NCBI GenBank assembly: GCA_019637315.1
Contig: JAHBVU010000004.1
Location: 1-64,000, forward strand
DNA from: Gemmatimonadales bacterium
GTDB taxonomy: Bacteria; Gemmatimonadota; Gemmatimonadetes; Gemmatimonadales; GWC2-71-9
Direction: 5' to 3'
DNA: 64,000 bases
The notes under the pieces were generated by a model. The model made no database searches, was not told where the DNA came from, and was given only the letters and a program-made list of their open reading frames with translations. The position numbers and the translations under genes are program-made. Shown here piece by piece: positions 1-64,000 of the stretch (position 1 is the first letter of the stretch; each line of letters opens with the position of its first letter).

Positions 1-35
1 TCGGCGTGACGATCCGGGAGTGCTGAACGATCGGC

Positions 36-70
36 CCTTCTGAGCGCAGCAAGCCGCGGCGCTCAGAAGG
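36..70 (-). terminator. Hairpin at the end of the first outer-membrane gene
   Basis: A perfect 12-base inverted repeat (36-47 and 59-70) with an 11-base loop. It overlaps the stop codon of the minus-strand barrel gene. No U-run follows on the minus strand, so it is either a weak intrinsic terminator or a 3'-end stabilising hairpin. Confidence 0.45.
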
Positions 71-1316
71 TCCAGCCCGTACCCATCGAGAAGTTGAAGC
101 CGTTCGCCCCACCCGCGAAGTTCGCGGTCAGGATGGCAGAGCGGAGCACGCGGACCGCGACTCCGCCGCCGCCGCCGAACTGGCTGGTTCGGTCGAACGT
201 GAGCGCCCTGTCGTCCCGCGACTGCGCCCAGTCGGCAAACCCGAGCACCGTGATGGCGCCAAAGTCGCCGGCGTTGAGGAGATCGTGTCTGAGCTCGAGG
301 CTCGCGAGCGTGAAACGCGATCCTGCCAGCGCACCGAGCGGAAAGCTGCGATGTCCTTCCGCGCCGGCGGTGGCGAGCTCGCGCTCCCAGCCGGGAATCG
401 TGAATCGCGCACTGAGCGGCGCCTCATCGTCGAGCGCGCGGAAGAGCACCCGCCCGGCCACGACAGTCCCTTCGCGCGGCGACACGTATCCGCGAAGATG
501 CGTGTAAAACAAACCGTACGATTGAGTTTCCCCGGCCACTCCGAAGGTGCCGCGCGACCCCCCGGTTCCGAGCCCACCGCCGACCTCCAGCAGCACGCCG
601 TTGCCCGGCGTAAACTCGCGATCGCGGGTATCGAGAACCAGGGCCGGACGGACGATCAGATTGCTCCGCTCGAAGTCGCCGCCGACATCGGTACGGAAGC
701 GCGAACGGGGCTCCATGGGGAGGTCCCCCATGCTGCTGAAGGGAATGAGCTCGGTGTGATCGAAAGAGGCTCCCACCGCAAACCGGAGCGGCCCCGCGAT
801 TCGGCGGGTCACTTCGCCCTGTGCCACGTAACGGACCCGGCGAATCCGAAACTCATCACTGTTCGGATCGGCGACAACGCCGGTTCGCTCGTAGTCGCCA
901 CCGAGGCCGTAGTACGCCAGCTTGGCATGCCGTTCGGCGGCCAGATATCCACGGAAGCGCCAGCCGTCGACTATGGCCGGGCCGCGAAACTCCACCCGAC
1001 CGAAGCGGCTCCCGGAGGTGCCCATCCCTGCCTCGATCGAAAACGCGCCCCGGAATGTGACCGGATTGATGACATCCCGGTCGTCACTCTGCGAGATGAA
1101 GTACGGCGCGTTCTGAGTGCGCTGCCACCGGGCCACCAGCATGACGCCATCGGCGGGATTCCCGATTACGTACGGGAAATAGCTGCTGCGATAGGGAGCC
1201 TGGGCCACCACGGGTGCCGCCAACAGACCCAGCAACCCGGCCACCGCCAATCCGCACCAAGCGGACCGCGCCGGCCCCCGATCGACCCCGCGATGATGAA
1301 CCCGTAAATCGGTCAC
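63..1316 (-). CDS. BamA/TamA (D15)-like outer-membrane beta-barrel protein
   Basis: Exported protein of 417 residues: a signal peptide of about 39 residues (hydrophobic core GLAVAGLLGLLAAP, cleavage near VVAQA), then amphipathic alternating strands rich in Gly, Arg and aromatics. It ends in an aromatic (WTF), the usual barrel-terminal signature. The pattern fits the surface-antigen/D15 barrel without POTRA domains, so a transport or lipid/protein insertion role at the outer membrane is only an inference. I chose the GTG at 1316 because GGGAG lies 6 bases upstream. A longer reading to 1409 would start inside a consensus-like -35 box. It is divergent from the aminotransferase at 1506. It could also be a stand-alone porin-like barrel. 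Confidence 0.7.
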   Translation of the reverse strand: MTDLRVHHRGVDRGPARSAWCGLAVAGLLGLLAAPVVAQAPYRSSYFPYVIGNPADGVMLVARWQRTQNAPYFISQSDDRDVINPVTFRGAFSIEAGMGTSGSRFGRVEFRGPAIVDGWRFRGYLAAERHAKLAYYGLGGDYERTGVVADPNSDEFRIRRVRYVAQGEVTRRIAGPLRFAVGASFDHTELIPFSSMGDLPMEPRSRFRTDVGGDFERSNLIVRPALVLDTRDREFTPGNGVLLEVGGGLGTGGSRGTFGVAGETQSYGLFYTHLRGYVSPREGTVVAGRVLFRALDDEAPLSARFTIPGWERELATAGAEGHRSFPLGALAGSRFTLASLELRHDLLNAGDFGAITVLGFADWAQSRDDRALTFDRTSQFGGGGGVAVRVLRSAILTANFAGGANGFNFSMGTGWTF

Positions 1317-1378
1317 GCAGAACTCCCTGTCCAACCCTAGCGTCGAGTGGCGGCCCGGCGGCCGCCGATTGCCGGCAA

Positions 1379-1409
1379 GGAATAGGACGTGCCGAGCCCC
1401 GTCTGTCAA
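1379..1409 (-). promoter_or_regulatory. Candidate sigma70-type promoter for the D15-like gene
   Basis: On the minus strand a perfect -35 TTGACA (1404-1409) is followed after 19 bases by TATTCC (1379-1384). The spacer is long and the -10 is weak, but the position, about 55 bases before the GTG start, fits. The rest of 1317-1505 is a divergent intergenic spacer with no other feature seen. Confidence 0.4.
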
Positions 1410-1505
1410 CTTACGCCGACGTCACGATCCTCTCCACCACCGCCTTCCGCTCGACACCGTGAACACGTAGCTTCGGGCAACTTTCGCCCACACAGACCGC
1501 GCCAA

Positions 1506-2600
1506 ATGACTTTCGGACGCAATTTTCTTCCCGGGCCCACGGGGGTCCACCCCGACCTGCTCGCCGCGATGACGGCCCCGATGTTCGCCCACTACACCCC
1601 GGCGATGCGGCCGTACCTCGAGGACGTTCAGCCCGCGCTCCGGGAGATGTTCGGGACGGAACGCCCAGTGTTTTCCCTGACCTGTTCGGGCACCGGGCTG
1701 CTCGAATCGGCGATTCGAAACGGAGTCCGCGAGCGGGTACTGGTGGTCGACAGCGGCTTCTTCGGCGCGTACTTCGCGACCATTGCCGAACGATGCGGCA
1801 AGGAGGTCATCCGGATCCAGGTCCCGCTCGGCCAGACTCTCGAAGCAGAACAGCTGGAGGCCCTGCTCGACGGGCCCGAGGTCGACGCCGTGGCGCTGGT
1901 CCACTCCGAATCGAGCGCCGGCAGCTTGGCACCACTCGAAACGCTGGCCCCCGTGGTCCGACGCCGCCCCGATACGATGCTCCTGGTCGACGCGATCAGC
2001 TCCGCCGCCGCCACCCCAATCGAGATGGACCGACTGGGCATCGATTTCGTCGTTGCCGGCTCGCAGAAGGCCATGGCGCTGCCCCCAGGACTGGCATTCG
2101 GCGCCGCCAGTGATCGGCTCGAAGCGCGGGCCCGCTCGCTGCCCAACGTGGGACACTACTTCAGCGTCACGCGCTGGGTCCGCATGGCCGCGGAATACGA
2201 CCTGTTCGAAACCCCCGCGTTGTCACTACACTTCGCCTTGCATCGGCAGATCCAGCGCATCGCCGAGAGCGGCGGATGGGCCGCACGCTGGTCCCGACAC
2301 CAGGCCCTGTCGGGCCACTTCGCCGAGTGGGCAGCGCAGCAACCAGGCGTCGAGATGCTGGCCCGTCCCGGTCGGCGATCGCCAGCGGTCTCGGTAATCC
2401 GCCTGACCGGCGGTCAGAACCCCGAGCTGATCGCGGGTCAGCTGGCGGCCCAGGGGTTCCTGGTGGGCCGATCGATCGACAACACCCACGGCCCCCTGCT
2501 CCGCATCGGCCACATGGGAGACATCGAGCTCCACCATCTCGACGACCTCCTGGCTGCGCTGACGCCCTTGCTCTCCTCGAGCTCGGGCGGCGATCATTGA
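1506..2600 (+). CDS. Class V aminotransferase (alanine-glyoxylate / serine-pyruvate type)
   Basis: PLP-dependent aminotransferase of 364 residues, cytoplasmic. The opening block with LPGPT, the cofactor aspartate in LVDAISS (D162) and the Schiff-base lysine in GSQKAM (K188) are diagnostic of the alanine-glyoxylate/serine-pyruvate aminotransferase family, which interconverts serine or alanine with glyoxylate or pyruvate in glyoxylate and one-carbon metabolism. ATG 1506 is preferred because homologues begin just before the PGPT block; a 39-residue upstream extension is low-complexity. It is followed after 24 bases by a small barrel gene. The exact amino donor cannot be read from the sequence. 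Confidence 0.85.
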   Translation: MTFGRNFLPGPTGVHPDLLAAMTAPMFAHYTPAMRPYLEDVQPALREMFGTERPVFSLTCSGTGLLESAIRNGVRERVLVVDSGFFGAYFATIAERCGKEVIRIQVPLGQTLEAEQLEALLDGPEVDAVALVHSESSAGSLAPLETLAPVVRRRPDTMLLVDAISSAAATPIEMDRLGIDFVVAGSQKAMALPPGLAFGAASDRLEARARSLPNVGHYFSVTRWVRMAAEYDLFETPALSLHFALHRQIQRIAESGGWAARWSRHQALSGHFAEWAAQQPGVEMLARPGRRSPAVSVIRLTGGQNPELIAGQLAAQGFLVGRSIDNTHGPLLRIGHMGDIELHHLDDLLAALTPLLSSSSGGDH

Positions 2601-2624
2601 CGGTGACTCATTCGGAGTAGCGAT

Positions 2625-3230
2625 ATGCTCGGTTTCTCACCACGATGGCTGCTCGCACCGGCGCTCGCAACCGCGCTGACCGTCTCGGCCCACGCCCAGA
2701 GCCGGATGGAGTTCACGCCCCTGGTCGGCGCCTTCGTTCCAACCTCGAATCTCGCCACCATTCCGATCAGCGGTTCGATCGCCGCCCGCGGGGGGCTGAC
2801 CACGGCGCCAGCCTTCGGAGCCCGATTCTCGGTCGTCGGCCAGAGCGGCCTGGGCGTCGAGGCTACCTACTTTTACGCCGCGAGTAAGCTCGAGCTGTCG
2901 ACCGGACCGCTCAGCCAGTCGATCGACGGTCATGTCGAGGGCGGCAACCTCAAGCTCGTCTTCCAGCCGCGCGCGACCGGATCGGTCGGATTTGCGCTGT
3001 CGGGAGGAGTTGCCGGAATCAAACACGCCGGCGACATCTTCAACGCTCTGAGCGACCAGTTCGACATTGGAGGCGTACTCGGCGGCAGTCTCCGGATTCC
3101 GCTCACACCCGGCGTAACCGGTCGCATCGACGGCGAAGGCTTTTTCTATAGTTGGAGCGCAGGGGAACCGTTCAGCTCCGCCTCGCAGACCACGCTGCTG
3201 CTTTCAGCCGGCCTCGCCATCCGCCTCTGA
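2625..3230 (+). CDS. Small secreted outer-membrane beta-barrel protein
   Basis: 201 residues with a clear Sec signal peptide (cleavage near SAHAQS, about residue 24) and alternating Gly- and Ser-rich strands in the rest, ending in Leu. The size fits an 8-stranded OmpW- or porin-type barrel, but no family signature is certain. Its stop codon overlaps the ATG of the DUF502 gene by one base (TGATG), so the two are probably translationally coupled. The short gap from the aminotransferase suggests one transcript. Confidence 0.6.
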   Translation: MLGFSPRWLLAPALATALTVSAHAQSRMEFTPLVGAFVPTSNLATIPISGSIAARGGLTTAPAFGARFSVVGQSGLGVEATYFYAASKLELSTGPLSQSIDGHVEGGNLKLVFQPRATGSVGFALSGGVAGIKHAGDIFNALSDQFDIGGVLGGSLRIPLTPGVTGRIDGEGFFYSWSAGEPFSSASQTTLLLSAGLAIRL

Positions 3231-3805
3231 TGCGACGCATAGCCAATTACTTCCTCCGCGGGCTCCTGATCACGGCGCCCGCGGCGCTGACGCTGTACGT
3301 TTGCTGGGCAGCGATCAGCTGGGCCGACTCGCTGCTCGGCGTCTCGATTCCCGGCGCAGGGTTGATTGTGGGACTGGCCGCGATCACTCTGATTGGTGCG
3401 CTGGCATCGAACTTCCTGACCCGTTCGCTGGTGGCCGCCGCCGATCGCAGCCTGGCCCGCCTGCCGCTGGTTCGCCTGCTCTACACCAGCATCAAGGACC
3501 TCCTCAACGCCTTCGTCGGCGAGCATCGACGCTTCAATCGGCCGGTTCGTGCCCGGATCGGTGAGGGCAGCGCCGAGGTCTACATCCTCGGCTTCGTCAC
3601 TTCGGAGTCGCTGGCGCACTTCGGTCTCGACGGCCATGTGGCCGTCTATGCCCCGTTTTCCTACAGTGTCGCGGGACATGTGCTGATCCTCCCGGCCGAT
3701 CGCGTCATTCCATTGGCGGTCGATGCAGCCGATACCATGGCGTTTCTCGTTTCCGGCGGGGTGACGCGAACCGCGGCAGATCGGCAATCGACCCAACCGA
3801 AGTAG
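3230..3805 (+). CDS. DUF502 family inner-membrane protein
   Basis: 191 residues with two transmembrane segments (about 9-30 and 42-61), then a soluble C-terminal domain. The order of elements (TAPAALTLYV near the N-terminus, RLPLVRLLYTSIKD after the second helix, VLILPADRV near the C-terminus) is typical of DUF502 proteins, which have no established biochemical function. The ATG overlaps the previous stop by one base. The reading frame extends 26 codons upstream, but that part overlaps the barrel gene and is not credible. Confidence 0.75.
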   Translation: MRRIANYFLRGLLITAPAALTLYVCWAAISWADSLLGVSIPGAGLIVGLAAITLIGALASNFLTRSLVAAADRSLARLPLVRLLYTSIKDLLNAFVGEHRRFNRPVRARIGEGSAEVYILGFVTSESLAHFGLDGHVAVYAPFSYSVAGHVLILPADRVIPLAVDAADTMAFLVSGGVTRTAADRQSTQPK

Positions 3806-3858
3806 CCGCGTCACCCACGACCGTGGCGCGGCCGGACCGACACCAGGGGAGCAGAAGC

Positions 3859-4647
3859 ATGAAGACCACGAGCGCATTTCGACTGAGCGCCGTCCTCGCG
3901 CTTGGCGCGATGATCGGCTGCGATTCGGACACCAGCGGCCCCAACGAACCGAGCGACCCTGAAGTCGCAGCGGCCCTCAACCGACACGTCGCGACCCACA
4001 CCGGCGAAGCCGCCGCCCAGGACATCGAGATGATGGGCGCTCCGGGCGGTCAGCTCGGCCTTGGCCTTGCCGCCGGAGGCGTCGGTGCGATCTACCGCCC
4101 GTTCCGCTGCAGCACCGGCGAGATCGACCTGCGCAACATCAGCCTGAGCTGGTCCTGTGTCTTCAAGGACGCCAGCGGCAACGTCCAGACCCGGTATGAC
4201 GATGCGACCACCGAATCGGTCGAAACCCAGTTCAGCTTCTCCGCCTCGATCGAACGCCACAACTGGAGCGCCTCGGTGGAGCGGGAACGGGAGATTCGCG
4301 TGTCCGGGCTGACCGGCAACGAAACGTCCTGGACCTGGAACGGATCGGGCTCCGCATCGTCATCCCGTGAACGACATCGGGGTGAGGCGACCCGCGAGTA
4401 TTCGACCGAGAGCTCGTTCTCGATCAGCGATGTCGTCGTCCCGGCTGTGCGCAGCAACTCCAACTGGCCGACCTCAGGCACCGTTACGGCTCAGGTCACC
4501 GCCACGATCGTTGGTGGCCCGCACGACGGCGAACGCTACAGTCGGGAAGTCACGGTGACCTTCAATGGCACCAACCTGGTGCCGATCACGGTCAATGGAG
4601 TCGAATACACCTTCAACCTGGCTACCCGGCGGATCGTCGACGAGTAG
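3859..4647 (+). CDS. Putative lipoprotein of unknown function
   Basis: 262 residues. The N-terminus is a short charged segment, a hydrophobic stretch and a cysteine in a lipobox-like context (AMIGC), so it is probably a lipoprotein. Position -3 is Met rather than the usual Leu, Val or Ile. The rest is rich in Ser, Thr, Glu and Arg with alternating beta character. An AGGGGAGCAG ribosome site precedes ATG 3859, which I prefer to the upstream ATG at 3823. No family recognised. It sits alone between DUF502 and selO. Confidence 0.55.
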   Translation: MKTTSAFRLSAVLALGAMIGCDSDTSGPNEPSDPEVAAALNRHVATHTGEAAAQDIEMMGAPGGQLGLGLAAGGVGAIYRPFRCSTGEIDLRNISLSWSCVFKDASGNVQTRYDDATTESVETQFSFSASIERHNWSASVEREREIRVSGLTGNETSWTWNGSGSASSSRERHRGEATREYSTESSFSISDVVVPAVRSNSNWPTSGTVTAQVTATIVGGPHDGERYSREVTVTFNGTNLVPITVNGVEYTFNLATRRIVDE

Positions 4648-4666
4648 CCCGACGCCGCCTGACCGC

Positions 4667-4695
4667 ATCCCTGCAGGGCACTACCTTGCAGGGAT
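4667..4695 (+). promoter_or_regulatory. Hairpin covering the selO start codon
   Basis: A perfect 9-base inverted repeat, ATCCCTGCA (4667-4675) and TGCAGGGAT (4687-4695), with an 11-base loop. The 3' arm holds the GCAGGG segment in front of the start and the first two bases of the selO ATG (4694). In RNA it would hide the start. It could also serve as a short terminator for the lipoprotein gene, although no U-run follows. Confidence 0.4.
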
Positions 4696-6160
4696 GCCTG
4701 ACCCCTTTGCCCTGCCGTTCGACAATCGGTTTGCCCGGTTGCATCCGACCTTCTACGAGGTGGTCGATCCCACCCCGCTCGGTCAGCCACACCTGATCGC
4801 TTTCAATCCGGACGCTGCGGCGCTGCTCGATCTCCCCCGGGATGCTGCAGCTCATCCAGATGCGGCAGCGTACCTGTCTGGCGGGAAACGCATGCCGGGC
4901 GCCGAGCCGCTGGCGATGATCTACGCCGGGCACCAGTTCGGAGTCTGGGTTCCCCAGCTGGGCGACGGCCGCGCCATTCTGCTCGGTCAGGTCACCAACA
5001 GTCGCGGCGAGCACTGGGACGTGCAACTCAAGGGGTCCGGCATGACTCGTTTCTCGCGCATGGGCGACGGGCGCGCCGTGCTGCGATCGACGATTCGGGA
5101 ATACCTGGCCTCCGAGGCGATGCACGGGCTCGGCATCCCAACCACGCGGGCCCTGGCTATCGTCGGCAGTGACGACCCGGTCTACCGCGAAACCCCGGAA
5201 ACCGCCGCGACCTTGATTCGCCTGGCGCCGAGTCATATCCGCTTCGGCAGCTTCCAGATCTTTGCCGCCCGCGGGCAACCCGACCGAAGCCGCGAACTCG
5301 CTGACCATGTGATCGAGCGGCACGAGCCGGACCTGGTCGGGCGCCCGGATCGCCACGAACGCTGGCTGGAGCGGGTGGTCGACCGGACTGCGGAGCTGAT
5401 GGCCTCGTGGATGGCTGTCGGATTTGCCCATGGCGTCATGAACACCGACAACATGTCGGTCCTGGGCCTGACACTCGACTACGGCCCCTATGGCTTCATG
5501 GAAGCCTACGAACCGGGGTTCATCTGCAATCACAGCGACCACGAGGGCCGCTATGCCTTCGATCGTCAGCCCGCCATCGGTCTCTGGAACCTGGCACGGT
5601 TTGCCGAATCGCTGCTGGAACTGGTGTCGTTCGAGGCTGCCAACGCGGCCCTCAACCGCTACCCGACTGCGTTCGACCAGCGCTACGGCGCCTTGATGCG
5701 GAGCAAGCTTGGTCTGACCACCACCGACGCCGATGACACGTCTCTCGTTGGCGAGCTGCTGTCGCTGATGGCGGCCAACCGGGTCGACTACACGATCTGG
5801 TTCCGCAGCCTGTGCGCTGTCTCGTCCGACGCCGAGGCCGCACCAGCGTTCCTGCGCAGCATGGCGCACGACCTCGAACGGCTCGATGCCTGGACCTCGC
5901 GTTACACCGCGCGGCTCCGCGCCGAGAAGCGGCCCGACCCGGAACGAATGGCTGCGATGGGTCGGGTCAACCCGAAATACGTGCTCCGCAACTACCTGGC
6001 CCAGGGAGCAATCGATGCGGCGCTAGGGAAGGACTACAGCGAGATCGAATCCCTGCGATGGGTGCTTGCTGCGCCGTTCGACGAGCACCCGGAGCAGGCA
6101 CGGTATGCGGAGCCGGCGCCCCCCTGGGCGCGCGACCTGGTGGTGAGCTGCTCGTCCTAG
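4694..6160 (+). CDS. selO: Protein adenylyltransferase SelO (YdiU/UPF0061)
   Basis: Pseudokinase-fold enzyme that transfers AMP from ATP to Ser/Thr/Tyr of target proteins; family members are linked to redox homeostasis. 488 residues, full length. Visible signatures: AGHQFG, GDGRA, QLKGSG with nucleotide lysine K113, HGVMNTDN with D252, and DYGP with D262 for metal. The protein ends in Cys-Ser-Ser, the conserved C-terminal position where eukaryotic SelO has selenocysteine. The start at 4694 gives the usual N-terminus; 43 upstream codons overlap the previous gene. The start codon lies in a hairpin. The stop overlaps the stop of the convergent peptidase gene (shared CTAG). Confidence 0.95.
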   Translation: MPDPFALPFDNRFARLHPTFYEVVDPTPLGQPHLIAFNPDAAALLDLPRDAAAHPDAAAYLSGGKRMPGAEPLAMIYAGHQFGVWVPQLGDGRAILLGQVTNSRGEHWDVQLKGSGMTRFSRMGDGRAVLRSTIREYLASEAMHGLGIPTTRALAIVGSDDPVYRETPETAATLIRLAPSHIRFGSFQIFAARGQPDRSRELADHVIERHEPDLVGRPDRHERWLERVVDRTAELMASWMAVGFAHGVMNTDNMSVLGLTLDYGPYGFMEAYEPGFICNHSDHEGRYAFDRQPAIGLWNLARFAESLLELVSFEAANAALNRYPTAFDQRYGALMRSKLGLTTTDADDTSLVGELLSLMAANRVDYTIWFRSLCAVSSDAEAAPAFLRSMAHDLERLDAWTSRYTARLRAEKRPDPERMAAMGRVNPKYVLRNYLAQGAIDAALGKDYSEIESLRWVLAAPFDEHPEQARYAEPAPPWARDLVVSCSS

Positions 6161-7014
6161 CGAGCGGCGAAGCTATCACACTGATCGACTCGGCCGGACC
6201 GAAACCCCCTCGTGAACCACTGCATCCGCTGCTCGGAGGTGCCGTGCGTGAATGCGTCCGGATTGACGTATCCCTGCCCGGCCTTCTGAATCCGGTCGTC
6301 GCCCACCGCGGCAGCAGCCCTAAGCCCCTCCTCGATGTCGCCCTCGTCGAGCAGACCCATGCGGTTGGTGGCGTGGCCCCAGACACCGGCCAGGCAGTCG
6401 GCCTGAAGCTCCATGCGCACCTGAACCCCGTTGGCCGACCCCGGATCCGACCGCTGCGATTGGCGAACCCGCCCCTCGATACCAAGCAGCGTCTGCACGT
6501 GATGACCGATCTCGTGAGCCAGCACGTAGGCCTGCGCAAAATCACCGGGAGCGCCGAATCGGCGGTCGAGGTCCTCGAAGAATCCCAGATCGATGTAGAC
6601 CCGGTGGTCACCAGGACAGTAGAAGGGCCCGACCGCCGACTGGGCTGCACCGCAGGCTGAATGCACCGCGTCACGGAACAGTACCAGGCGAGCCCGACTG
6701 TACTGCGCGCCCATCTCGGTGAAGGTCCGCTCCCAGAAGTTCTGGGCACTGTCGAGCACGAACGAAACGAACTGAACCTGGCGTTCCTCCTCCGGCGACT
6801 GCACAACCGGTCCCGCCTCGACGCCCGCCACTGGATCACTGCCGAGACCGCCGCCGACAAGACTGAAGAAGTCCTGTTTGAAGACCAGGCTGAGCACCAG
6901 CAGCAGCAGCAATCCACCAACGCCGAGGCCGCGCCCGCCCCCGAGGCGCATCCCACCCCCACCCCCTCGGCGATCCTCGATATCGGAACTGGTCCTGCCC
7001 GGTTTCCATTTCAT
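6157..7014 (-). CDS. Neutral zinc metallopeptidase (YpfJ / PF04228 family)
   Basis: Membrane-anchored putative zinc protease of 285 residues: a Gly/Arg-rich cytoplasmic start, one transmembrane helix (about 30-46), then the catalytic domain with HEIGHH (167-172) and the downstream glutamate in ELQADC (E202) as probable third zinc ligand. The FYCPGD block around 131-136 is also typical. Substrates are unknown for the family. It lies 12 bases after the chemoreceptor gene on the same strand, probably one transcript. The Leu-rich helix is encoded by a short CTG run that looks like a triplet repeat. Confidence 0.88.
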   Translation of the reverse strand: MKWKPGRTSSDIEDRRGGGGGMRLGGGRGLGVGGLLLLLVLSLVFKQDFFSLVGGGLGSDPVAGVEAGPVVQSPEEERQVQFVSFVLDSAQNFWERTFTEMGAQYSRARLVLFRDAVHSACGAAQSAVGPFYCPGDHRVYIDLGFFEDLDRRFGAPGDFAQAYVLAHEIGHHVQTLLGIEGRVRQSQRSDPGSANGVQVRMELQADCLAGVWGHATNRMGLLDEGDIEEGLRAAAAVGDDRIQKAGQGYVNPDAFTHGTSEQRMQWFTRGFRSGRVDQCDSFAAR

Positions 7015-7026
7015 GGCCTTGGCCTC

Positions 7027-8286
7027 TCAGGTCTTGAAGCCGCTCACGGCGCCGGTCAGGCGCTCGCCGGCGCCCGCAAGGTGCGCTGCTGACGCGGTAA
7101 TCTCCTCGGTCGCGGCGTTGAGTTCCTGTGCCGCCGCGGCCATTTCCTGTGCCGACGCCGCGTGGGACTCGACCCCGACCGCCAGCTCCCGACTGCGGCC
7201 GGCAATGGCCTCGATCAGAACCCGGACCTCATTGGCGGCCCGCGACACGCCCCGAGTCCAGTCGTCGATGCCCTCGGCCTCCTGGGTCACGCTCTTGAGA
7301 CCTTCCACGGCCGCGACCGCAGCTTCACGAGCTTGGAGCCCTCCTCGACCGAGCCGATGCATCCGGTCGCGGGCGGCATCGACCCGGGCCAGGATCAGAC
7401 GAACCGTCTCGCTGGTGGCGCCCGCGGTTTGCGCAGCTTGTGATGCCAGCTTGCGCACTTCGTCCGCCACTACGGAGAATCCTTCGCCCTGTTCGCCGGC
7501 GCGTGCCGCCTCGATCGAGGCGTTGAGAGACACCACTCGTGTCTGCTTCGCAATCGCCCTTGACTGTTCCAGCAGGCGCTGAATCTCCGTCGCAGCCTCC
7601 GCCAGCGCGTCGGCTTCTTCGGCGCCCTTGGTGACTTCGGCAGAAAAACCCTCCAGCGCGGCAGCGCTCTGGCTCAGCCGTTCCTGATGGGTCCGGGCCA
7701 GGGCGGCCAGTTCGGAGTTCCGCTCTGCCGTCCGATGCGCGGCCCCGGCCACTTCCTGCGCAATCGTCAGGATCCGCCCCGCATCGTCCGCCACGCTGCG
7801 GATCAGGCCGGCCTGGGTAATGGCCCGGTCGGTCAGGTCGGAGGTCGTGGTCGCGACGCTTTCCGTGGTCCCCATGACCTGATGGACCGCCTGGGATATC
7901 TCATCGGACAGCTGGGCCGACTCCCGGGCCGCACCGCGGACGGCGTCGGCCAGACGCCTCAGTTCGTGTACCATCAGCCGGAGCGAGTCGGTCAGCGGAC
8001 CGCCCCCGACAGCCAGGATCTGGCCTTCGGTCACCCGGAGGTCGCCCTTGGAGACCCGGAGGGCCACCTTCTCGGTTGCGGAGAGCGGATCGATCAGAAC
8101 CCGGCGGAACCACTGGTCAACCAGCCAGACCGCCACGATGGCGGCCCCGAGGAAGACGAGCAGGGCCGCCCAGGTCGGCCACCCATCGCCGATTTCGAGC
8201 AGCAGCCAGACGACCGCGGCAAGCACGGCCACCACGCCGAGCCCGGCCAGGCGAATCCGACGCGCCAAGGGATGTAGCGAAGCCAT
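7027..8286 (-). CDS. Methyl-accepting chemotaxis-type transducer
   Basis: 419 residues. Two transmembrane helices (about 13-30 and 38-56) are separated by only a few residues, so there is no periplasmic sensor domain. A HAMP-like linker and a long coiled coil follow, with the conserved signalling tip ([18 protein letters not shown], then VVADEVRKL) that contacts CheA/CheW. The ligand, if any, must be sensed in the membrane or cytoplasm, or the protein may relay to a non-flagellar pathway. No che genes are in the window. An alternative ATG at 8322 adds 12 residues. Divergent from leuS. Confidence 0.88.
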
Positions 8287-8389
8287 GAGTGTAAGGTACG
8301 CCGGCCTCCCGCCCGGCTCCATCCTGCCCGGCCAACCCGACCGGCGGGATGTCCTTCCAACAGCCGGGCCATCCGTCTTTTATTCTGCC

Positions 8390-10819
8390 ATGACCTACGC
8401 ACCCGAAACGATCGAGCCCAAATGGCAGCGCCTCTGGGCCGAGCGCCGAACCAACCAACCGGACCTGGACCGGGCCGAGCGCCCGTTCTTCAACCTGATG
8501 ATGTTCCCCTACCCCTCCGCCGAGGGGCTCCATGTCGGGAATTTCTATGCATTTACGGGCAGTGACGTCTATGGCCGGTTCATGCGGCTCCGGGGCCACG
8601 ACGTCTTCGAGCCGATCGGGTTCGACGCCTTCGGGATCCACAGCGAGAATTACGCCCTCAAGGTCGGCACCCATCCGGGTGTCCTGATTCCGAAGAACAT
8701 CAAGAACTTCACCCGGCAGCTGACCGCGCTGGGCGGGATGTTCGACTGGTCGCATTCGCTCTCGACCACCGACCCCGACTACTACCGCTGGACCCAGTGG
8801 ATTTTCCTGCAGCTCTATCACGCCGGGAAGGCCTACAAGAAGGCAGGGGCGGTCAACTGGTGCCCGAACTGCAAGACGGTGCTGGCCAACGAGCAGGTCG
8901 AAGGCGGCTTCTGCGAGCGGTGCGGCACGGCCGTGGAGCAGCGATTCCTGGAGCAGTGGTTCTTCCGGATCACGGACTACGCCGAGAGGCTGCTCAACAA
9001 CCTGGACGATCCGACCAAGATGGACTGGTCGGCCACGACCACGACCGCCCAGCGGAACTGGATCGGGCGGAGCACCGGCGCGGAGATCAACTTTGCCACC
9101 GGCGCAGGACCGCTCGCCGTCTTCACCACCCGCCCCGACACGCTGTTCGGCGCCACCTTCATGGTGCTGGCGCCGGAACATCCGCTGGTCGAGGCGCTGA
9201 CCACCGATGCGGAACGGGCCACCGTCGACGCGTATCGCAAGGCGGCTGCGGCCAAAGACGTGGTCAGCCGCAAGGTGGGCGACAAAGAGAAGACCGGGGC
9301 GTTCACGGGCTCGTATGCCACCAACCCGGTCAACGGTCAAGCCATTCCCATCTGGATTGCCGACTACGTCCTGATGGAGTATGGCACCGGTGCCATCATG
9401 GCGGTGCCTGGGCACGACCAGCGCGACTTCGAGTTTGCCCGGAAGTTCGGCCTCTCGATCGTGCGCGTCATCGCGGCCGACGGCGAGACCGCCGACGCCC
9501 CGCTCGAAGAGGCGCTGACGGCCACGGAAGGCGTCACCCTCGTCAACTCCGGCAGCTTCGATGGCAAAACCATCGACGACGGCGGCAGCGCTATCGTCGC
9601 CTGGCTCGAAGAGCGTCAGGTGGGCAAGGGCGTCGTCCGCTTCCGGCTCCACGACTGGTGCATCTCGCGGCAGCGCTACTGGGGCCCGCCGATTCCGATC
9701 ATCTACTGCGATGATTGCGGGCCGGTGCCGGTACCTGAGAAGGACCTGCCGGTCCTGCTGCCCGAGCTCGAGGATTTCCGGCCGGACGATTCCGGCATTT
9801 CACCGCTGGCGCGCCACAAAGAGTGGTACCACGCGCCCTGCCCGGAGTGCGGCAAGGAAGGCCGGCGGGAAACCGATGTGTCCGACGTCTTCCTCGACTC
9901 GGCCTGGTACTACCTGCGCTATCTCTCCACCGACGTCGCCGACAAGCCGTTTCATCCCGAGCGGGTCAAGCGCTGGGCACCGGTCGCGACCTACATCGGC
10001 GGCAACGAGCACGCCCTGCTCCACCTCCTCTATTCGCGCTTCATTGCGATGGTGCTCCACGACCAGGGATTGCTGCACTTCGACGAACCGTTCCGGCGCT
10101 TCCGGGCCCATGGGCTCATCATCAAGGAAGGCGCCAAGATGTCGAAGTCGAAGGGGAACGTGGTCAACCCCGACGAATACATCGCCAGGTGGGGCGTCGA
10201 CACCCTGCGGCTCTTCCTGATGTTCATCGGCCCGTTCGAAGAGGGCGGCGACTTCCGGGATGCCGGCCTGGCCGGGCCGCGCCGATTCCTGGAACGACTC
10301 TGGGATCTCGTCGGTCAGTCCGAGGGCCGGACCCTGTCCGGTGTCGAACTGCACCATGAGGTCGTGATCAAGTGGCATGCGACCAAAAAGAAGGTCACCC
10401 AGGATCTCGAGACCCTGGGCTACAACACGGCGATTGCCGCGCTGATGGAGCTCCTCAATACCCTGCGCGAGACGAACTGCTCCGAGCGGCAGATCGTCAA
10501 AGACATGATCATCATGGTGGCTCCGTTTGCTCCGCATTTTGCCGAGGAGTGCTGGAGTCGCCTGGGCTACGACACCTCGGTGTTCGATGCCGCCTGGCCA
10601 ACCTGGGAGGAAGCACTCACCATCGATTCGGTGGTGGCCATTGCGGTCCAGATCAACGGCAAGACCCGCTCGACGGTTCGGGCCGGCCGGGGTGCCTCGC
10701 AGGACCTGGTCTTGCAGCGAGTCAGAAATGACGATACCCTCAGGAAGTTCCTGGAGGGCAAAGAGGTGAAGAAGGTGATCTACGTTCCTGACCGCCTCAT
10801 CAACGTCGTCGTGATATGA
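8390..10819 (+). CDS. leuS: Leucyl-tRNA synthetase
   Basis: Class I synthetase charging tRNA-Leu; 809 residues, within the bacterial range. The HIGH-box equivalent is HVGN (48-51), the zinc-ribbon insert CPNCK...CERCG lies near 158-180, the CP1 editing domain follows, and KMSKS is at 583-587. A C-terminal anticodon-binding region and the tail VKKVIYVPDRLINVVV complete it. ATG 8390 gives the canonical N-terminus; the frame is open 114 codons further upstream, over the divergent chemoreceptor. There is no obvious ribosome site; a TTTTAT hexamer lies 6 bases before the ATG. The stop overlaps the next start (ATGA). Confidence 0.97.
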   Translation: MTYAPETIEPKWQRLWAERRTNQPDLDRAERPFFNLMMFPYPSAEGLHVGNFYAFTGSDVYGRFMRLRGHDVFEPIGFDAFGIHSENYALKVGTHPGVLIPKNIKNFTRQLTALGGMFDWSHSLSTTDPDYYRWTQWIFLQLYHAGKAYKKAGAVNWCPNCKTVLANEQVEGGFCERCGTAVEQRFLEQWFFRITDYAERLLNNLDDPTKMDWSATTTTAQRNWIGRSTGAEINFATGAGPLAVFTTRPDTLFGATFMVLAPEHPLVEALTTDAERATVDAYRKAAAAKDVVSRKVGDKEKTGAFTGSYATNPVNGQAIPIWIADYVLMEYGTGAIMAVPGHDQRDFEFARKFGLSIVRVIAADGETADAPLEEALTATEGVTLVNSGSFDGKTIDDGGSAIVAWLEERQVGKGVVRFRLHDWCISRQRYWGPPIPIIYCDDCGPVPVPEKDLPVLLPELEDFRPDDSGISPLARHKEWYHAPCPECGKEGRRETDVSDVFLDSAWYYLRYLSTDVADKPFHPERVKRWAPVATYIGGNEHALLHLLYSRFIAMVLHDQGLLHFDEPFRRFRAHGLIIKEGAKMSKSKGNVVNPDEYIARWGVDTLRLFLMFIGPFEEGGDFRDAGLAGPRRFLERLWDLVGQSEGRTLSGVELHHEVVIKWHATKKKVTQDLETLGYNTAIAALMELLNTLRETNCSERQIVKDMIIMVAPFAPHFAEECWSRLGYDTSVFDAAWPTWEEALTIDSVVAIAVQINGKTRSTVRAGRGASQDLVLQRVRNDDTLRKFLEGKEVKKVIYVPDRLINVVVI

Positions 10820-11085
10820 TCAGCGCCATGACCATTATCCGTGAAGCGCGGCTGCGGCCGGAATACTCAGACCTCTATCCCGAAATCGAGGCGGGGGCCT
10901 GGCTGCCCGCCTCTCAGGTCGGCGCCACCATTCTGATGAGCCAGCTTCGCGCGGCCCACCCCAAGCGGCTCGGCGATCGACTCCTGCCGGAAGATCATTT
11001 CGATTTCCGTGGTGGCCAAATCCGTGGCGGCGCCACCGAGCTCAGGACCCGGGACGGCGAGTCCGGCGTTTCGCTCGAGCACTGA
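10816..11085 (+). CDS. Small conserved-looking protein coupled to leuS
   Basis: 89 residues (85 if ATG 10828 is used). The ATG overlaps the leuS stop as ATGA, a classic translational-coupling arrangement. The protein is soluble, with a central segment on the pattern LPASQVGATILMSQL and a charged C-terminus (EDHFDFRGGQ). I do not recognise a domain. It is followed 10 bases later by an acetyltransferase, so leuS, this gene and the acetyltransferase probably form one transcript. Confidence 0.65.
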   Translation: MISAMTIIREARLRPEYSDLYPEIEAGAWLPASQVGATILMSQLRAAHPKRLGDRLLPEDHFDFRGGQIRGGATELRTRDGESGVSLEH

Positions 11086-11095
11086 CGTCGTGAGC

Positions 11096-11608
11096 ATGAG
11101 CATCGATTCCGGGGGGCTGCGGTCCGCGGGCCCCCCGACGATTTCGCTGCGACCCGCCCGAGCCGACGACGAGTCGTACCTGCTGGGGCTCACCGGTCGC
11201 CTGGCGTCCTTCCCGCTGCCCGGCTGGCGAACGGCTCGGGAGATCGACGTCGCTGACCACCCTGCCCTCCTGGCAGCCCTGCGCGACCCCGACCCGACGA
11301 CCCTGTTGCTCGTGGCCGAGCTGAATGGCACCCGCCGCGGCTACATCTTCGTCACCAGCCGGGTCGATTTCTTCACGGCAGCCCCGCACGGCCACATCGA
11401 AGTGCTGGCGGTCGAGGCGGATGCCGCGGGTCAGGGAGTTGGCAAGGCGCTGGTCAACGCTGCAGAGGAATGGGCGCGAGGGCGTGGCTACGGATCGATG
11501 ACGCTCAACGTCTTTGCCCGCAACATGGCTGCCCGTGCCGTGTACGATCGGCTCGGCTACGAACAGGAAATGGTGCGATACCGCAAAGGCATCGACGAGT
11601 CGCCTTGA
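11096..11608 (+). CDS. GNAT family N-acetyltransferase
   Basis: 170 residues. The acetyl-CoA pyrophosphate-binding motif A is seen as VLAVEADAAGQGVGKAL (about 103-119), followed by LNVFARNMAARAVYDRLGY typical of motif B; the C-terminus YRKGI is common in amino-acid/protein N-acetyltransferases. The substrate cannot be told. ATG 11096 is chosen because longer readings overlap the previous gene; GTG 11090 is an alternative. It ends before a strong hairpin shared with the convergent cold-shock gene. Confidence 0.85.
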   Translation: MSIDSGGLRSAGPPTISLRPARADDESYLLGLTGRLASFPLPGWRTAREIDVADHPALLAALRDPDPTTLLLVAELNGTRRGYIFVTSRVDFFTAAPHGHIEVLAVEADAAGQGVGKALVNAAEEWARGRGYGSMTLNVFARNMAARAVYDRLGYEQEMVRYRKGIDESP

Positions 11609-11644
11609 GGCCCGGTCGGGGCGGAGAGTGGGCTGGATAACGTG

Positions 11645-11679
11645 AAGCGGCCGGCCCGTCGATGACGGGCCGGCCGCTT
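11645..11679. terminator. Bidirectional terminator hairpin
   Basis: A perfect 16-base inverted repeat (11645-11660 and 11664-11679) with a 3-base loop, very GC-rich, followed by only two or three T on either strand. It lies between the convergent acetyltransferase and cold-shock genes. Confidence 0.75.
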
Positions 11680-11697
11680 TCACCATGAAGCCGATCG

Positions 11698-11904
11698 TCA
11701 GATCTTGGTGACGTTCTCGGCGGCCGGGCCCTTGGCGCCCTGCACGATGTCGAACTCCACCCGCTCGCCTTCGGCAAGCGAACGGAAGCCCTGAGACTGG
11801 ATGGCCGAATGATGCACGAAGCAATCCTTCTGACCGTTCTCGGGGGTGATGAAGCCAAAGCCCTTCGCGTCGTTGAACCACTTCACGGTGCCGGTCGTAC
11901 GCAT
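11698..11904 (-). CDS. cspA: Cold-shock domain protein (CspA family)
   Basis: 68-residue single OB-fold RNA/ssDNA chaperone. RNP1 is KGFGFI (14-19) and RNP2 is FVHHS (29-33); the start [16 protein letters not shown] is classical. It binds nucleic acid and melts RNA secondary structure in the cytoplasm. An AGAGGG ribosome site precedes the ATG. Upstream is a 338-base gene-free region with a candidate promoter and three dyads, consistent with a long structured leader as in other csp genes. A strong terminator follows. Confidence 0.95.
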
Positions 11905-12129
11905 TTCCTAACCCTCTTTGTTGTTGTAATCGGATGCGGACAAGCCGTACGAACCGACTACGTGTTGTTCGTGAGCAGTGCCTCACGATGCATTTACTGC
12001 CTGATTGAGACGTGTTCCGAACGGAACCTTCCAGCTGCCTGGGACAACCAGCAAAACAAGGGGCTCAGCCTGTTGGCCGCGCCCCTACATCATGTTCGGC
12101 TTGGATGTGGCATACATGCGGAAATGGTC

Positions 12130-12149
12130 GTACCGTGTCGCAACGGTAC
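12130..12149. promoter_or_regulatory. Dyad in the csp upstream region
   Basis: Inverted repeat GTACCGT, 6 bases, ACGGTAC. On the minus strand it covers the expected transcription start downstream of the candidate csp -10 box, so it could be an operator or form a hairpin at the 5' end of the leader. Confidence 0.35.
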
Positions 12150-12178
12150 ACAGTAACACCTAGGTGCGTAAAAATCAA
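12150..12178 (-). promoter_or_regulatory. Candidate csp promoter
   Basis: Minus strand: -35 TTGATT (12173-12178), 17-base spacer, -10 TACTGT (12150-12155). The spacer contains the 10-base palindrome CACCTAGGTG (12157-12166). Transcription from here would give a leader of about 235 bases before the csp ATG. The remaining 11905-12129 shows no gene and is less GC-rich than its surroundings. Confidence 0.45.
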
Positions 12179-12182
12179 TAGC

Positions 12183-12202
12183 TTGGGTGTGACCACACCC
12201 AA
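12183..12202. promoter_or_regulatory. Operator-like palindrome upstream of the csp promoter
   Basis: TTGGGTGTG, 2-base spacer, CACACCCAA: a perfect 9-base dyad located just upstream of the candidate -35 box. Its size and position fit a dimeric regulator site. It also lies 41 bases past the 3' end of the FMN reductase gene, so a transcription-ending hairpin is possible. Confidence 0.45.
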
Positions 12203-12242
12203 TTAAATCCCGGGTAACCGAGTCCCCGATTGACCGGGTCGA

Positions 12243-12809
12243 TCACGACCGGCCCGGGGCCGGGTTCCGCTCGATCCAGACTGCGAAGGTGGCAAGAAAT
12301 CGGGTCAGCAGGGCGCGGGTCGAGTCTTTGGTCAGTGCCCCGGATTCGTCGAGCAGGTCGGCAACACCGCCCAGGTAGATCTCGGGCTGGGCCAGGGTCG
12401 CGACGTTTAGGTGGGCAAGAACCTGTCGCAGGTGATGATGCGCACCAAAGGCACCCAGCGCACCGGGCGAGACACTGACGACCGCCCCGGGCTTCCCGTC
12501 CCAGGCCCCCTGCTTGGCGGGGCGCGATCCCACATCGAGTGCGTTCTTGAGCGCGCTGGGAATCGACCGGTTGTATTCAGGGGTGACGAAGAGCAGCGCA
12601 TCGAGGGGCTTGACCCGCTCGCGAAAAGCCGTCCACGCAGCTGGCGGATCGGCCCCATCGAAATCCGGATTGTAGAGTGGCAACTGCCCGATCTCGACGA
12701 CTTCCAGTGACAGGTTCCCGGGTGCCAGCTCCGCCAGCACCCGAGCGACTTTGCGCGTATGGGCACCGCTCCGCAAGCTGCCAACGAAGACGCCGACGGT
12801 TCGGGTCAT
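12243..12809 (-). CDS. NAD(P)H-dependent FMN reductase family protein
   Basis: 188-residue flavodoxin-fold oxidoreductase. The FMN phosphate loop is GSLRSG (10-15) and the second signature is TPEYNRSIPSALKNALD (76-92). Relatives reduce FMN, quinones, azo dyes, nitro compounds or chromate using NAD(P)H in the cytoplasm. The ATG overlaps the stop of the efflux adaptor by 4 bases, making this the last gene of the RND efflux operon. That context suggests a redox-active or aromatic substrate for the pump, but this is inference. Confidence 0.88.
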   Translation of the reverse strand: MTRTVGVFVGSLRSGAHTRKVARVLAELAPGNLSLEVVEIGQLPLYNPDFDGADPPAAWTAFRERVKPLDALLFVTPEYNRSIPSALKNALDVGSRPAKQGAWDGKPGAVVSVSPGALGAFGAHHHLRQVLAHLNVATLAQPEIYLGGVADLLDESGALTKDSTRALLTRFLATFAVWIERNPAPGRS

Positions 12810-13867
12810 TGCTGCGGCGGCACCACGGTCCGCAGCGGGCGCTCGGTCACGATCAGCGCAGACTGCGGCGTCAGCCGCTCGGCGCCACCAACCACGACTC
12901 GATCGCCGGGATCGATCCCGCTCAGGATCTCGACGAAACCAGGCGTCCGCACCCCAAGCGTTACTTCTCGCTGCTCGGGCTGCTCACCCTTGACGACCCA
13001 AACGACGGTGCCGCGGGGCAGCGCAAGGATCGCTTCCTCCGGAACCACAACGGCATTGTCCCGGCGCATCGTTTCGAGACGGACCTCGATGAACATCCCG
13101 GCCGCCAGCTCCCGCCGCGGGTTCGGCACGACCGCCTTGACCGTGATGGTGCGGCCCGGCAGCTGCACCTGCGGGTCGACAAAATCGACCCGGCCCGTAA
13201 AGACCCTGCCCTGCAGCGCGGCGACGTTGAAGCTGACCGTCTGGCCAACCTTGAGACGCTCGGAATACCGCTCGGGAATCTGGAACGCCGCCCGCTGCGG
13301 CGAGATGGTCTGCAGGGTGATCAGTCGGGTGTTCTGGGTCACGTAATCGCCGACGCTGACGAACCGGGCCCCGGCAACACCTGCCCAGGGCGCCCGAACC
13401 ACGGTGCGATCGAGCCGAACCTTGAGCAGCTCGAGTGCTGCCCGCGCACTGCGTGCACTCGCCTCCGCACGCTCGACGTCGGCGGGCGCTGCGGCCTTCT
13501 CGGCCAGCAACTGATTGGTGCGCGTCAGCGCCTGCTCGGCCAGGTCGCGGTTAGCCTCGGCCTGGGCCACCTGGGCCTTGAGCTCGGCGTCGTCGACCTT
13601 GAAGAGCGGCGCCCCTGCCGCAACCGTGGCACCCTCGTGCACGAAGATATCGATCAGCCGCCCATCGACATCGGGACGAAGCTCCACCGACTGCATCGAC
13701 TCGATCTGACCGGTCGCGGTAATCGCATCGATCACCGTTTCGGACCGCGCCTCCGTGACTTCGACCGGAACCGGGCGTCCCGCCCGACCACCGGTCGCTG
13801 CGGGGGCCTCATTCTTACAACCCAGAGCAATCAATGCTACGGGCAGCAACAACCAATATGCTCTCAC
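12806..13867 (-). CDS. RND efflux periplasmic adaptor (membrane fusion) lipoprotein
   Basis: 353 residues. The lipobox LIALGC places the lipidated cysteine at residue 17. Then come the HlyD-like lipoyl halves (VDGRLIDIFVHEGATVAAG; VRAPWAGVAGARFVSVGDYV) around a coiled-coil hairpin (about 100-150), and beta-barrel and membrane-proximal domains. It links the inner-membrane RND pump to TolC. GTG start, 1 base after the TolC stop. The order pump, TolC, adaptor is the reverse of the more common adaptor-first layout. Confidence 0.93.
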   Translation of the reverse strand: MRAYWLLLPVALIALGCKNEAPAATGGRAGRPVPVEVTEARSETVIDAITATGQIESMQSVELRPDVDGRLIDIFVHEGATVAAGAPLFKVDDAELKAQVAQAEANRDLAEQALTRTNQLLAEKAAAPADVERAEASARSARAALELLKVRLDRTVVRAPWAGVAGARFVSVGDYVTQNTRLITLQTISPQRAAFQIPERYSERLKVGQTVSFNVAALQGRVFTGRVDFVDPQVQLPGRTITVKAVVPNPRRELAAGMFIEVRLETMRRDNAVVVPEEAILALPRGTVVWVVKGEQPEQREVTLGVRTPGFVEILSGIDPGDRVVVGGAERLTPQSALIVTERPLRTVVPPQQ

Positions 13868-13868
13868 A

Positions 13869-15143
13869 CTAATCCCCGATCTCGGTAAATCGACGGCCGA
13901 TCAAGACTTCGAGCCCCGCCTGGGCCAGGCGCGTCGCATAGCGGGACTGGACCAGCTCGGCTTGTGCCTCGGTCAACTGACTTTGCGCATCGAGCAGATC
14001 CAGGATCGTGCTGGCGCCGGCACGGTACCGCGCCTGCTGAACCCGGTAGTTCTCCTCCGCCACCCGAACACCCTGCTCGGCAAACCGGCTGGCCGCACGC
14101 GCCGTCCGATGCGCCTCATACGCCTCCGTGATATCCGCCTCGGCCGCCCGCTCGAGATCTTCTCGAACCGCCCGCGCAATATCGTTCGCGGCCCGAGCGC
14201 GGCGAACCGCCGTTTCGCGATTCAGGTTGTCCCAGATCGGCAGCGAGATCTGAAGGGAAATCGACCCGCGGTCGATCCCGGTCGGTGGAAAGGCGTCCCC
14301 GAACTTGGTGTATGACCCGACCAGGTTGGCCTGCGGCAGATAGGCTGCGTTGCGCGCCTTGACGAGTGCCTGGGTCGCTCGTTCGTTGCCGCGCGCCATC
14401 CGGTACTCCGGGCCCTGCTCCAGCGCGAGCGCCAGCGCGGCCGGGACCGTAATCGGAAGTTCCGACGGCAAGGTCGAGTCGAGCGGCGCAGCATCCACCG
14501 CGCCCCGCTGACCAATCCGGCGACCGAGCTGCAGGCGGGAAACCGCCAGCTGCGCTTCTTCCCGCAACAGTGCAACCTGTGCCCGGTTGACCTCGAGCAG
14601 GATCTGGAGCGAATCGGTCTGCACCACCGCACCGCTGACCACCCGCGCCCGAGCGATCACCAGCTGCTCCTGAGCCCGAGCCAGCCGCTGACGCGCCACG
14701 TCCAGCAACTCGCGTCCGCTCAAAACCGCGTAGTAGTCCCGTTCCGTGCCAAGCGCCGTGAGAAACAGCTGCTGCTGCTCACCGGCACGCGCCATTTCGA
14801 GCTCTGCCCCAAGCCGCCGGTAGTCAGCCGTCTTGCGGCCGCCCGTAAAGAGCTCGTACCGCGCCTCCACCCGCGCATTGACCGTGGTCCGCGCCGGCCG
14901 ACCGATGCCGATGTTGAACTGTTCCACGGAAAAGGCTGTCATGTCGGTCGCAACCGACAAGGACGGCGAAATGAAGGTCGTAAAGGCCGCCTTCCGCGCC
15001 CACTCCGCGGTGCTGAGCTGAGCAACAGCCGCGACATAATTGGGACTCAACCGCGTCGCGCGGTGGATGGCCTCCGACAACGTCACGCGGGGCAGCGAAT
15101 CAGACCCGAGCGCGGCCATCCCAAGCAGTACTGCTGCGATCAT
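13869..15143 (-). CDS. TolC family outer-membrane efflux protein
   Basis: 424 residues: signal peptide (MIAAVLLGMAALG), the LSEAIHRA start typical of OEP repeats, two homologous halves with long Ala/Gln/Glu/Arg-rich helices, and repeat end markers (DLLDAQSQLTEAQAELVQSR). It forms the trimeric exit duct for the RND pump. The ATG overlaps the pump stop by 4 bases (ATGA), so translation is probably coupled. Confidence 0.92.
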   Translation of the reverse strand: MIAAVLLGMAALGSDSLPRVTLSEAIHRATRLSPNYVAAVAQLSTAEWARKAAFTTFISPSLSVATDMTAFSVEQFNIGIGRPARTTVNARVEARYELFTGGRKTADYRRLGAELEMARAGEQQQLFLTALGTERDYYAVLSGRELLDVARQRLARAQEQLVIARARVVSGAVVQTDSLQILLEVNRAQVALLREEAQLAVSRLQLGRRIGQRGAVDAAPLDSTLPSELPITVPAALALALEQGPEYRMARGNERATQALVKARNAAYLPQANLVGSYTKFGDAFPPTGIDRGSISLQISLPIWDNLNRETAVRRARAANDIARAVREDLERAAEADITEAYEAHRTARAASRFAEQGVRVAEENYRVQQARYRAGASTILDLLDAQSQLTEAQAELVQSRYATRLAQAGLEVLIGRRFTEIGD

Positions 15144-18100
15144 CGAGCCTCCCCAGACACGACCGGGAGCGGCTCAGGCGCGGGCTCGGTTGCCGGCTTC
15201 CGCGAACGGGCCAGCGCCTGATCGAGCAACGAATACACAACCGGAACCAGGTACAGCGTCAGCACCATCGAGAACATCACGCCGCCCACAATGGCATACC
15301 CCAGCGGCCGGCGACTCGCCGCACCGGCACCCAGGCCGAGTGCAATCGGAGTCGCGCCAGCCGCCGCAGCAACCGAGGTCATCAGGATGGGACGGAGTCT
15401 GATCCGAGCAGACTCCAGCAGCGCAGCAGCCGTGGCCATTCCACGCGCCCGCGCCTGATTGGCATACTCCACCAGCAGAATCGAGTTCTTGGTCACCAGA
15501 CCGATCAGCAGAATCATGCCGATCTGACTGTAGAGGTTGATGGTCGACCCCGCCAGGAACAGCGTAAAGATGGCTCCCGTCACTGCAGGCGGAACGGCCA
15601 ACAGCACGGTAAATGGATGCACCAGCGACTCGAACTGCGACGCCAGCACCATGAAGACGATGATGAGCGAAAGGATGAATACGAAGTAGAGCGCACTGCC
15701 GCTTTCCTCGAGTTCCCGCGATTCGCCGGCCAACGCCACCGACGATCCGGTCGGCAGGACCTCTGCCGCCAGCAGACGCAACGAATCGAGCGCCTCACCA
15801 AGCGTGAAGTTCGGCGCGAGACTCGCGGTCATCGTCGCCGCCCGAACCCGGTTGAAGTGGTTGAGCTGGCGGGGACCCACGTTCTCGGCTACCCGGGCAA
15901 CCTGGTCGAGCTTGATCAGCTGACCACCCCGACCGCGCACCGTCAGCTCGGTCATTGCCGCCGGCGTTGCGCGCGCATCCGGCTCGAGCTGGATCATCAC
16001 GTCGTACAGCTTGTTGTTCATCGTGAAGGTGCTGATTCGCTGCCCGCCAAGCAGCGCTTGCATCGTGTTGGCCACGTCACGAACCGGGACGCCCAGATCT
16101 TCCATCCGGTCCCGCTCATACGACACCGTCAACTCCGGCTTGTTGACCCGGAGATCGGTGTCGACGTTGAGGAGTCCGCTGATCTGACGTGCTCGTGTGA
16201 TCAGGGTATCCATGGCAATGACCAGCGAGTCGAAGTTCGGATGGCGAACCACGAACTGCACCGGCTGCCCCCACCCGCCAAACGCCGGCGGATTGCTCGC
16301 AAACGCCAGCACACCAGGTACGGCACCCAGCTTGGGCTGCAGTTCCTGAATCACCTCCTGGACACTCCGCTTCCGCTCCGACCAGTCCGTAAAGCGGACG
16401 AAGATCATACCGGCGTTGACCCGACCGCCCCCGCCACCGCCGCCGAAAGCCACCATGCTGTTCATGGTGGAAATTTCGGGCACCTGGCTGATGATCTGCT
16501 CCACTTGACGCTGATACTCGTTGGTGTAGTGGATCGACGAGCCTTCCGGCGCCACGACATTGACCGTCATCATGCCGCGATCCTCCGGCGGCACGAACTC
16601 GGTCTTGAGGGTTCCGAAGACGAACCACGCCACCACCAGAACTGCGCCGACGCCGCCCAACACGAAGGCCCGCTGGTTGAGCGCGCGCGCCAGGGTCCGC
16701 TGATACCCTGTCGCCAGAGCGTTGAACCCGCGCTCGAAGGCCCGGAAGAGCGGCCCATGGTGGTGCTTGACACGCAGAACCTTGGCGCAGAGCATCGGGG
16801 TCAGCGTCAGCGCCACGAACCCGGACAGCGCCACTGCCACGGCGACGGTGATGCCGAATTCATTGAAGAGCCGACCGGTCGCCCCTTCGAGGAAGGCCAG
16901 CGGTGTGAACACGGCAATCAGTGACACCGTGGTGGCAATGACCGCAAAGGCAATTTCCCGAGTACCCCTGACTGCCGCTACGTCCGGCGGCTCGTTGAGT
17001 TCCTCCTGGCGCCGGTAGGCGTTCTCCAACACGATGATGGCGTCGTCGACCACGATACCGATGGCCAGGATCATGGCCAAGAGTGTGAGGTTGTTGATCG
17101 AGAAGCCCAGGAAGTACATCGCCGCGAAGGTGCCGATGATGGAGGTCGGAATCGCCAGGCCTGGGATGATCGTCGCCCGCACGTTTCGCAGGAAGACGAA
17201 GATGATCAGGATCACCAGAACACCGGTAATGACCAGCGTTTCTTCGGCTTCGAGAATCGAGCGTTTGACGTAGATCGAGTTGTCATACCCGATAGTCAGT
17301 GATACCCCCGGCGGAAGCTGGGACTCGATCTCTGGCACCATGGCGCGCACCCCGTCCGACAGCTCGACGAGATTCGACTTGGATTGCCGTACGATTGCGA
17401 CACCCACCGCGGGCTGACCGTTGAACCGGAAACGACTCCGGTCCTCCTCCGGACCAAGCTCGACCCGAGCAACATCGCCCAGTCTGACGATCTGCCCATT
17501 CAGGTTGGCTACGACGAGGCGGGAAAACTCCTCCGGAGTCTTGAGCTCGCCCATCGACCTGATGCTGAACTCGCGCTGCTGTGACTCGATCCGACCAGCC
17601 GGAATCTCGACGTTCCGGCTCTGCACCGCCGTCATGACGTCACTCGTGGTCAAACCGCGAGCCGCCAGCTCCGAGGCGTTGAGCCAGATTCGCATCGCAT
17701 AGCGCCGCTCGCCACGGATATCGATTCGACCAACCCCCGGGACCGTTTGCAGCGGTGTCTTGACGTATCGATCGGCAATATCGGTGAGCTGAAGCAGGTT
17801 GTAATTTTCGCCCTGCATCGTGATGAACATGATGGGCCGAGAGTCGGCATCCTGCTTGGCAACGACCGGCTCCAGGATCTCTTCGGGCAGGCGGCCCCGG
17901 ACCCGGGACACCAGATCGCGCACGTCCTGCGCCGCCAGCTCGATGTCCCGCCCGAGGTGAAACTCGAGGGTGATGGTGCTCTGCTGCTCCGAGCTTACGC
18001 TCGTCATGGTCCGAAGGCCCTCGGCCGAGGAGAGCTGCTCCTCGAGCACGTCGGTCACGGCCGATTCCATGACCCGGGGGTTGGCACCCCGAAGGGTTAC

Positions 18101-18244
18101 GCTGACCGAGACAATGGGCGGGTCGACGTCGGGGTACTCCCGAACACTCAATTTCTGATAGCTGATGACGCCGAACAGGACCAGCGCCAGGCTCATCATG
18201 GTCGCTAGGACCGGGCGCTTGATGGAGATATCAGAGAGGACCAT
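15140..18244 (-). CDS. RND family efflux permease (HAE-1/AcrB type)
   Basis: 1034 residues, full length for an AcrB-like proton/drug antiporter. It starts SDISIKRPVLATM, has large periplasmic loops after TM1 and TM7, and the proton-relay aspartates in GIVVDDAIIV of TM4 (near residue 400). The REYPDVDPP motif after TM1 marks the hydrophobe/amphiphile subfamily rather than heavy-metal CzcA. A Gly-rich run (GGGGGGG) lies in the second periplasmic loop. First gene of the operon; divergent from an unknown gene at 18391, with 146 bases between that may hold regulators' sites. No repressor gene is adjacent. Confidence 0.95.
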   Translation of the reverse strand: MVLSDISIKRPVLATMMSLALVLFGVISYQKLSVREYPDVDPPIVSVSVTLRGANPRVMESAVTDVLEEQLSSAEGLRTMTSVSSEQQSTITLEFHLGRDIELAAQDVRDLVSRVRGRLPEEILEPVVAKQDADSRPIMFITMQGENYNLLQLTDIADRYVKTPLQTVPGVGRIDIRGERRYAMRIWLNASELAARGLTTSDVMTAVQSRNVEIPAGRIESQQREFSIRSMGELKTPEEFSRLVVANLNGQIVRLGDVARVELGPEEDRSRFRFNGQPAVGVAIVRQSKSNLVELSDGVRAMVPEIESQLPPGVSLTIGYDNSIYVKRSILEAEETLVITGVLVILIIFVFLRNVRATIIPGLAIPTSIIGTFAAMYFLGFSINNLTLLAMILAIGIVVDDAIIVLENAYRRQEELNEPPDVAAVRGTREIAFAVIATTVSLIAVFTPLAFLEGATGRLFNEFGITVAVAVALSGFVALTLTPMLCAKVLRVKHHHGPLFRAFERGFNALATGYQRTLARALNQRAFVLGGVGAVLVVAWFVFGTLKTEFVPPEDRGMMTVNVVAPEGSSIHYTNEYQRQVEQIISQVPEISTMNSMVAFGGGGGGGRVNAGMIFVRFTDWSERKRSVQEVIQELQPKLGAVPGVLAFASNPPAFGGWGQPVQFVVRHPNFDSLVIAMDTLITRARQISGLLNVDTDLRVNKPELTVSYERDRMEDLGVPVRDVANTMQALLGGQRISTFTMNNKLYDVMIQLEPDARATPAAMTELTVRGRGGQLIKLDQVARVAENVGPRQLNHFNRVRAATMTASLAPNFTLGEALDSLRLLAAEVLPTGSSVALAGESRELEESGSALYFVFILSLIIVFMVLASQFESLVHPFTVLLAVPPAVTGAIFTLFLAGSTINLYSQIGMILLIGLVTKNSILLVEYANQARARGMATAAALLESARIRLRPILMTSVAAAAGATPIALGLGAGAASRRPLGYAIVGGVMFSMVLTLYLVPVVYSLLDQALARSRKPATEPAPEPLPVVSGEAR

Positions 18245-18390
18245 CAGTTGTTACCCGCAGGCCGAAAAGATGATAGGCTACGTCGGGACCCCGACATCGC
18301 CCTGCAGACCAGACTACCTATTACGCGCGTCTGCCTTCCAACGTTGAGCAAGGCGTTAAGTTTCGGCCGCAATCTGTCCAAGGACGGCGC

Positions 18391-18759
18391 ATGGCGGTCA
18401 AACTCAGTTCCCGACAACTTGCCACCCTGGCAGTGCTCGAGACCTTCCCCCCGAAATTCGACAGTATCAACCGCCTGATCGAGGAACTGGCGTCCCTCCG
18501 AATGGATGAATCTCAGACCAGGCGGCTGGCTCGGATGCTCGACGAGATGAAAGCGGCCGCTCAGGGCGTGGGCGAATCCGGGGTGGCAGACTCCCTCGGC
18601 GTGATGGCCACGCTGGCCCGCCGATCAGGGGCGGTTCAGATGCGGGTTCGGGGCCTGCGCGAGGGATTCATGGCCCTCAAGACAAACCTCGAAGGCGCAC
18701 TCAAAGCCGCGAGCACGCCCGAAACCCCAGTCGATGAGGCCGAGGAACTACCGTCTTAG
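18391..18759 (+). CDS. Hypothetical soluble helical protein
   Basis: 122 residues, mostly charged amphipathic helix (LIEELASLRMDESQTRRLAR, then a Gly/Ala segment and RVRGLREGFMALKTNLEGAL) with an acidic, Pro-rich tail. No DNA-binding or catalytic motif recognised. An AAGGACGG ribosome site lies before ATG 18391. It is divergent from the efflux operon and convergent with the 52-residue membrane gene, whose stop overlaps its own. Confidence 0.6.
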   Translation: MAVKLSSRQLATLAVLETFPPKFDSINRLIEELASLRMDESQTRRLARMLDEMKAAAQGVGESGVADSLGVMATLARRSGAVQMRVRGLREGFMALKTNLEGALKAASTPETPVDEAEELPS

Positions 18760-18914
18760 GACTTCTCTTTGACGAGCTTGTCGATGACGGGGCCAGCCAT
18801 CAGCGCCGCCATGGCATGCACGAGCACGCCGATCAGCAGAGTGACAAAAGTCAGCGCGAAGAGGATGCCGGCGGCGCCCAAGAAGGCGAACACGCGTCCG
18901 ATCGGTTCCAGCAT
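18756..18914 (-). CDS. Small membrane protein, 52 residues
   Basis: Short open frame starting ATG at 18914: MLEPIGRVF, then a long hydrophobic core (about 8-42, enough for one or two helices) and a cationic tail IDKLVKEKS. The good coding pattern, a promoter of nearly consensus quality directly upstream (18944-18972) and the tight convergent end (stop overlapping the stop of the 122-residue gene) support a real gene. Shine-Dalgarno is weak. Function unknown; small stress or transporter-associated membrane proteins look like this. Confidence 0.6.
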   Translation of the reverse strand: MLEPIGRVFAFLGAAGILFALTFVTLLIGVLVHAMAALMAGPVIDKLVKEKS

Positions 18915-18933
18915 AGTCAGGTCCAAGTGCGGG

Positions 18934-18955
18934 ACAGATTGCCAATTTAATCTGT
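18934..18955. promoter_or_regulatory. Operator-like dyad over the -10 box of the 52-residue gene
   Basis: ACAGATT, 8 bases, AATCTGT: a perfect 7-base inverted repeat overlapping the -10 hexamer of the minus-strand promoter. The placement fits repressor binding. It could instead end the potD transcript. Confidence 0.4.
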
Positions 18956-18972
18956 AAGCCCTACAGTGGCAA
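18944..18972 (-). promoter_or_regulatory. Promoter of the 52-residue membrane protein
   Basis: Minus strand: -35 TTGCCA (18967-18972), 17-base spacer, -10 TAAATT (18944-18949). The expected start is about 23 bases before the ATG at 18914. Confidence 0.5.
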
Positions 18973-18983
18973 CCAGTTAGGGA

Positions 18984-20087
18984 TCAGGCTGCCTTGATCT
19001 CGGTCCAGATCCGATCCCAGAGCTCAACCCCCGCCCCCAAGTCCCGCTGGTACTCGAGGCGCTCGAGTTCGGCCGGCGACGGATAGGGCCTGGGATACCG
19101 AGTGAGGCTCTGAGCAGCCTGGTTCGGCGTACCATACCCCGTAGCATCGGCAATGGCAGCCGCCACCTCCGGCCGCAGCACATAGTCGAGGAACGCATGG
19201 GCCGCGCGGGGGTTGGGCGCGGTCCTGAGCACGACCAGCGCATCCGCGAAGATCATACTTCCCTCCTTCGGTACCACGAATCCGATTTCCGGCTGCTCGG
19301 CCATCGCTTGCGCAGCGTCTCCGCTCCACATCTGGGCCAGCCAGATGTCGCCCGCGATCAACTGAGGTTTGACCGGCGCCGAGGCGTAGGCCCGGAGGTT
19401 GGGTTTGGCCGCCAGCGCATCCTGTTTGGCCTCGGCCAGCTGGGCTGGATCGACCGAGTTGATGGAATGCCCGCGATAGCGGAGAAAGCAACCGATCACA
19501 TCGCGGGCGTCGTCGAGCATGGTCATCTTGCCGCGATAGGTCGGATCGAGAAAAACGCCCCAGCTGTCAGGTGCGGAGGGCAGTCGATCCTTGCGATAGG
19601 CAATTCCCGTGGTCCCCCAACCCCAGGGAACCGAGTACTCCGTACCGGGGTCCCATACCGGATCGGCAAAGAGCGGCGCCAGGTTGCCGATATTGCTCAG
19701 GTAGCTCCGATTGAGCGGCGCAATCAGGTTCCGGCCCCGCAGCAAGGGGAAGAGGTAGCTCGACGGCAGCGCCAGATCATACCCGGTGGCGCCGGCCAGC
19801 AGCTTGGCGGCCAGCTCTTCGTTGCTTTCGTAGGTGTCGAGCGTGACCGCCACGCCGTGTTCGGCCTCGAAGCCCGAGATGGTGTCAGGCGCCAGGTAGT
19901 CGGACCAGAGGTAAAGATTGAGCCGCTTCTCCATCGGGCCCAGGTCGCCCGAGAAATCGCGAAGCGGCGCCTTGCCGCAAGCGCCCAACAACGCGGCGGC
20001 GGCCGAGGACCCTAGCGCCGCGGCGCCGACGCCCTGGAGAAAGTCGCGCCGCGAGGGATTGCGGTCAGATCGAGCGAAGAATGGCAT
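18984..20087 (-). CDS. potD: Spermidine/putrescine ABC transporter substrate-binding protein
   Basis: 367 residues, PotD/PotF family polyamine-binding lipoprotein. The N-terminus has a Tat motif (SRRDFLQG, Arg 13-14) followed by a hydrophobic run and lipobox LLGAC (Cys 37), so it looks like a Tat-exported lipoprotein. Family blocks: LNLYLWSDYLAPDTISGFE, LALPSSYLFPLL, YSVPWGWGTTGIAY, and the C-terminal VELWDRIWTEIK. It delivers polyamines to PotBC. Last gene of the operon; its start overlaps the preceding PLP gene by 23 bases. Confidence 0.93.
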   Translation of the reverse strand: MPFFARSDRNPSRRDFLQGVGAAALGSSAAAALLGACGKAPLRDFSGDLGPMEKRLNLYLWSDYLAPDTISGFEAEHGVAVTLDTYESNEELAAKLLAGATGYDLALPSSYLFPLLRGRNLIAPLNRSYLSNIGNLAPLFADPVWDPGTEYSVPWGWGTTGIAYRKDRLPSAPDSWGVFLDPTYRGKMTMLDDARDVIGCFLRYRGHSINSVDPAQLAEAKQDALAAKPNLRAYASAPVKPQLIAGDIWLAQMWSGDAAQAMAEQPEIGFVVPKEGSMIFADALVVLRTAPNPRAAHAFLDYVLRPEVAAAIADATGYGTPNQAAQSLTRYPRPYPSPAELERLEYQRDLGAGVELWDRIWTEIKAA

Positions 20088-21303
20088 GGGACTCCGTCAG
20101 CAGCCGATCAATGTCTCGAGGGCGATTGTGCAGATGCGGGGCAACCCGAATCCCCGGCCCGCGATGCGCCACGATCACGCCGCGGGCCACGAGCTCGCGA
20201 GTCAAACTGAGATCACGATCCCGGTCGCCGGTGGTGAGGCAGACCAGGGTCGACCGACTCTCGGGCGCAAGACTCGACAGGCAGCGCAGCCCGGTACCGG
20301 GCAGCCCGGCCAGCAGCCGATCGAGGAGGTTCTTCACGTGCCGTTCGACCGTCGGTACGCCAACTTCGAGCAGCAGTTCGACCGACTGATCGAGCGCCAC
20401 GAGCGCGGGATCGGCCTGGCCACCAACCTGGAACCGGGACGCATCCGGCTTCCACGCAATGGTCGGGCGACCGAACACCGACGTCGTCATACTCATCCAT
20501 CCGGCGCGATCGGGTCGGATCGTGGGCAGCTGCTCGGGCGCTACGTAAAGTACTGCGGCCCCGGGCATGCCCATCAGCCATTTGTAGCCACCGGCCACCA
20601 GGATGTCGACGCCCGAAGCACTGAGATCGACGGGAGTGGCTCCGACGCTCTGGATCGCATCGACGACCGACAGCACGCCAGCCGCTCGGCAGGCCCTGCC
20701 CAGCTGCGCCAGGTCGATTCGGTGGCCGGTCTGCCAGTGCACATGGCTCACCAGCACTGCCCGGGTCCGGCCGTCGATCAGGCCGAGCAGCTGCTCCAAG
20801 TCCAGATGGATTTCGACTGGCAACTGCCGCACCTGGACTCCGCGCCGCTCGAGGTCGAGAGCTGCGTAGATCACACCAGGATAATCGTTGGAGGGGCAGA
20901 CCACGTTGTCGCCGGGCCGCCAGTCGATCCCATTGACGGCAGAGACAATCCCATCGCTGGTCGTGGGGACGAACGTCAGCGAATCGACTGGCGCACCGAG
21001 CAAGCGGCTCAGCTTCTGACGAAGCGGATTGGCGTCGTAGTCCTGCGCACCTGCCTGGTAGAGCCGATGCACCTCCTGACGATTGGTCTGGTAGGTCGAG
21101 ACGGCGGCCGCCGAGCGACGCGGCAGCGGTGAGGACGCCGCATGATTGAGATATGCAGCCCCTCTGACCCCGGGAAACTCGGCCGGCGCGAGGCCGCCGT
21201 CCTGTGCGTCTACCATTCTGGGATCCAGCATTGTGCTCCACGCGCCCAAGCCGATGCCGGCCTGGGCCATTCGGTCGACGAAGGTCCGACGGGGTATGGT
21301 CAC
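20065..21303 (-). CDS. Tat-signal class V-fold PLP enzyme inside the pot operon
   Basis: 412 residues from a GTG that overlaps the potC stop by 4 bases. A twin-arginine-like leader (IPRRTFVDRMAQAGIGLGAW) precedes a complete class V aminotransferase fold (isopenicillin-N epimerase/cysteine-desulfurase-like): AAYLNHAASSPLP, cofactor Asp 215 in SVVDAIQSVGA, Schiff-base Lys 241 in GGYKW. Members include epimerases, desulfurases and lyases; the substrate here is unknown. Being locked between potC and potD by overlaps suggests it acts on an imported amine or is exported with PotD. Whether the leader works as a signal is not proven. Confidence 0.82.
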   Translation of the reverse strand: MTIPRRTFVDRMAQAGIGLGAWSTMLDPRMVDAQDGGLAPAEFPGVRGAAYLNHAASSPLPRRSAAAVSTYQTNRQEVHRLYQAGAQDYDANPLRQKLSRLLGAPVDSLTFVPTTSDGIVSAVNGIDWRPGDNVVCPSNDYPGVIYAALDLERRGVQVRQLPVEIHLDLEQLLGLIDGRTRAVLVSHVHWQTGHRIDLAQLGRACRAAGVLSVVDAIQSVGATPVDLSASGVDILVAGGYKWLMGMPGAAVLYVAPEQLPTIRPDRAGWMSMTTSVFGRPTIAWKPDASRFQVGGQADPALVALDQSVELLLEVGVPTVERHVKNLLDRLLAGLPGTGLRCLSSLAPESRSTLVCLTTGDRDRDLSLTRELVARGVIVAHRGPGIRVAPHLHNRPRDIDRLLTESHAILRSI

Positions 21304-22106
21304 GAGCGGTCTCCCGACGCCACCAGGTCGGCTGTCGATCGGGTTCGGAAGCGCTCGGCAAGATAGAGCAAGCCTGACGTTGCCACCACGATGACGGTGC
21401 TGACCGCGTTGATGGTCGGCTCGATGTTACGTCGGGCCATGCCGTAGATCACCACCGGAAGCGTGGACGAGCCGGCCCCGGACACGAACGAGGTGATGAT
21501 ATAGTCGTCGAAGGACAAGGTAAATGCGAGCAGCGCTCCCGCGACGATTCCGGGCATCAGCGCCGGGAGGGTAACCCGGCGAAAGGCGGACCACTCATCG
21601 GCTCCCAGCATCATCGCGGCCTCCTCGAGATGCCGGTCCATCCCGCGAAGCCGGGCCCCGACGACAACGGCAACGAAGGGAACGCAGAAGGTGACGTGCG
21701 CCACGGTGATGGTGCCGACGCCGAGCGGCACGCCCACGAAGGCAAAGAGACCCAGCAGCGCGACACCCATGATGATTTCGGGCGTGACGAGCGGCAGATA
21801 GAGCAGACTCTCCGCAGCACGCCGACCGCGCCACCGATGGCGGGCCAGCGCCAGGGCCAGCAAGGTCCCGAGCACCGTCGCGATGACCGTGGCCAGCAGC
21901 GCGATCCAGACGCTCCGGCCAAGTCCCGCCAGGATGTCACCCCGGCCGAACAGCTCGCGATACCAGGCCAGGGTAAATCCCGTCCAACTGGCGGCGAACT
22001 TGGAATCATTGAACGAAAAGACGATTAGCGCGGCAAGCGGCGCATGCAGAAAGATGAACCCGATCAGTGCCAGCGCCGAAACCCACCGGGGAACCCGCCG
22101 CCTCAT
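21300..22106 (-). CDS. potC: Spermidine/putrescine ABC transporter permease PotC
   Basis: 268 residues with six transmembrane helices. The cytoplasmic EAA loop is seen as LEEAAMMLGADEWSAFRRVTLP, the contact site for PotA. The order FNDSKFAASWTGFTLAWYRELF is typical of PotC/PotI. ATG overlaps the potB stop by 4 bases. Confidence 0.93.
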   Translation of the reverse strand: MRRRVPRWVSALALIGFIFLHAPLAALIVFSFNDSKFAASWTGFTLAWYRELFGRGDILAGLGRSVWIALLATVIATVLGTLLALALARHRWRGRRAAESLLYLPLVTPEIIMGVALLGLFAFVGVPLGVGTITVAHVTFCVPFVAVVVGARLRGMDRHLEEAAMMLGADEWSAFRRVTLPALMPGIVAGALLAFTLSFDDYIITSFVSGAGSSTLPVVIYGMARRNIEPTINAVSTVIVVATSGLLYLAERFRTRSTADLVASGDRS

Positions 22107-23011
22107 TGCAGCGCCGACGGAGCCGCATCGCGCCGCCGCAAGTAGAGCACGACGGCAAGCAGGACCGCGAGCATCACGACCAGCGCCGCAGCAGAACCGA
22201 AGGGCCAGTTCCGCGCGGCGGCAAACTGATTCTGGATCAGGTTGCCGATCATGACGTGCTTGGCCCCACCCAGCAGATCCGATGTTACGAACGACCCCAG
22301 CGCCGGAATGAAGGTCAGCAGACAGCCCGCAATCACACCCGGCATCGACAGCGGCAACACGACGTGAAAGAACCGCGCCGCCGGACCGGCCCCCAGCGTC
22401 TCGGCCGCCTCCAGCAGCGTGTCGTCGAGCTTTTCCAGCGAGGCGTAGATCGGCAGCACCATGAGCGGTAGGAAGCCGTACACCAGTCCCGCCAGGACGG
22501 CGCCTGGCGTATACAGCAGCGTCAACGGCGCTTCGATCACACCAAGCGAAAGCAGCACGCCGTTGATGAACCCGGTATCACGCAGCAAGAAGATCATCGC
22601 GAACATCCGAACCAGAAAACTGGTCCAGAAAGGCAGAATGACGAGGAACAGCAGCAAACCTCGCCAACGCGATGCTCGCGCAATCACAAAGGCAATCGGA
22701 TACCCGATCAGGAGGGAAACGACGGTGCAGAGGAGGGCCCACCAGACGGTGCGTCCGACGATGCCGAGGTAGAGTGGATCGACGAAGCGGCGGTAGTGCT
22801 CCAGCGTGAAGCCAGGCTCGACGCCGCCGTAGAGGCCCCGCCCCATGACGCTGAAGCCGACGATCAGAAGCAGGGGCACCGCAAAGAACAGCGCAAGCCA
22901 GAGCAGACCCGGTGTCGCCAGGATCGGTCCGACCCGTTGGGGTCGGCGCGACAGGCGTCCGAGGAGACTCAAGAGGCAAGCTCCAGCACCTGGCAATCGT
23001 CGGGTCGCCAT
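22103..23011 (-). CDS. potB: Spermidine/putrescine ABC transporter permease PotB
   Basis: 302 residues, six transmembrane helices, with the EAA loop LLEAAETLGAGPAARFFHVVLP and the PFWTSFLVRMFAMIFLLRD block typical of PotB/PotH. It pairs with PotC as the inner-membrane channel. The start overlaps the potA end by 43 bases; a later in-frame start would reduce this but shorten the cytoplasmic N-terminus. Confidence 0.93.
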   Translation of the reverse strand: MATRRLPGAGACLLSLLGRLSRRPQRVGPILATPGLLWLALFFAVPLLLIVGFSVMGRGLYGGVEPGFTLEHYRRFVDPLYLGIVGRTVWWALLCTVVSLLIGYPIAFVIARASRWRGLLLFLVILPFWTSFLVRMFAMIFLLRDTGFINGVLLSLGVIEAPLTLLYTPGAVLAGLVYGFLPLMVLPIYASLEKLDDTLLEAAETLGAGPAARFFHVVLPLSMPGVIAGCLLTFIPALGSFVTSDLLGGAKHVMIGNLIQNQFAAARNWPFGSAAALVVMLAVLLAVVLYLRRRDAAPSALQ

Positions 23012-24099
23012 GCCGCGGCAACCCGCTGCCCGCGCTGCCAGGGTATCGGGTTGCCGAGCTGGCCTTCGTTGCGAAGCGCGACCTTGACCGACCTCCCGCT
23101 ACCGAGCGCAACCAGCACGTGGATCGTCTCGCCGAGATAGATCACCTCGGCGATGGCGCCGAGCAGGTGGTTCTCACCCGGTGGGACGGCATGCGGAGCA
23201 ACGAGATCCATCCACTCCGGCCGAACAGCAATGTCGACGGTATCGCCAGTGCGCGCGCCCGCCGGCGCGGGAACGGCAAATCCGCCATCCGGGCCGTCGA
23301 CCTCAGCGACACCGTTGGACAGCCGACGGATGGTGCCGTGAACGAAGTTCGACTCGCCGATGAACGATGCCACGAACGCGGTCCGCGGATTCTCGTAGAC
23401 CTCGGCCGGCGTTCCCAGCTGTGCCACGCGGGCGTGGTCCATCACGGCAATCCGATCGGACATGGTGAGCGCCTCTTCCTGGTCGTGGGTCACATAGATG
23501 AACGTGATGCCCAGCGAGCGATTGAGCGCCTTCAGCTCGAGCTGCATTTCCTTGCGTAGTTTGAGATCGAGCGCGCCAAGGGGTTCGTCGAGCAGAAGGA
23601 TCCTGGGCTCGAGCACCAGGGCCCGGGCCAGCGCCACCCGCTGCCGCTGCCCACCTGACAGCTCGGCGGGCCGGCGGCGGCGGTACCGCGCCGGATCGAG
23701 TCGGACCAGCTCGAGCGCCCGCCCCACCCGTTCGGCAATTGCCGGTGCGGCGATCCGCTGCTGGGTCAATCCGAAGCCGACATTCCGTTCGACGTCGAGG
23801 TGTGGAAAGAGGGCATAGGTCTGGAACACCATCCCGATGCCACGCTGATAGGGACGGAGGTCGACAACCGAGCGACCGGAGATTCGGATGTCACCGCCTG
23901 CCGCGTCCGGCACTTCGAGCCCGGCAATCAGGCGGAGTGTCGTCGTCTTACCGCAGCCGGACGGGCCTAGCAACGAGAAAAACTCGCCTTCCTCGATTCG
24001 CAGGTCGATCCCATCGACCGCCGGGGCGGCGCCGTAGCTCTTGCGGACCCGAATCAGCTCGACAGCCGGTGGGCGGAGGGGGTCAGGTGCATTGGTCAC
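22969..24099 (-). CDS. potA: Spermidine/putrescine ABC transporter ATP-binding protein PotA
   Basis: 376 residues from the GTG at 24099 (a longer frame to ATG 24180 exists but adds an atypical N-terminus close to the divergent gene). Walker A GPSGCGKT (45-52), Q-loop VFQTYALFPHL, signature LSGGQRQR, Walker B ILLLDEP, switch THDQEEA, and a C-terminal TOBE-type regulatory domain (IAVRPEWMDL). It energises polyamine import. First gene of the potA-potB-potC-PLP-potD operon. Confidence 0.94.
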   Translation of the reverse strand: MTNAPDPLRPPAVELIRVRKSYGAAPAVDGIDLRIEEGEFFSLLGPSGCGKTTTLRLIAGLEVPDAAGGDIRISGRSVVDLRPYQRGIGMVFQTYALFPHLDVERNVGFGLTQQRIAAPAIAERVGRALELVRLDPARYRRRRPAELSGGQRQRVALARALVLEPRILLLDEPLGALDLKLRKEMQLELKALNRSLGITFIYVTHDQEEALTMSDRIAVMDHARVAQLGTPAEVYENPRTAFVASFIGESNFVHGTIRRLSNGVAEVDGPDGGFAVPAPAGARTGDTVDIAVRPEWMDLVAPHAVPPGENHLLGAIAEVIYLGETIHVLVALGSGRSVKVALRNEGQLGNPIPWQRGQRVAAAWRPDDCQVLELAS

Positions 24100-24191
24100 G
24101 GGAAACCGCTGCTTGGAGGCGGGGTCAACGGGGTATCCATTCCAGTCCCTGAAGTGTACGTTCCCGACCATCAGCCGCAAGCGCCCGCATC

Positions 24192-25643
24192 ATGCCCTTT
24201 GTGTCTCCTGAAGCCCTGCTCACCCTGGGTCACATTGCCGGCGCGGCGCTGGTCACGGGGCATGTCTTGCTCACCAAGAAAGAGGTCCGCGCAGCGATCG
24301 GCTGGACCGGACTGGCCTGGCTGGCGCCGATCGTCGGGCCGATTGTTTACCTCTTCTTTGGCATCAACCGAATCCGCCGCGCCGCCGGTCGAATCCGCGA
24401 GGCCCGCGATCTTCACACGGCAGAGCGGCGCGCGATGGTGCTGTCTCCCGGCGGGTTGGCAGTACCGGCATCGTTACGCCCGGCGGTGCCGGACAGTTGG
24501 CAGCCACTGGCAACGCTGACAGGCAATCTCGCGCTGGAGCCACTGGTTGCCGGCAACAGCATCGCACCGCTGGAGGACGGCGACCAGGCGTACCCAGCGA
24601 TGCTGGCTGCGATCGAGGAGGCCGAGCGCAGCATCGGCCTCGCCACCTACATCTTCGATCGCGGAGACGTTGGAGGCCAGTTCGTCGACGCCCTGGCGAG
24701 GGCTCACCAGCGCGGCGTCGAAGTACGGGTCCTGATCGACGGGGTCGGCGCACGGTACAGTCGACCCTCGATCGTCAGAGACCTTCGACGGCAGGGTGTC
24801 CGCGTAGCCGAGTTTCTACCGCCGCTGCTGCCGCTGCCAAACCCATACTTCAATTTGCGCAGCCATCGCAAGATCCTGACGATCGACGGGCGCATCGGCT
24901 TTTCCGGCGGCATCAACATTCGCGATGCGTGTGTGCTGGCCATCCCGTCCAAGCTGCCGACTCGCGACCTTCACTTTCGCCTGCACGGCCCGATCGTGCG
25001 CCAGCTCCAGGAGACGTTCGCATTCGATTGGCGCTTCGCCACGGCAGAGCGGCTCGATGGCGCCTCGTGGTTCCCCTCGCTCCAGGAGCAGGGCACCATC
25101 GTGGCGCGCGGCCTGGCCACCGGCCCCGACGAGTCGGGCGACGTACTGCTGCTGACGCTGCTTGGTGCGCTGGCACACGCCCGTCGCTCGATTCGAATCG
25201 TCACGCCCTACTTCCTCCCGGACACGGCGCTTCTCGATGCGTTGCAGGTCGCGGCGCTCCGCGGTGTCGACGTCGAGATACTGCTGCCCCAACGCAGCAA
25301 TCTGCGCATGGTGCAATGGGCTCAGGGCGCTCAGCTCCTTCGGGTGCTGGAAGGTGGCTGCCGGGTCCTGCTCAACCCCGCGCCATTCGACCATTCGAAG
25401 CTGATGGTGGTCGACAGCGGCTGGACCCTGATCGGATCCGCCAACTGGGATCCGCGATCATTACGACTCAACTTCGAGCAGGTGGTCGAGTGCTATTGCG
25501 ACGACTTTGCCGCTCAGGTCGAGGCAATCATCGCCCGAAAGCGAGTCGGGGCTCGTCAGCTCGACACGGCCGAGATACGCCGCCGTCCGCTGCCGATCCG
25601 GTTGCGGGATGGCGTGGCCTGGCTGGCCCAGCCGTACCTGTAG
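24192..25643 (+). CDS. cls: Cardiolipin synthase (phospholipase D family)
   Basis: 483 residues. Two N-terminal transmembrane helices, then two PLD domains: HKD motif 1 with H225, K227, D232, followed by GRIGFSGGINI; motif 2 with H401, K403, D408 and LIGSANWDPRSLRLNFE. It condenses phosphatidylglycerol to cardiolipin at the inner membrane. No clear ribosome site before ATG 24192. Divergent from potA, and its stop is 5 bases from the convergent symporter. Confidence 0.93.
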   Translation: MPFVSPEALLTLGHIAGAALVTGHVLLTKKEVRAAIGWTGLAWLAPIVGPIVYLFFGINRIRRAAGRIREARDLHTAERRAMVLSPGGLAVPASLRPAVPDSWQPLATLTGNLALEPLVAGNSIAPLEDGDQAYPAMLAAIEEAERSIGLATYIFDRGDVGGQFVDALARAHQRGVEVRVLIDGVGARYSRPSIVRDLRRQGVRVAEFLPPLLPLPNPYFNLRSHRKILTIDGRIGFSGGINIRDACVLAIPSKLPTRDLHFRLHGPIVRQLQETFAFDWRFATAERLDGASWFPSLQEQGTIVARGLATGPDESGDVLLLTLLGALAHARRSIRIVTPYFLPDTALLDALQVAALRGVDVEILLPQRSNLRMVQWAQGAQLLRVLEGGCRVLLNPAPFDHSKLMVVDSGWTLIGSANWDPRSLRLNFEQVVECYCDDFAAQVEAIIARKRVGARQLDTAEIRRRPLPIRLRDGVAWLAQPYL

Positions 25644-25648
25644 CCCGC

Positions 25649-27421
25649 CTAACGTGCCGGACTGCCGGCCCAGAACCTGGAAACGAGACGGATCAGCAGC
25701 GCGCCGCTCACGAGGAGAACGGCTCCCCAGAAGAGCGCGGGGCCGGTCCGGCCGTACAGGGCGCTTCCGGTGCCGAACAGCGCGGCGTACACCGTCAGGC
25801 AACCGAGCACCCAGCCCAGCAACGCCTGCGGCAGGCTGTCGGTCGCGGCGGGCACCCCTGCCCGCGCCCGGATCCGGGCCCAGCCGGGGCCGCCGGGACG
25901 CGTGGTGCGGTAGAATCGCTCGAGCGTCGCGTCGTCGACCGGCCTGGTCAGATAGGTGGTCACCACCCAGGCGAGCGTGGTCACCAGCACCGTCGTGATC
26001 AGACCAATGTGCGATGCAACCCCGTGCCCCGCCTTGGCAGCCGCAAAGAACGCCAGCGACACCAGGAACGAGCTGACCATCGCGGCGATCTCGCTCCACG
26101 CATTGATCCGCCACCAGAACCAGCGCAGCAGGTAGAGCAGGCCGGTCCCGGCGCCGATCGACATCAATAGCTCGAAGGTTCCTTTGGCCGAGTCGAGAAC
26201 GAGCGTGATCAGCGCCGCCACGACCATGAGCAGTGCCGTCGTGAGCCGGCTGACCGCGACGTAGTGGCGCTCCGACCTGCCCGGCTTGAGGAAGCGCCGA
26301 TAGCAGTCGTTGACGAGATATGAAGTACCCCAGTTGAGCTGGGTCGTCAGGGTGGAGACATACGCGGCGAGCAGGCTCGCAACCATCAGCCCCAGGACGC
26401 CGGCAGGCAGGAACCGCAGCATGGCAGGATAGGCCATGTCGTGGCCCAGCAAGCGGCGATCGACATGAGGAAAGACCTGAGCGATATCATCCAGAGTCGG
26501 ATAGACCAGGATCGAGGCCAGGCCGACCAGAATCCACGGCCAGGACCGTACCGCGTAGTGCGCCAGGTTGAAGAGAAGCGTGCCTGCCAGGGCATCACGC
26601 TCGCTGCGCGCCGCCAGAATGCGCTGCGCGACATAGCTGCCCCCGCCAGGCTCCGAGCCCGGGTACCAGACCGACCACCACTGCACCGTCAGCGGAATCA
26701 CCAGCACGGTCAGGGTCAGGCCCCAGTCGCCGAAGTCGGGCAGAAAGTTGAGGGTCTTCGGATCAAGCCTGGTTACCAGCCCCGCGAGCCCGCCGACCTC
26801 GGGCTGCTGGAGCGCGTAGTACGCCGCCGCCGTCGCGCCGATCAGGGCGATCCCGAACTGGATCATGTCCGTGACCATGACGCCCCAGAGGCCGGCGGTC
26901 GCGGCGAAGAGAACGTTGATGACGGCGAGAACCAGCAGGGTCTGACCGACCGGCCAGCCAAGCAGAATATTGGCGATCTTGACCGCGGCGAGGTTGACCG
27001 AGGCCATGATGACGCAGTTGAAGAACAGCCCCAGATACACGGCGCGAAAGCCGCGCACCACGGTGGCGGCCTTTCCGGCGTACCGCAGCTCATAGAACTC
27101 GAGATCGGTCAGCATGCCGGAGCGACGCCAGAGCTTGGCGTAGAAGAACACGGTGAGCATGCCGGTCAATAGAAATGCCCACCAGACCCAGTTTGCGGCG
27201 ACGCCGTTTTCCCGAACCAGGTTGGTTACGAGATTGGGGGTGTCGGTGCTGAAGGTGGTCGCGACCATCGACACGCCAATCAACCACCACGGCGCGGCCC
27301 GACCCGAGGCAAAGAACTGGGCCGTGTCGGATCCACCGCGCCTGGCGAGCAACAGCGCCGGCAGAAAGGCGATGCCGAGCGAGACCGCAATGATGATCCA
27401 ATCGAGGGTCACGAGCTGCAT
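25649..27421 (-). CDS. Sodium:solute symporter family transporter
   Basis: 590 residues, about 13-15 transmembrane helices, SSS/SLC5 family. The region STDTPNLVTNLVREN in the second helix, the TM5-6 block GLWGVMVTDMIQFGIAL and LLAAYVSTLTTQLNWGTSYLVND match the sodium-site and core helices. The substrate (sugar, proline, carboxylate) cannot be assigned. It lies alone between the convergent cls and the divergent repair gene. Confidence 0.88.
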   Translation of the reverse strand: MQLVTLDWIIIAVSLGIAFLPALLLARRGGSDTAQFFASGRAAPWWLIGVSMVATTFSTDTPNLVTNLVRENGVAANWVWWAFLLTGMLTVFFYAKLWRRSGMLTDLEFYELRYAGKAATVVRGFRAVYLGLFFNCVIMASVNLAAVKIANILLGWPVGQTLLVLAVINVLFAATAGLWGVMVTDMIQFGIALIGATAAAYYALQQPEVGGLAGLVTRLDPKTLNFLPDFGDWGLTLTVLVIPLTVQWWSVWYPGSEPGGGSYVAQRILAARSERDALAGTLLFNLAHYAVRSWPWILVGLASILVYPTLDDIAQVFPHVDRRLLGHDMAYPAMLRFLPAGVLGLMVASLLAAYVSTLTTQLNWGTSYLVNDCYRRFLKPGRSERHYVAVSRLTTALLMVVAALITLVLDSAKGTFELLMSIGAGTGLLYLLRWFWWRINAWSEIAAMVSSFLVSLAFFAAAKAGHGVASHIGLITTVLVTTLAWVVTTYLTRPVDDATLERFYRTTRPGGPGWARIRARAGVPAATDSLPQALLGWVLGCLTVYAALFGTGSALYGRTGPALFWGAVLLVSGALLIRLVSRFWAGSPAR

Positions 27422-27494
27422 GAGCCACGGCTCCGATCCGAGGTAACCACCGAACCTGTCCGGGCCTGTCGCGCCACGGGCAAGGGTCCCAGGC

Positions 27495-27500
27495 TAAATT
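27495..27500 (+). promoter_or_regulatory. -10-like hexamer 7 bases before the ogt ATG
   Basis: TAAATT ends 7 bases before ATG 27508 and there is no good Shine-Dalgarno for that start, so a leaderless transcript is possible. No convincing -35 was found. Confidence 0.3.
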
Positions 27501-27507
27501 GTACGAT

Positions 27508-28122
27508 ATGAACCAGGCGACCCGCGACCTTGCTGGACGCTTCGAACTCGAGCTCGCCGGCGCCACCTCCGCGCCGGTGTCGCTCCAGGTGCTCGATACG
27601 CCGGTCGGGCCCCTCGTGGCGGCTGCAGTCGACCACGGTTTGGTCCTGCTCGAGTTCGGCAACGAACAGCGGATCGACCGGCAGCTGAGTCTCATCACCC
27701 GAGACTTCGGACCGGTGCGGCTCGGCCAGCATCCCGTCATTGCCGCGACGGACCATCAGCTGAGCGAATACTTCGCCGGGACCAGGCAGCAGTTCACGAT
27801 TCCACTCGAAACCCGGGGTACCCCGTTCCAGCAACGGGTCTGGGCTGCGCTGATGACGATTCCCTACGGGACGACCGTGGCCTACGCCGATATTGCCGAC
27901 CAGCTCGGCATCAGCAACGGTCAGCGCGCTGTTGGCCTGGCCAACGGTCAGAATCGAATCGCGATCATTATCCCGTGCCACCGGGTCATCGAACGCGGTG
28001 GCGGGCTGCGTGGCTACGGCGGGGGCCTCGAGCGCAAGAGGTTCCTGCTCCAACTCGAGGCCCGCCATTCAGATCCGCTGGCCGACACGCCGCTCGGGAG
28101 GCAAGCGAGCCGTCTCGGCTAG
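27508..28122 (+). CDS. ogt: Methylated-DNA--protein-cysteine methyltransferase
   Basis: 204 residues. Suicide repair protein removing alkyl groups from O6 of guanine. The active site IPCHRV has the acceptor Cys 157; the helix-turn-helix DNA-binding part (GTPFQQRVWAALMTIPYGTT, then YADIADQLG) and the GLRGYGGGLERKRFLLQLE tail are complete. A TTG at 27499 adds three residues and is less likely. It is shorter than Ada and carries no second domain. Confidence 0.93.
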   Translation: MNQATRDLAGRFELELAGATSAPVSLQVLDTPVGPLVAAAVDHGLVLLEFGNEQRIDRQLSLITRDFGPVRLGQHPVIAATDHQLSEYFAGTRQQFTIPLETRGTPFQQRVWAALMTIPYGTTVAYADIADQLGISNGQRAVGLANGQNRIAIIIPCHRVIERGGGLRGYGGGLERKRFLLQLEARHSDPLADTPLGRQASRLG

Positions 28123-28143
28123 ACGGCCCGCGCGTGCACCGGC

Positions 28144-29496
28144 TTAGCGCGCAGCGCCCAGAGCCCGGTCGAAAACGTCGAGCGCAAAGTCGACGTCGGC
28201 GGACGTGATGCACATCGGCGGCTTGATCCGGAGCACGTTGCCGGCAATCCCGCCCTTGCCGACGAGCAGGCCGTGTTCCTTGGCCGACTCCATCACATCG
28301 AGCGTTTCCTGCGGCGCCGGCTCGCGGGTGCCGCGATCGCGGACCAGCTCCACACCCAGCATCAGCCCCTTGCCGCGCACATCTCCCACCAGCGAGTGCG
28401 TCGAGGCAAGGCGTTCCAGGCCGGCTTTGAGCCGGGCGCCCTGGACCCGCACGTTCTCCTGCAACCCTTCTTCGTCGATTACCTCGAGCACACCGAGTGC
28501 CGCAGCCGACGAGACCGGATTACCAGCAAAGGTGTTGAGGTGGGTTCGGCTCGTCAGCGCCTGTGCCACTTCGGCACGAGTCGTCACCGCCGCGATCGTC
28601 TGTCCATTACCCAGCCCCTTGGCCATGGTCACGATGTCGGGTACAACGCCAAAGTTCTGGAAACCCCAGTAGTGCTCACCCGTCCGGCCGAAGCCGGTCT
28701 GCACTTCGTCGGCCACGCAAAGGCCGCCATGTTCGCGCACAGCCGCGTACGCCTCTTTGAAGTAGTTCGACGCCGCCGAGGTGACGCCACCGACACCCAT
28801 GATCGGCTCGCAGATAAACGCGGCAATCTGTCCCGGCGTGGAGAACCGAATCAGGTCGCGCAGCTCGCGCACCGACAAGCTCGCAATTTCCTCCGGCGTT
28901 CCGCTGAAGAGGCTCCGATACGGATCGGGGTTGACCGTGTGGTGCACCCCAAAGGCCTGCGGCACCGGGTGCTTCCAGGTGTTGTGTGAGGTCAGTGCCA
29001 CGCTCGAGGGTGAACCGCCGTGATACGCATTGCGCACCGCGATGACATCGTAGTTCCCAGTGTACAGGCGCGACATCGAGACGGCCAAATCGTTGGCCTC
29101 GCTGCCCGTATTGACGAAGTACGTCACGTCGAGCCCGGGTGGCATCTTGGACGCCAGCTTCTTGGCCAGCTGCGGCAGGTTCGGATGCAGGTAAATGGTC
29201 GTCGTGTGCTGCAACCGATCGACCTGATCCTTGATGCGCGCGGTGATCTTGGGGTGGCAATGACCGCAGGATACCGTCACGATTCCGGCGAAGAAATCGA
29301 GATAGCGCTTGCCCGTCTCGTCCCAGACGTACTGCATGTGACCTTCGACGATCATCAGCGGCTCGCGATACAGATGGAGCAGCGACGGGTGCAGGTACTG
29401 CTGCCGCATCGCCCACACCTCGGCGCGGGACGGGCCCTCATAGGGCCGAGGCCGGTGCGAGGTGGGTGGCAGGGTCAAAGGCGCAATGGCGGTCAT
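28144..29496 (-). CDS. AGXT2-like class III aminotransferase
   Basis: 450 residues. Strong match in order to alanine-glyoxylate aminotransferase 2: YLDFFAGIVTVSCGHCHPK, FVNTGSEANDLA, ADEVQTGFGRTGEHYWGFQ, TMAKGLGNG (Schiff-base Lys) and VGDVRGKGLMLGVELV. AGXT2 enzymes use glyoxylate or pyruvate as acceptor and beta-aminoisobutyrate, beta-alanine or dimethylarginine as donor. It lies 7 bases after the methylmalonate-semialdehyde dehydrogenase gene, so the pair fits beta-amino acid degradation: amine to semialdehyde to acyl-CoA. Confidence 0.9.
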   Translation of the reverse strand: MTAIAPLTLPPTSHRPRPYEGPSRAEVWAMRQQYLHPSLLHLYREPLMIVEGHMQYVWDETGKRYLDFFAGIVTVSCGHCHPKITARIKDQVDRLQHTTTIYLHPNLPQLAKKLASKMPPGLDVTYFVNTGSEANDLAVSMSRLYTGNYDVIAVRNAYHGGSPSSVALTSHNTWKHPVPQAFGVHHTVNPDPYRSLFSGTPEEIASLSVRELRDLIRFSTPGQIAAFICEPIMGVGGVTSAASNYFKEAYAAVREHGGLCVADEVQTGFGRTGEHYWGFQNFGVVPDIVTMAKGLGNGQTIAAVTTRAEVAQALTSRTHLNTFAGNPVSSAAALGVLEVIDEEGLQENVRVQGARLKAGLERLASTHSLVGDVRGKGLMLGVELVRDRGTREPAPQETLDVMESAKEHGLLVGKGGIAGNVLRIKPPMCITSADVDFALDVFDRALGAAR

Positions 29497-29503
29497 ATTG
29501 GTC

Positions 29504-30958
29504 TCAGCTCATCCAGTTGGTGCCGGCTTCACGATGCCACTTGATGGTCGTCTTCCGACTCTTGGTCCAGAACTCGATCGAACCGTGCCCGGTGATGTCA
29601 CCGACGCCAAACTTCGACTCGTTCCAGCCGCCGAACGAAAATGGCTCACGCGGCACCGGCACACCGACGTTGACGCCGATCATCCCGGCGTGCGCCTTCG
29701 AGGCAACATACTTGGCCACGCCGCCGCTCTCGGTGTAGATCGAGGCCGCGTTGCCGTAGGGCGAGGCGTTCTCGACTTCGAGGGCCTCGTCGACATCCTT
29801 GGCGCGGACGATGGCCAGCACCGGACCGAACACCTCTTCCTGGGCAATCCGCATGTCCGGTGTAACCCGATCGAGCACGGTGGGCCCGACGTAGAAGCCC
29901 CCTTCCTTGCCGGGCACCGAAACGCCGCGGCCATCGAGCAGCACTTGCGCACCGGCCGCCTCTGCCTCGGTGATGTAGGCTTCGATCCGTCGCTTGGCCT
30001 CGGCGGAAATGACCGGGCCGAGTGTCTTACCGGGCACCAGGGTCTTGGCCACCTCGACCATGCGCGCAATGACCGGATCGGTGTCCGCAACGGCCACCAT
30101 CACCGACGCCGCCATGCAGCGCTGCCCGGCGCAGCCCGCCATCGAGGCGACGATATTGCCCGCCGCCATTTCGCGATCGGCGTCCGGCATCACGATCAGA
30201 TGATTCTTGGCGCCACCCAGGGCGAGGACACGCTTCAGATTCGCGGAGCCGCGGCGATAGACGACCTTGGCCACGGCCGTGCTGCCCACGAAGCTGATTG
30301 CTTCGATGTCGGGATGATCGCAGATGGCTTCGACCGCTTCGCGACCACCCTGCACCACGTTCAGAACCCCCGCGGGCAGGCCTGCTTCTGCGAGGAGCTC
30401 CGCCGTCCGAATGGCCGACAGGGGCACCACCTCGGAGGGCTTCAGGATCATGGTGTTGCCGAGCGCGAGAGCGTTAGGCACCGTCCAGTGCGGCACCATG
30501 CTCGGGAAGTTGAACGGCGTGATCGATGCCACGACACCCAGCGGCCAGCGATCGATTCGGCAGTCGACGCCGCGACTGACTTCGAGAATTTCGCCCGAGG
30601 CCAGTTGCGGCAGCGAGCAGGCGAATTCGACGCATTCGATCGCCCGCTCCACCTCGGCCTTGGCCTCGCCGAAGACCTTGCCGTTCTCTTCGACGATCAG
30701 TGCGGCGAGCGACTCGATGTCGCGCTCGAGCAGGGCTTTGTAGCGGAAGAAGACCTGGACCCGCTCCTTGATCGGGGTCGCGGACCATTTCCGGAAGGCC
30801 ACCTTGGCGGTCTGGACGGCGTGGTCGAGCTCAGCGGCCGTCGACAGGGAAACCTTTGAGATGACGGAGCCGACGCTCGGATCGGTGACGTCGAGCAGTG
30901 CGGCGGATGCATCCGTTGTCGCGCCGCCGATATAGTTGGTTATGACTGGGTATTTCAT
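29504..30958 (-). CDS. mmsA: CoA-acylating methylmalonate-semialdehyde dehydrogenase
   Basis: 484 residues. Oxidises methylmalonate or malonate semialdehyde to propionyl- or acetyl-CoA with NAD and CoA. The signature run ITPFNFPSMVPHW, the NAD-site FVGSTAVA and catalytic Cys 281 in GCAGQRCMA are typical of MMSDH; the Arg/Gln next to the Cys and the absence of the usual general-base Glu context separate it from hydrolytic ALDHs. ATG 30958 is canonical (MKYPVITNYIGG); 80 upstream codons overlap the divergent creatininase. First gene with the AGXT2-like enzyme downstream. Confidence 0.95.
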   Translation of the reverse strand: MKYPVITNYIGGATTDASAALLDVTDPSVGSVISKVSLSTAAELDHAVQTAKVAFRKWSATPIKERVQVFFRYKALLERDIESLAALIVEENGKVFGEAKAEVERAIECVEFACSLPQLASGEILEVSRGVDCRIDRWPLGVVASITPFNFPSMVPHWTVPNALALGNTMILKPSEVVPLSAIRTAELLAEAGLPAGVLNVVQGGREAVEAICDHPDIEAISFVGSTAVAKVVYRRGSANLKRVLALGGAKNHLIVMPDADREMAAGNIVASMAGCAGQRCMAASVMVAVADTDPVIARMVEVAKTLVPGKTLGPVISAEAKRRIEAYITEAEAAGAQVLLDGRGVSVPGKEGGFYVGPTVLDRVTPDMRIAQEEVFGPVLAIVRAKDVDEALEVENASPYGNAASIYTESGGVAKYVASKAHAGMIGVNVGVPVPREPFSFGGWNESKFGVGDITGHGSIEFWTKSRKTTIKWHREAGTNWMS

Positions 30959-31035
30959 TTGCGCGGGAATGAGGAGACCTGTAATGTGCCTACCCTGAGC
31001 CTGGAACGCTACCGATATACCGCCCTGGAGCACCC

Positions 31036-31815
31036 ATGACCGAACCCTGGAACCTGGCCGCGTCGACTTGGGACGACGTCCGATCGAATCGCTACGAGGT
31101 GGCGGTGCTGCCATGGGGGGCCACCGAGGCTCATAACCATCACCTTCCCTACGCGACCGACACGATCCAGTCGGACGCGGTTGCGCTCGAGGCGGCACGG
31201 AAGGCCTGGGACAAGGGCGGGCGCGCCATCGTCCTGCCCGCCATCCCGTTCGGGGTTCAGACCGGGCAGCTGGATATTCCGTTCTGCATCAACCTGAATC
31301 CGAGCACCCAGGCGATCATCCTGGCGGATATTATCCGGAGCGTCGAGCCTCACGGGATCCGAAAGCTGGTCATCCTGAACGGCCACGGCGGCAACGACTT
31401 CAAGCAGATCATTCGGGAACTGCAGGCCGAGACCGAGATCCTGCTGAGTCAGGTCAACTGGTACCTCGTCGCGGATGGGCGGCACGTCTTCGACGAGCCG
31501 GGCGATCACGCCGGCGAACTCGAGACGAGTGTGATGCTGTCGATTGCCCCCGCGCTGGTCCGACCCCTCGACACGGCAGGGCCCGGCGCCGCTCGGCCCT
31601 TCCGGATTCAGGCCTATCAGGAAAAGTGGGCCTGGACGCCGAGAGAATGGACCAAGGTGACAGACGACACCGGGGTGGGCGACCCCAAGGCGGCGACCGC
31701 TGAGAAGGGGCGGCGGTTCGCGGAAGCGGTTACCGATCGACTGGCAGATTTCCTTGTGGACCTGACCCGGCTCTCGAGCTCGGACCACCTGTATGGGCCG
31801 AGTGTGCCTGCCTGA
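31036..31815 (+). CDS. Creatininase family amidohydrolase
   Basis: 259 residues. Metal ligands appear in LPWGATEAHNHHLPYATD (E31, His 33-36 cluster, D42) and in NGHGGN (115-120), with a later DHAGELETS glutamate. Members hydrolyse creatinine, formamidopyrimidines or mycofactocin precursor; which one applies here cannot be seen. CTGGAG is 6 bases before the ATG. Divergent from mmsA with 77 bases between. Confidence 0.88.
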   Translation: MTEPWNLAASTWDDVRSNRYEVAVLPWGATEAHNHHLPYATDTIQSDAVALEAARKAWDKGGRAIVLPAIPFGVQTGQLDIPFCINLNPSTQAIILADIIRSVEPHGIRKLVILNGHGGNDFKQIIRELQAETEILLSQVNWYLVADGRHVFDEPGDHAGELETSVMLSIAPALVRPLDTAGPGAARPFRIQAYQEKWAWTPREWTKVTDDTGVGDPKAATAEKGRRFAEAVTDRLADFLVDLTRLSSSDHLYGPSVPA

Positions 31816-31961
31816 CCAACCGGTATCGACCGGACAACGATGCCTCGAACAGGACCGACGCGGGCAGATGTGGCACCGCACCGGTCCCGACTACCTTCCA
31901 GCGCGCCCCGGATCGGTGGGCGCCCTATGAACTATCGGTACCTACGGAGCTGTCGCGACGC

Positions 31962-32447
31962 ATGAGTATCTACGACTTCACGGTGACCACCATCGACGGC
32001 CGCGAACAGTCGATGGCAGATTACGCGGGCAAGGTGCTGCTGATCGTCAACGTGGCGAGCAAGTGCGGCTATACCAAGCAGTATGCGGGACTCGAGGCCC
32101 TCTATCGCAAGCACGCCGAGGATGGCCTCGTGATCCTGGGCTTTCCCTGCGATCAGTTTGGCCACCAGGAACCCGGGACCGAAGCCGAGATCGCCGAGTT
32201 CTGCCGTCTCAACTACGACGTCACCTTCCCGATGTTTGCCAAGGTGGAGGTCAACGGAAAGGACGCACACCCGCTGTTCAAGTACCTCAAGGCGGCCAGA
32301 AAAGGCGTGCTGGGGTCGGAGCGCATCAAGTGGAATTTCACCAAGTTCCTGGTGGGCCGGGATGGCACCGTGATCGAGCGCTACGCATCGAGTGACACGC
32401 CGGAGGCGATCGAACCTGACCTGTACCTGGCATTGCCGGACCCGTAA
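31962..32447 (+). CDS. Glutathione peroxidase-like thiol peroxidase
   Basis: 161 residues. Peroxidatic Cys 35 in NVASKCGYT, the second block FPCDQFG (C63, Q65) and WNFTKFLV with the conserved Trp and Asn complete the catalytic tetrad. The Cys at 63 in the resolving position suggests a thioredoxin-dependent enzyme, as in most bacterial members. It reduces hydrogen peroxide and lipid hydroperoxides. The 146-base upstream gap shows no other gene. Confidence 0.93.
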   Translation: MSIYDFTVTTIDGREQSMADYAGKVLLIVNVASKCGYTKQYAGLEALYRKHAEDGLVILGFPCDQFGHQEPGTEAEIAEFCRLNYDVTFPMFAKVEVNGKDAHPLFKYLKAARKGVLGSERIKWNFTKFLVGRDGTVIERYASSDTPEAIEPDLYLALPDP

Positions 32448-32501
32448 GCATCGAGCGCACTAACCGACTGATTACCTGAGTATCCATGCAGGTCCCACGG
32501 A

Positions 32502-32523
32502 CGGGCGGTTCTATCCCCGCCCG
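32502..32523. terminator. Hairpin after the glutathione peroxidase gene
   Basis: CGGGCGG, 8-base loop, CCGCCCG. Weak candidate terminator without U-run, in the 151-base gap before the propeller lipoprotein; that gap also has a TAGCAT hexamer near 32556 and an AGGAGGG ribosome site before 32599. Confidence 0.35.
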
Positions 32524-32598
32524 CTCCGCACTGGACACCCCCCGCCATAGACGGTAGCATAAAGCAGCTCACACGCACCGGCCAAACAGGAGGGTCCT

Positions 32599-33822
32599 AT
32601 GAGCTGTGCATCCGCTTCCATCCGATGGTTGCCGTGGGCGGTGCTGGCTGCGGCCGGCTGCGGACAGACACAAGCCGCGGGTGATGCGTGGCGCGTGGAG
32701 CGCACAACGGTGGATGGCGTCCAGATCGTCCGGTCGCTGGGCGGCAGCACGTGGCAGCGCAGTCCGCAGCTGGTGGAGGAGCTCACCTTCGGCGTGGCGG
32801 ATGGCGCGCAGGAGTACATGTTCGGGCAGATCAGTTACATCGCACCGGACGGGCGTGGAGGCGCCTACGTACTCGATGGCCAGGTACCGGTACTTCGGCA
32901 CTATGACTCAACGGGGTCGTACACCAGGACCATTGGCCGTGCCGGCAGCGGGCCGGGTGAGTACCAGAGTCCCGCTATGGGGCTCGCCGTCCTGAGCGAC
33001 GACCGAATCGTGCTCCTCGACCCCCGCAACGCACGATTCAACGTTTACTCGCCAGACGGAACGATACTGCAGCATTGGCCACGACCGAGCGGATTGTTCA
33101 CCAACCGGGCGATGTACGTCGATACTGCAGACCATATCTACACCCGGGTGGTGGCCGGCATGATGCAGCCTGGCGAGCCGATGCCCCCGATTGGCTTGCT
33201 GCGCCTCTCACCCCAAGGCGAGACTTTGGACACGATCCCCGCCCCTCCGTTTCCCGGCGAGCCTTCTGGTAGTGCCGGGATACTGGCACCCGCTAAGATC
33301 TGGGAGCTGCATCGAGACGGGTATCTCGTCGTCGGAGTCAGCGATCGTTACGCCATCGAGTTGCGGAAACCTGAAGGAACGATCCGGATCGAGAAGGCGG
33401 CGGAACGGATACCGGTGAATCAGGAGGAGCGAGCGGAGCGCGAAGCCCACACTGCGTACCTTACGAAGCGGTCTGGCGGTCGCGGCCCTGCCCTGGGGCC
33501 TGTCCCCGGCATGAAGCCATACTTCCAGGCCTTCTATGCCGGCAGCGATGGTACCATCTGGGTGCGACTGCATCAAGCGGGGATCCGGCGGGACCGCCCG
33601 CTCGGCGGCGGGACCGGACCTGATGCGCCACCCCAGATTGCCTGGACCGAGCCAATCGTCTTCGACGTGTTCGAACCCGATGGGACCTACCTGGGCGAAG
33701 TCCACGTGCCGCAGGGCACCACATTGCACACCTTCTCCCGCGGACGACTCTGGGCCACCCGAGAGGGGGAACAGGGCGAGATCGTGGTCACCCGGCTGCG
33801 ACTCGTCGAACCGACCCCCTAG
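32599..33822 (+). CDS. 6-bladed beta-propeller lipoprotein
   Basis: 407 residues. Lipobox LAAAGC gives the lipidated Cys at about residue 21. Repeated blades with the signature RTIGRAGSGPGEYQSP and DxxN/DxRNARFNVYSPDG-type turns identify the 6-bladed propeller (NHL/TolB-like) family that is abundant in Gemmatimonadota and Bacteroidota. The function is unknown; probably a surface or periplasmic scaffold or sugar-lyase relative. Strong AGGAGGG ribosome site 6 bases before the ATG. Confidence 0.8.
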   Translation: MSCASASIRWLPWAVLAAAGCGQTQAAGDAWRVERTTVDGVQIVRSLGGSTWQRSPQLVEELTFGVADGAQEYMFGQISYIAPDGRGGAYVLDGQVPVLRHYDSTGSYTRTIGRAGSGPGEYQSPAMGLAVLSDDRIVLLDPRNARFNVYSPDGTILQHWPRPSGLFTNRAMYVDTADHIYTRVVAGMMQPGEPMPPIGLLRLSPQGETLDTIPAPPFPGEPSGSAGILAPAKIWELHRDGYLVVGVSDRYAIELRKPEGTIRIEKAAERIPVNQEERAEREAHTAYLTKRSGGRGPALGPVPGMKPYFQAFYAGSDGTIWVRLHQAGIRRDRPLGGGTGPDAPPQIAWTEPIVFDVFEPDGTYLGEVHVPQGTTLHTFSRGRLWATREGEQGEIVVTRLRLVEPTP

Positions 33823-33827
33823 GCACC

Positions 33828-33848
33828 GCGCAGCCGCACGTGCTGCGC
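33828..33848. terminator. Convergent-gene hairpin
   Basis: GCGCAGC, 7-base loop, GCTGCGC between the convergent propeller and serine hydrolase genes; candidate bidirectional terminator without a U-run. Confidence 0.4.
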
Positions 33849-33873
33849 ACCGCGTCCGGTCAGCAGAGTCAGC

Positions 33874-35520
33874 TCACTCGGACACGCGCGGAAACTCGAC
33901 CAGGTTGGCCCGACCATTCGAGGCCAGGACCGCGGTTGCGCGACCGGCGCGGGACATCACGAACCGCAGCGTGGTCCCGGCTGCGCGGTAGCCGTGCTCG
34001 AAGACCGGTTCGAGCTGGATCGGCGCCAGGCTGCGCTGCACCAGCCAAAGCTCGGACCCGCGCAGCTCGACCCACCAGGTCCGGTCGAGCTCTCCGCTGC
34101 GATACGCGCCAACATATCGCGACAACTGACGGGGCTCCGTAGCCGCCGGCGCCTGTCTGAGGTAGCGGGTTCCACCGTCCCCGACGACGAGCGCCACCGG
34201 CTCACCGCGCGACCCCCGTTCGACCCGCACCTCACTGTCCCCCACCAGCAGTCGATCGGCTCCCAGGGAACGGATTGCACCCCCGGCGCCTCCCTGCATC
34301 GTCAGACCGTTCGTCGTCTGAGTCACGCGAATCAGAGCGTCGTTGCTCGGATCACGATAGGTTCCGATCAGCGCAGCCGCTTCTTCCGCAGCGACCGGCT
34401 CGGCGGTCCTCAGCTCGGGAACCGGGCCGAGACCGGTCACGACCCGATCGGCCACGAGGCGCGCCAGCCGATCGGGGTTGGCATTGCCTCCGTTGCACAG
34501 CACGGCGATCCCGACCCGATCGCCGGGGAACTGGAGCAGCTGGGCACGATAACCGCCGGTTGCCCCGCCGTGATGCAGGACGTCGACCCCACGATAGCGA
34601 TCGACCGTGATACCCGAAGCGTAGCTGACCGTATCTCCCGACGCGAGCACGGCGCGCTCGCGCATCCGCTCGATCAGCCGGCGATTGCCGACAACGGGAT
34701 TCCAGTAGTTACCGGTCCAGCGCGCCAGATCCTCGACCGTGGTCATCACGGCGGTCGACCCGACGATGGCGTGATTGGGTTGATCGAGACGCCACGCGCC
34801 ACGACCCGACGGGCTGTAGCCCAGCGCGCGGCCTTTGACGATCTCGAATGGATTGCCACGCACCGAACTCCGGGTCATCCCGAGCGGTCCAAAAATCCGT
34901 TCCGCCGCGAAGATTTCCCACGGCACCCCGCTGACCCGGGTCACGATGGTTGCCAGCAGCACATAGCCGGTGTTGCTGTAGAGGTACGCCCTGCCGGGTT
35001 CGAAGTTGAGTCGGCGCTGCCCGGCAATCAGGGCCAGCACCCGCGCTTCGTCGAACTGGTCCCCGCCACGCCATCCCGTCATCGAAAGCAGAGAGGCGTA
35101 GTCTCGGAGGCCGCTGGTGTGATGCATCAGGTGGCTGATCCGGATCGGGCCACCGAGATCCGGCAGCTCCGGCAGGTAGCGGCGCACGTCGTCGTCCAGC
35201 CGGAGCTTGCCTTCGTCCGCCAGGAGCTGAATCGCGAAGGTGACGAACTGCTTCGAGGTCGAACCGATATTGAAGATCGTGACGGGGCCAATCAGGGCGC
35301 CGGACTCGAGATCGGCCAAACCATACCCGCGGGCCAGTTCGATCTGGCCGTCCCGGGAGACGCCAACCGCGCAACCCGGCCCGGCGGTCCGCTTCTGCTC
35401 AGCGAAGATCGAATCGACGGCTGCGGTATAGGCAGGCAGCGGTTGCGCCGCGACCGAGGGCCCGGCGGCGACCGTCAGGCCCAGTCCCAGAAGGATTGCG
35501 CGCATAGCAAACTCTCGCAT
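33874..35520 (-). CDS. Serine hydrolase, beta-lactamase class C/PBP4* family
   Basis: 548 residues with a signal peptide (AILLGLGLTVAAGPSVAAQ). Catalytic triad motifs: SxxK in GSTSK (S87, K90), YSN (181-183) and HHGGATGGY as the KTG-equivalent. A C-terminal domain of about 150 residues (beta-rich, ending NLVEFPRVSE) resembles the DUF3471-type extension of secreted peptidase/esterases. Probably periplasmic, acting on D-amino peptides or esters. ATG 35520 has GAGGG upstream; M at 35502 is an alternative. It lies 2 bases after the DDAH-like gene, clearly cotranscribed. Confidence 0.87.
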   Translation of the reverse strand: MREFAMRAILLGLGLTVAAGPSVAAQPLPAYTAAVDSIFAEQKRTAGPGCAVGVSRDGQIELARGYGLADLESGALIGPVTIFNIGSTSKQFVTFAIQLLADEGKLRLDDDVRRYLPELPDLGGPIRISHLMHHTSGLRDYASLLSMTGWRGGDQFDEARVLALIAGQRRLNFEPGRAYLYSNTGYVLLATIVTRVSGVPWEIFAAERIFGPLGMTRSSVRGNPFEIVKGRALGYSPSGRGAWRLDQPNHAIVGSTAVMTTVEDLARWTGNYWNPVVGNRRLIERMRERAVLASGDTVSYASGITVDRYRGVDVLHHGGATGGYRAQLLQFPGDRVGIAVLCNGGNANPDRLARLVADRVVTGLGPVPELRTAEPVAAEEAAALIGTYRDPSNDALIRVTQTTNGLTMQGGAGGAIRSLGADRLLVGDSEVRVERGSRGEPVALVVGDGGTRYLRQAPAATEPRQLSRYVGAYRSGELDRTWWVELRGSELWLVQRSLAPIQLEPVFEHGYRAAGTTLRFVMSRAGRATAVLASNGRANLVEFPRVSE

Positions 35521-35522
35521 GA

Positions 35523-36383
35523 TCACCCTCGAAGCACAGGACGAGTGAGACAGGTCGGACCACCTTCGGCCTTGAGTGAAAGCTCGGCGCCACGGTACAC
35601 CGCCACCCGGCACCCGGCCGCTTCGAGCCGAGTCCGAGTGACCGGGTTACCCTCCAACATGAGGCACTCACGCGGAGCAAGCGCCAGGACATTGGTGGCC
35701 ATGGTGTGGAACTCGCCTTCCGGCACATCGATGAGGCGAACGCCTCGACCTTCGAGCAACTGCACGAACGGCACCGGCATCAGGGCCGGGTAACCGACGG
35801 CGAGATCAGCATCGACCATGCTGATCAGCGACATCAGATGAAGACAGGCTTCGGGTCCAGTATAGTAGGGCAGCTCGACCGGCACGACGTCGACCGCCGC
35901 GCCGAGTGCCGCCTTGATCTGACGGGCGCCCTCACGATTGGTCCGGAACCCGATCCCGACCGCCAGGGTACCTTCGTCGATCCACAGCAGGTCGCCACCC
36001 TCGGCCAGTGCACTGCCATCGAGGCGGGCCAGGATGGGCACTCCGGCTTTTGTCAGAGTGGCGCCTAACGCCTCCTCTTCGCCACGACGCAAGGGCTTGC
36101 CCATCCGCAGCAGGATGGCGCCGGCATCGGTAATCAGCGCCGGGTCGTGGCAGAAGATGGCATCGGCATGGTCTGGGAGCGGCTCGTCATGGAGGATGAC
36201 CTCACCGCCCCGGGCCGAGAGAATCGACACCAGGGCGGCGTGCTCATGAAGGGCGGCGCTGAGGTCGGGCCGCGACGTGTAATGCCAGACGGTCGGATCG
36301 GCGGCGCCGAACGCCGCATCGGGCCGGCGCACCACCACACGCCGGAGCTGCCCCCACATCGTCTGACCACCATACGTCTTCAT
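35523..36383 (-). CDS. DDAH/amidinotransferase-superfamily hydrolase
   Basis: 286 residues, guanidino-group-modifying (pentein fold) enzyme. Aspartate in FCHDPALI (D80), EGGDLLW (129-134), His 182 in ACLHLMSL and catalytic Cys 278 in GGPTCLTRP form the family's active site. The pattern is closest to dimethylarginine dimethylaminohydrolase (methylated arginine to citrulline plus dimethylamine); an arginine deiminase or other amidino hydrolase role is possible. Followed after 2 bases by an exported serine hydrolase. Confidence 0.85.
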   Translation of the reverse strand: MKTYGGQTMWGQLRRVVVRRPDAAFGAADPTVWHYTSRPDLSAALHEHAALVSILSARGGEVILHDEPLPDHADAIFCHDPALITDAGAILLRMGKPLRRGEEEALGATLTKAGVPILARLDGSALAEGGDLLWIDEGTLAVGIGFRTNREGARQIKAALGAAVDVVPVELPYYTGPEACLHLMSLISMVDADLAVGYPALMPVPFVQLLEGRGVRLIDVPEGEFHTMATNVLALAPRECLMLEGNPVTRTRLEAAGCRVAVYRGAELSLKAEGGPTCLTRPVLRG

Positions 36384-36432
36384 CGGCGGCTGCTCCGATC
36401 CTTCGGATAGACTCCAAACCTAATCGAGGCGG

Positions 36433-36461
36433 TTGGGCGGCTTCACGGCCATCGGTATAAT
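36433..36461 (+). promoter_or_regulatory. Sigma70-type promoter for the CoA-transferase
   Basis: -35 TTGGGC (36433-36438), exactly 17 bases, then a consensus -10 TATAAT (36456-36461). The predicted start is about 55 bases before ATG 36525. One of the best promoter matches in the window. Confidence 0.6.
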
Positions 36462-36524
36462 CCTCTCGCGCAGACAACCCATGCGCTGAGCCATTACGCG
36501 GTCGTCCCGTTACCGGACTTCACC

Positions 36525-37736
36525 ATGTCGTCGCCCCTTGCCGGCCTCACCGTTCTCGACTTCAGCCACGCCCTGGCCGGTCCGTACTGCACCATGCTGA
36601 TGGCCCGCTACGGAGCCACGGTGATCAAGGTCGAGGATACGAATACCGGGGACATGGGACGCACTTGGGGCCCGCCGTTCCTGGGCGGCGAGGCATCGTA
36701 TTTCCTCGGCCTCAACGGCGGCAAGCGCGGGATTGCCATCGACCTCAAGAACGCGGAGGGCCGAGCGCTCTGCAAGCGGTTGATCGAACGGGCCGACATC
36801 GTGATCGAGAACTTTCGTCCTGGCACCATGGATCGACTCGGCCTCGGCTACCCGGTTGCCCGCGAGCTCAATCCGCGCCTGATCTACTGCTCGATCTCGG
36901 GCTATGGCCAGACCGGGCCGCGTCGCGACGACCCGGCGATGGATCTCATCCTGCAGGCGGCCAGCGGTTTGATCAGTGTGACGGGAACGACCGACGGCGA
37001 GACCGCCCGCTGCGGACACTCGGTGGCCGACATCACGGCCGGCATGTTCGCGCTGATCGGCGCCATGTTCGCGCTCCGCGCGCGCGAGTCGACCGGCGCC
37101 GGCCAGTACGTCGACGTCTCGATGCTCGATGGCATGATCTCGGCCATGGCGTCGAACTACGCCAACTTCTTCGGATCGGGCACGACGCCCCGGCCCTGGG
37201 GCACCGGCTTCGGCACCATCGTGCCCTATGCCTGCTATCCGACCGCCGACCGCGAAATCGCACTGGCCGTGGCGAGCGAGAAACTCTGGCGCGCGTTCTG
37301 TCAGGCACTCGATCGACCCGAGTGGATCGACCACGAGCGGTATCGAACCAATGCCTTGCGGATTGCGCACCGGGCCGAGCTGGAGCCCCTGATTGCCGAG
37401 GTCCTGACCACCAGAACCGCGAGCGAGTGGATCGAGACCTTCCGCACGACAGGCGTACCCGCCACACTGGTGAACACGCTCGACGACGTTGCCAACGACC
37501 CCCAGTCGTCAGAGCGTGAGATGTTTCCCGTGGTGGATCACCCGACCGCCGGGCCAATCCGGGTCACTGGCGCACCGCTCAAGCTGAGCGACACGGAATG
37601 CACCCCGCTCGACCCCGCCCCCTTTCACGGCCAGCACACCGCGGGAGTGTTGCGCGACCTCCTCGGCCTCTCTCCTGACGACCTCGAACGGTTGACCCGG
37701 CAGGGAACGATTCGTCAGCACAGCGTGCGCAGCTGA
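36525..37736 (+). CDS. CaiB/BaiF family CoA-transferase
   Basis: 403 residues, class III CoA-transferase moving CoA between carboxylic acids. Signatures: LDFSHALAGPYCTMLMARYGA at the start, ENFRPGTMDRLGLGY, the catalytic Asp 140 in DDPAMDLILQA and YVDVSMLDG. The acid substrate is unknown (formyl-CoA, carnitine, bile acid and mesaconyl types share these motifs). Single gene with its own promoter; convergent with the next PLP gene. Confidence 0.92.
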   Translation: MSSPLAGLTVLDFSHALAGPYCTMLMARYGATVIKVEDTNTGDMGRTWGPPFLGGEASYFLGLNGGKRGIAIDLKNAEGRALCKRLIERADIVIENFRPGTMDRLGLGYPVARELNPRLIYCSISGYGQTGPRRDDPAMDLILQAASGLISVTGTTDGETARCGHSVADITAGMFALIGAMFALRARESTGAGQYVDVSMLDGMISAMASNYANFFGSGTTPRPWGTGFGTIVPYACYPTADREIALAVASEKLWRAFCQALDRPEWIDHERYRTNALRIAHRAELEPLIAEVLTTRTASEWIETFRTTGVPATLVNTLDDVANDPQSSEREMFPVVDHPTAGPIRVTGAPLKLSDTECTPLDPAPFHGQHTAGVLRDLLGLSPDDLERLTRQGTIRQHSVRS

Positions 37737-37751
37737 CAGTACGCGGATTCC

Positions 37752-39035
37752 CTACACGCCCTTGGCAAGGTAGCTTCGCAGCGCCGTGATCGCGCGGTCG
37801 ATCTCGGCTGGGCTGTTGTAGAAGTGCGGCGAGAAGCGGATCCCCGGACGATCGGTGCCGCCCCGGGTCGCGACGACGATCCGGTCCTGCTGGTAGAGCG
37901 CTGCGGCAAGCCGAGTCGGATCGAGCGTGCCGGGGCGCAGTGCGACAACCGCAGCGCTCCTCGCAGGATCGCGACTGGTCCAGAGCTCTACGCCAGGCAG
38001 CTCGGCCAACCCCTGCCGCAGCCGGTCCGCCAGCATCAGGGCGCGACGCTCGATGGCTGCCATCCCGATGCCGCGGAGAAAAGCGACTGGACGGTCGAGT
38101 ACGGCGAGGGCCGCCTCATCACGCTGGCCCATGGCCTCGAGCGTACGGGAAATGCCGACTTTGCCGCCGTACAAGCTGACCACCGACGGGGCGATCCGGT
38201 CATGCACCGCACGATTGAGATACAGGATGCCTGTTTCCTTCGGGCCACAGAGCCACTTGTGAATCGAGGCGCTGTAGAAATCAGGGCCGATCCGACGGAG
38301 GTCTAAATCGAAGAGTCCGACGGTCTGCGCGCCGTCGACCATCGACAGCACATTCCGCTCGCGCGCCAGGCGACAGAGCGCCTCCGCGGGGTAGCGGTCG
38401 CCGACAGTATTGGTGACATGCGTGAATGCCAGCACCCGGGTCCGCGGCGTCAGCGCCCGCGCGACGGCTTCGAGATAGTACCCGTCTCCCGGGTGGGGGC
38501 TCACGACCGGCACGGTCACGACGGTAAACCCGAAACGAGCCGCCTTGACTCGCCAGGCTGCCTCGTTGCTGGGATGATTGTCGCTCAGCACCACGACCTC
38601 ATCGCCCTGTGACAGGCTGAGACCGCTCGAGACGAGGTTATTGCTCTCGCTCGTGTTTCGGGTCATCAGGATCTCGTCCGCACCGACCGACAGGAAATCG
38701 GCGATGGCCTGGCGAGATACCTCGCGGCGCTCGGCGAGCTTAGCCCGCATGATCGGCGAAGGGTCGGCATCGAGCTGCTGCGAGGTTGCGATCAACGCCT
38801 GCGCACCCTCAGCCGACACCGGACACAAGTTGGCCGCGTTCATGAAGGCCAGATCGGCGGGTAGCACCATCCGCCGCCGGACCTCGGCCCAGTAAGCCTC
38901 GTCCGGATCGGATGGAGCCGGCGGCAAGGGGCGCTGCACCGCAAGGAACTCGCGCTCGCTGCGAAACGTGCTGCCCAGCCATGGCACCCCGGCAACCGCA
39001 GCCAGCCGGGTAAAGCTTCTCCGCGACAACGTCAT
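37752..39035 (-). CDS. Tat-signal class V-fold PLP enzyme (isopenicillin-N-epimerase-like)
   Basis: 427 residues. Leader TLSRRSFTRLAAVAGVPWL matches the twin-arginine motif. The fold is complete: FMNAANLCPVS, RNTSESNN, FTHVTNTVGDRYP, cofactor Asp 234 in MVDGAQTVGLF and Schiff-base Lys 260 in SIHKWLCGPKETG. The C-terminus GIRFSPHFYNSPAEIDR is shared with the enzyme in the pot operon, so they are paralogues. ATG 39035 is preferred over GTG 39044 because GAGGAG lies 8 bases before it. Substrate unknown. Confidence 0.85.
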   Translation of the reverse strand: MTLSRRSFTRLAAVAGVPWLGSTFRSEREFLAVQRPLPPAPSDPDEAYWAEVRRRMVLPADLAFMNAANLCPVSAEGAQALIATSQQLDADPSPIMRAKLAERREVSRQAIADFLSVGADEILMTRNTSESNNLVSSGLSLSQGDEVVVLSDNHPSNEAAWRVKAARFGFTVVTVPVVSPHPGDGYYLEAVARALTPRTRVLAFTHVTNTVGDRYPAEALCRLARERNVLSMVDGAQTVGLFDLDLRRIGPDFYSASIHKWLCGPKETGILYLNRAVHDRIAPSVVSLYGGKVGISRTLEAMGQRDEAALAVLDRPVAFLRGIGMAAIERRALMLADRLRQGLAELPGVELWTSRDPARSAAVVALRPGTLDPTRLAAALYQQDRIVVATRGGTDRPGIRFSPHFYNSPAEIDRAITALRSYLAKGV

Positions 39036-39069
39036 CGTCCGCACTCCTCGCGTATCCGCAGTTCCGAAC

Positions 39070-40428
39070 TCAACCCGCTCTGTCTTCCTTTGATAGCACG
39101 AGATCCAGCCGGCGCAACGCCGCTTCCAGCCGGCCGATCATCTCCCCCATCTCGTCGGGCGTCGTCACGAACGGCGGGGCCAGGCAGACGATGTCACCAT
39201 TGGTGCCGTCGGCCTGCCCGCCACTGGGCCAAATCACGAGCCCCTCCTCCAGCGCAAGCTCCGCAAGACGCTCGGCCGCTCGCGCAGTTCTCGGCAATGG
39301 CCGCTTGGTCCGCTGATCTGCCACCAGCTCGATACCGGCCAGCATCCCGCGCCCTCGGACGTCACCGACCAGAGGATGCCCCCGGAAACGTTCCAGCATG
39401 GCATGCAGCTCAGAGCCCCGCTGCCGGCATTGCGCCAGCAGATCGTGCTGCCGGATATACCGGACGACGGCTAAACCGGCGGCGCACATCATCGGCGTAT
39501 GCGTAAAAGTCTGCGCGTGCAGCACCGCACCGGATCGGCGTGCAATCGGGTCGAGCACTCGCTCCGGGGCCGCCACCGCAGCGAGCGGAGCGTAGCCACC
39601 GCTGATTCCCTTGCCCATCACCATCAGGTCCGGGACGACGCCGTACGGCTCCACCGCCGACCAGGTTCCGGTCCGCCCGGCGCCAACCAGGACCTCATCC
39701 GCAACCCACAGGATCCGGTGCTGGTTGCAGATCTCCCGAATGGTTGCCCAGTACTCGGGGCGCGGCACCGACGCGCCGGTCGACGACCCTCCGACGGTTT
39801 CACCGATAAAGGCGGCGATCGTGTCCGCCCCCTCACGCCGGATGACCTCCTCCAGCAGGCGGCCGGTGCATCGGGGACAATCGGGCCCGCCGCCGCAAAG
39901 ACAGCGGTAGGCGTAGGGCGCCGGCATCTGAACCGTCGGCACCAGCCATTCCGAGAAGATCGATCGATAGCTGCCCCGCGCCGACACAGACAGGGCCAGC
40001 AGCGTGTTGCCGTGATAGGCCGGGGCGAGCGCAATGATCTTGTGCTTCGTCCGAATCCCGGACTCTACCCAATGCTGGCGGGCCAGTTTGAGCGCGGCTT
40101 CGACCGCGTCCGACCCGCTCGACAGAAAGAAGAGCTTGTCGAGGTCGCCGGGGAGCAGGGCGGCCAGTTCCGCAGCAAGCGACTCTGCGGCGTCATTGGT
40201 GAACATCATGCCACTGACATACGCCAGCTGGCGGATCTGATTCGCTACCGCATCGACGACTTCGGGCAGACCATGCCCCAGGTTCGCGACGTAGGCCCCT
40301 CCGGAACCGTCGAGGTAGTCTTTCCCGGTATCGTCGTACAGTCGTGCCCCGGCGCCCCGGACGATCTTCGGAAAGGGGCGGTCGAAGCGCCGGTACAGCA
40401 GCGCCGTCTCAGGGTAGCGATAGCTCAT
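39070..40428 (-). CDS. Class III aminotransferase with Cys-rich insert
   Basis: 452 residues, BioA/omega-aminotransferase fold: LDGSGGAYVANLGHGLPE, FLSSGSDAVEAALKLARQHW, YHGNTLLALSVSARGSYR, Asp 244 in WVADEVLVGAGRTG and Lys 273 in MGKGISGGYAPL. After APYAYR there is an insert with four cysteines (C176, C178, C184, C187) spaced C-x-C-x5-C-x2-C, suggestive of a metal-binding or structural knuckle. The amino donor is unknown (putrescine, taurine and beta-alanine enzymes are similar). Separated by 34 bases from the downstream PLP gene at 39035. Confidence 0.88.
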   Translation of the reverse strand: MSYRYPETALLYRRFDRPFPKIVRGAGARLYDDTGKDYLDGSGGAYVANLGHGLPEVVDAVANQIRQLAYVSGMMFTNDAAESLAAELAALLPGDLDKLFFLSSGSDAVEAALKLARQHWVESGIRTKHKIIALAPAYHGNTLLALSVSARGSYRSIFSEWLVPTVQMPAPYAYRCLCGGGPDCPRCTGRLLEEVIRREGADTIAAFIGETVGGSSTGASVPRPEYWATIREICNQHRILWVADEVLVGAGRTGTWSAVEPYGVVPDLMVMGKGISGGYAPLAAVAAPERVLDPIARRSGAVLHAQTFTHTPMMCAAGLAVVRYIRQHDLLAQCRQRGSELHAMLERFRGHPLVGDVRGRGMLAGIELVADQRTKRPLPRTARAAERLAELALEEGLVIWPSGGQADGTNGDIVCLAPPFVTTPDEMGEMIGRLEAALRRLDLVLSKEDRAG

Positions 40429-40504
40429 GGGATTGCTCTAGCTTAACCCCGGTTCCGCTGATCGAACAGCGGACGCAACGACGGCTTCGACCGGCCCCTG
40501 ACGG

Positions 40505-42190
40505 ATGCAAACTTCGACTCCGATACTGTTGGCTGCGCTGGTCGTGACCGGCGCCGGCTGTCGTCCCGCACGGCCAGCTGACCTCGTCCTCCGGAGCGTC
40601 GCCGTCTACACCATGGCGACGCCGGATACGGCCGAGGCCGTTGCCATCCGCAGTGGAAAGATCGTCTATGTCGGGGACAATGCCGGGGCGGATCGGCTGA
40701 TCGGCGATTCGACCGAGGTGCTCGACCTGGCGGGCAGGATGGTCATGCCCAGCTTCCGTGACATCCACGTGCACCCGCAAGCCGGCGCCGCGTTGGGGGA
40801 GTGTCAGCTCGGCAGCCTCACCACGCCTGCAGCTATCGTCGATGAGGTGCGGCGGTGTGTTGCAGCCACTCCGCCGGGCAACTGGGTGCGCGGCCATGGC
40901 TGGCAGTTGCCGGTGTTTCCGGGTGCCAACCCGCACAAGCGCCTGCTCGATTCGGTGGCGCCCGACCACCCGGTCGTCCTGGTTGCGGCGGACGGCCATT
41001 CCACCTGGGTCAATTCCCGCGCCCTCGCGGCGGCTGGGATCGACCGGGCCACGCCCGATCCGGCGGGAGGGCGGATCGAACGAGATCCCTCGGGTGAGCC
41101 GTCCGGCACGTTGCGTGAAAGGGCTGCGCACCTGGTAAGGCGTCATCTGCCCGGGCGCACGGAGGCCCAGTTGCGAGAGGGCATTCGACAGGCGCTGACG
41201 CTGGCAAATCGCTATGGCATCACGGCAGTCCACGATGCCTCGGTCGGGTTGGACGCCCTAGCTGCATACGCCGGTCTCGACCGTGACGGCGAGCTGACGG
41301 CCCGGGTGGTGGCGGCACAGTATGTCGACCACGAAGGCGGTCTCGACCAGGTGGATTCGCTGGCCGCCCGACGTAAGCGGTTTGCCGGCACCCGCTACTT
41401 CCGGCCCGACGCGGCCAAGCTCTTTGCCGACGGCGTCATCGAAGCAGGCACCGCGGCGCTGCTCGAGCCCTACACCGGAACCGCCAGCCGGGGCACCGCA
41501 CACTTCCGACCGGGGCAGCTCGACTCGCTGGTCGCGGCGCTCGATCGAGCCGGGATTCAGATTCACATCCACGCCATCGGCGATCGGGCCGTACGGCAGA
41601 GTCTCGACGCCATCGAGTGGGCGCGCGGTTCCAGCGCAGCGCTGAAACACCCGCCAATTCTGGCCCACCTCCAACTGATCGACCCTGCCGACATTCCCCG
41701 ATTCGCCTCACTCGGCGTGGTGGCCGGTTTCCAGCCGCTCTGGGCTTACGCCGATGAGTACATCACAGAACTGACCGAACCGGTACTCGGGCCGGACCGG
41801 TCCCGCTGGCTGTATCCAATCGGGACGCTGGCTCGTAGCGGGGCGGTCATCGCGGCCGGAAGCGACTGGAGCGTGTCGTCACTCAATCCGCTCGAGGCAA
41901 TCCAGGTCGCCGTGACCCGACTTCCCCTCGACGCGGGTGAGACCAGCCCGGCCTGGCTGCCCACCGAACGGGTCGACCTCACCACGATCCTGCGTGCCTA
42001 CACGATCGACGGCACCCGCGCCGCTGGAGAAGCCAAGCGCACCGGATCGCTCGAGGTCGGCAAGGCGGCGGATCTGATTGTGATCGACCGAAACCTCTAT
42101 CGGATACCCGCGACCGAGATCCACCGCGCGCGCGTGCTGCTTACCTTGCTGGACGGACAGTCGGTCTACCGCGATCGGGCACTTCGGTAG
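40505..42190 (+). CDS. YtcJ-like metal-dependent amidohydrolase, lipoprotein
   Basis: 561 residues. Lipobox VTGAGC (Cys 19) suggests a periplasmic or outer-membrane lipoprotein. Amidohydrolase signatures: SFRDIHVHP, KLFADGVIEAG with the bridging Lys, HIHAIGDRAV, LAHLQLI and AGSDWSVSSLNPLEAI, then the closing beta-sandwich segment (EVGKAADLIVIDRN). It hydrolyses an amide or imide bond; substrate unknown. Possibly leads a short operon with the ABM gene 34 bases downstream. Confidence 0.9.
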   Translation: MQTSTPILLAALVVTGAGCRPARPADLVLRSVAVYTMATPDTAEAVAIRSGKIVYVGDNAGADRLIGDSTEVLDLAGRMVMPSFRDIHVHPQAGAALGECQLGSLTTPAAIVDEVRRCVAATPPGNWVRGHGWQLPVFPGANPHKRLLDSVAPDHPVVLVAADGHSTWVNSRALAAAGIDRATPDPAGGRIERDPSGEPSGTLRERAAHLVRRHLPGRTEAQLREGIRQALTLANRYGITAVHDASVGLDALAAYAGLDRDGELTARVVAAQYVDHEGGLDQVDSLAARRKRFAGTRYFRPDAAKLFADGVIEAGTAALLEPYTGTASRGTAHFRPGQLDSLVAALDRAGIQIHIHAIGDRAVRQSLDAIEWARGSSAALKHPPILAHLQLIDPADIPRFASLGVVAGFQPLWAYADEYITELTEPVLGPDRSRWLYPIGTLARSGAVIAAGSDWSVSSLNPLEAIQVAVTRLPLDAGETSPAWLPTERVDLTTILRAYTIDGTRAAGEAKRTGSLEVGKAADLIVIDRNLYRIPATEIHRARVLLTLLDGQSVYRDRALR

Positions 42191-42224
42191 CCGCACACCC
42201 AGGAATCATGGAGACCAGCGATTC

Positions 42225-42614
42225 ATGACCATGCCGCGACGCGACATTCTGGCGGCTGCCGGGGCCGTATTCGTTACCGGCCTGACCACGCGAAGCGTTT
42301 CATTCCTTGCGGGAGGTACCATGTACGGTCTGATTGGAAAAATGAGCGCTGTCCCGGGTCAGCGTGACGCCTTGGCCGCCATCCTGCTCGAGGGGACTGC
42401 CCGGATGCCCGGCTGTCTGAGCTACGTCGTTGCCAGCGACCCCGCCGACGCCGATGGCCTTTGGATCACCGAAGTCTGGGACAGCCAGGAGAGTCATCGC
42501 GCCTCGCTCACCCTTCCAGCTGTGCAGGAGGCCATCGCCAAGGGACGTCCGATGATTGCCGGGTTCAGCAACCGGGTCGAAACCACGCCACTCGGCGGGC
42601 ACGGCCTCCGCTGA
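42225..42614 (+). CDS. ABM-fold putative quinol monooxygenase
   Basis: 129 residues. The C-terminal 98 residues (from M at 42321) are an antibiotic-biosynthesis-monooxygenase fold: MYGLIGKMSAVPGQRDAL, ARMPGCLSYVVASDP, WITEVWDSQESH. The N-terminal 32 residues read as a Tat-like leader (MPRRDILAAAGAVFVTG). Two starts are credible: ATG 42225, and ATG 42321 with GGGAGG 4 bases upstream. The family acts on quinols or has no assigned substrate. Confidence 0.8.
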   Translation: MTMPRRDILAAAGAVFVTGLTTRSVSFLAGGTMYGLIGKMSAVPGQRDALAAILLEGTARMPGCLSYVVASDPADADGLWITEVWDSQESHRASLTLPAVQEAIAKGRPMIAGFSNRVETTPLGGHGLR

Positions 42615-42624
42615 GTCCCTGCTA

Positions 42625-42651
42625 TTGACCAGGCCGGACCAAGACCATAAC
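42625..42651 (+). promoter_or_regulatory. Weak promoter candidate before 42690 gene
   Basis: -35 TTGACC (42625-42630), 15-base spacer, -10 CATAAC (42646-42651). The spacer is short, so this is tentative. Confidence 0.25.
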
Positions 42652-42689
42652 GTGAGGGGGTCGGAGACGCACCCACTCCGGAGGCGGGT

Positions 42690-43496
42690 GTGACAGTACC
42701 ATTCCGTTCGATCGGCCTGGCCAGTGCGCTGTGCGTCGGGGGAACTGTCCTCGCCGGCCCCGTACTGGCCCAAGAACGTGGTGTTATCAAAGGCGTAGTA
42801 GTCAACTTCGACTCCCAGCCTCTCGATCAGGCCAACGTCGAAATTTTTGGGGTCAGGCGTACCCAGGTAACCAATGCAACCGGCGAGTTCCGCTTTGAGG
42901 GACTCGAGGGCGGTCCGTATTGGTTCCGGGTCAGGCGTATCGGCCATGCCCCACTCACCTTCAGCATCAGCCTGCCGAGCAACGGCGAACGAGATCTTCG
43001 GATCGAGTTGATGGCCGTTCCCTATGAGCTGCCGGAGATTTCCGTTTCGGGTGGAATGACGGACCGGCGCTTCGCCGAGTTCCACTGGCGGCAACGAGCA
43101 GGATGGGGGCGGTTCTACACGTCGGACGAAATCAGCAGAACAGGCGCGGTAGAGCTGGTCGACGTGGTCCAACGGGGGCTGCCGATGTTCCCGCGCTACG
43201 TGCTGGAACAAGCCGGCGGACTCAACCATGAGCCGTCACTCACGTACATGGGCTTCCCCGGTCTTGGGGAGGCGGGCTACACCTACCAGCGGATGTCGCC
43301 CGGATACCTCGGCCAAACCGCGAACTGCCCGCCAGGGCTGTCGATCAACGGCAACTCGGCAATGCCCGGCATTCCTCTGCGGCATATTCGCCTGACCGAT
43401 GTCGAAGCCGTCGAGGTCTATCGAGCTCGCTGGGTTCCCGATCAGATGCGCAATCCCCAGACGATCTGCGGCCTGATCGTCGTCTGGCTCAAGTAG
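42690..43496 (+). CDS. Exported protein with carboxypeptidase-regulatory-like domain
   Basis: 268 residues from a GTG with GGAGGCGG 2 bases upstream. Signal peptide (GLASALCVGGTVLAGPVLAQE), then a CarboxypepD_reg-like beta-sandwich (GVIKGVVVNFDSQPLDQANVE; TNATGEFRFEGLEGGPYWFRV; LRIELMAVPYELPEISVSGG). The C-terminal half looks like an isolated TonB plug-type region (DVEAVEVYRARWVPDQM) without a barrel. Possibly an adaptor or an envelope protein of unknown role; common in Gemmatimonadota-like genomes. Confidence 0.75.
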   Translation: MTVPFRSIGLASALCVGGTVLAGPVLAQERGVIKGVVVNFDSQPLDQANVEIFGVRRTQVTNATGEFRFEGLEGGPYWFRVRRIGHAPLTFSISLPSNGERDLRIELMAVPYELPEISVSGGMTDRRFAEFHWRQRAGWGRFYTSDEISRTGAVELVDVVQRGLPMFPRYVLEQAGGLNHEPSLTYMGFPGLGEAGYTYQRMSPGYLGQTANCPPGLSINGNSAMPGIPLRHIRLTDVEAVEVYRARWVPDQMRNPQTICGLIVVWLK

Positions 43497-43646
43497 GGTG
43501 CAAGAATCCGCCCTCGGCCGCCCCTGGTATCGTGGGGTCCGGGGGCGTGGTATCTTGTGAGACGGCCCCCAGACAGATGCAGCCGGGGCCTCGGTTTCGC
43601 CCTCGTTCCTGAGGCGTGTACTACTGCATCACTGAGGTCCGACCCG

Positions 43647-44147
43647 ATGGAAACACACTCTCTGCCGACACCGCTGAATCGCCGTTCCGCTGTCGCCCAC
43701 TTGGCGATGGGCCTTGCCGCGCTGACCGGGTGGACCCGGTTGGCTCAGGCACAAACCCAGGCGAAGACTCCGCTCGTGACCTACAAGGATGCCAACTGCG
43801 GTTGCTGCGGTGTCTGGGTTGACCACATCAAGGCCAACGGATTCGAGGCGTCGGTTACCGATGTGCCCGATATGCGATCGATCAGGACGCGATACAAGAT
43901 CCCCGGCAACCTCACGAGCTGCCACACCTCGGTGGTTGGGGGGTATGTCGTCGAAGGGCATGTGCCCGCGTCCGATATTCGACGCCTGCTCAAGGAAAAG
44001 CCGCAGGGAATCGTCGGCCTGACCATCCCCGGCATGCCGGCCAGCGCCCCCGGAATGGACATGCAGCCATTCCAACCGTATGAGGTGCTTAGCTTTACGG
44101 CTGATGGCAAGACTGCGGTTTTCTCGAAGCACACCAAGGCGTTGTAG
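43647..44147 (+). CDS. DUF411 domain exported copper/metal-binding-like protein
   Basis: 166 residues. N-terminus with Tat-like NRRSAVAHLAMGLAALTGW and AQAQT processing region, then the DUF411 core: KDANCGCCGVWVDHIKANGF (Cys 51, 53, 54), LTSCHTSVVGGYVVEGHVP (Cys 92) and the FxxP-type ending. The CxCC motif suggests copper or other soft-metal binding. ATG 43647 has GAGGTCC upstream; the open frame runs 30 codons further but over a G-rich spacer. The 150-base gap before it contains a TATCTT hexamer near 43552. Confidence 0.82.
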   Translation: METHSLPTPLNRRSAVAHLAMGLAALTGWTRLAQAQTQAKTPLVTYKDANCGCCGVWVDHIKANGFEASVTDVPDMRSIRTRYKIPGNLTSCHTSVVGGYVVEGHVPASDIRRLLKEKPQGIVGLTIPGMPASAPGMDMQPFQPYEVLSFTADGKTAVFSKHTKAL

Positions 44148-44153
44148 TTACAA

Positions 44154-44888
44154 CTACCGTCCTGGCCGCCGCCCTCGGGCTGCGGCCAGGACATCCGCAC
44201 CCCCGTCCACAATCACCCGGGCCCGCTCAAAGATCGCATGCCACATCGATCGGGTCAGGCGACCCGTATTGGTGTTTTGCCGGCTGGGGTGATAGGACGC
44301 CAGCAGCCGCGGACCCGAGGGAAGCGCCGTCTCGACGGCATGGCCAAAGCGCGGTCGATCGGCAGGCCGAAAGCGATCCCACCAACCCGATGCTTTGAGA
44401 TAGCCGTCGTGGGCCATGCTGCCCAACGTGAGGACGAGTGAGAGCGGCGGGAGCAACTCCAGCTCTTTCGCCAGGTAGTCGCGGCAGTTCGTCAGCTCTT
44501 CAGGAGTCGGTTTATTGTCAGGCGGTGCACACCGGGCCACCGCTGTGATCCAGCACGCCGAGAGACCGAGCCCGTCGTCGCGTCCGGTCGAGGTGGCCTG
44601 GTTCGCGAAACCAAATCGATGGAGCGCCTCGTAGAGCCAGTCGCCGCTCGAATCACCGGTAAACATTCGGCCAGTGCGATTGGCGCCGTGCGCGGCCGGA
44701 GCCAAGCCGACGATGAGGAGTTTTGCGTCGGGATCGCCAAACCCCGGCACCGGCCTGCCCCAATAGTCCTGGTGCCGGAACCTGGCCACCTTGGTCTCGG
44801 CAACGAGGGTGCAGTACTTCCGGAGCCGGGAACACCGGTTGCATCGCACGATCGAATGATCGAGCTTGTCGAGGCGGGAACGAGACAT
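44154..44888 (-). CDS. udgB: Family 5 uracil-DNA glycosylase
   Basis: 244 residues. The motif GLAPAAHGANRTGRMFTGD and the SYHPSRQNT motif identify the UdgB type, which removes uracil, hypoxanthine and other deaminated bases and lacks the usual catalytic Asp. Cys 16 and 19 (CNRC) with later cysteines fit the family's iron-sulfur cluster. No good ribosome site; a TAGCAT hexamer lies 6 bases before the ATG. Convergent with DUF411, ends 6 bases apart. Confidence 0.93.
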   Translation of the reverse strand: MSRSRLDKLDHSIVRCNRCSRLRKYCTLVAETKVARFRHQDYWGRPVPGFGDPDAKLLIVGLAPAAHGANRTGRMFTGDSSGDWLYEALHRFGFANQATSTGRDDGLGLSACWITAVARCAPPDNKPTPEELTNCRDYLAKELELLPPLSLVLTLGSMAHDGYLKASGWWDRFRPADRPRFGHAVETALPSGPRLLASYHPSRQNTNTGRLTRSMWHAIFERARVIVDGGADVLAAARGRRPGR

Positions 44889-44894
44889 GATAAG

Positions 44895-44900
44895 ATGCTA
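44895..44900 (-). promoter_or_regulatory. -10-like hexamer before udgB
   Basis: TAGCAT on the minus strand, then 6 bases, then ATG 44888, with no Shine-Dalgarno: candidate leaderless start. Confidence 0.3.
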
Positions 44901-44962
44901 GAACGGCCAGGGACCTCGGGTCAACCAACCCCGGCACGGCCCACGACACCTCCGGAGGCACT

Positions 44963-45241
44963 GTGAAGCAGATTCTCGCAATGCTGATCCCGATACTTGC
45001 GCTGACCATTCCGATCGTCGCCATTGCATCCAACGCCTGGCTCAAGGGACTCAAGCTCAAGGCCGACGCGGCCCGCGAAGGTCTGGGTGGGGGCGCGGAT
45101 CATCGTCTGGCAGCTCTGGAAGACGAGGTGGCACACCTCCGCAGCGAACTGGTGGAAGCGCAGGAGCGAATCGACTTCACGGAGCGGCTCCTGGCTCGGC
45201 GCAGCGACGAGGCTGCGCAACTCAACCGCCCTTCGAACTGA
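44963..45241 (+). CDS. Small membrane-anchored coiled-coil protein
   Basis: 92 residues from GTG 44963 with CCGGAGG just upstream. One N-terminal transmembrane helix (about 3-24), a short linker, then a charged heptad-like helix (RLAALEDEVAHLRSELVEAQERIDF) suited to dimerise. The layout resembles PspB-type proteins but no specific match is claimed. Divergent from udgB, convergent with an MFS gene. Confidence 0.65.
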   Translation: MKQILAMLIPILALTIPIVAIASNAWLKGLKLKADAAREGLGGGADHRLAALEDEVAHLRSELVEAQERIDFTERLLARRSDEAAQLNRPSN

Positions 45242-45248
45242 GTCTCCC

Positions 45249-45267
45249 GGCCGGGACGCTCCCGGCC
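45249..45267. terminator. Short convergent hairpin
   Basis: GGCCGGGA, 3-base loop, TCCCGGCC, between the coiled-coil gene and the MFS gene; weak bidirectional terminator. Confidence 0.5.
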
Positions 45268-45283
45268 CGAGGCAAACCGGACC

Positions 45284-46639
45284 TTAGACCGACGCGGCCT
45301 CGCGAATGCCGCGGTCGACGTCGATCCGCGACAGCAGAATCGCACCGACCACGAAAAAGACGAGAACCAGCGCCACCCCGGCCCGGCGCGACCCGAATCC
45401 GTCAGCCACAAAGCCAAATCCCACGCCGAGTATGCTGCCGAAGCGGGCAAACATGCCCCAGAAGCCAAACATCTGGGCCGAACGCTCCTTGGGCGACAAC
45501 AATCCGACGACGGTGCGGCTCGAGGCCTGCGTTGCCCCGATACCGGCACCAGCAAAGAGCCCCAGGCCATAAAACAGTTTCTTGGGCTCGACGCCAAGCA
45601 CGCTGCTCAGCGTGGCCAGGAAGTAGATCCCGAGCACTCCAACGATCCACCAGAACAGGGTCAGCATCACCGTCCGCTTCGGACCGAGCACGCCCTCGAG
45701 CATGCCGAAGCCGACGGCGCCGGCCACCGCCGACAACTGTAGGAAGAGAAAGAGCACGACAAATTCGCCACCAGTCAGTCCGATTTCCTCGCGCGCATAG
45801 ATGCCGACGAACTTGACGATGGCATCGAGGCCTGCCATGTAGACCATGAAGGCAATCAGGAAGCGGAACAGCACCTGATACTGTCGGGCGACGGCAAAGG
45901 TGCTGCGCAGCTCGGCCAACCCTGCGCGCACCAGCTGCATCGTAGAGGCATGTTCGAAACCGGGGGCCGGCTTGGAGCGGTTGCGCAGCAGGAGAAAGGT
46001 CGGCAGCGCAGCGACCACGAAGAAGATGGCGGTCGCTACCATCGCGACCTGGTTCTGGCTGACGTACCGGGCAGGGTCGGACACGGGGTCCGCCGTGATG
46101 ATCACCTGCGATGCCAGCACCACGCTGGCGAGGCCGCCGAAGTATCCGATACCCCAACCGAGGCCGGAGATCTTGCCCATGTTGTCGCGGGTGGCAATCT
46201 CCGGCAGAAAACTCGCGCAGAACGCCTCGCTCAGCATGAAGCCGGTATTCCCGATCACGATGAGACCGATGGCCAGCCAGATGTTGCCCGGCTGGGCCAG
46301 GTACAGGGCCGCCGTGCCTAGAGCGCAGATGAGGCAACTGGCCACGAGCCAGGCCTTCTTGCGGCCGCTCTTGTCGATGATGGCTCCGGTCAGCGGCGAC
46401 AGCAGAATGGCCGAGACCATCGACAGCAGAATGGCAACCGACCAGTACGAATCGCGCGCGGTGGAATCAGGCGGGACGATGTACGAGACGAAGAAGGCAC
46501 TGTAAACGGCCGTGATGACGACGGTGGTGTACGACGAGTTGGCAAAATCGAACATCGCCCAGCCGAAGATCTCGCGTCGGGTAACCGGCGGAGACTCGAC
46601 AAGCACGTCGGACGGAGCCTCGTGCAGCGGGACGGTCAT
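45284..46639 (-). CDS. MFS transporter, UMF1/Atg22-like
   Basis: 451 residues, 12 transmembrane helices. The UMF1 hallmark WAMFDFANSSYTTVV is near the N-terminus, and the MFS loop 2-3 motif appears as SPLTGAIIDKSGRKKAWL. The yeast relative Atg22 exports amino acids from the vacuole; bacterial substrates are unknown. ATG 46639 follows from the usual N-terminus; the frame continues 18 codons upstream over the divergent spacer. Confidence 0.9.
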   Translation of the reverse strand: MTVPLHEAPSDVLVESPPVTRREIFGWAMFDFANSSYTTVVITAVYSAFFVSYIVPPDSTARDSYWSVAILLSMVSAILLSPLTGAIIDKSGRKKAWLVASCLICALGTAALYLAQPGNIWLAIGLIVIGNTGFMLSEAFCASFLPEIATRDNMGKISGLGWGIGYFGGLASVVLASQVIITADPVSDPARYVSQNQVAMVATAIFFVVAALPTFLLLRNRSKPAPGFEHASTMQLVRAGLAELRSTFAVARQYQVLFRFLIAFMVYMAGLDAIVKFVGIYAREEIGLTGGEFVVLFLFLQLSAVAGAVGFGMLEGVLGPKRTVMLTLFWWIVGVLGIYFLATLSSVLGVEPKKLFYGLGLFAGAGIGATQASSRTVVGLLSPKERSAQMFGFWGMFARFGSILGVGFGFVADGFGSRRAGVALVLVFFVVGAILLSRIDVDRGIREAASV

Positions 46640-46744
46640 GGCTGGTCCACGGTATGGGTGCAGGAATCTCGGTGCAGCGGCGCGTGCTGGCAATGCGGTT
46701 CGGGCTCTTGACCGCCGTCGACCCGCTCGTCAGCTTCGAGCACC

Positions 46745-47689
46745 ATGGCAACCAAACCCCTCCGCGTTCTGCTCGCTGGAGACCACGTCTCCGGCCTTCG
46801 CGATGCGATCGTCACGCATCGTCCCGACCTGCCCCTTACCATGAAACCGCTCGCCGAGATCACGGCCGACGACCTGGCCAAGGCCGAGGTCTACGTCGGG
46901 TTCCGACAACCGACCGCCGGATGGGGGCAGATCCGGTGGATCCACAGTATCGGAGCTGGCGTCGACGGCCTGCTGCGCGGCGAGCCCCTTCCCGACGGTG
47001 TTCTACTGACGAAGAGCAGCGAGGACTTTGGTCCTGCCATCGGCGAGTGGTGCCTGACGCGTGCCCTCTCGGTCAATCAGCGCCTCCGCCTTCTGGCCCA
47101 GGACCAGGCGGCAGCCCGATGGTGCAACGACGACGACCGGACGCCTGTCCTGCTGCGCAATCAACGGGTCGTTATACTCGGCACGGGTCAGGTTGGTCGG
47201 GGTATTGCCCGGAGTTTCCGGGCACTGGGCTGCAGGGTAACCGGCTTGTCTCGCAGCGGATCACCTGCCGATGGGTTCGACGCGGTGCACCTGGCAGCGT
47301 CGTTCGAGCAGGTCATTCCTGGAACGCACTGGCTCGTCCTCGCGGCGCCACACACCCCGCTGACCCGGCGGTTCCTCGATCGCAGCCGGATGCGCGCCTG
47401 CAACGGCGCCTACCTGATGAACGTCGGCCGAGGAGCCCTGATCGACGAAGGGGCACTGCCTGAGGCACTCGATCAGGGTTGGCTCAGCGGGGCGGCGCTC
47501 GATGTTTTTGAACAGGAGCCGCTGCCGGCCGATTCGCCGCTCTGGCATCATCCCCGCGTGGTGATCTCACCGCATGTCAGCGGACCAAGCACCGTCGAAG
47601 GTACCGTCGCGGGTTTCCTCGAGGCGCTGGCCGCCGTCGAGGCGGGAACGACGCCGCGCCTGGCCATCGATCCGAACCGGGGCTACTGA
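46745..47689 (+). CDS. D-2-hydroxyacid dehydrogenase family protein
   Basis: 314 residues. NAD-binding GTGQVG (146-151), catalytic Arg in NVGRGALIDE, Glu in DVFEQEPLP and His in SPHVSGPS are all present. It reduces a 2-keto acid to the D-hydroxy acid (or the reverse); the substrate cannot be told. Single gene ending in a strong hairpin. Confidence 0.92.
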   Translation: MATKPLRVLLAGDHVSGLRDAIVTHRPDLPLTMKPLAEITADDLAKAEVYVGFRQPTAGWGQIRWIHSIGAGVDGLLRGEPLPDGVLLTKSSEDFGPAIGEWCLTRALSVNQRLRLLAQDQAAARWCNDDDRTPVLLRNQRVVILGTGQVGRGIARSFRALGCRVTGLSRSGSPADGFDAVHLAASFEQVIPGTHWLVLAAPHTPLTRRFLDRSRMRACNGAYLMNVGRGALIDEGALPEALDQGWLSGAALDVFEQEPLPADSPLWHHPRVVISPHVSGPSTVEGTVAGFLEALAAVEAGTTPRLAIDPNRGY

Positions 47690-47700
47690 CGCTGAAAGCG

Positions 47701-47739
47701 ATCGACGCCGAGCGGAAACCAACTCCGCTCGGCGTCGAT
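47701..47739. terminator. Strong bidirectional hairpin
   Basis: A perfect 16-base inverted repeat (47701-47716 and 47724-47739) with a 7-base loop, between the convergent hydroxyacid dehydrogenase and Ig-repeat lipoprotein genes. No U-run. Confidence 0.7.
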
Positions 47740-47764
47740 GCGCGATGGTATGGGTCGCGCTTGC

Positions 47765-50296
47765 CTAGAACGTTCCGACCCGCGAGGTGAAGAGGATCTG
47801 GCCGGAGCTCGGGCAGGCTCCGGTGACGTTCGCGCCACCGCCCGACACCGTCCACGTTCCGTTGGACCCGGTTGCCGGCGCCCAGGCATTGTTCCACCCG
47901 GCCACGCCCGTGAAGTCGGGCGTGGTCAGGTCGACCGCCGTGCCACCCAAGTACGCAGCGGAGGCCATCAGGGAGACGGCCTGGCTGGTGACGCCGGTGG
48001 TGGTATACAGCGCCGTGGTCGAGGCCGCGGCTCCCGTCGGCAGCGTATACTGGAACCGGAAGCGCCGGTAGGGACCGCCTTCCGCACCAGGCGTAAGCGC
48101 CGCGATCGCTCCCGGCAGGGTCACACTGGTACCCGTCAGCGCGCCCATGAAGATCGAGGCACCCCGTGACGTACCGGCCTGTCCGCCACCCGAGAAGTTG
48201 TTGGCGGTGACGAACAGGGAATGCCGGTCGGTGGGCCGCTGCTGCGCAGCAGGCACGCCGTAGATCGAGAACGACGCCGTCGAGGCCTGGCCCAGACCGT
48301 ACAGCGGATGAACGTTGCACCCGACGCCTGTGTTGTACGCCATGGTGTGGATGACGGATTCACCGCCCAGCAAGCCACCGTTGATGGTGAGCGTCGCAGA
48401 CGCCGGTGCCACCGCCTCGGAGGCTCCGAAATCCAGGGTCGGCCCGACCGACCCACCGTCGGCGATCGCGGCCGTATTGATGTCGCGTCGGATGATGATC
48501 CGGTCATTCGAGCCTGGGCCCGCGACGAGATCGCCTCGATAGGCGACCAGGTCGAAGGTACCGTTCGCCACTCCCTGGATCGACGCCAACGTCTGGATGA
48601 AGCTGGCGGAGCCGACGCCGCCGCCGATCGAGACGCTCGCCGTGCTCGTGAACCCGGCGAGACCGGCCGTCTGCGCCGTGAGCGTCTTGCCGCCCGCCTC
48701 GATGTCGTCGCACAGGAAGACGGTGTTGATACCGAGCCACTCGGCCTGGCTGTAGTACTGGACCGCCACGGCGCTCGACCCGCCAGATCCCGTCACAAAG
48801 GCAAAGGCGCCACGGGATTCGGTGATGTTGAAGCTGTAGACCGTCCCGGTCGGAACCACCCGGGTCCAGGCACCATTGCCATTCTGCACCGCAGCCCAGA
48901 TCGGCCGCTCCGAGACCGGGCAGGCTGCGACGTCGATACTGACGTTGCCGCTGCCACCCGATGCCGGCGCGACTTGCAGACCGACATTGAGCGTCTTGTT
49001 TGCCAGACCAGTCGAGCTGCCTGTGACCGTCACCTGCTGCGCACCAGTCGCTGCGCCGGACGCGGCCTGGATCGTGAGAGTCGAGGTATTGCCGGTGGTG
49101 CTGGTCGGGTTGAGCGTCGCGGTGATTCCGGCCGGCAGCGCGCCGACCGACAGGGCAACCGGAGCGGTCAGATTGCCAACCCGGTTGATGTTGACTGTGA
49201 CGTTGACCGATGTCCCGCCCGCCTGAACATTGACGGTCCCCGCCGGCGCGAGCGACAGCGAATAGTCTGGCGCAGGACCGGTAACCGTCAGCGTCAGCGT
49301 GACCGTCTTTGGATCGAAGCCCTCGGCCTCGCTCCGTACGATCAGGTCATAGTTACCGGGAGCGACAGCGCCGCCGACCTGGATCGAGAGGGTCGATGTT
49401 GTCCCCGTTGTGGCTGGCGGCGTAAACGAGGCCGTGATACCAGGCGGGGTTCCGCCCTGCAGCGACAAGCTGACGCTGCCCGTGAAGTTGGTTCGGGTCA
49501 GGTTGACCGTGGTCTCTCCGCTGGCACCCTGGGCAAGCGAGAGAGTCGACGAGGAGAGCCCGAGCGTATAGGATGGTGGCGGCGGCGCAGCAGTGATCGT
49601 CAGCTGTACCACAGTAGTAGCCGCAGAGACTCCGTTGCCGGTCGCCCTGATCGTCAGTGGATACGTACCCGCTGCTGCGGTTCCGGCGCCGATCGTCAGC
49701 GTCGAGGTCGAGGTCGTGGTGAGCGATCCTGGCGCGAAGTTGGCCGTGAGCCCAATCGGCGATCCCTCGACCGACAGGGTGACTGCCTGGTCGTAGTTGG
49801 TCCGCGTCAGCGCAATCGCCACCGTGTTCGAGGCGCCCTGCGCGATGCTCAACGCGGTCGGGTTGGCTGAGATGGCAATGCTCGCCGGAATGGCGGTGAC
49901 CGTCAGGGTCACAGGCACGTTCACGGTTGCAACTCCAGCTCCCGATGCGGTGACCGTCAGGTTGTAAGTACCTGCGGCAACATTATTTGCCACGTTGACC
50001 GTGACCGTTCCGGTGGTCGTGCCGCCGCTGGTAGCTACGTTCGACGCGGCAGCCGTCACACCTGCGGGTGCACCAGTCGTTTCGATCGAGACGGCCCCGG
50101 TAAACCCGCCGCTCCGGGTGATCGTTGCCGTGAGGTTGTCCGAGCCACCCTGAGGTGCCGTAAGCGCCGTCTTACTGAGAGAGAGGGCGATTGCCGGGGT
50201 ACCCGGTCCCGAACCACCATCACCGGGATCAGAACCGCATGCCCCGAGGCCGAGAGCGACCGCCGTCGCAGCAAGCCAGCGTGTCCACCTGCCCAT
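47765..50296 (-). CDS. Large Ig-like repeat lipoprotein
   Basis: 843 residues. Lipobox LGLGAC (Cys 20) followed by a Gly-rich linker, four tandem beta-sandwich repeats of about 100 residues (36-136, 139-236, 243-339, 344-443), and a C-terminal domain (about 451-843) with four cysteines (near DVAACP, FLCDD, GVGCNV, TGACPS) of unknown fold. Probably anchored to the outer membrane and surface exposed, an adhesin or binding protein. ATG 50296 has GAGGAC upstream; the longer frame to 50425 overlaps the divergent phytoene synthase gene. Confidence 0.8.
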   Translation of the reverse strand: MGRWTRWLAATAVALGLGACGSDPGDGGSGPGTPAIALSLSKTALTAPQGGSDNLTATITRSGGFTGAVSIETTGAPAGVTAAASNVATSGGTTTGTVTVNVANNVAAGTYNLTVTASGAGVATVNVPVTLTVTAIPASIAISANPTALSIAQGASNTVAIALTRTNYDQAVTLSVEGSPIGLTANFAPGSLTTTSTSTLTIGAGTAAAGTYPLTIRATGNGVSAATTVVQLTITAAPPPPSYTLGLSSSTLSLAQGASGETTVNLTRTNFTGSVSLSLQGGTPPGITASFTPPATTGTTSTLSIQVGGAVAPGNYDLIVRSEAEGFDPKTVTLTLTVTGPAPDYSLSLAPAGTVNVQAGGTSVNVTVNINRVGNLTAPVALSVGALPAGITATLNPTSTTGNTSTLTIQAASGAATGAQQVTVTGSSTGLANKTLNVGLQVAPASGGSGNVSIDVAACPVSERPIWAAVQNGNGAWTRVVPTGTVYSFNITESRGAFAFVTGSGGSSAVAVQYYSQAEWLGINTVFLCDDIEAGGKTLTAQTAGLAGFTSTASVSIGGGVGSASFIQTLASIQGVANGTFDLVAYRGDLVAGPGSNDRIIIRRDINTAAIADGGSVGPTLDFGASEAVAPASATLTINGGLLGGESVIHTMAYNTGVGCNVHPLYGLGQASTASFSIYGVPAAQQRPTDRHSLFVTANNFSGGGQAGTSRGASIFMGALTGTSVTLPGAIAALTPGAEGGPYRRFRFQYTLPTGAAASTTALYTTTGVTSQAVSLMASAAYLGGTAVDLTTPDFTGVAGWNNAWAPATGSNGTWTVSGGGANVTGACPSSGQILFTSRVGTF
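48968..50191 (-). repeat. Four tandem ~100-residue Ig-like repeats
   Basis: Each unit has the pattern S-x-(T/L)-x-L-(S/T)-x-(A)QG, a Thr/Ser-rich middle, a PxG(I/L)TA-type motif and an AGxYxLTV close. Protein-level repeats have diverged, so there is no DNA-level direct repeat. Confidence 0.75.
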
Positions 50297-50396
50297 GAGT
50301 TGTCCTCGTAATAGATACTGGTATGGTTTGTTGATGTGACGAAGTCGCACCTTGCAGCAAGAATAGTTCCTTTTTCCTGGAAGGCATCTCCCAGCC

Positions 50397-51317
50397 ATGC
50401 CAAGCGATGCTGTCAGCGCAGGCAACGACGCCGCTGGGCTGATTGCACGATGCCAGGCGATCCTTTCGCACGGGTCGGCGAGCTTCTCGAGGGCCGCCCG
50501 GTTGCTCGAGCGAACAACCCGCGAAGGCTGCGTGCTGCTGTATGCCTGGGGTCGTCATTGCGATGACGTGATCGACGGTCAGACGCTCGGACAAGGCCAG
50601 CAGCGGGTCGACGCCGAGCTCTTGCCTGCGCGGCTGGCTCGATTGCGGGCCGAGACGGAGCGCGCGCTGACGGGTGAAGCCACCGAGCTTCCCTTCCAGG
50701 CGCTGGCCTTGCTGGTCCGCCGTCACCGCATTCCTCCGGACCTGCCCCGTGCCCTGCTGGACGGCATGGCAATGGACGTCGCCGGCAGGCGCTATCAGAC
50801 CCTGGACGAGTTGACCGACTACTGCCATTGCGTGGCAGGCGTGGTGGCGATCATGACCGGACGGATCATGGGCCTCGAACGCACCGTTCTTCTCGATCGG
50901 ATGGGCCGCCTCGGCCAGGCGGTCCAGCTCACCAACATTGCCCGCGATCTGGTCGACGATGCGGGTGCAGGCCGGATCTATGTCCCACTCGGATGGTTGC
51001 AGGCCGCCGGCATTCCCGACACGGGTCTCGGATGGACGAGTCGTCGGGCGGCGCTGGCCGGGGTGGCGCGGCGCCTGCTCGACGAGGCCGATTCCCGTTA
51101 TGCCGAGGCCGATCCCGTCATTGCGCAGCTTCCAGCCAGGTCGGCAGCCGCCGTCGCCGTGGGGCGAGCGCTCTACTCAGCAATCGGCACCGAGATCCGG
51201 CGGCGGGGGCCGCGGGCCTGGGACAGCCGCGTGACCGTCCCGAATCTACGGCGAAGCGTCCTGACGATGACCTGCCTGATCCGGACGATTGGCCGACGGC
51301 TCCGGCCGACGGGTTGA
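50397..51317 (+). CDS. crtB: Squalene/phytoene synthase family protein
   Basis: 306 residues. The first Asp-rich site is DDVID (56-60) and the second is NIARDLVDDAGAGRIYVP (from 180), the prenyl diphosphate/Mg-binding motifs of head-to-head isoprenoid synthases. It joins two geranylgeranyl or farnesyl diphosphates to phytoene or squalene-type product at the membrane. No desaturase is adjacent, so the pathway is split elsewhere. The symbol is by best pattern; a squalene synthase role is possible. The 165-base gap to 51483 shows nothing recognisable. Confidence 0.82.
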   Translation: MPSDAVSAGNDAAGLIARCQAILSHGSASFSRAARLLERTTREGCVLLYAWGRHCDDVIDGQTLGQGQQRVDAELLPARLARLRAETERALTGEATELPFQALALLVRRHRIPPDLPRALLDGMAMDVAGRRYQTLDELTDYCHCVAGVVAIMTGRIMGLERTVLLDRMGRLGQAVQLTNIARDLVDDAGAGRIYVPLGWLQAAGIPDTGLGWTSRRAALAGVARRLLDEADSRYAEADPVIAQLPARSAAAVAVGRALYSAIGTEIRRRGPRAWDSRVTVPNLRRSVLTMTCLIRTIGRRLRPTG

Positions 51318-51482
51318 ACCGCCTCCGCTACACCTCGGGATCAACCGGTCACGCAGGTTTCCTCACAGAACAACCCAGTCGACGGGCGGAAGATCGACCC
51401 GAGCCGGATTCCCGGCGGGGGCGCCCGTTCGATCAACGCCCGCCCTGCAATGACTCGAGGCGAGAGGACTTCAGATCCGCTG

Positions 51483-52448
51483 CTACCGCAGGGCGATCGA
51501 CGGTCGGGCGCGCCTCGGCGTTTCGACGCGCCCCCCGGGCGCAGGCGTGATGGCCCGCAGGGCGTCACGCGGCGGCATCAACCGCTCCAGACTGCGGCGG
51601 TCCAGCTCGAAGATGAAGGGACTGCCTCGCATCGTGATCAGTGGCTCACCGCGCTGACCCAGCCGCATTGCCAGCGCGACGAGCGTATCACCGCGTGCGT
51701 CGAGCGCTATCAGTCCCCGCTGATCATCACCATAGCCGGTACTGTCGCGGGAAAAGCCCACCGCGTACTGACGATTCAGGGCCATCAGCAGGTCCCCGAC
51801 GGCATCGGGACTGGCTGGCAGCCCATCGACTGTCCAACCGGGCTGACCGCGACGCAGACTGAACCTGTCAGCCCCCCACCGGAGCAGCACCGTCTCGACG
51901 GCCGACGTGTCAATGGTCAGCACCGTCAGGTCACGCCAGTACACCAGCGGCTGCCGCATGGCGTCGAAGAACCCGCCCCTGACCAGGTACACCTCATCGC
52001 TGCCCGGCAAGCGAACGTAGCCGCCGGGCTGCTGCGGTCCGGGACGCCCAACCAGGAGACGACTCTGGCTGCCGTCGGCATGGACGACGGTGAGACTGCG
52101 GGTGCTGTCATCCGCCACGCCGAGTCGACCATGGTTGGCCGGGTTGCTGGCGGCGATCTCGAGGGGCACGGCCTCGGTCAAATCGACCCAGAGCCGATCG
52201 ATGACCACCGTATCGGCCGGCAGGCCATTGACCTGCCAGCCAGCCTCCGTCTTCTGCACCTCGTACGTTTCGGTCGGTCCCGCGATCTCGAATCGCGTCA
52301 CGTCGCGTCCGTCGAGCCGCGCCAGCAACTGACCTAACGGGTGGAACTCGCCCCGTTGTGAATCGCGACCGGCCCACCGCTGCACCCCGAACGCGAGAAG
52401 GGCAGCCAGCAGCACGAGCAGGGCGATGCGTAACCCGCGCTCACTCAT
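51483..52448 (-). CDS. DUF4340 domain protein of the Gld-like ABC cluster
   Basis: 321 residues: one N-terminal transmembrane helix (about 7-23), then a beta-rich extracytoplasmic DUF4340 domain (RFEIAGPTETYEVQKTEAGWQVN; VGRPGPQQPGGYVRLPGSDEVYLV). The family regularly sits next to GldG-type ABC genes. It lies 10 bases after the GldFG-like gene. Function unknown, presumably a periplasmic partner of the transporter. Confidence 0.85.
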   Translation of the reverse strand: MSERGLRIALLVLLAALLAFGVQRWAGRDSQRGEFHPLGQLLARLDGRDVTRFEIAGPTETYEVQKTEAGWQVNGLPADTVVIDRLWVDLTEAVPLEIAASNPANHGRLGVADDSTRSLTVVHADGSQSRLLVGRPGPQQPGGYVRLPGSDEVYLVRGGFFDAMRQPLVYWRDLTVLTIDTSAVETVLLRWGADRFSLRRGQPGWTVDGLPASPDAVGDLLMALNRQYAVGFSRDSTGYGDDQRGLIALDARGDTLVALAMRLGQRGEPLITMRGSPFIFELDRRSLERLMPPRDALRAITPAPGGRVETPRRARPSIALR

Positions 52449-52458
52449 CTCGATCGCC

Positions 52459-54660
52459 TCATTGCCAGGGCCGGTCGACCGAACGTCGACGCCACAGCAC
52501 GCGGATCAGACCGAACAGACCAACCAGCACCGGCACGCCGAGCAGGTTGGCCCACTTGAAGAGATCCCGTTCGAGCGGCGTGGCAAACACCAGTGGTGGC
52601 GGGGTCCGATCCTTGGATCGGATCCGAATCAGGCGCTCGTCCTGAAGCAACCAGTCGATCGCGTTGGTCGCAAAAATCAGATTCTGGACGTTGCCGCGAA
52701 CGAACCGATCCTCCAGAAAGTCTGCGTCGCCCACCACGACCATCCGACCGGCGGTACCCGACTCCGGCACGGCGACAGCCACGTTCTGCCTGGCAAGCGA
52801 AGACGTGTCCGGATAGAACGGGTAGTCCGGCGAAACCGGTGAGGCGCTCGGGGTGTGCCGTCCGGCTGACTCCGTCGTGGTCCAGAGCACCGGTGTTGCT
52901 ACCGTGTCGAGCACCTCGAGCGCCGTCGGCCAACCCAGGGTCAGCGCCGACAGACCGGCCGTGGCTGGGTGCGCCGCCGCTCGAAGCACCCGCGGCCAGG
53001 GGGGAAACGGCGCCGAGTAGGGTCGGCCATCGCGTTCACCGCGCGAGACCACCTCATTGGACTTGAGGTCGAACACCATTCCGGGCGCCAGTCCGACACC
53101 TCGCCCCGAAAGCAGCGCTTCGAAACCCGTGGTGATCGGATTGGCCAGCTGGGCAATCCCGACATCGGTGCGATCCAGCAGAAAGAGCACCGGTCCGCCA
53201 GCATCGAGGTACCCTCGGACACGCTCGACCACCAGTGGCGGCACAGTCTGGCGCGGGCCGGCGACGATCAAGACGTCGATCGAGTCGCGTCCGAGGGCCG
53301 GCATCGCAACGCTGTCGCTGAACGCGGCGCCGACCTGGTAACGATTCTCGAGGATGTCCCGCCAGATGTTGTAACTGTAGGCGGTTCGCGCATCGAAACC
53401 GGTCAGAAACGCGATCGAAGGCCGTTTGCCGGATGTCAGCGACGCAATGCTCGCAATCAGGCGATACTCGAGATCATCAGTCTGCTGCAGCACCGGGAAG
53501 GTCTGCTTCTCCTCGGCGTACTGGATCACGATGCCCAGCCAGCCGCGCCGCACCTGGAACTCATCGCCCCGAAGGCTGCTGAACTGGAGCGGACGCAGGC
53601 CGTACGAGGCCGCCTCCTTTTCCGCCTCAGGGTCGGTATCGGGTCGGAGCTCTTCGGTGCGAATCCGCCCGCCGCTGGCCGCGCGGAAGTCGCCCAGCAA
53701 GTCGCGGATGTCGCGAACGGTTCGCTGGACGTCGGGCGGCAGCGCGCGAGAGGCGAAGAGCTTGATGGTGACCTGATCGTCGAGCGAACGGAGCACGTCA
53801 CGGGTTGCGTCCGAGAGCGAGTAGAGTCCCTGGGACGTCAGATCGAAGCGCTGTCGCAGTCCGCTGCCCGCGGCATTGACGGCAATCACGGCCGCCACGA
53901 TCGCGGCGGTTCCGAGTTGCAACCGACGGTGCCCGCTGCGCACCTTGCTCAGACGGCGGCGCACCAGGATGCCGTAGGCAAAGGTGCCGAACAGGAGCGC
54001 GGTCGAGGCAAAGTAGAGCAGATCGCGAAGGTCGAGCGCACCACGAGCCACGGGCTCGAAGTGCGTCAGGATCGACAGATTGCTGGCCCAGACCGCCACC
54101 CGGTCCGGCAAGGCGGTCAAGAGGACGGGCTCGCCCAGAAAGACCAGACTCCAGCTGACCGCCAGACCGAGAATGAAGGCCGTGACCTGGTTCCGGGTGG
54201 CACTCGACGCCCAGACGCCGATGGCCGTCATTTGCGCAGCAAGTAGGACGGCACCGAGATACTGTGCTATCATGATGCCCGGATCGGCATCGGACAGCAG
54301 CAGCACGCCGATCGCGGTGGGCAAGGTGCCGATCAGCGTGGTCAGCACGAACAGCAGGTTGCCCAGGAGCTTGCCCAGCAGCAGGTCGAGTTCTGAGAGC
54401 GGTTGCGAGCTCAGCCAGTCGAGCGTGCCGCTGCGGCGCTCCTCAGCAAACGCACGCATCGTCATGGCCGGAATGAAGACGGCAAACAGCCACGGCAGCA
54501 GCAGGAAGACGGTCCGAAGCGAGGCCGTCCCGCTGCCGTACAGGGTCCGGAACGCAACGAAGAGCGCCAGCAGCAGGAACGCAATCAGCAGGATGTAGGC
54601 AGTCGGGTGATCGAAGTACCCCTTGACCTCCCGTCGGGCTACGCGCCAGATCTGTTTCAT
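52459..54660 (-). CDS. ABC permease fused to GldG-like domain
   Basis: 733 residues. N-terminal ABC-2-type permease (about 1-240, six helices; RREVKGYFDHPTAYIL start, TMRAFAEERRSGTLDWLSSQPLS typical of GldF), then a transmembrane helix near 255 and a long extracytoplasmic GldG/ABC-type_uncharacterised domain (SLSDATRDVLRSLDDQVTI..., FLTGF, VLIVAGP, FLLDRTD), ending in a C-terminal helix. GldF and GldG are usually two genes in Bacteroidota. Overlaps gldA by 4 bases. Confidence 0.88.
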   Translation of the reverse strand: MKQIWRVARREVKGYFDHPTAYILLIAFLLLALFVAFRTLYGSGTASLRTVFLLLPWLFAVFIPAMTMRAFAEERRSGTLDWLSSQPLSELDLLLGKLLGNLLFVLTTLIGTLPTAIGVLLLSDADPGIMIAQYLGAVLLAAQMTAIGVWASSATRNQVTAFILGLAVSWSLVFLGEPVLLTALPDRVAVWASNLSILTHFEPVARGALDLRDLLYFASTALLFGTFAYGILVRRRLSKVRSGHRRLQLGTAAIVAAVIAVNAAGSGLRQRFDLTSQGLYSLSDATRDVLRSLDDQVTIKLFASRALPPDVQRTVRDIRDLLGDFRAASGGRIRTEELRPDTDPEAEKEAASYGLRPLQFSSLRGDEFQVRRGWLGIVIQYAEEKQTFPVLQQTDDLEYRLIASIASLTSGKRPSIAFLTGFDARTAYSYNIWRDILENRYQVGAAFSDSVAMPALGRDSIDVLIVAGPRQTVPPLVVERVRGYLDAGGPVLFLLDRTDVGIAQLANPITTGFEALLSGRGVGLAPGMVFDLKSNEVVSRGERDGRPYSAPFPPWPRVLRAAAHPATAGLSALTLGWPTALEVLDTVATPVLWTTTESAGRHTPSASPVSPDYPFYPDTSSLARQNVAVAVPESGTAGRMVVVGDADFLEDRFVRGNVQNLIFATNAIDWLLQDERLIRIRSKDRTPPPLVFATPLERDLFKWANLLGVPVLVGLFGLIRVLWRRRSVDRPWQ

Positions 54661-55616
54661 GAGCGCTCACCCCCCGGCGTGCCGAGCAGGCTGTCGCCTT
54701 CGGAGGTGAGGGTCTGAAACAGCTGCTCGACGGTTGCCCGTTCGCGGTACAGCTCCCAGACTACTCCTCCCTGGCTGACCACGGCTCGCGAGAGAATCGG
54801 GCGGAGATCGTCACTCTGATCGGTTACCAGTCGGAGCCTGACTCGACCCTCGACCGTGTCGATCGAATGGTCGACCAGGCCCGAAAGGCTGCCCACCAGC
54901 TGGGCAGGGTCGACGCCCTCCGCTTCCAGCACGTAGCTCGCTCGGCCCCGACCGGCGGCGAGCAGGTCTGCCACGCCACCATCGGCCACCAGACGACCAC
55001 GGTGAATCACCAGCAGCCGAGTGCAGGTCGCTTCGACTTCCTGGAGCACGTGGGTACTGAGCAGTACGGTGCGGTCGCGCCCGACATCGCCGATCAGCTT
55101 GCGAATCTCGAGGCGCTGATTCGGGTCGAGTCCCTCAGTCGGCTCGTCCAGGACCAGGACATCAGGACGGTGGAGCACGGCAGCCGCCAGCCCGACCCGC
55201 TGTCGGTACCCCTTGGACAATTCGCTGATAGGGCGGTGGTAGACATCCTGAATCGCAGTCTGCTCGACCGCGTCGGCCAGTGCGGACCGGGCTGCTGTTC
55301 CCTGCAGATCGCGCAAGGTCGCGGCATAGGTCAGGAACTCGTGCACCAGCATGTCGACGTACAGCGGGTTCGACTCCGGCAGGAACCCGATCCGCCGCTT
55401 GGCCGCAATCAGGTCCTCGCCGATCGAACGCCCCTCGAAGCTGACGGCACCGGCGTCGGGCTGCAGCATCCCGGTCAGCATTCGCATCATGGTCGTCTTG
55501 CCGGCGCCATTGGCGCCCAGAAATCCGACGACCTCTCCGGGGTCGATCCGGAAGCTGACGTCGTCAACGGCGTGAATGGCGCCGAAATACTTGTGGACCG
55601 ACTGGACGGCAATCAT
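54657..55616 (-). CDS. ABC transporter ATP-binding protein, GldA-like
   Basis: 319 residues. Walker A GANGAGKTT (34-42), signature LSKGYRQRVGLA, Walker B VLVLDEP, His switch STHVLQEVE; a C-terminal extension of about 80 residues is typical of DrrA/GldA-type ATPases. It powers the GldFG-like membrane protein encoded next. Gliding is not implied; many non-gliders have this cassette. The 201-base spacer to the divergent PhyH gene shows no further gene. Confidence 0.92.
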   Translation of the reverse strand: MIAVQSVHKYFGAIHAVDDVSFRIDPGEVVGFLGANGAGKTTMMRMLTGMLQPDAGAVSFEGRSIGEDLIAAKRRIGFLPESNPLYVDMLVHEFLTYAATLRDLQGTAARSALADAVEQTAIQDVYHRPISELSKGYRQRVGLAAAVLHRPDVLVLDEPTEGLDPNQRLEIRKLIGDVGRDRTVLLSTHVLQEVEATCTRLLVIHRGRLVADGGVADLLAAGRGRASYVLEAEGVDPAQLVGSLSGLVDHSIDTVEGRVRLRLVTDQSDDLRPILSRAVVSQGGVVWELYRERATVEQLFQTLTSEGDSLLGTPGGERS

Positions 55617-55804
55617 AGTGTGCGCAGCCGAACCGAAACGGCGAGGTCAAATCGAGGCAAGGTCTTCTCGCGGGACGGAGGTCTGTTTGTCGTCAAACGC
55701 CAACACAGCGGGGCGCGATCGCAGGTTCGGGAATCTAGTCCGTCGAGACCGAATCAGCGACGGTTCGGGAGCTGCGAACCCGTCGCGACCACGCAGCGGG
55801 TCCA

Positions 55805-55810
55805 TTAACT
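55805..55810 (+). promoter_or_regulatory. -10-like hexamer before the PhyH gene
   Basis: TTAACT, 7 bases, then GTG 55818 with no Shine-Dalgarno: candidate leaderless start. Confidence 0.25.
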
Positions 55811-55817
55811 TGCCCCC

Positions 55818-56504
55818 GTGACCAGCGATTTGGCGCTCCATGGTTATTCGGTCGTCCCGAGTGGGTTGACGGCTGAGGTCGTAGCAGAGTTGCGTGCCCA
55901 GGTCGACCCCATCCTGACCCGCCACGCCGAGCGCGGCGGAGTCCGCGATCTGTTTCAGCACCTTCCGTCGTTGGTCCCGCTCGCCGTTGGCCCCCTGCAG
56001 CAGCTCGTCGCCCCAACGCTCGGCCAGGGCGCGGTAGCCGTTCGGGCCCTGCTGTTCGACAAGACGCCGGTGACCAACTGGAAGGCCACCTGGCACCAGG
56101 ACGTCACGATCTCGGTGACCGAATACGCCGATTGCCACGGTTGGGGCCCCTGGTCTCGTAAGGCCGGTGCCTGGCACGTCCGCCCGCCGGCCGCCGTCCT
56201 GGACCGGATGCTGACCCTCCGGTTACATCTCGACCCGTGTGGCCCCGACAACGGCCCGGTCCGCGTCATCCCGGGATCACACCAAGGTGGCCGATTCTCA
56301 GACTCAGAGCTGGAGCGAGTGGCGCGGAGCTCAGCCCCGGTCGACTGCCTCGTGGCCGAAGGGGGCGTCCTCCTGATGCGCCCCCTGATCCTGCATGCCT
56401 CAGCACCTGCGGCGGCGCCGAGTCACCGTCGAGTCATTCACATCGAGTACGCCTCTGCCGACCCGCTGCCGGACGGCTTTCACTGGGCTGAAGCCGTCGC
56501 CTGA
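55818..56504 (+). CDS. Phytanoyl-CoA dioxygenase family protein
   Basis: 228 residues, GTG start. Fe(II)/2-oxoglutarate oxygenase: facial triad H93-x-D95 in WHQDVTIS and distal His 193 in LILHAS, with Arg 204 for 2-oxoglutarate. The block RLHLDPCGPDNGPVRVIPGSH is diagnostic of PhyH. Substrate unknown (ectoine, phytanoyl or antibiotic-type hydroxylation). Confidence 0.9.
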   Translation: MTSDLALHGYSVVPSGLTAEVVAELRAQVDPILTRHAERGGVRDLFQHLPSLVPLAVGPLQQLVAPTLGQGAVAVRALLFDKTPVTNWKATWHQDVTISVTEYADCHGWGPWSRKAGAWHVRPPAAVLDRMLTLRLHLDPCGPDNGPVRVIPGSHQGGRFSDSELERVARSSAPVDCLVAEGGVLLMRPLILHASAPAAAPSHRRVIHIEYASADPLPDGFHWAEAVA

Positions 56505-56555
56505 CGGCTCGTTGCAACCTTCTTCACGCCACAGGCATCCTGAAATTCTTCGGCC

Positions 56556-56583
56556 CTGACCGCCGGGGGACGGATGATATCTT
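56556..56583 (+). promoter_or_regulatory. Promoter candidate for the 61-residue gene
   Basis: -35 CTGACC (56556-56561), 16-base spacer, -10 TATCTT (56578-56583), about 45 bases before ATG 56628. Confidence 0.4.
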
Positions 56584-56627
56584 GCAGCATCTCCGCCTAA
56601 ACCAACCTGGAACGAAGTCGGAACCCC

Positions 56628-56813
56628 ATGGCGAACTTCAAACGACGGCGCCCCAAGAATCGCAGGGCCGGATGCCTGCTCTGCAAGCCCTGGAAAATGA
56701 ACGGGTTTGCGCGAACCAAACGAGCCGATGGCGAACGGTTCGGCAGTCACCGTGCCCGATCCGGTGCGCTGGCCGCGATCCAGGAGTTCCGCCGCGGCAA
56801 CGCCTGCGACTGA
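56628..56813 (+). CDS. Small basic CxxC protein
   Basis: 61 residues, very basic at the start (KRRRPKNRRAG), then CLLCKPWKMNGFARTKR and an acidic/basic mix ending in Cys. The CLLCKPWK core with flanking Arg/Lys is a pattern I know from short conserved bacterial proteins of unknown function; RNA or ribosome binding is a guess. A consensus-like promoter precedes it. Convergent with the APC permease. Confidence 0.75.
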   Translation: MANFKRRRPKNRRAGCLLCKPWKMNGFARTKRADGERFGSHRARSGALAAIQEFRRGNACD

Positions 56814-56829
56814 GCCGCCCCCGACCCGT

Positions 56830-58173
56830 TCAGGGCCTGGCTGCCGCCCGGTGCCAGCCGAATCCGTAGTAGAAGACGAGACCAAGCGCGAGCAGACCGA
56901 TGCCGATCAGCGTGTCGACCGGCTGCTCGAGTGTGGTGTTGATGATGAGAAACGCGGCAAACGCCGAGAAGATCAGCGGCGTGAAGGGATAACCCCAGCT
57001 GCGGTAGGGCCGGTGGAGCTCGGGCTCGCGTTGCCGGAGCACCATGACACCGACAGCCGACATACCGTAGAACAGGAACGAGGCAAAAACGACATAGGTC
57101 GCAAGCTGGTCATAGGTTCCTGACAACGCGAGCAGTGACGCCCAGACACCCTGCACCAGGATCGAGGTCGTTGGCACTGCGTACCGCGGGCTCACTCGAC
57201 CGGCCCAGGCGAAGAACTGTCCGTCGCGCGCCATGGCGAAGGGGACCCGCGCGGCGGTAAAGACGATTCCGTTGTTCGACCCGAGTGTCGACACCAGCAC
57301 GGTGAAGGTCACCACCACGGCACCCGCCGTTCCGAGAACCGCGGTGGCTGCGTCGGCCGCGACACGGGGTGACTGCGAAACGCCCTGATGCCCGAGAACA
57401 TAGGTGAACGCCACCGCAACGGTGACGTAGAGAAGCGCGACCAGGGCGGTCGAGAGTATGATCGAGCGCGGCATGTCGCGCGCCGGGTTCCGCATCTCAC
57501 TTCCAACGTACGTGATCTCGATCCAGCCATCGTACGCAAAAAGCGCGGCAACCAGCGCCAGGCCGAACGGGCCGATCAGACTCGTCCATGACTCGGTCGG
57601 CCAGAAGGGCTGGAGATTCTCTGCGGAGCCACCAGGCAACAGAAAGCAGAGAGCCGCCAGCCCGACGATGGCGACGATCTTGAGGACCGTGAGCACGTTC
57701 TGCAGCACGACGCCGAGGCGGAGGCCAAAGCAGTTCATCACCGACAGGCCCATGATCGATACGACGGCCGCGACCTTGACGCCGGCCGACCCCATGGGAA
57801 TCAGGTGGGACAGATAGGTCGCGAAGCCGACGGCAATGGCTGCGATCGACCCCGGATTGATGATGATGGCACAGGCCCAGCCGTACAGATAGCCCCAGAC
57901 GGGGCCGTAGATCCTTTTGAGGTACACGAACTGACCGCCGGCCTTGGGCATGGCGGCTCCCAGCTCGCCCAGGCAAAGCGCACCAAACACCGACACGATC
58001 CCGCCGACGATCCAGACCATCAGACTCGGCGCAACGGACCGGAAGCTGAGCGCCACCACGGCCGGCATCAGGAAGATGGCCGAGGCCACCATGGTGCCGA
58101 CGTTGATCGTGATGGAGTCGAAGAGCGTAAGCTCGGGCTTGAGCCCGTCGTCCGACTGCGGGGCGGCGGTCAT
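56830..58173 (-). CDS. APC family amino acid permease
   Basis: 447 residues, 12 transmembrane helices. The sodium/proton-coupled APC start (LTLFDSITINVGTMVASAIFLMP) has the G-x-x-x-G-x-I unwound segment of TM1; FAYDGWIEITYVGSEMRNPARDMPRSI matches TM6 and the following loop. Takes up amino acids or related amines. AAGGATCCC precedes ATG 58173; 102 codons of open frame further up overlap the divergent hydrolase. Confidence 0.92.
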   Translation of the reverse strand: MTAAPQSDDGLKPELTLFDSITINVGTMVASAIFLMPAVVALSFRSVAPSLMVWIVGGIVSVFGALCLGELGAAMPKAGGQFVYLKRIYGPVWGYLYGWACAIIINPGSIAAIAVGFATYLSHLIPMGSAGVKVAAVVSIMGLSVMNCFGLRLGVVLQNVLTVLKIVAIVGLAALCFLLPGGSAENLQPFWPTESWTSLIGPFGLALVAALFAYDGWIEITYVGSEMRNPARDMPRSIILSTALVALLYVTVAVAFTYVLGHQGVSQSPRVAADAATAVLGTAGAVVVTFTVLVSTLGSNNGIVFTAARVPFAMARDGQFFAWAGRVSPRYAVPTTSILVQGVWASLLALSGTYDQLATYVVFASFLFYGMSAVGVMVLRQREPELHRPYRSWGYPFTPLIFSAFAAFLIINTTLEQPVDTLIGIGLLALGLVFYYGFGWHRAAARP

Positions 58174-58381
58174 GGGATCCTTGCAATGATCGGGAGCGTG
58201 GACGATCCGGCAACCGAAGCCTGCGGACTCGGCGCCGGGACAGCGGCGTAGCAAGCCACAGTCGAAAGATGCGACCGGTTCCGCAGCAGCGGAAGCTGCT
58301 CGGCCGGACCGACCTGACTGGCGGGTCCGCCGGAAGATCGGTTTATTCCCGGATCGTCTACCCGCGACAACCGAGTTCCAT

Positions 58382-59467
58382 ATGGCCGTCCCGACTCGCT
58401 CTCCGGTGCGCCGCTGGCTGCGGCGGCTCTTCAAAACGCTTGCCGTCGCCCTCGTGCTCGCGTTGGTGGCCGGGCTCATTTACGAGACCTTGGCGCGGCG
58501 GCGTTCGGCCCGCGACTTCCCGGCTCCGGGGGAGCTCGTCGACCTCGGCACCCGACGGATCCACCTCGACTGCCGGGGTCAAGGCACTCCGATCGTGGTG
58601 TTCGAGGCAGGCCTGGATACCTATGGCTCGCTGAGTTGGAGCCCGGTTCACGACTCGATCGCCGCAACCACCCGTGCCTGCGCCTATGACCGTGCCGGCG
58701 TGATGTGGAGTGATCCGTCGCCAGACCTCCGCAGCGGGATTGCGGTGGCCCAGGATCTCCATGCGGCGCTCGCGGCCAGCGGCGAATCGGGGCCCTTCGT
58801 CCTGGTCGGGCATTCGCTTGGTGGGCCCTATTCGATGATCTTCACCAAGTACTTCCCCGATCAGGTGGCAGGCCTCGTCTTCGTCGATGCGTCGCACCCT
58901 GATCAGTTTCACCGCTTTGCCGAGATCACCGGAGAGGTGGCCGAACCGCCCCTGGGTGTCCTCAGAGTCCTGAGAGCGTTGGCTCCGACCGGGCTGCCAC
59001 GGCTCCTGTCCGGCCTGACCCGGAATGCAGCCATCCCCGACAGCATCAACCGGACCCTGGGCGCGTACTTCTCGACCTCACTCGGCCCGATGATCGACGA
59101 GGCGGCGTCTCTCGAGGCGACGGTCACCGAGGCGGGAACGTTCCGCACGCTGGGCAACCGCCCCCTCGTCGTCCTCACCGCAATGCAGCCGCTCGACAGC
59201 GCCGGACTCTCCGCGATGAAAATGACCGCGGAGCAAGGAGTGCAGTTTCGCCAGGTCTGGAAAACGCTCCACATCGATCAAGCCAACTGGTCCAGTGTCA
59301 GTCGGCACGAGCTGTATCCGGAAGCCGGCCATTACATCCAGATCGATCGACCCGACGCGGTCATCCGGGCCGTGCGTGACGTGGTCAGTGCAATCCGAAC
59401 CGGCACTCCGCTGGTACCTGTCGCTGCCGCCGACAGTGGGAATGCCAGCCCCCAGGGCGCGATGTGA
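58382..59467 (+). CDS. Alpha/beta hydrolase with N-terminal membrane anchor
   Basis: 361 residues. One N-terminal helix (18-35) anchors the protein; the hydrolase fold has the oxyanion region VFEAGLD, the nucleophile elbow GHSLGG (Ser 145), an Asp in FVDASHP region or later, and His in EAGHYIQIDRP. Serine esterase or peptidase-type; substrate unknown. Active site probably periplasmic. The 208-base divergent spacer before it shows nothing definite. Confidence 0.87.
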   Translation: MAVPTRSPVRRWLRRLFKTLAVALVLALVAGLIYETLARRRSARDFPAPGELVDLGTRRIHLDCRGQGTPIVVFEAGLDTYGSLSWSPVHDSIAATTRACAYDRAGVMWSDPSPDLRSGIAVAQDLHAALAASGESGPFVLVGHSLGGPYSMIFTKYFPDQVAGLVFVDASHPDQFHRFAEITGEVAEPPLGVLRVLRALAPTGLPRLLSGLTRNAAIPDSINRTLGAYFSTSLGPMIDEAASLEATVTEAGTFRTLGNRPLVVLTAMQPLDSAGLSAMKMTAEQGVQFRQVWKTLHIDQANWSSVSRHELYPEAGHYIQIDRPDAVIRAVRDVVSAIRTGTPLVPVAAADSGNASPQGAM

Positions 59468-59777
59468 GCCTAGATCCACCAGACGGCCTCGGCAGAACGA
59501 TTCTGTTACTCACGATGTAAGACAAGTATTTACTAAGCATTACGCTATTAACCGACCGGACGGTCACAGCGCCTTGCCCATGGAGCAGGCCTGGTTGCGC
59601 ACCAGAATCACCGCGCGGGCGCCTGTGACAGGGAACCACAGATCGACTATTCTTTTGCCCTCATTTGCCACCGTGGGCGTTCCGATGGCGGTGCCTCGGG
59701 TACCGTAGGGCGTCTCTTGATCGACGGGTTTGCGTCCCCGGCGATCGAGCGAATCTCGACGCGACGGGTGTCTCCCC
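59468..59777. other. 310-base gene-free stretch
   Basis: No supported gene. It holds a locally AT-rich island (about 59505-59553, with TTTACT and TATTAA words) suited to a promoter for the deoxyhypusine-synthase-like gene, but no clear -35/-10 pair. Short open frames here on both strands look like shadows. Confidence 0.4.
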
Positions 59778-60779
59778 ATGACTGCAGTGACCCCCCGAGC
59801 CAATCCGGAAGGGCCGGTTTCGGCCTTTGCCCGGCGACACTTCCGGCACTTCAACGCGGCCGTACTGGTCGATGCAGCCGACGCCTACCGCAAGCATATG
59901 GACGCGGGCGGCAAAATGATGATCACCCTGGCCGGTGCAATGAGCACCGCCGAATTGGGTAAGTCGCTGGCCGTCCTGATCCGTGCCGGGCTGGTGGATT
60001 CGATCTCGTGCACCGGAGCCAACCTCGAAGAAGATCTCTTCAACCTGGTTGCCCACGACTTCTATGAGCGCCTCCCCAATTGGCGGGACCTGACCCCGGC
60101 CGACGAGCAGGGTCTGCTCGAACGGCATCTCAACCGGGTCACTGATACCTGCATCCCGGAAATGGAGGCAATGCGCCGCCTCGAGACGGCAGTCCTGGAG
60201 GAGTGGGTTGCTGCCGACCGAGCGGGGGAGCGGTTCTTCCCCCATGAGTTCATGTACCGGGTGATTCGCAGCGGTCGGCTGAAGCAGTACCACCAGATCG
60301 ACCCGAAGGATTCCTGGCTGATTGCGGCGGCAGAGCGAAATCTGCCCATGGTCGTGCCAGGCTGGGAGGACTCGACGCTGGGGAACATGTACGCCGGCCA
60401 TTGCATCAGTGGCGACGTGAAGAACGTTCACACCGTGCGGACCGGGATCGAGTATATGATCTCGCTGGCCGACTGGTACACCAGGACGTCGACCGATTCT
60501 TCCATCGGCTTCTTCCAGATCGGTGGCGGCATCGCGGGCGACTTTCCGATCTGTGTGGTGCCCATGCTCCATCAGGATCTGCAGCGGGACGACGTGCCGG
60601 TCTGGGGCTATTTCTGTCAGATCTCCGAGGCAACCACCAGCTATGGCGGCTATTCGGGCGCTCCGCCCAACGAGAAGATCACCTGGGGCAAGCTCGCTGT
60701 CGACACACCGAAGTTCATAGTCGAGAGCGATGCGACGATCGTTGCTCCGCTGATGTTCGCCCTGATTCTCGGGGAGTAG
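59778..60779 (+). CDS. Deoxyhypusine synthase family protein
   Basis: 333 residues with the whole DHS fold. The C-terminal active-site block PNEKITWGKLAVDT carries the lysine (K305) equivalent to the one that forms the enzyme-intermediate imine with spermidine; NAD-site segments FFQIGGGIAGDF and SCTGANLEEDLFN are present. Eukaryotic and archaeal DHS modify eIF5A, which bacteria lack, so the acceptor here is unknown; aminobutyl transfer to a small amine (homospermidine-type) is one option. The pot operon in the window could supply the polyamine. ATG 59778. Confidence 0.9.
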   Translation: MTAVTPRANPEGPVSAFARRHFRHFNAAVLVDAADAYRKHMDAGGKMMITLAGAMSTAELGKSLAVLIRAGLVDSISCTGANLEEDLFNLVAHDFYERLPNWRDLTPADEQGLLERHLNRVTDTCIPEMEAMRRLETAVLEEWVAADRAGERFFPHEFMYRVIRSGRLKQYHQIDPKDSWLIAAAERNLPMVVPGWEDSTLGNMYAGHCISGDVKNVHTVRTGIEYMISLADWYTRTSTDSSIGFFQIGGGIAGDFPICVVPMLHQDLQRDDVPVWGYFCQISEATTSYGGYSGAPPNEKITWGKLAVDTPKFIVESDATIVAPLMFALILGE

Positions 60780-60785
60780 TCGCCA

Positions 60786-60819
60786 GCGCGGCAGCCGTTG
60801 ATCCGAACGGCCGCCGCGC
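60786..60819 (+). terminator. Hairpin after the DHS-like gene
   Basis: Two stacked stems: GCGCGGC/GCCGCGC and GCCGTT/AACGGC separated by one A-C mismatch, 6-base loop. A good terminator-type hairpin without a U-run, starting 7 bases after the stop codon. Confidence 0.55.
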
Positions 60820-60937
60820 CGCTGCCCCCGTCACACGAGGTTTCGGCACGGGGAGTGCATTGGCGAACGAGGCCAGCCCCGAGATGGGTGCTTTCCGCTG
60901 AGAGCTGATTTCCTTCACACCCGACTCAATCGATACC

Positions 60938-61513
60938 GTGCCCGCGCCCCCAGACGAAGTCACCCGCCTGCTTCGCCGCTTCTCGGCCGGTGATGAGCTT
61001 GCCGCTGAGGCGCTGATTCCGCTCATCTACGCCGAGCTGCACGACATCGCGGAGCGCCAGATGCGGCACGAGCGCGGTGACCACACGCTGCAGCCCACCG
61101 CTCTGGTCAACGAGGCGTTTCTTCGGCTGGCCGGCAACCACAACGCCGACTGGCAGAACCGGCAGCACTTCCTGAGCCTTGCCGCTCAGGCCATGCGTCG
61201 CATCCTGGTGGACCATGCCCGCCGTCGAAACGCCCAGAAGCGCGGCGGTCGTCAGGAAAAGATCGAACTCGATGATGCGCTGCGGGTCGGCAGCGACGAC
61301 ACCGACGGTCTGGATCTGGAGTCGCTCGATCAAAGCCTCAAGCAACTGGCCGACCTGGACCCCCGCCAGGCCAGGGTCGTCGAGCTTCGTTTCTTCGGCG
61401 GGCTTTCCGTCGAAGATACGGCCGCGGTACTCGACATCTCGACGGCCACCGTCAAACGCGACTGGGCGTTTGCCCGAGCCTGGCTCAAGCGAGACCTGAC
61501 CCGCAACCGCTGA
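60938..61513 (+). CDS. ECF-type RNA polymerase sigma factor (Sig-70 X6-like)
   Basis: 191 residues, GTG start. Region 2: AEALIPLIYAELHDIAERQMRH...LQPTALVNEAFLRL, with NRQHFLSLAAQAMRRILVDHAR; region 4 helix-turn-helix: ELRFFGGLSVEDTAAVLDISTATVKRDWAFARAWLKRDL. This is the sigma family usually encoded beside a TPR Ser/Thr kinase, as here (60 bases downstream). No anti-sigma factor is seen; the kinase may act in its place. Confidence 0.92.
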   Translation: MPAPPDEVTRLLRRFSAGDELAAEALIPLIYAELHDIAERQMRHERGDHTLQPTALVNEAFLRLAGNHNADWQNRQHFLSLAAQAMRRILVDHARRRNAQKRGGRQEKIELDDALRVGSDDTDGLDLESLDQSLKQLADLDPRQARVVELRFFGGLSVEDTAAVLDISTATVKRDWAFARAWLKRDLTRNR

Positions 61514-61572
61514 TCCCGGGCCCCGTCGTTTGACGCGTCTCCAAGACCTCAACCGTCGGCATCCGTGATTCC

Positions 61573-64000
61573 ATGGCTAGCAGAGATCGGTTCCAACGGC
61601 TTCGCGATCTGTTCGAACAGGCGCTCGAGCGACCGGTCGCTGAGCGAGCCGACTTCCTCGCGTCCGCGGCCGGTGGGGACTCCGACCTGATCCGAGAAGT
61701 CGAGGCCCTGCTGGCCGAGGCGACCGACCCCAACAATACGTTTCTCGAACCGCCGACGAGCGCTCGGATTGCCCGGGTGTTCGAGGACTCGTCGGGGACG
61801 CTCATCGGCGACCAGATCGGCCCTTACCAGCTGACACGGCTGATCGGATTCGGCGGTATGGGAGCCGTCTATGAGGCCCATCGCGTCGACGACCAGTTTC
61901 GGAAGCGGGTCGCGATCAAGCTGGTGCGTCGCGGGCTCGAGACCGAGCTGACGATGCGCAGGTTCCGACAGGAGCGCCAGATACTCGCCACACTCGACCA
62001 TCGCAACATTGCCGCCCTGCTGGACGGTGGCGTGACCGACGACGGTCGACCGTACTTCGTAATGGAGTACATCGAGGGTCAGCCGATTGCGCGGTACTGC
62101 AACGAGCGGCGTCTCGCCCCGCGGGATCGCCTCGCGTTGTTCCGACAGGTGTGCACGGCCGTCGACCACGCCCATCGGAACCTGGTGGTGCACCGCGACC
62201 TCAAGCCAGGCAACATTCTGGTGGCCAGCGATGGCACCGTCAAGCTGCTCGACTTCGGTATTGCCAAGATTCTGGGCGACGAGGATGATCCGGAGCAGGC
62301 GCCGCTGACCCGTGGTGGCATGCGAGCACTGACACCGGAGTACGCCAGCCCGGAAATGGTGGCGGGTCGCCCGCTATCTGTCGCGACCGACATCTACTCC
62401 CTGGGCGTCGTGCTGTTCGAGCTGCTGACCGGCCAGCGACCGTTCCGGTTCGACGACCTCACGCTCGCCAGTGTCGAGCGCGTCATCCTGGAGGCGCCGG
62501 CCCCGGCGCCGAGCGCCGCCGCAACCGAAGTTCACGCCGCGAACTCGGACCAGCGAAGCCTTGCCGCGCTCCGCCGGGCCCTGAGCGGCGAAGTCGACGC
62601 CATCGTACTGACAGCGCTCCGCAAAGAGCCGGAGCGCCGTTACCGATCCGTCGATGCCTTGTCGGAGGACATCAAGCGCCTCCTCGACGGGCTCCCGGTC
62701 ACGGCCGAGCGCGACTGGGTCGGCTACCGGGCCCGTAAGTTCGTCACGCGGCACCGGATCCCGGTCGGCATCGCGTCGCTGCTGCTCGTCTCGCTAATCG
62801 GAGGCATCGTGATCAGCACCGCTCAGGCTCGCCGGGCCGACCGCGAGCGGCGCCGCGCGGAGCTGGTGTCCGGCTACCTGGGTTCGATGCTCGCGGCTCC
62901 CAACCCCGCCGCTCATGGCCGCGACATCACCGTCGCCGAAGTTCTCGATACGGCCGCTGCGCAAGCGCGCCGCGATCTCGCCGGAGAGCCTGAAGTGGAA
63001 GCGCTGGTTCAGACCACCCTCGGCCACACCTATCACAGCCTCGGCCGGTACGAAGCGAGCGAGACAGCGTTTCAGGCCGCGCTGGAGGCCAGGCACCGCG
63101 CCCGGAGCACCCCGGAGGAGATTGCGACTGCCCTGATGAACCTCGGCTCGGCTGCGCTGCGCAATGCCCGGCTCGATCGGGCCGACTCGCTGCTTCGGGT
63201 GGCCCTGAACATTCACAACCGGAATCGCCGCGGCAGTGACAGTACCCGCGCGGCGATCCTCGACAACCTCGGTGCCGTTGCCGAGGAGGCGGGGCACGTC
63301 GATTCCTCGGAGCAGTACCATCGCGAGGCTCTGTCGATTCGGCGCCGGCTCTTCCCGGGCGATCACGACCTGGTGGCGCGGACCATCAACAACGTGGCAG
63401 TCGCGCTCGGTATGCAAGGGCAGTTCGCGCCAGCCGAATCGCTGCACCGTGAAGCGGCCGAGATGCTGGTGAGGATCCACGGCGAGTATCATCCGTCCGC
63501 CGCGACAGTGCTCAACACCCTGGCGACCATTCTCGACTTCCAGGGCAAGGACGAAGCCGAGACGCTTTACCGTCGTGTCATTGCGATTCGATCGAAGGTG
63601 CTGGGCACCAATCACCCGGACTACGCCTGGACCCTCTCGAACTACGCGGCCTGGCTGCTCAATCACGACCGACCCGGCGACGCGCTGCCGTTGTCACGCG
63701 AGATCATCGCGCTGCGCGGCAAGGGCCTCGACGACACGCACCCGGTTCTGGCCAGTGCGTATATCTCCCTGGGACGCTCCCTGGTGGGCGTCGGTCAGTT
63801 CGGACCGGCCGAAGCGGCGGTCAAGGAGAGCATCGCGCTGCGACGCGCCACCCTGCCCCACGATCACTGGACCATCGCATCGAGTCAGGTCGCGCTAGCC
63901 GAGGTGTATCTCGCCGACGGGCGGGCCGGACGGGCGGAGCCGCTGCTCAGAACGGCCCTGACGCGCCTCCGCGCAACCGTCGGCCCGGACCACCCCCGCA
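61573..64000 (+). CDS. Ser/Thr protein kinase with TPR repeats (runs off window)
   Basis: At least 809 residues, cut by the window end. An N-terminal helical segment (1-75), then a Hanks-type kinase: glycine loop GFGGMGAVYEA (92-102), ATP Lys 116, catalytic HRDLKPGN (207-214), DFG (227-229). One transmembrane helix near 397-416, then repeated TPRs (LGHTYHSLGRYEASETAF, NLGSAALRNARLDRADSLL and further) outside the cytoplasm. It pairs with the ECF sigma factor as an envelope-signal relay. ATG 61573 follows the frame of the catalytic core; ribosome site weak. Confidence 0.93.
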   Translation, partial: MASRDRFQRLRDLFEQALERPVAERADFLASAAGGDSDLIREVEALLAEATDPNNTFLEPPTSARIARVFEDSSGTLIGDQIGPYQLTRLIGFGGMGAVYEAHRVDDQFRKRVAIKLVRRGLETELTMRRFRQERQILATLDHRNIAALLDGGVTDDGRPYFVMEYIEGQPIARYCNERRLAPRDRLALFRQVCTAVDHAHRNLVVHRDLKPGNILVASDGTVKLLDFGIAKILGDEDDPEQAPLTRGGMRALTPEYASPEMVAGRPLSVATDIYSLGVVLFELLTGQRPFRFDDLTLASVERVILEAPAPAPSAAATEVHAANSDQRSLAALRRALSGEVDAIVLTALRKEPERRYRSVDALSEDIKRLLDGLPVTAERDWVGYRARKFVTRHRIPVGIASLLLVSLIGGIVISTAQARRADRERRRAELVSGYLGSMLAAPNPAAHGRDITVAEVLDTAAAQARRDLAGEPEVEALVQTTLGHTYHSLGRYEASETAFQAALEARHRARSTPEEIATALMNLGSAALRNARLDRADSLLRVALNIHNRNRRGSDSTRAAILDNLGAVAEEAGHVDSSEQYHREALSIRRRLFPGDHDLVARTINNVAVALGMQGQFAPAESLHREAAEMLVRIHGEYHPSAATVLNTLATILDFQGKDEAETLYRRVIAIRSKVLGTNHPDYAWTLSNYAAWLLNHDRPGDALPLSREIIALRGKGLDDTHPVLASAYISLGRSLVGVGQFGPAEAAVKESIALRRATLPHDHWTIASSQVALAEVYLADGRAGRAEPLLRTALTRLRATVGPDHPR

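Follow-up and report, generated by a model that had tools for sequence, protein, structure and literature searches.

The locus

The window analysed here, a stretch of 64,000 nucleotides from a Gemmatimonadales bacterium contig (JAHBVU010000004.1), carries two convergent genes between a polyamine-transporter operon and the gene of an RND (AcrB-type) pump. One encodes a protein of 52 residues and the other a protein of 122 residues, modeled as a helical bundle and called the partner below; their ends share the TTAG at 18756-18759, so that the two stop codons overlap. The small gene begins 69 bases after the end of potD, the nearest gene of the polyamine operon, which lies on the same strand. Between potD and potC is an aminotransferase-like gene (labeled from its sequence; 20065-21303, minus strand), for which tblastn gave a match in one of 28 loci, the window itself. 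No terminator-like site was found on either strand between 18244 and 18956, and a search of Rfam over the window gave no match.

Table 1. Features at the locus, in window coordinates
Feature	Position	Strand	Remarks
Small-protein gene, 52 aa	18756..18914	-	ATG start at 18914, TAA stop at 18758-18756; conserved in relatives under purifying selection, with six invariant residues
Partner gene, 122-aa helical-bundle protein	18391..18759	+	Convergent neighbour in 26/28 loci
RND (AcrB-type) pump gene	15140..18244	-	Beyond the partner, on the strand of the small gene; Pfam ACR_tran, 1024 bits
Putative -35 element, TTGCCA	18967..18972	-	TTG in 23/27 upstream regions, TTGC in 20 of these 23
Putative -10 element, TAAATT	18944..18949	-	TAnnnT 16-18 bases from TTG in 23/27 upstream regions
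Expected transcription start	18937	-	Placed from the -10 position; distance to the ATG about 23 bases (leader)
7-base dyad, ACAGATT-N8-AATCTGT	18934..18955 (arms 18934-18940 and 18949-18955)		Perfect; over the -10 box

A conserved small membrane protein

The sequence-only reading had proposed a 52-residue membrane protein on the minus strand, running from ATG to TAA. That frame exists, and its conservation argues that it is a genuine, translated gene. A TTG at 18926 offers an alternative start that would lengthen the product to 56 residues; the ATG is likely to be the true one, since in relatives the start codon falls at this position or no more than two codons away. Homologues (E ≤ 0.001) occur in 17 of 61 relatives, the window's own genome counted. 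A phylum-wide profile search found the gene in 37 of 395 Gemmatimonadota genomes, every one of them in a single GTDB family (f1); outside that family the same genomes held no homologue at this threshold, and a class-level search returned nothing there but weak matches (E 0.003 or worse). The gene is single-copy in nearly all of its hosts. Our main comparison set of 27 members spans 14 genera, its proteins being 40-87% identical to that of the window, and its rows are not independent, since genera g1, g14 and g49 each contribute five.

Selection on the frame is strongly purifying among the nearest relatives. Comparison with the six closest aligned members gives pN/pS values of 0.13 (G004), 0.23, 0.25, 0.25, 0.34 and 0.35, at pS values of 0.57-0.72, which bring synonymous sites close to saturation even in near relatives; ratios for distant pairs (up to 0.95) are uninformative for this reason. 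Frameshifts among close relatives would have spoken against a gene, but the frame is open in all 16 aligned members, with insertions and deletions confined to its two ends. One genome of the same genus (G001) holds neither the small gene, nor the partner, nor potD; the whole region has therefore been lost or is absent from that 990-contig assembly. A Shine-Dalgarno-like match precedes 18 of the 27 members, against 3.5 in shuffles, and the window copy has none.

Six columns are invariant across the 27 members (A10, G13, A14, A20, L21 and D45), and 11 in the 16-member alignment. Over residues 8-44 conservation follows a helical period of about 100 degrees (permutation p 0.003), which places the conserved positions on one helix face. 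The core lacks any charged residue in 23 of 27 members, histidine being counted as charged, and AlphaFold2 returned a single helix over residues 2-51 (pLDDT 84, from an alignment of only two sequences). With fewer than about 60 residues and one helix long enough to span the membrane, uncharged in its core in most members, the product is a candidate small bitopic membrane protein, its translation being read from conservation. Its N-terminal end is neutral and its C-terminal end basic on average, a charge bias from which an N-out/C-in topology is predicted, while a hydrophobic stretch of 34 residues would also be compatible with a hairpin or a peripheral position. The basic tail that had been described from the sequence is a fair reading of the window copy (net +1 from D45 onward) but a mild trait of the family, with a mean of +1.3 and a range from -2 to +4.

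Searches of Pfam, NCBIfam, PHROGs, PADLOC and PDB sequences gave no significant match to the small protein. The PDB profile search returned nothing up to E 1 from 16 rows and one photosystem peptide (E 0.18) from 27. Matches to NCBIfam TIGR00727 (E 0.0011, 1 of 27 members), NCBIfam FrlA (E 0.0034, 5 of 27) and Pfam TMEM218_N (E 0.0048, 1 of 27) were judged to be chance, of the kind that a short hydrophobic query attracts. A literature search for small membrane proteins of Gemmatimonadota was likewise without a match.

A kept promoter and a dyad that is not kept

The promoter assigned to the small gene by eye, TTGCCA-17-TAAATT, lies where it was claimed, and its comparison across relatives is favorable. 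For 27 members we asked for TTG-N16/19-TAnnnT at most 130 bases upstream, dropping G019, in which a contig end cuts the region. The motif is present in 23 of the 27 upstream regions, always at a spacing of 16-18, whereas dinucleotide shuffles of these regions gave a mean of 0.9 and a maximum of 5 in 500; G014, G254, G076 and G240 lack it. The same test found it upstream of none of 26 partner genes, a set shaped by an anchor inside the gene in G189, the lack of a detected start codon in G019 and an upstream region of only 84 bases in G159, and upstream of 2 of 18 RND genes. On this evidence a sigma-70-type promoter stands before the small gene and is kept across most members. G031 and G008 have just 7 bases between the end of the -10 and the start codon, and their messages would therefore be leaderless.

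The 2 kb from 18200 to 20200 hold two promoter-like sites, against 0.4 in shuffles. The second, TTGCCA-17-TACAGT (18939-18967, plus strand), shares bases with the first but reads in the other direction, and no kept gene of at least 100 residues starts within 250 bases downstream of it. Over the whole genome (G000), TTGAC-17/18-TAnnnT pairs are twofold enriched (89 against 44 in a reversed control), a hint of the organism's ordinary promoter form. The TTGCG type (57 against 89) and the GGTTGC type (18 against 27) are not enriched genome-wide, and because of the latter count no regulon sharing the promoter was found. The small gene thus keeps an unusual -35 (TTGC), which could reflect a special factor.

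The perfect 7-base dyad had been taken for an operator. It does exist, but the regulatory role is rejected: only the window genome, 1 of 27 members, has a dyad over the -10, and 6% of shuffles of the window's 100-base upstream region hold a perfect 7-base dyad (loop 3-20). Dyads in G009, G031 and G008 are unrelated to it. Chance is the most likely source. A promoter read by eye can evidently pass a conservation check that a dyad caught by eye fails.

The convergent partner and other neighbours

Neighbours were counted by tblastn in 28 loci, among which those near contig ends may hide some; the queries (C6-C26) come from an earlier clustering, and a few (C10, C17) may be antisense frames. The linkage of small gene and partner is nearly constant, and the partner is the sole neighbour of which this can be said: it was found in 26 loci, always convergent and adjacent, and was not detected beside the small gene in G012 and G033. 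This tail-to-tail arrangement is a finding of the present comparison. In the 14 loci measured to the base, the window included, the two genes overlap by exactly 4 bases in seven, and the others lie between an overlap of 20 bases and a gap of 10. The partner is part of a protein family spread more widely in Gemmatimonadota, with matches in 35 of 61 relatives at E 0.01. Where the match is strong (E < 1e-20; 15 genomes), the small gene is always present as well; the distant homologues found in other genomes do not have it beside them.

The model of the partner, together with a weak match to the Hpt domain (PF01627; 2 of 15 proteins, best E 0.0017) and plant and bacterial Hpt proteins among its weak Foldseek matches, gives it some likeness to that domain. 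An invariant or nearly invariant histidine column, as expected for a phosphorylatable residue, is missing from the 15 sequences, which speaks against a true Hpt domain.

Other neighbours are less faithful. Downstream of the small gene, and on its strand, 19 of 28 loci show RND homology, a frequent rather than constant neighbour, and eight of 27 loci scanned keep the small gene with no RND match nearby. Two further loci, L046 (G018) and L139 (G254), show fragments only (query residues 236-362 and 1-69) with small gene and partner both present. In G012, which lacks the partner, the start of the RND gene lies 362 bases past the match start of the small gene. Of the 28 loci, 13 have potD within reach.

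Proposed role and competing readings

We think it probable that the gene encodes a single-pass accessory subunit of the inner membrane, one that works by helix packing and is vertically kept under its own promoter; topology, helix packing and accessory role are the most likely interpretation of the patterns described above. The sigma-70-type promoter, about 30 bases before the ATG, would drive the small gene and so make it independent of the polyamine-transporter operon. The product would be one long helix whose conserved small-residue face (A10, G13, A14, A20, L21) packs on another membrane protein and tunes or stabilises it, in the manner of known one-helix subunits. The target may be the partner, the RND pump or something else, and across the 28 loci no neighbour points to it.

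That the small protein instead serves as a membrane tether, acting together with the convergent 122-residue protein, is somewhat unlikely. Their near-constant adjacency and the presence of both in each of the 15 genomes whose partner match is strong speak for a joint function; on the other side stand the two genomes that keep the small gene with no detected partner, the distant partner homologues without it, and the difference in upstream signals (23 of 27 against 0 of 26). We consider it unlikely that the helix is a modulator like AcrZ, binding and tuning the adjoining pump, although it is near that 49-residue protein in size and one-helix build (PMC7267776, in the portion available) and a same-strand RND gene often follows, also in G012, where the partner is absent. 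The loci with fragments or no RND match weigh against this, as does the AcrZ Pfam model (PF10766), on which membership of that family was rejected: its best match in the window's genome lies elsewhere (12.3 bits, against a cut-off of 26.2), and even a threshold of E 1 yields no match in any of the 27 members. A further reading, distinctly doubtful, concerns transcription: the promoter of the small gene could drive one transcript that covers this gene, runs antisense across the 122-residue gene and continues into the RND-TolC genes, in which case the helical-bundle gene would be expressed in opposition to both membrane helix and pump. The order of small gene, opposite-strand gene and RND gene, the same in most RND-bearing loci, is compatible with such a noncontiguous operon, as are the lack of a terminator in between in the window and the scarcity of a comparable conserved promoter before RND genes (2 of 18).

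Two other explanations fare worse. Size, hydrophobicity and the tail-to-tail overlap might suggest a type I toxin-like peptide, with the convergent transcript supplying an antisense RNA that controls it. This is very improbable for a gene that occurs once in almost every host, with a stable place within one family, strongly conserved in its amino acids and without a match in PHROGs, PADLOC or Pfam; the antisense partner is, besides, itself a conserved protein gene. A chance open frame in transcribed sequence at the 3' end of the polyamine operon would account for the position just after potD on its strand and for the missing Shine-Dalgarno match of the window copy. We give it hardly any credence, because purifying selection and a conserved promoter of its own contradict it; homologues also exist where potD is not adjacent. 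The gene adds a conserved small membrane protein, with no significant Pfam, NCBIfam or PDB match here, to a poorly studied phylum; its promoter, which most members from the 14 genera retain, and the nearly constant convergent partner make its function directly testable in a cultured relative.

Comparison with known systems

Known small membrane proteins offer partial parallels. MaAIMP_sms (PF16951), the small subunit of a methionine/alanine importer, is similarly short and gives a weak Pfam match in 3 of 27 members, but the best E (0.061) is not significant. AcrZ, described in the available part of PMC7267776 as a 49-residue modulator of AcrB in E. coli with a proline (P16) in the middle of its helix, shares with the present protein its length, its single helix and the frequent nearness of an AcrB-type RND gene. 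It differs in that no sequence match joins the two, that the RND gene is missing in 8 of 27 loci, and that the conserved proline here (P42 of the window copy) lies near the C-terminal end. For gene order the closest counterpart is the noncontiguous operon menE-menC-MW1733-ytkD-MW1731 of S. aureus, as the accessible text of PMC7154746 presents it. Although the RND gene is absent from 8 of 27 loci here, the succession of small gene, opposite-strand gene and RND-TolC genes, with no intrinsic terminator between them in the window, resembles the S. aureus operon in its gene order, and co-transcription would be a prediction from it.
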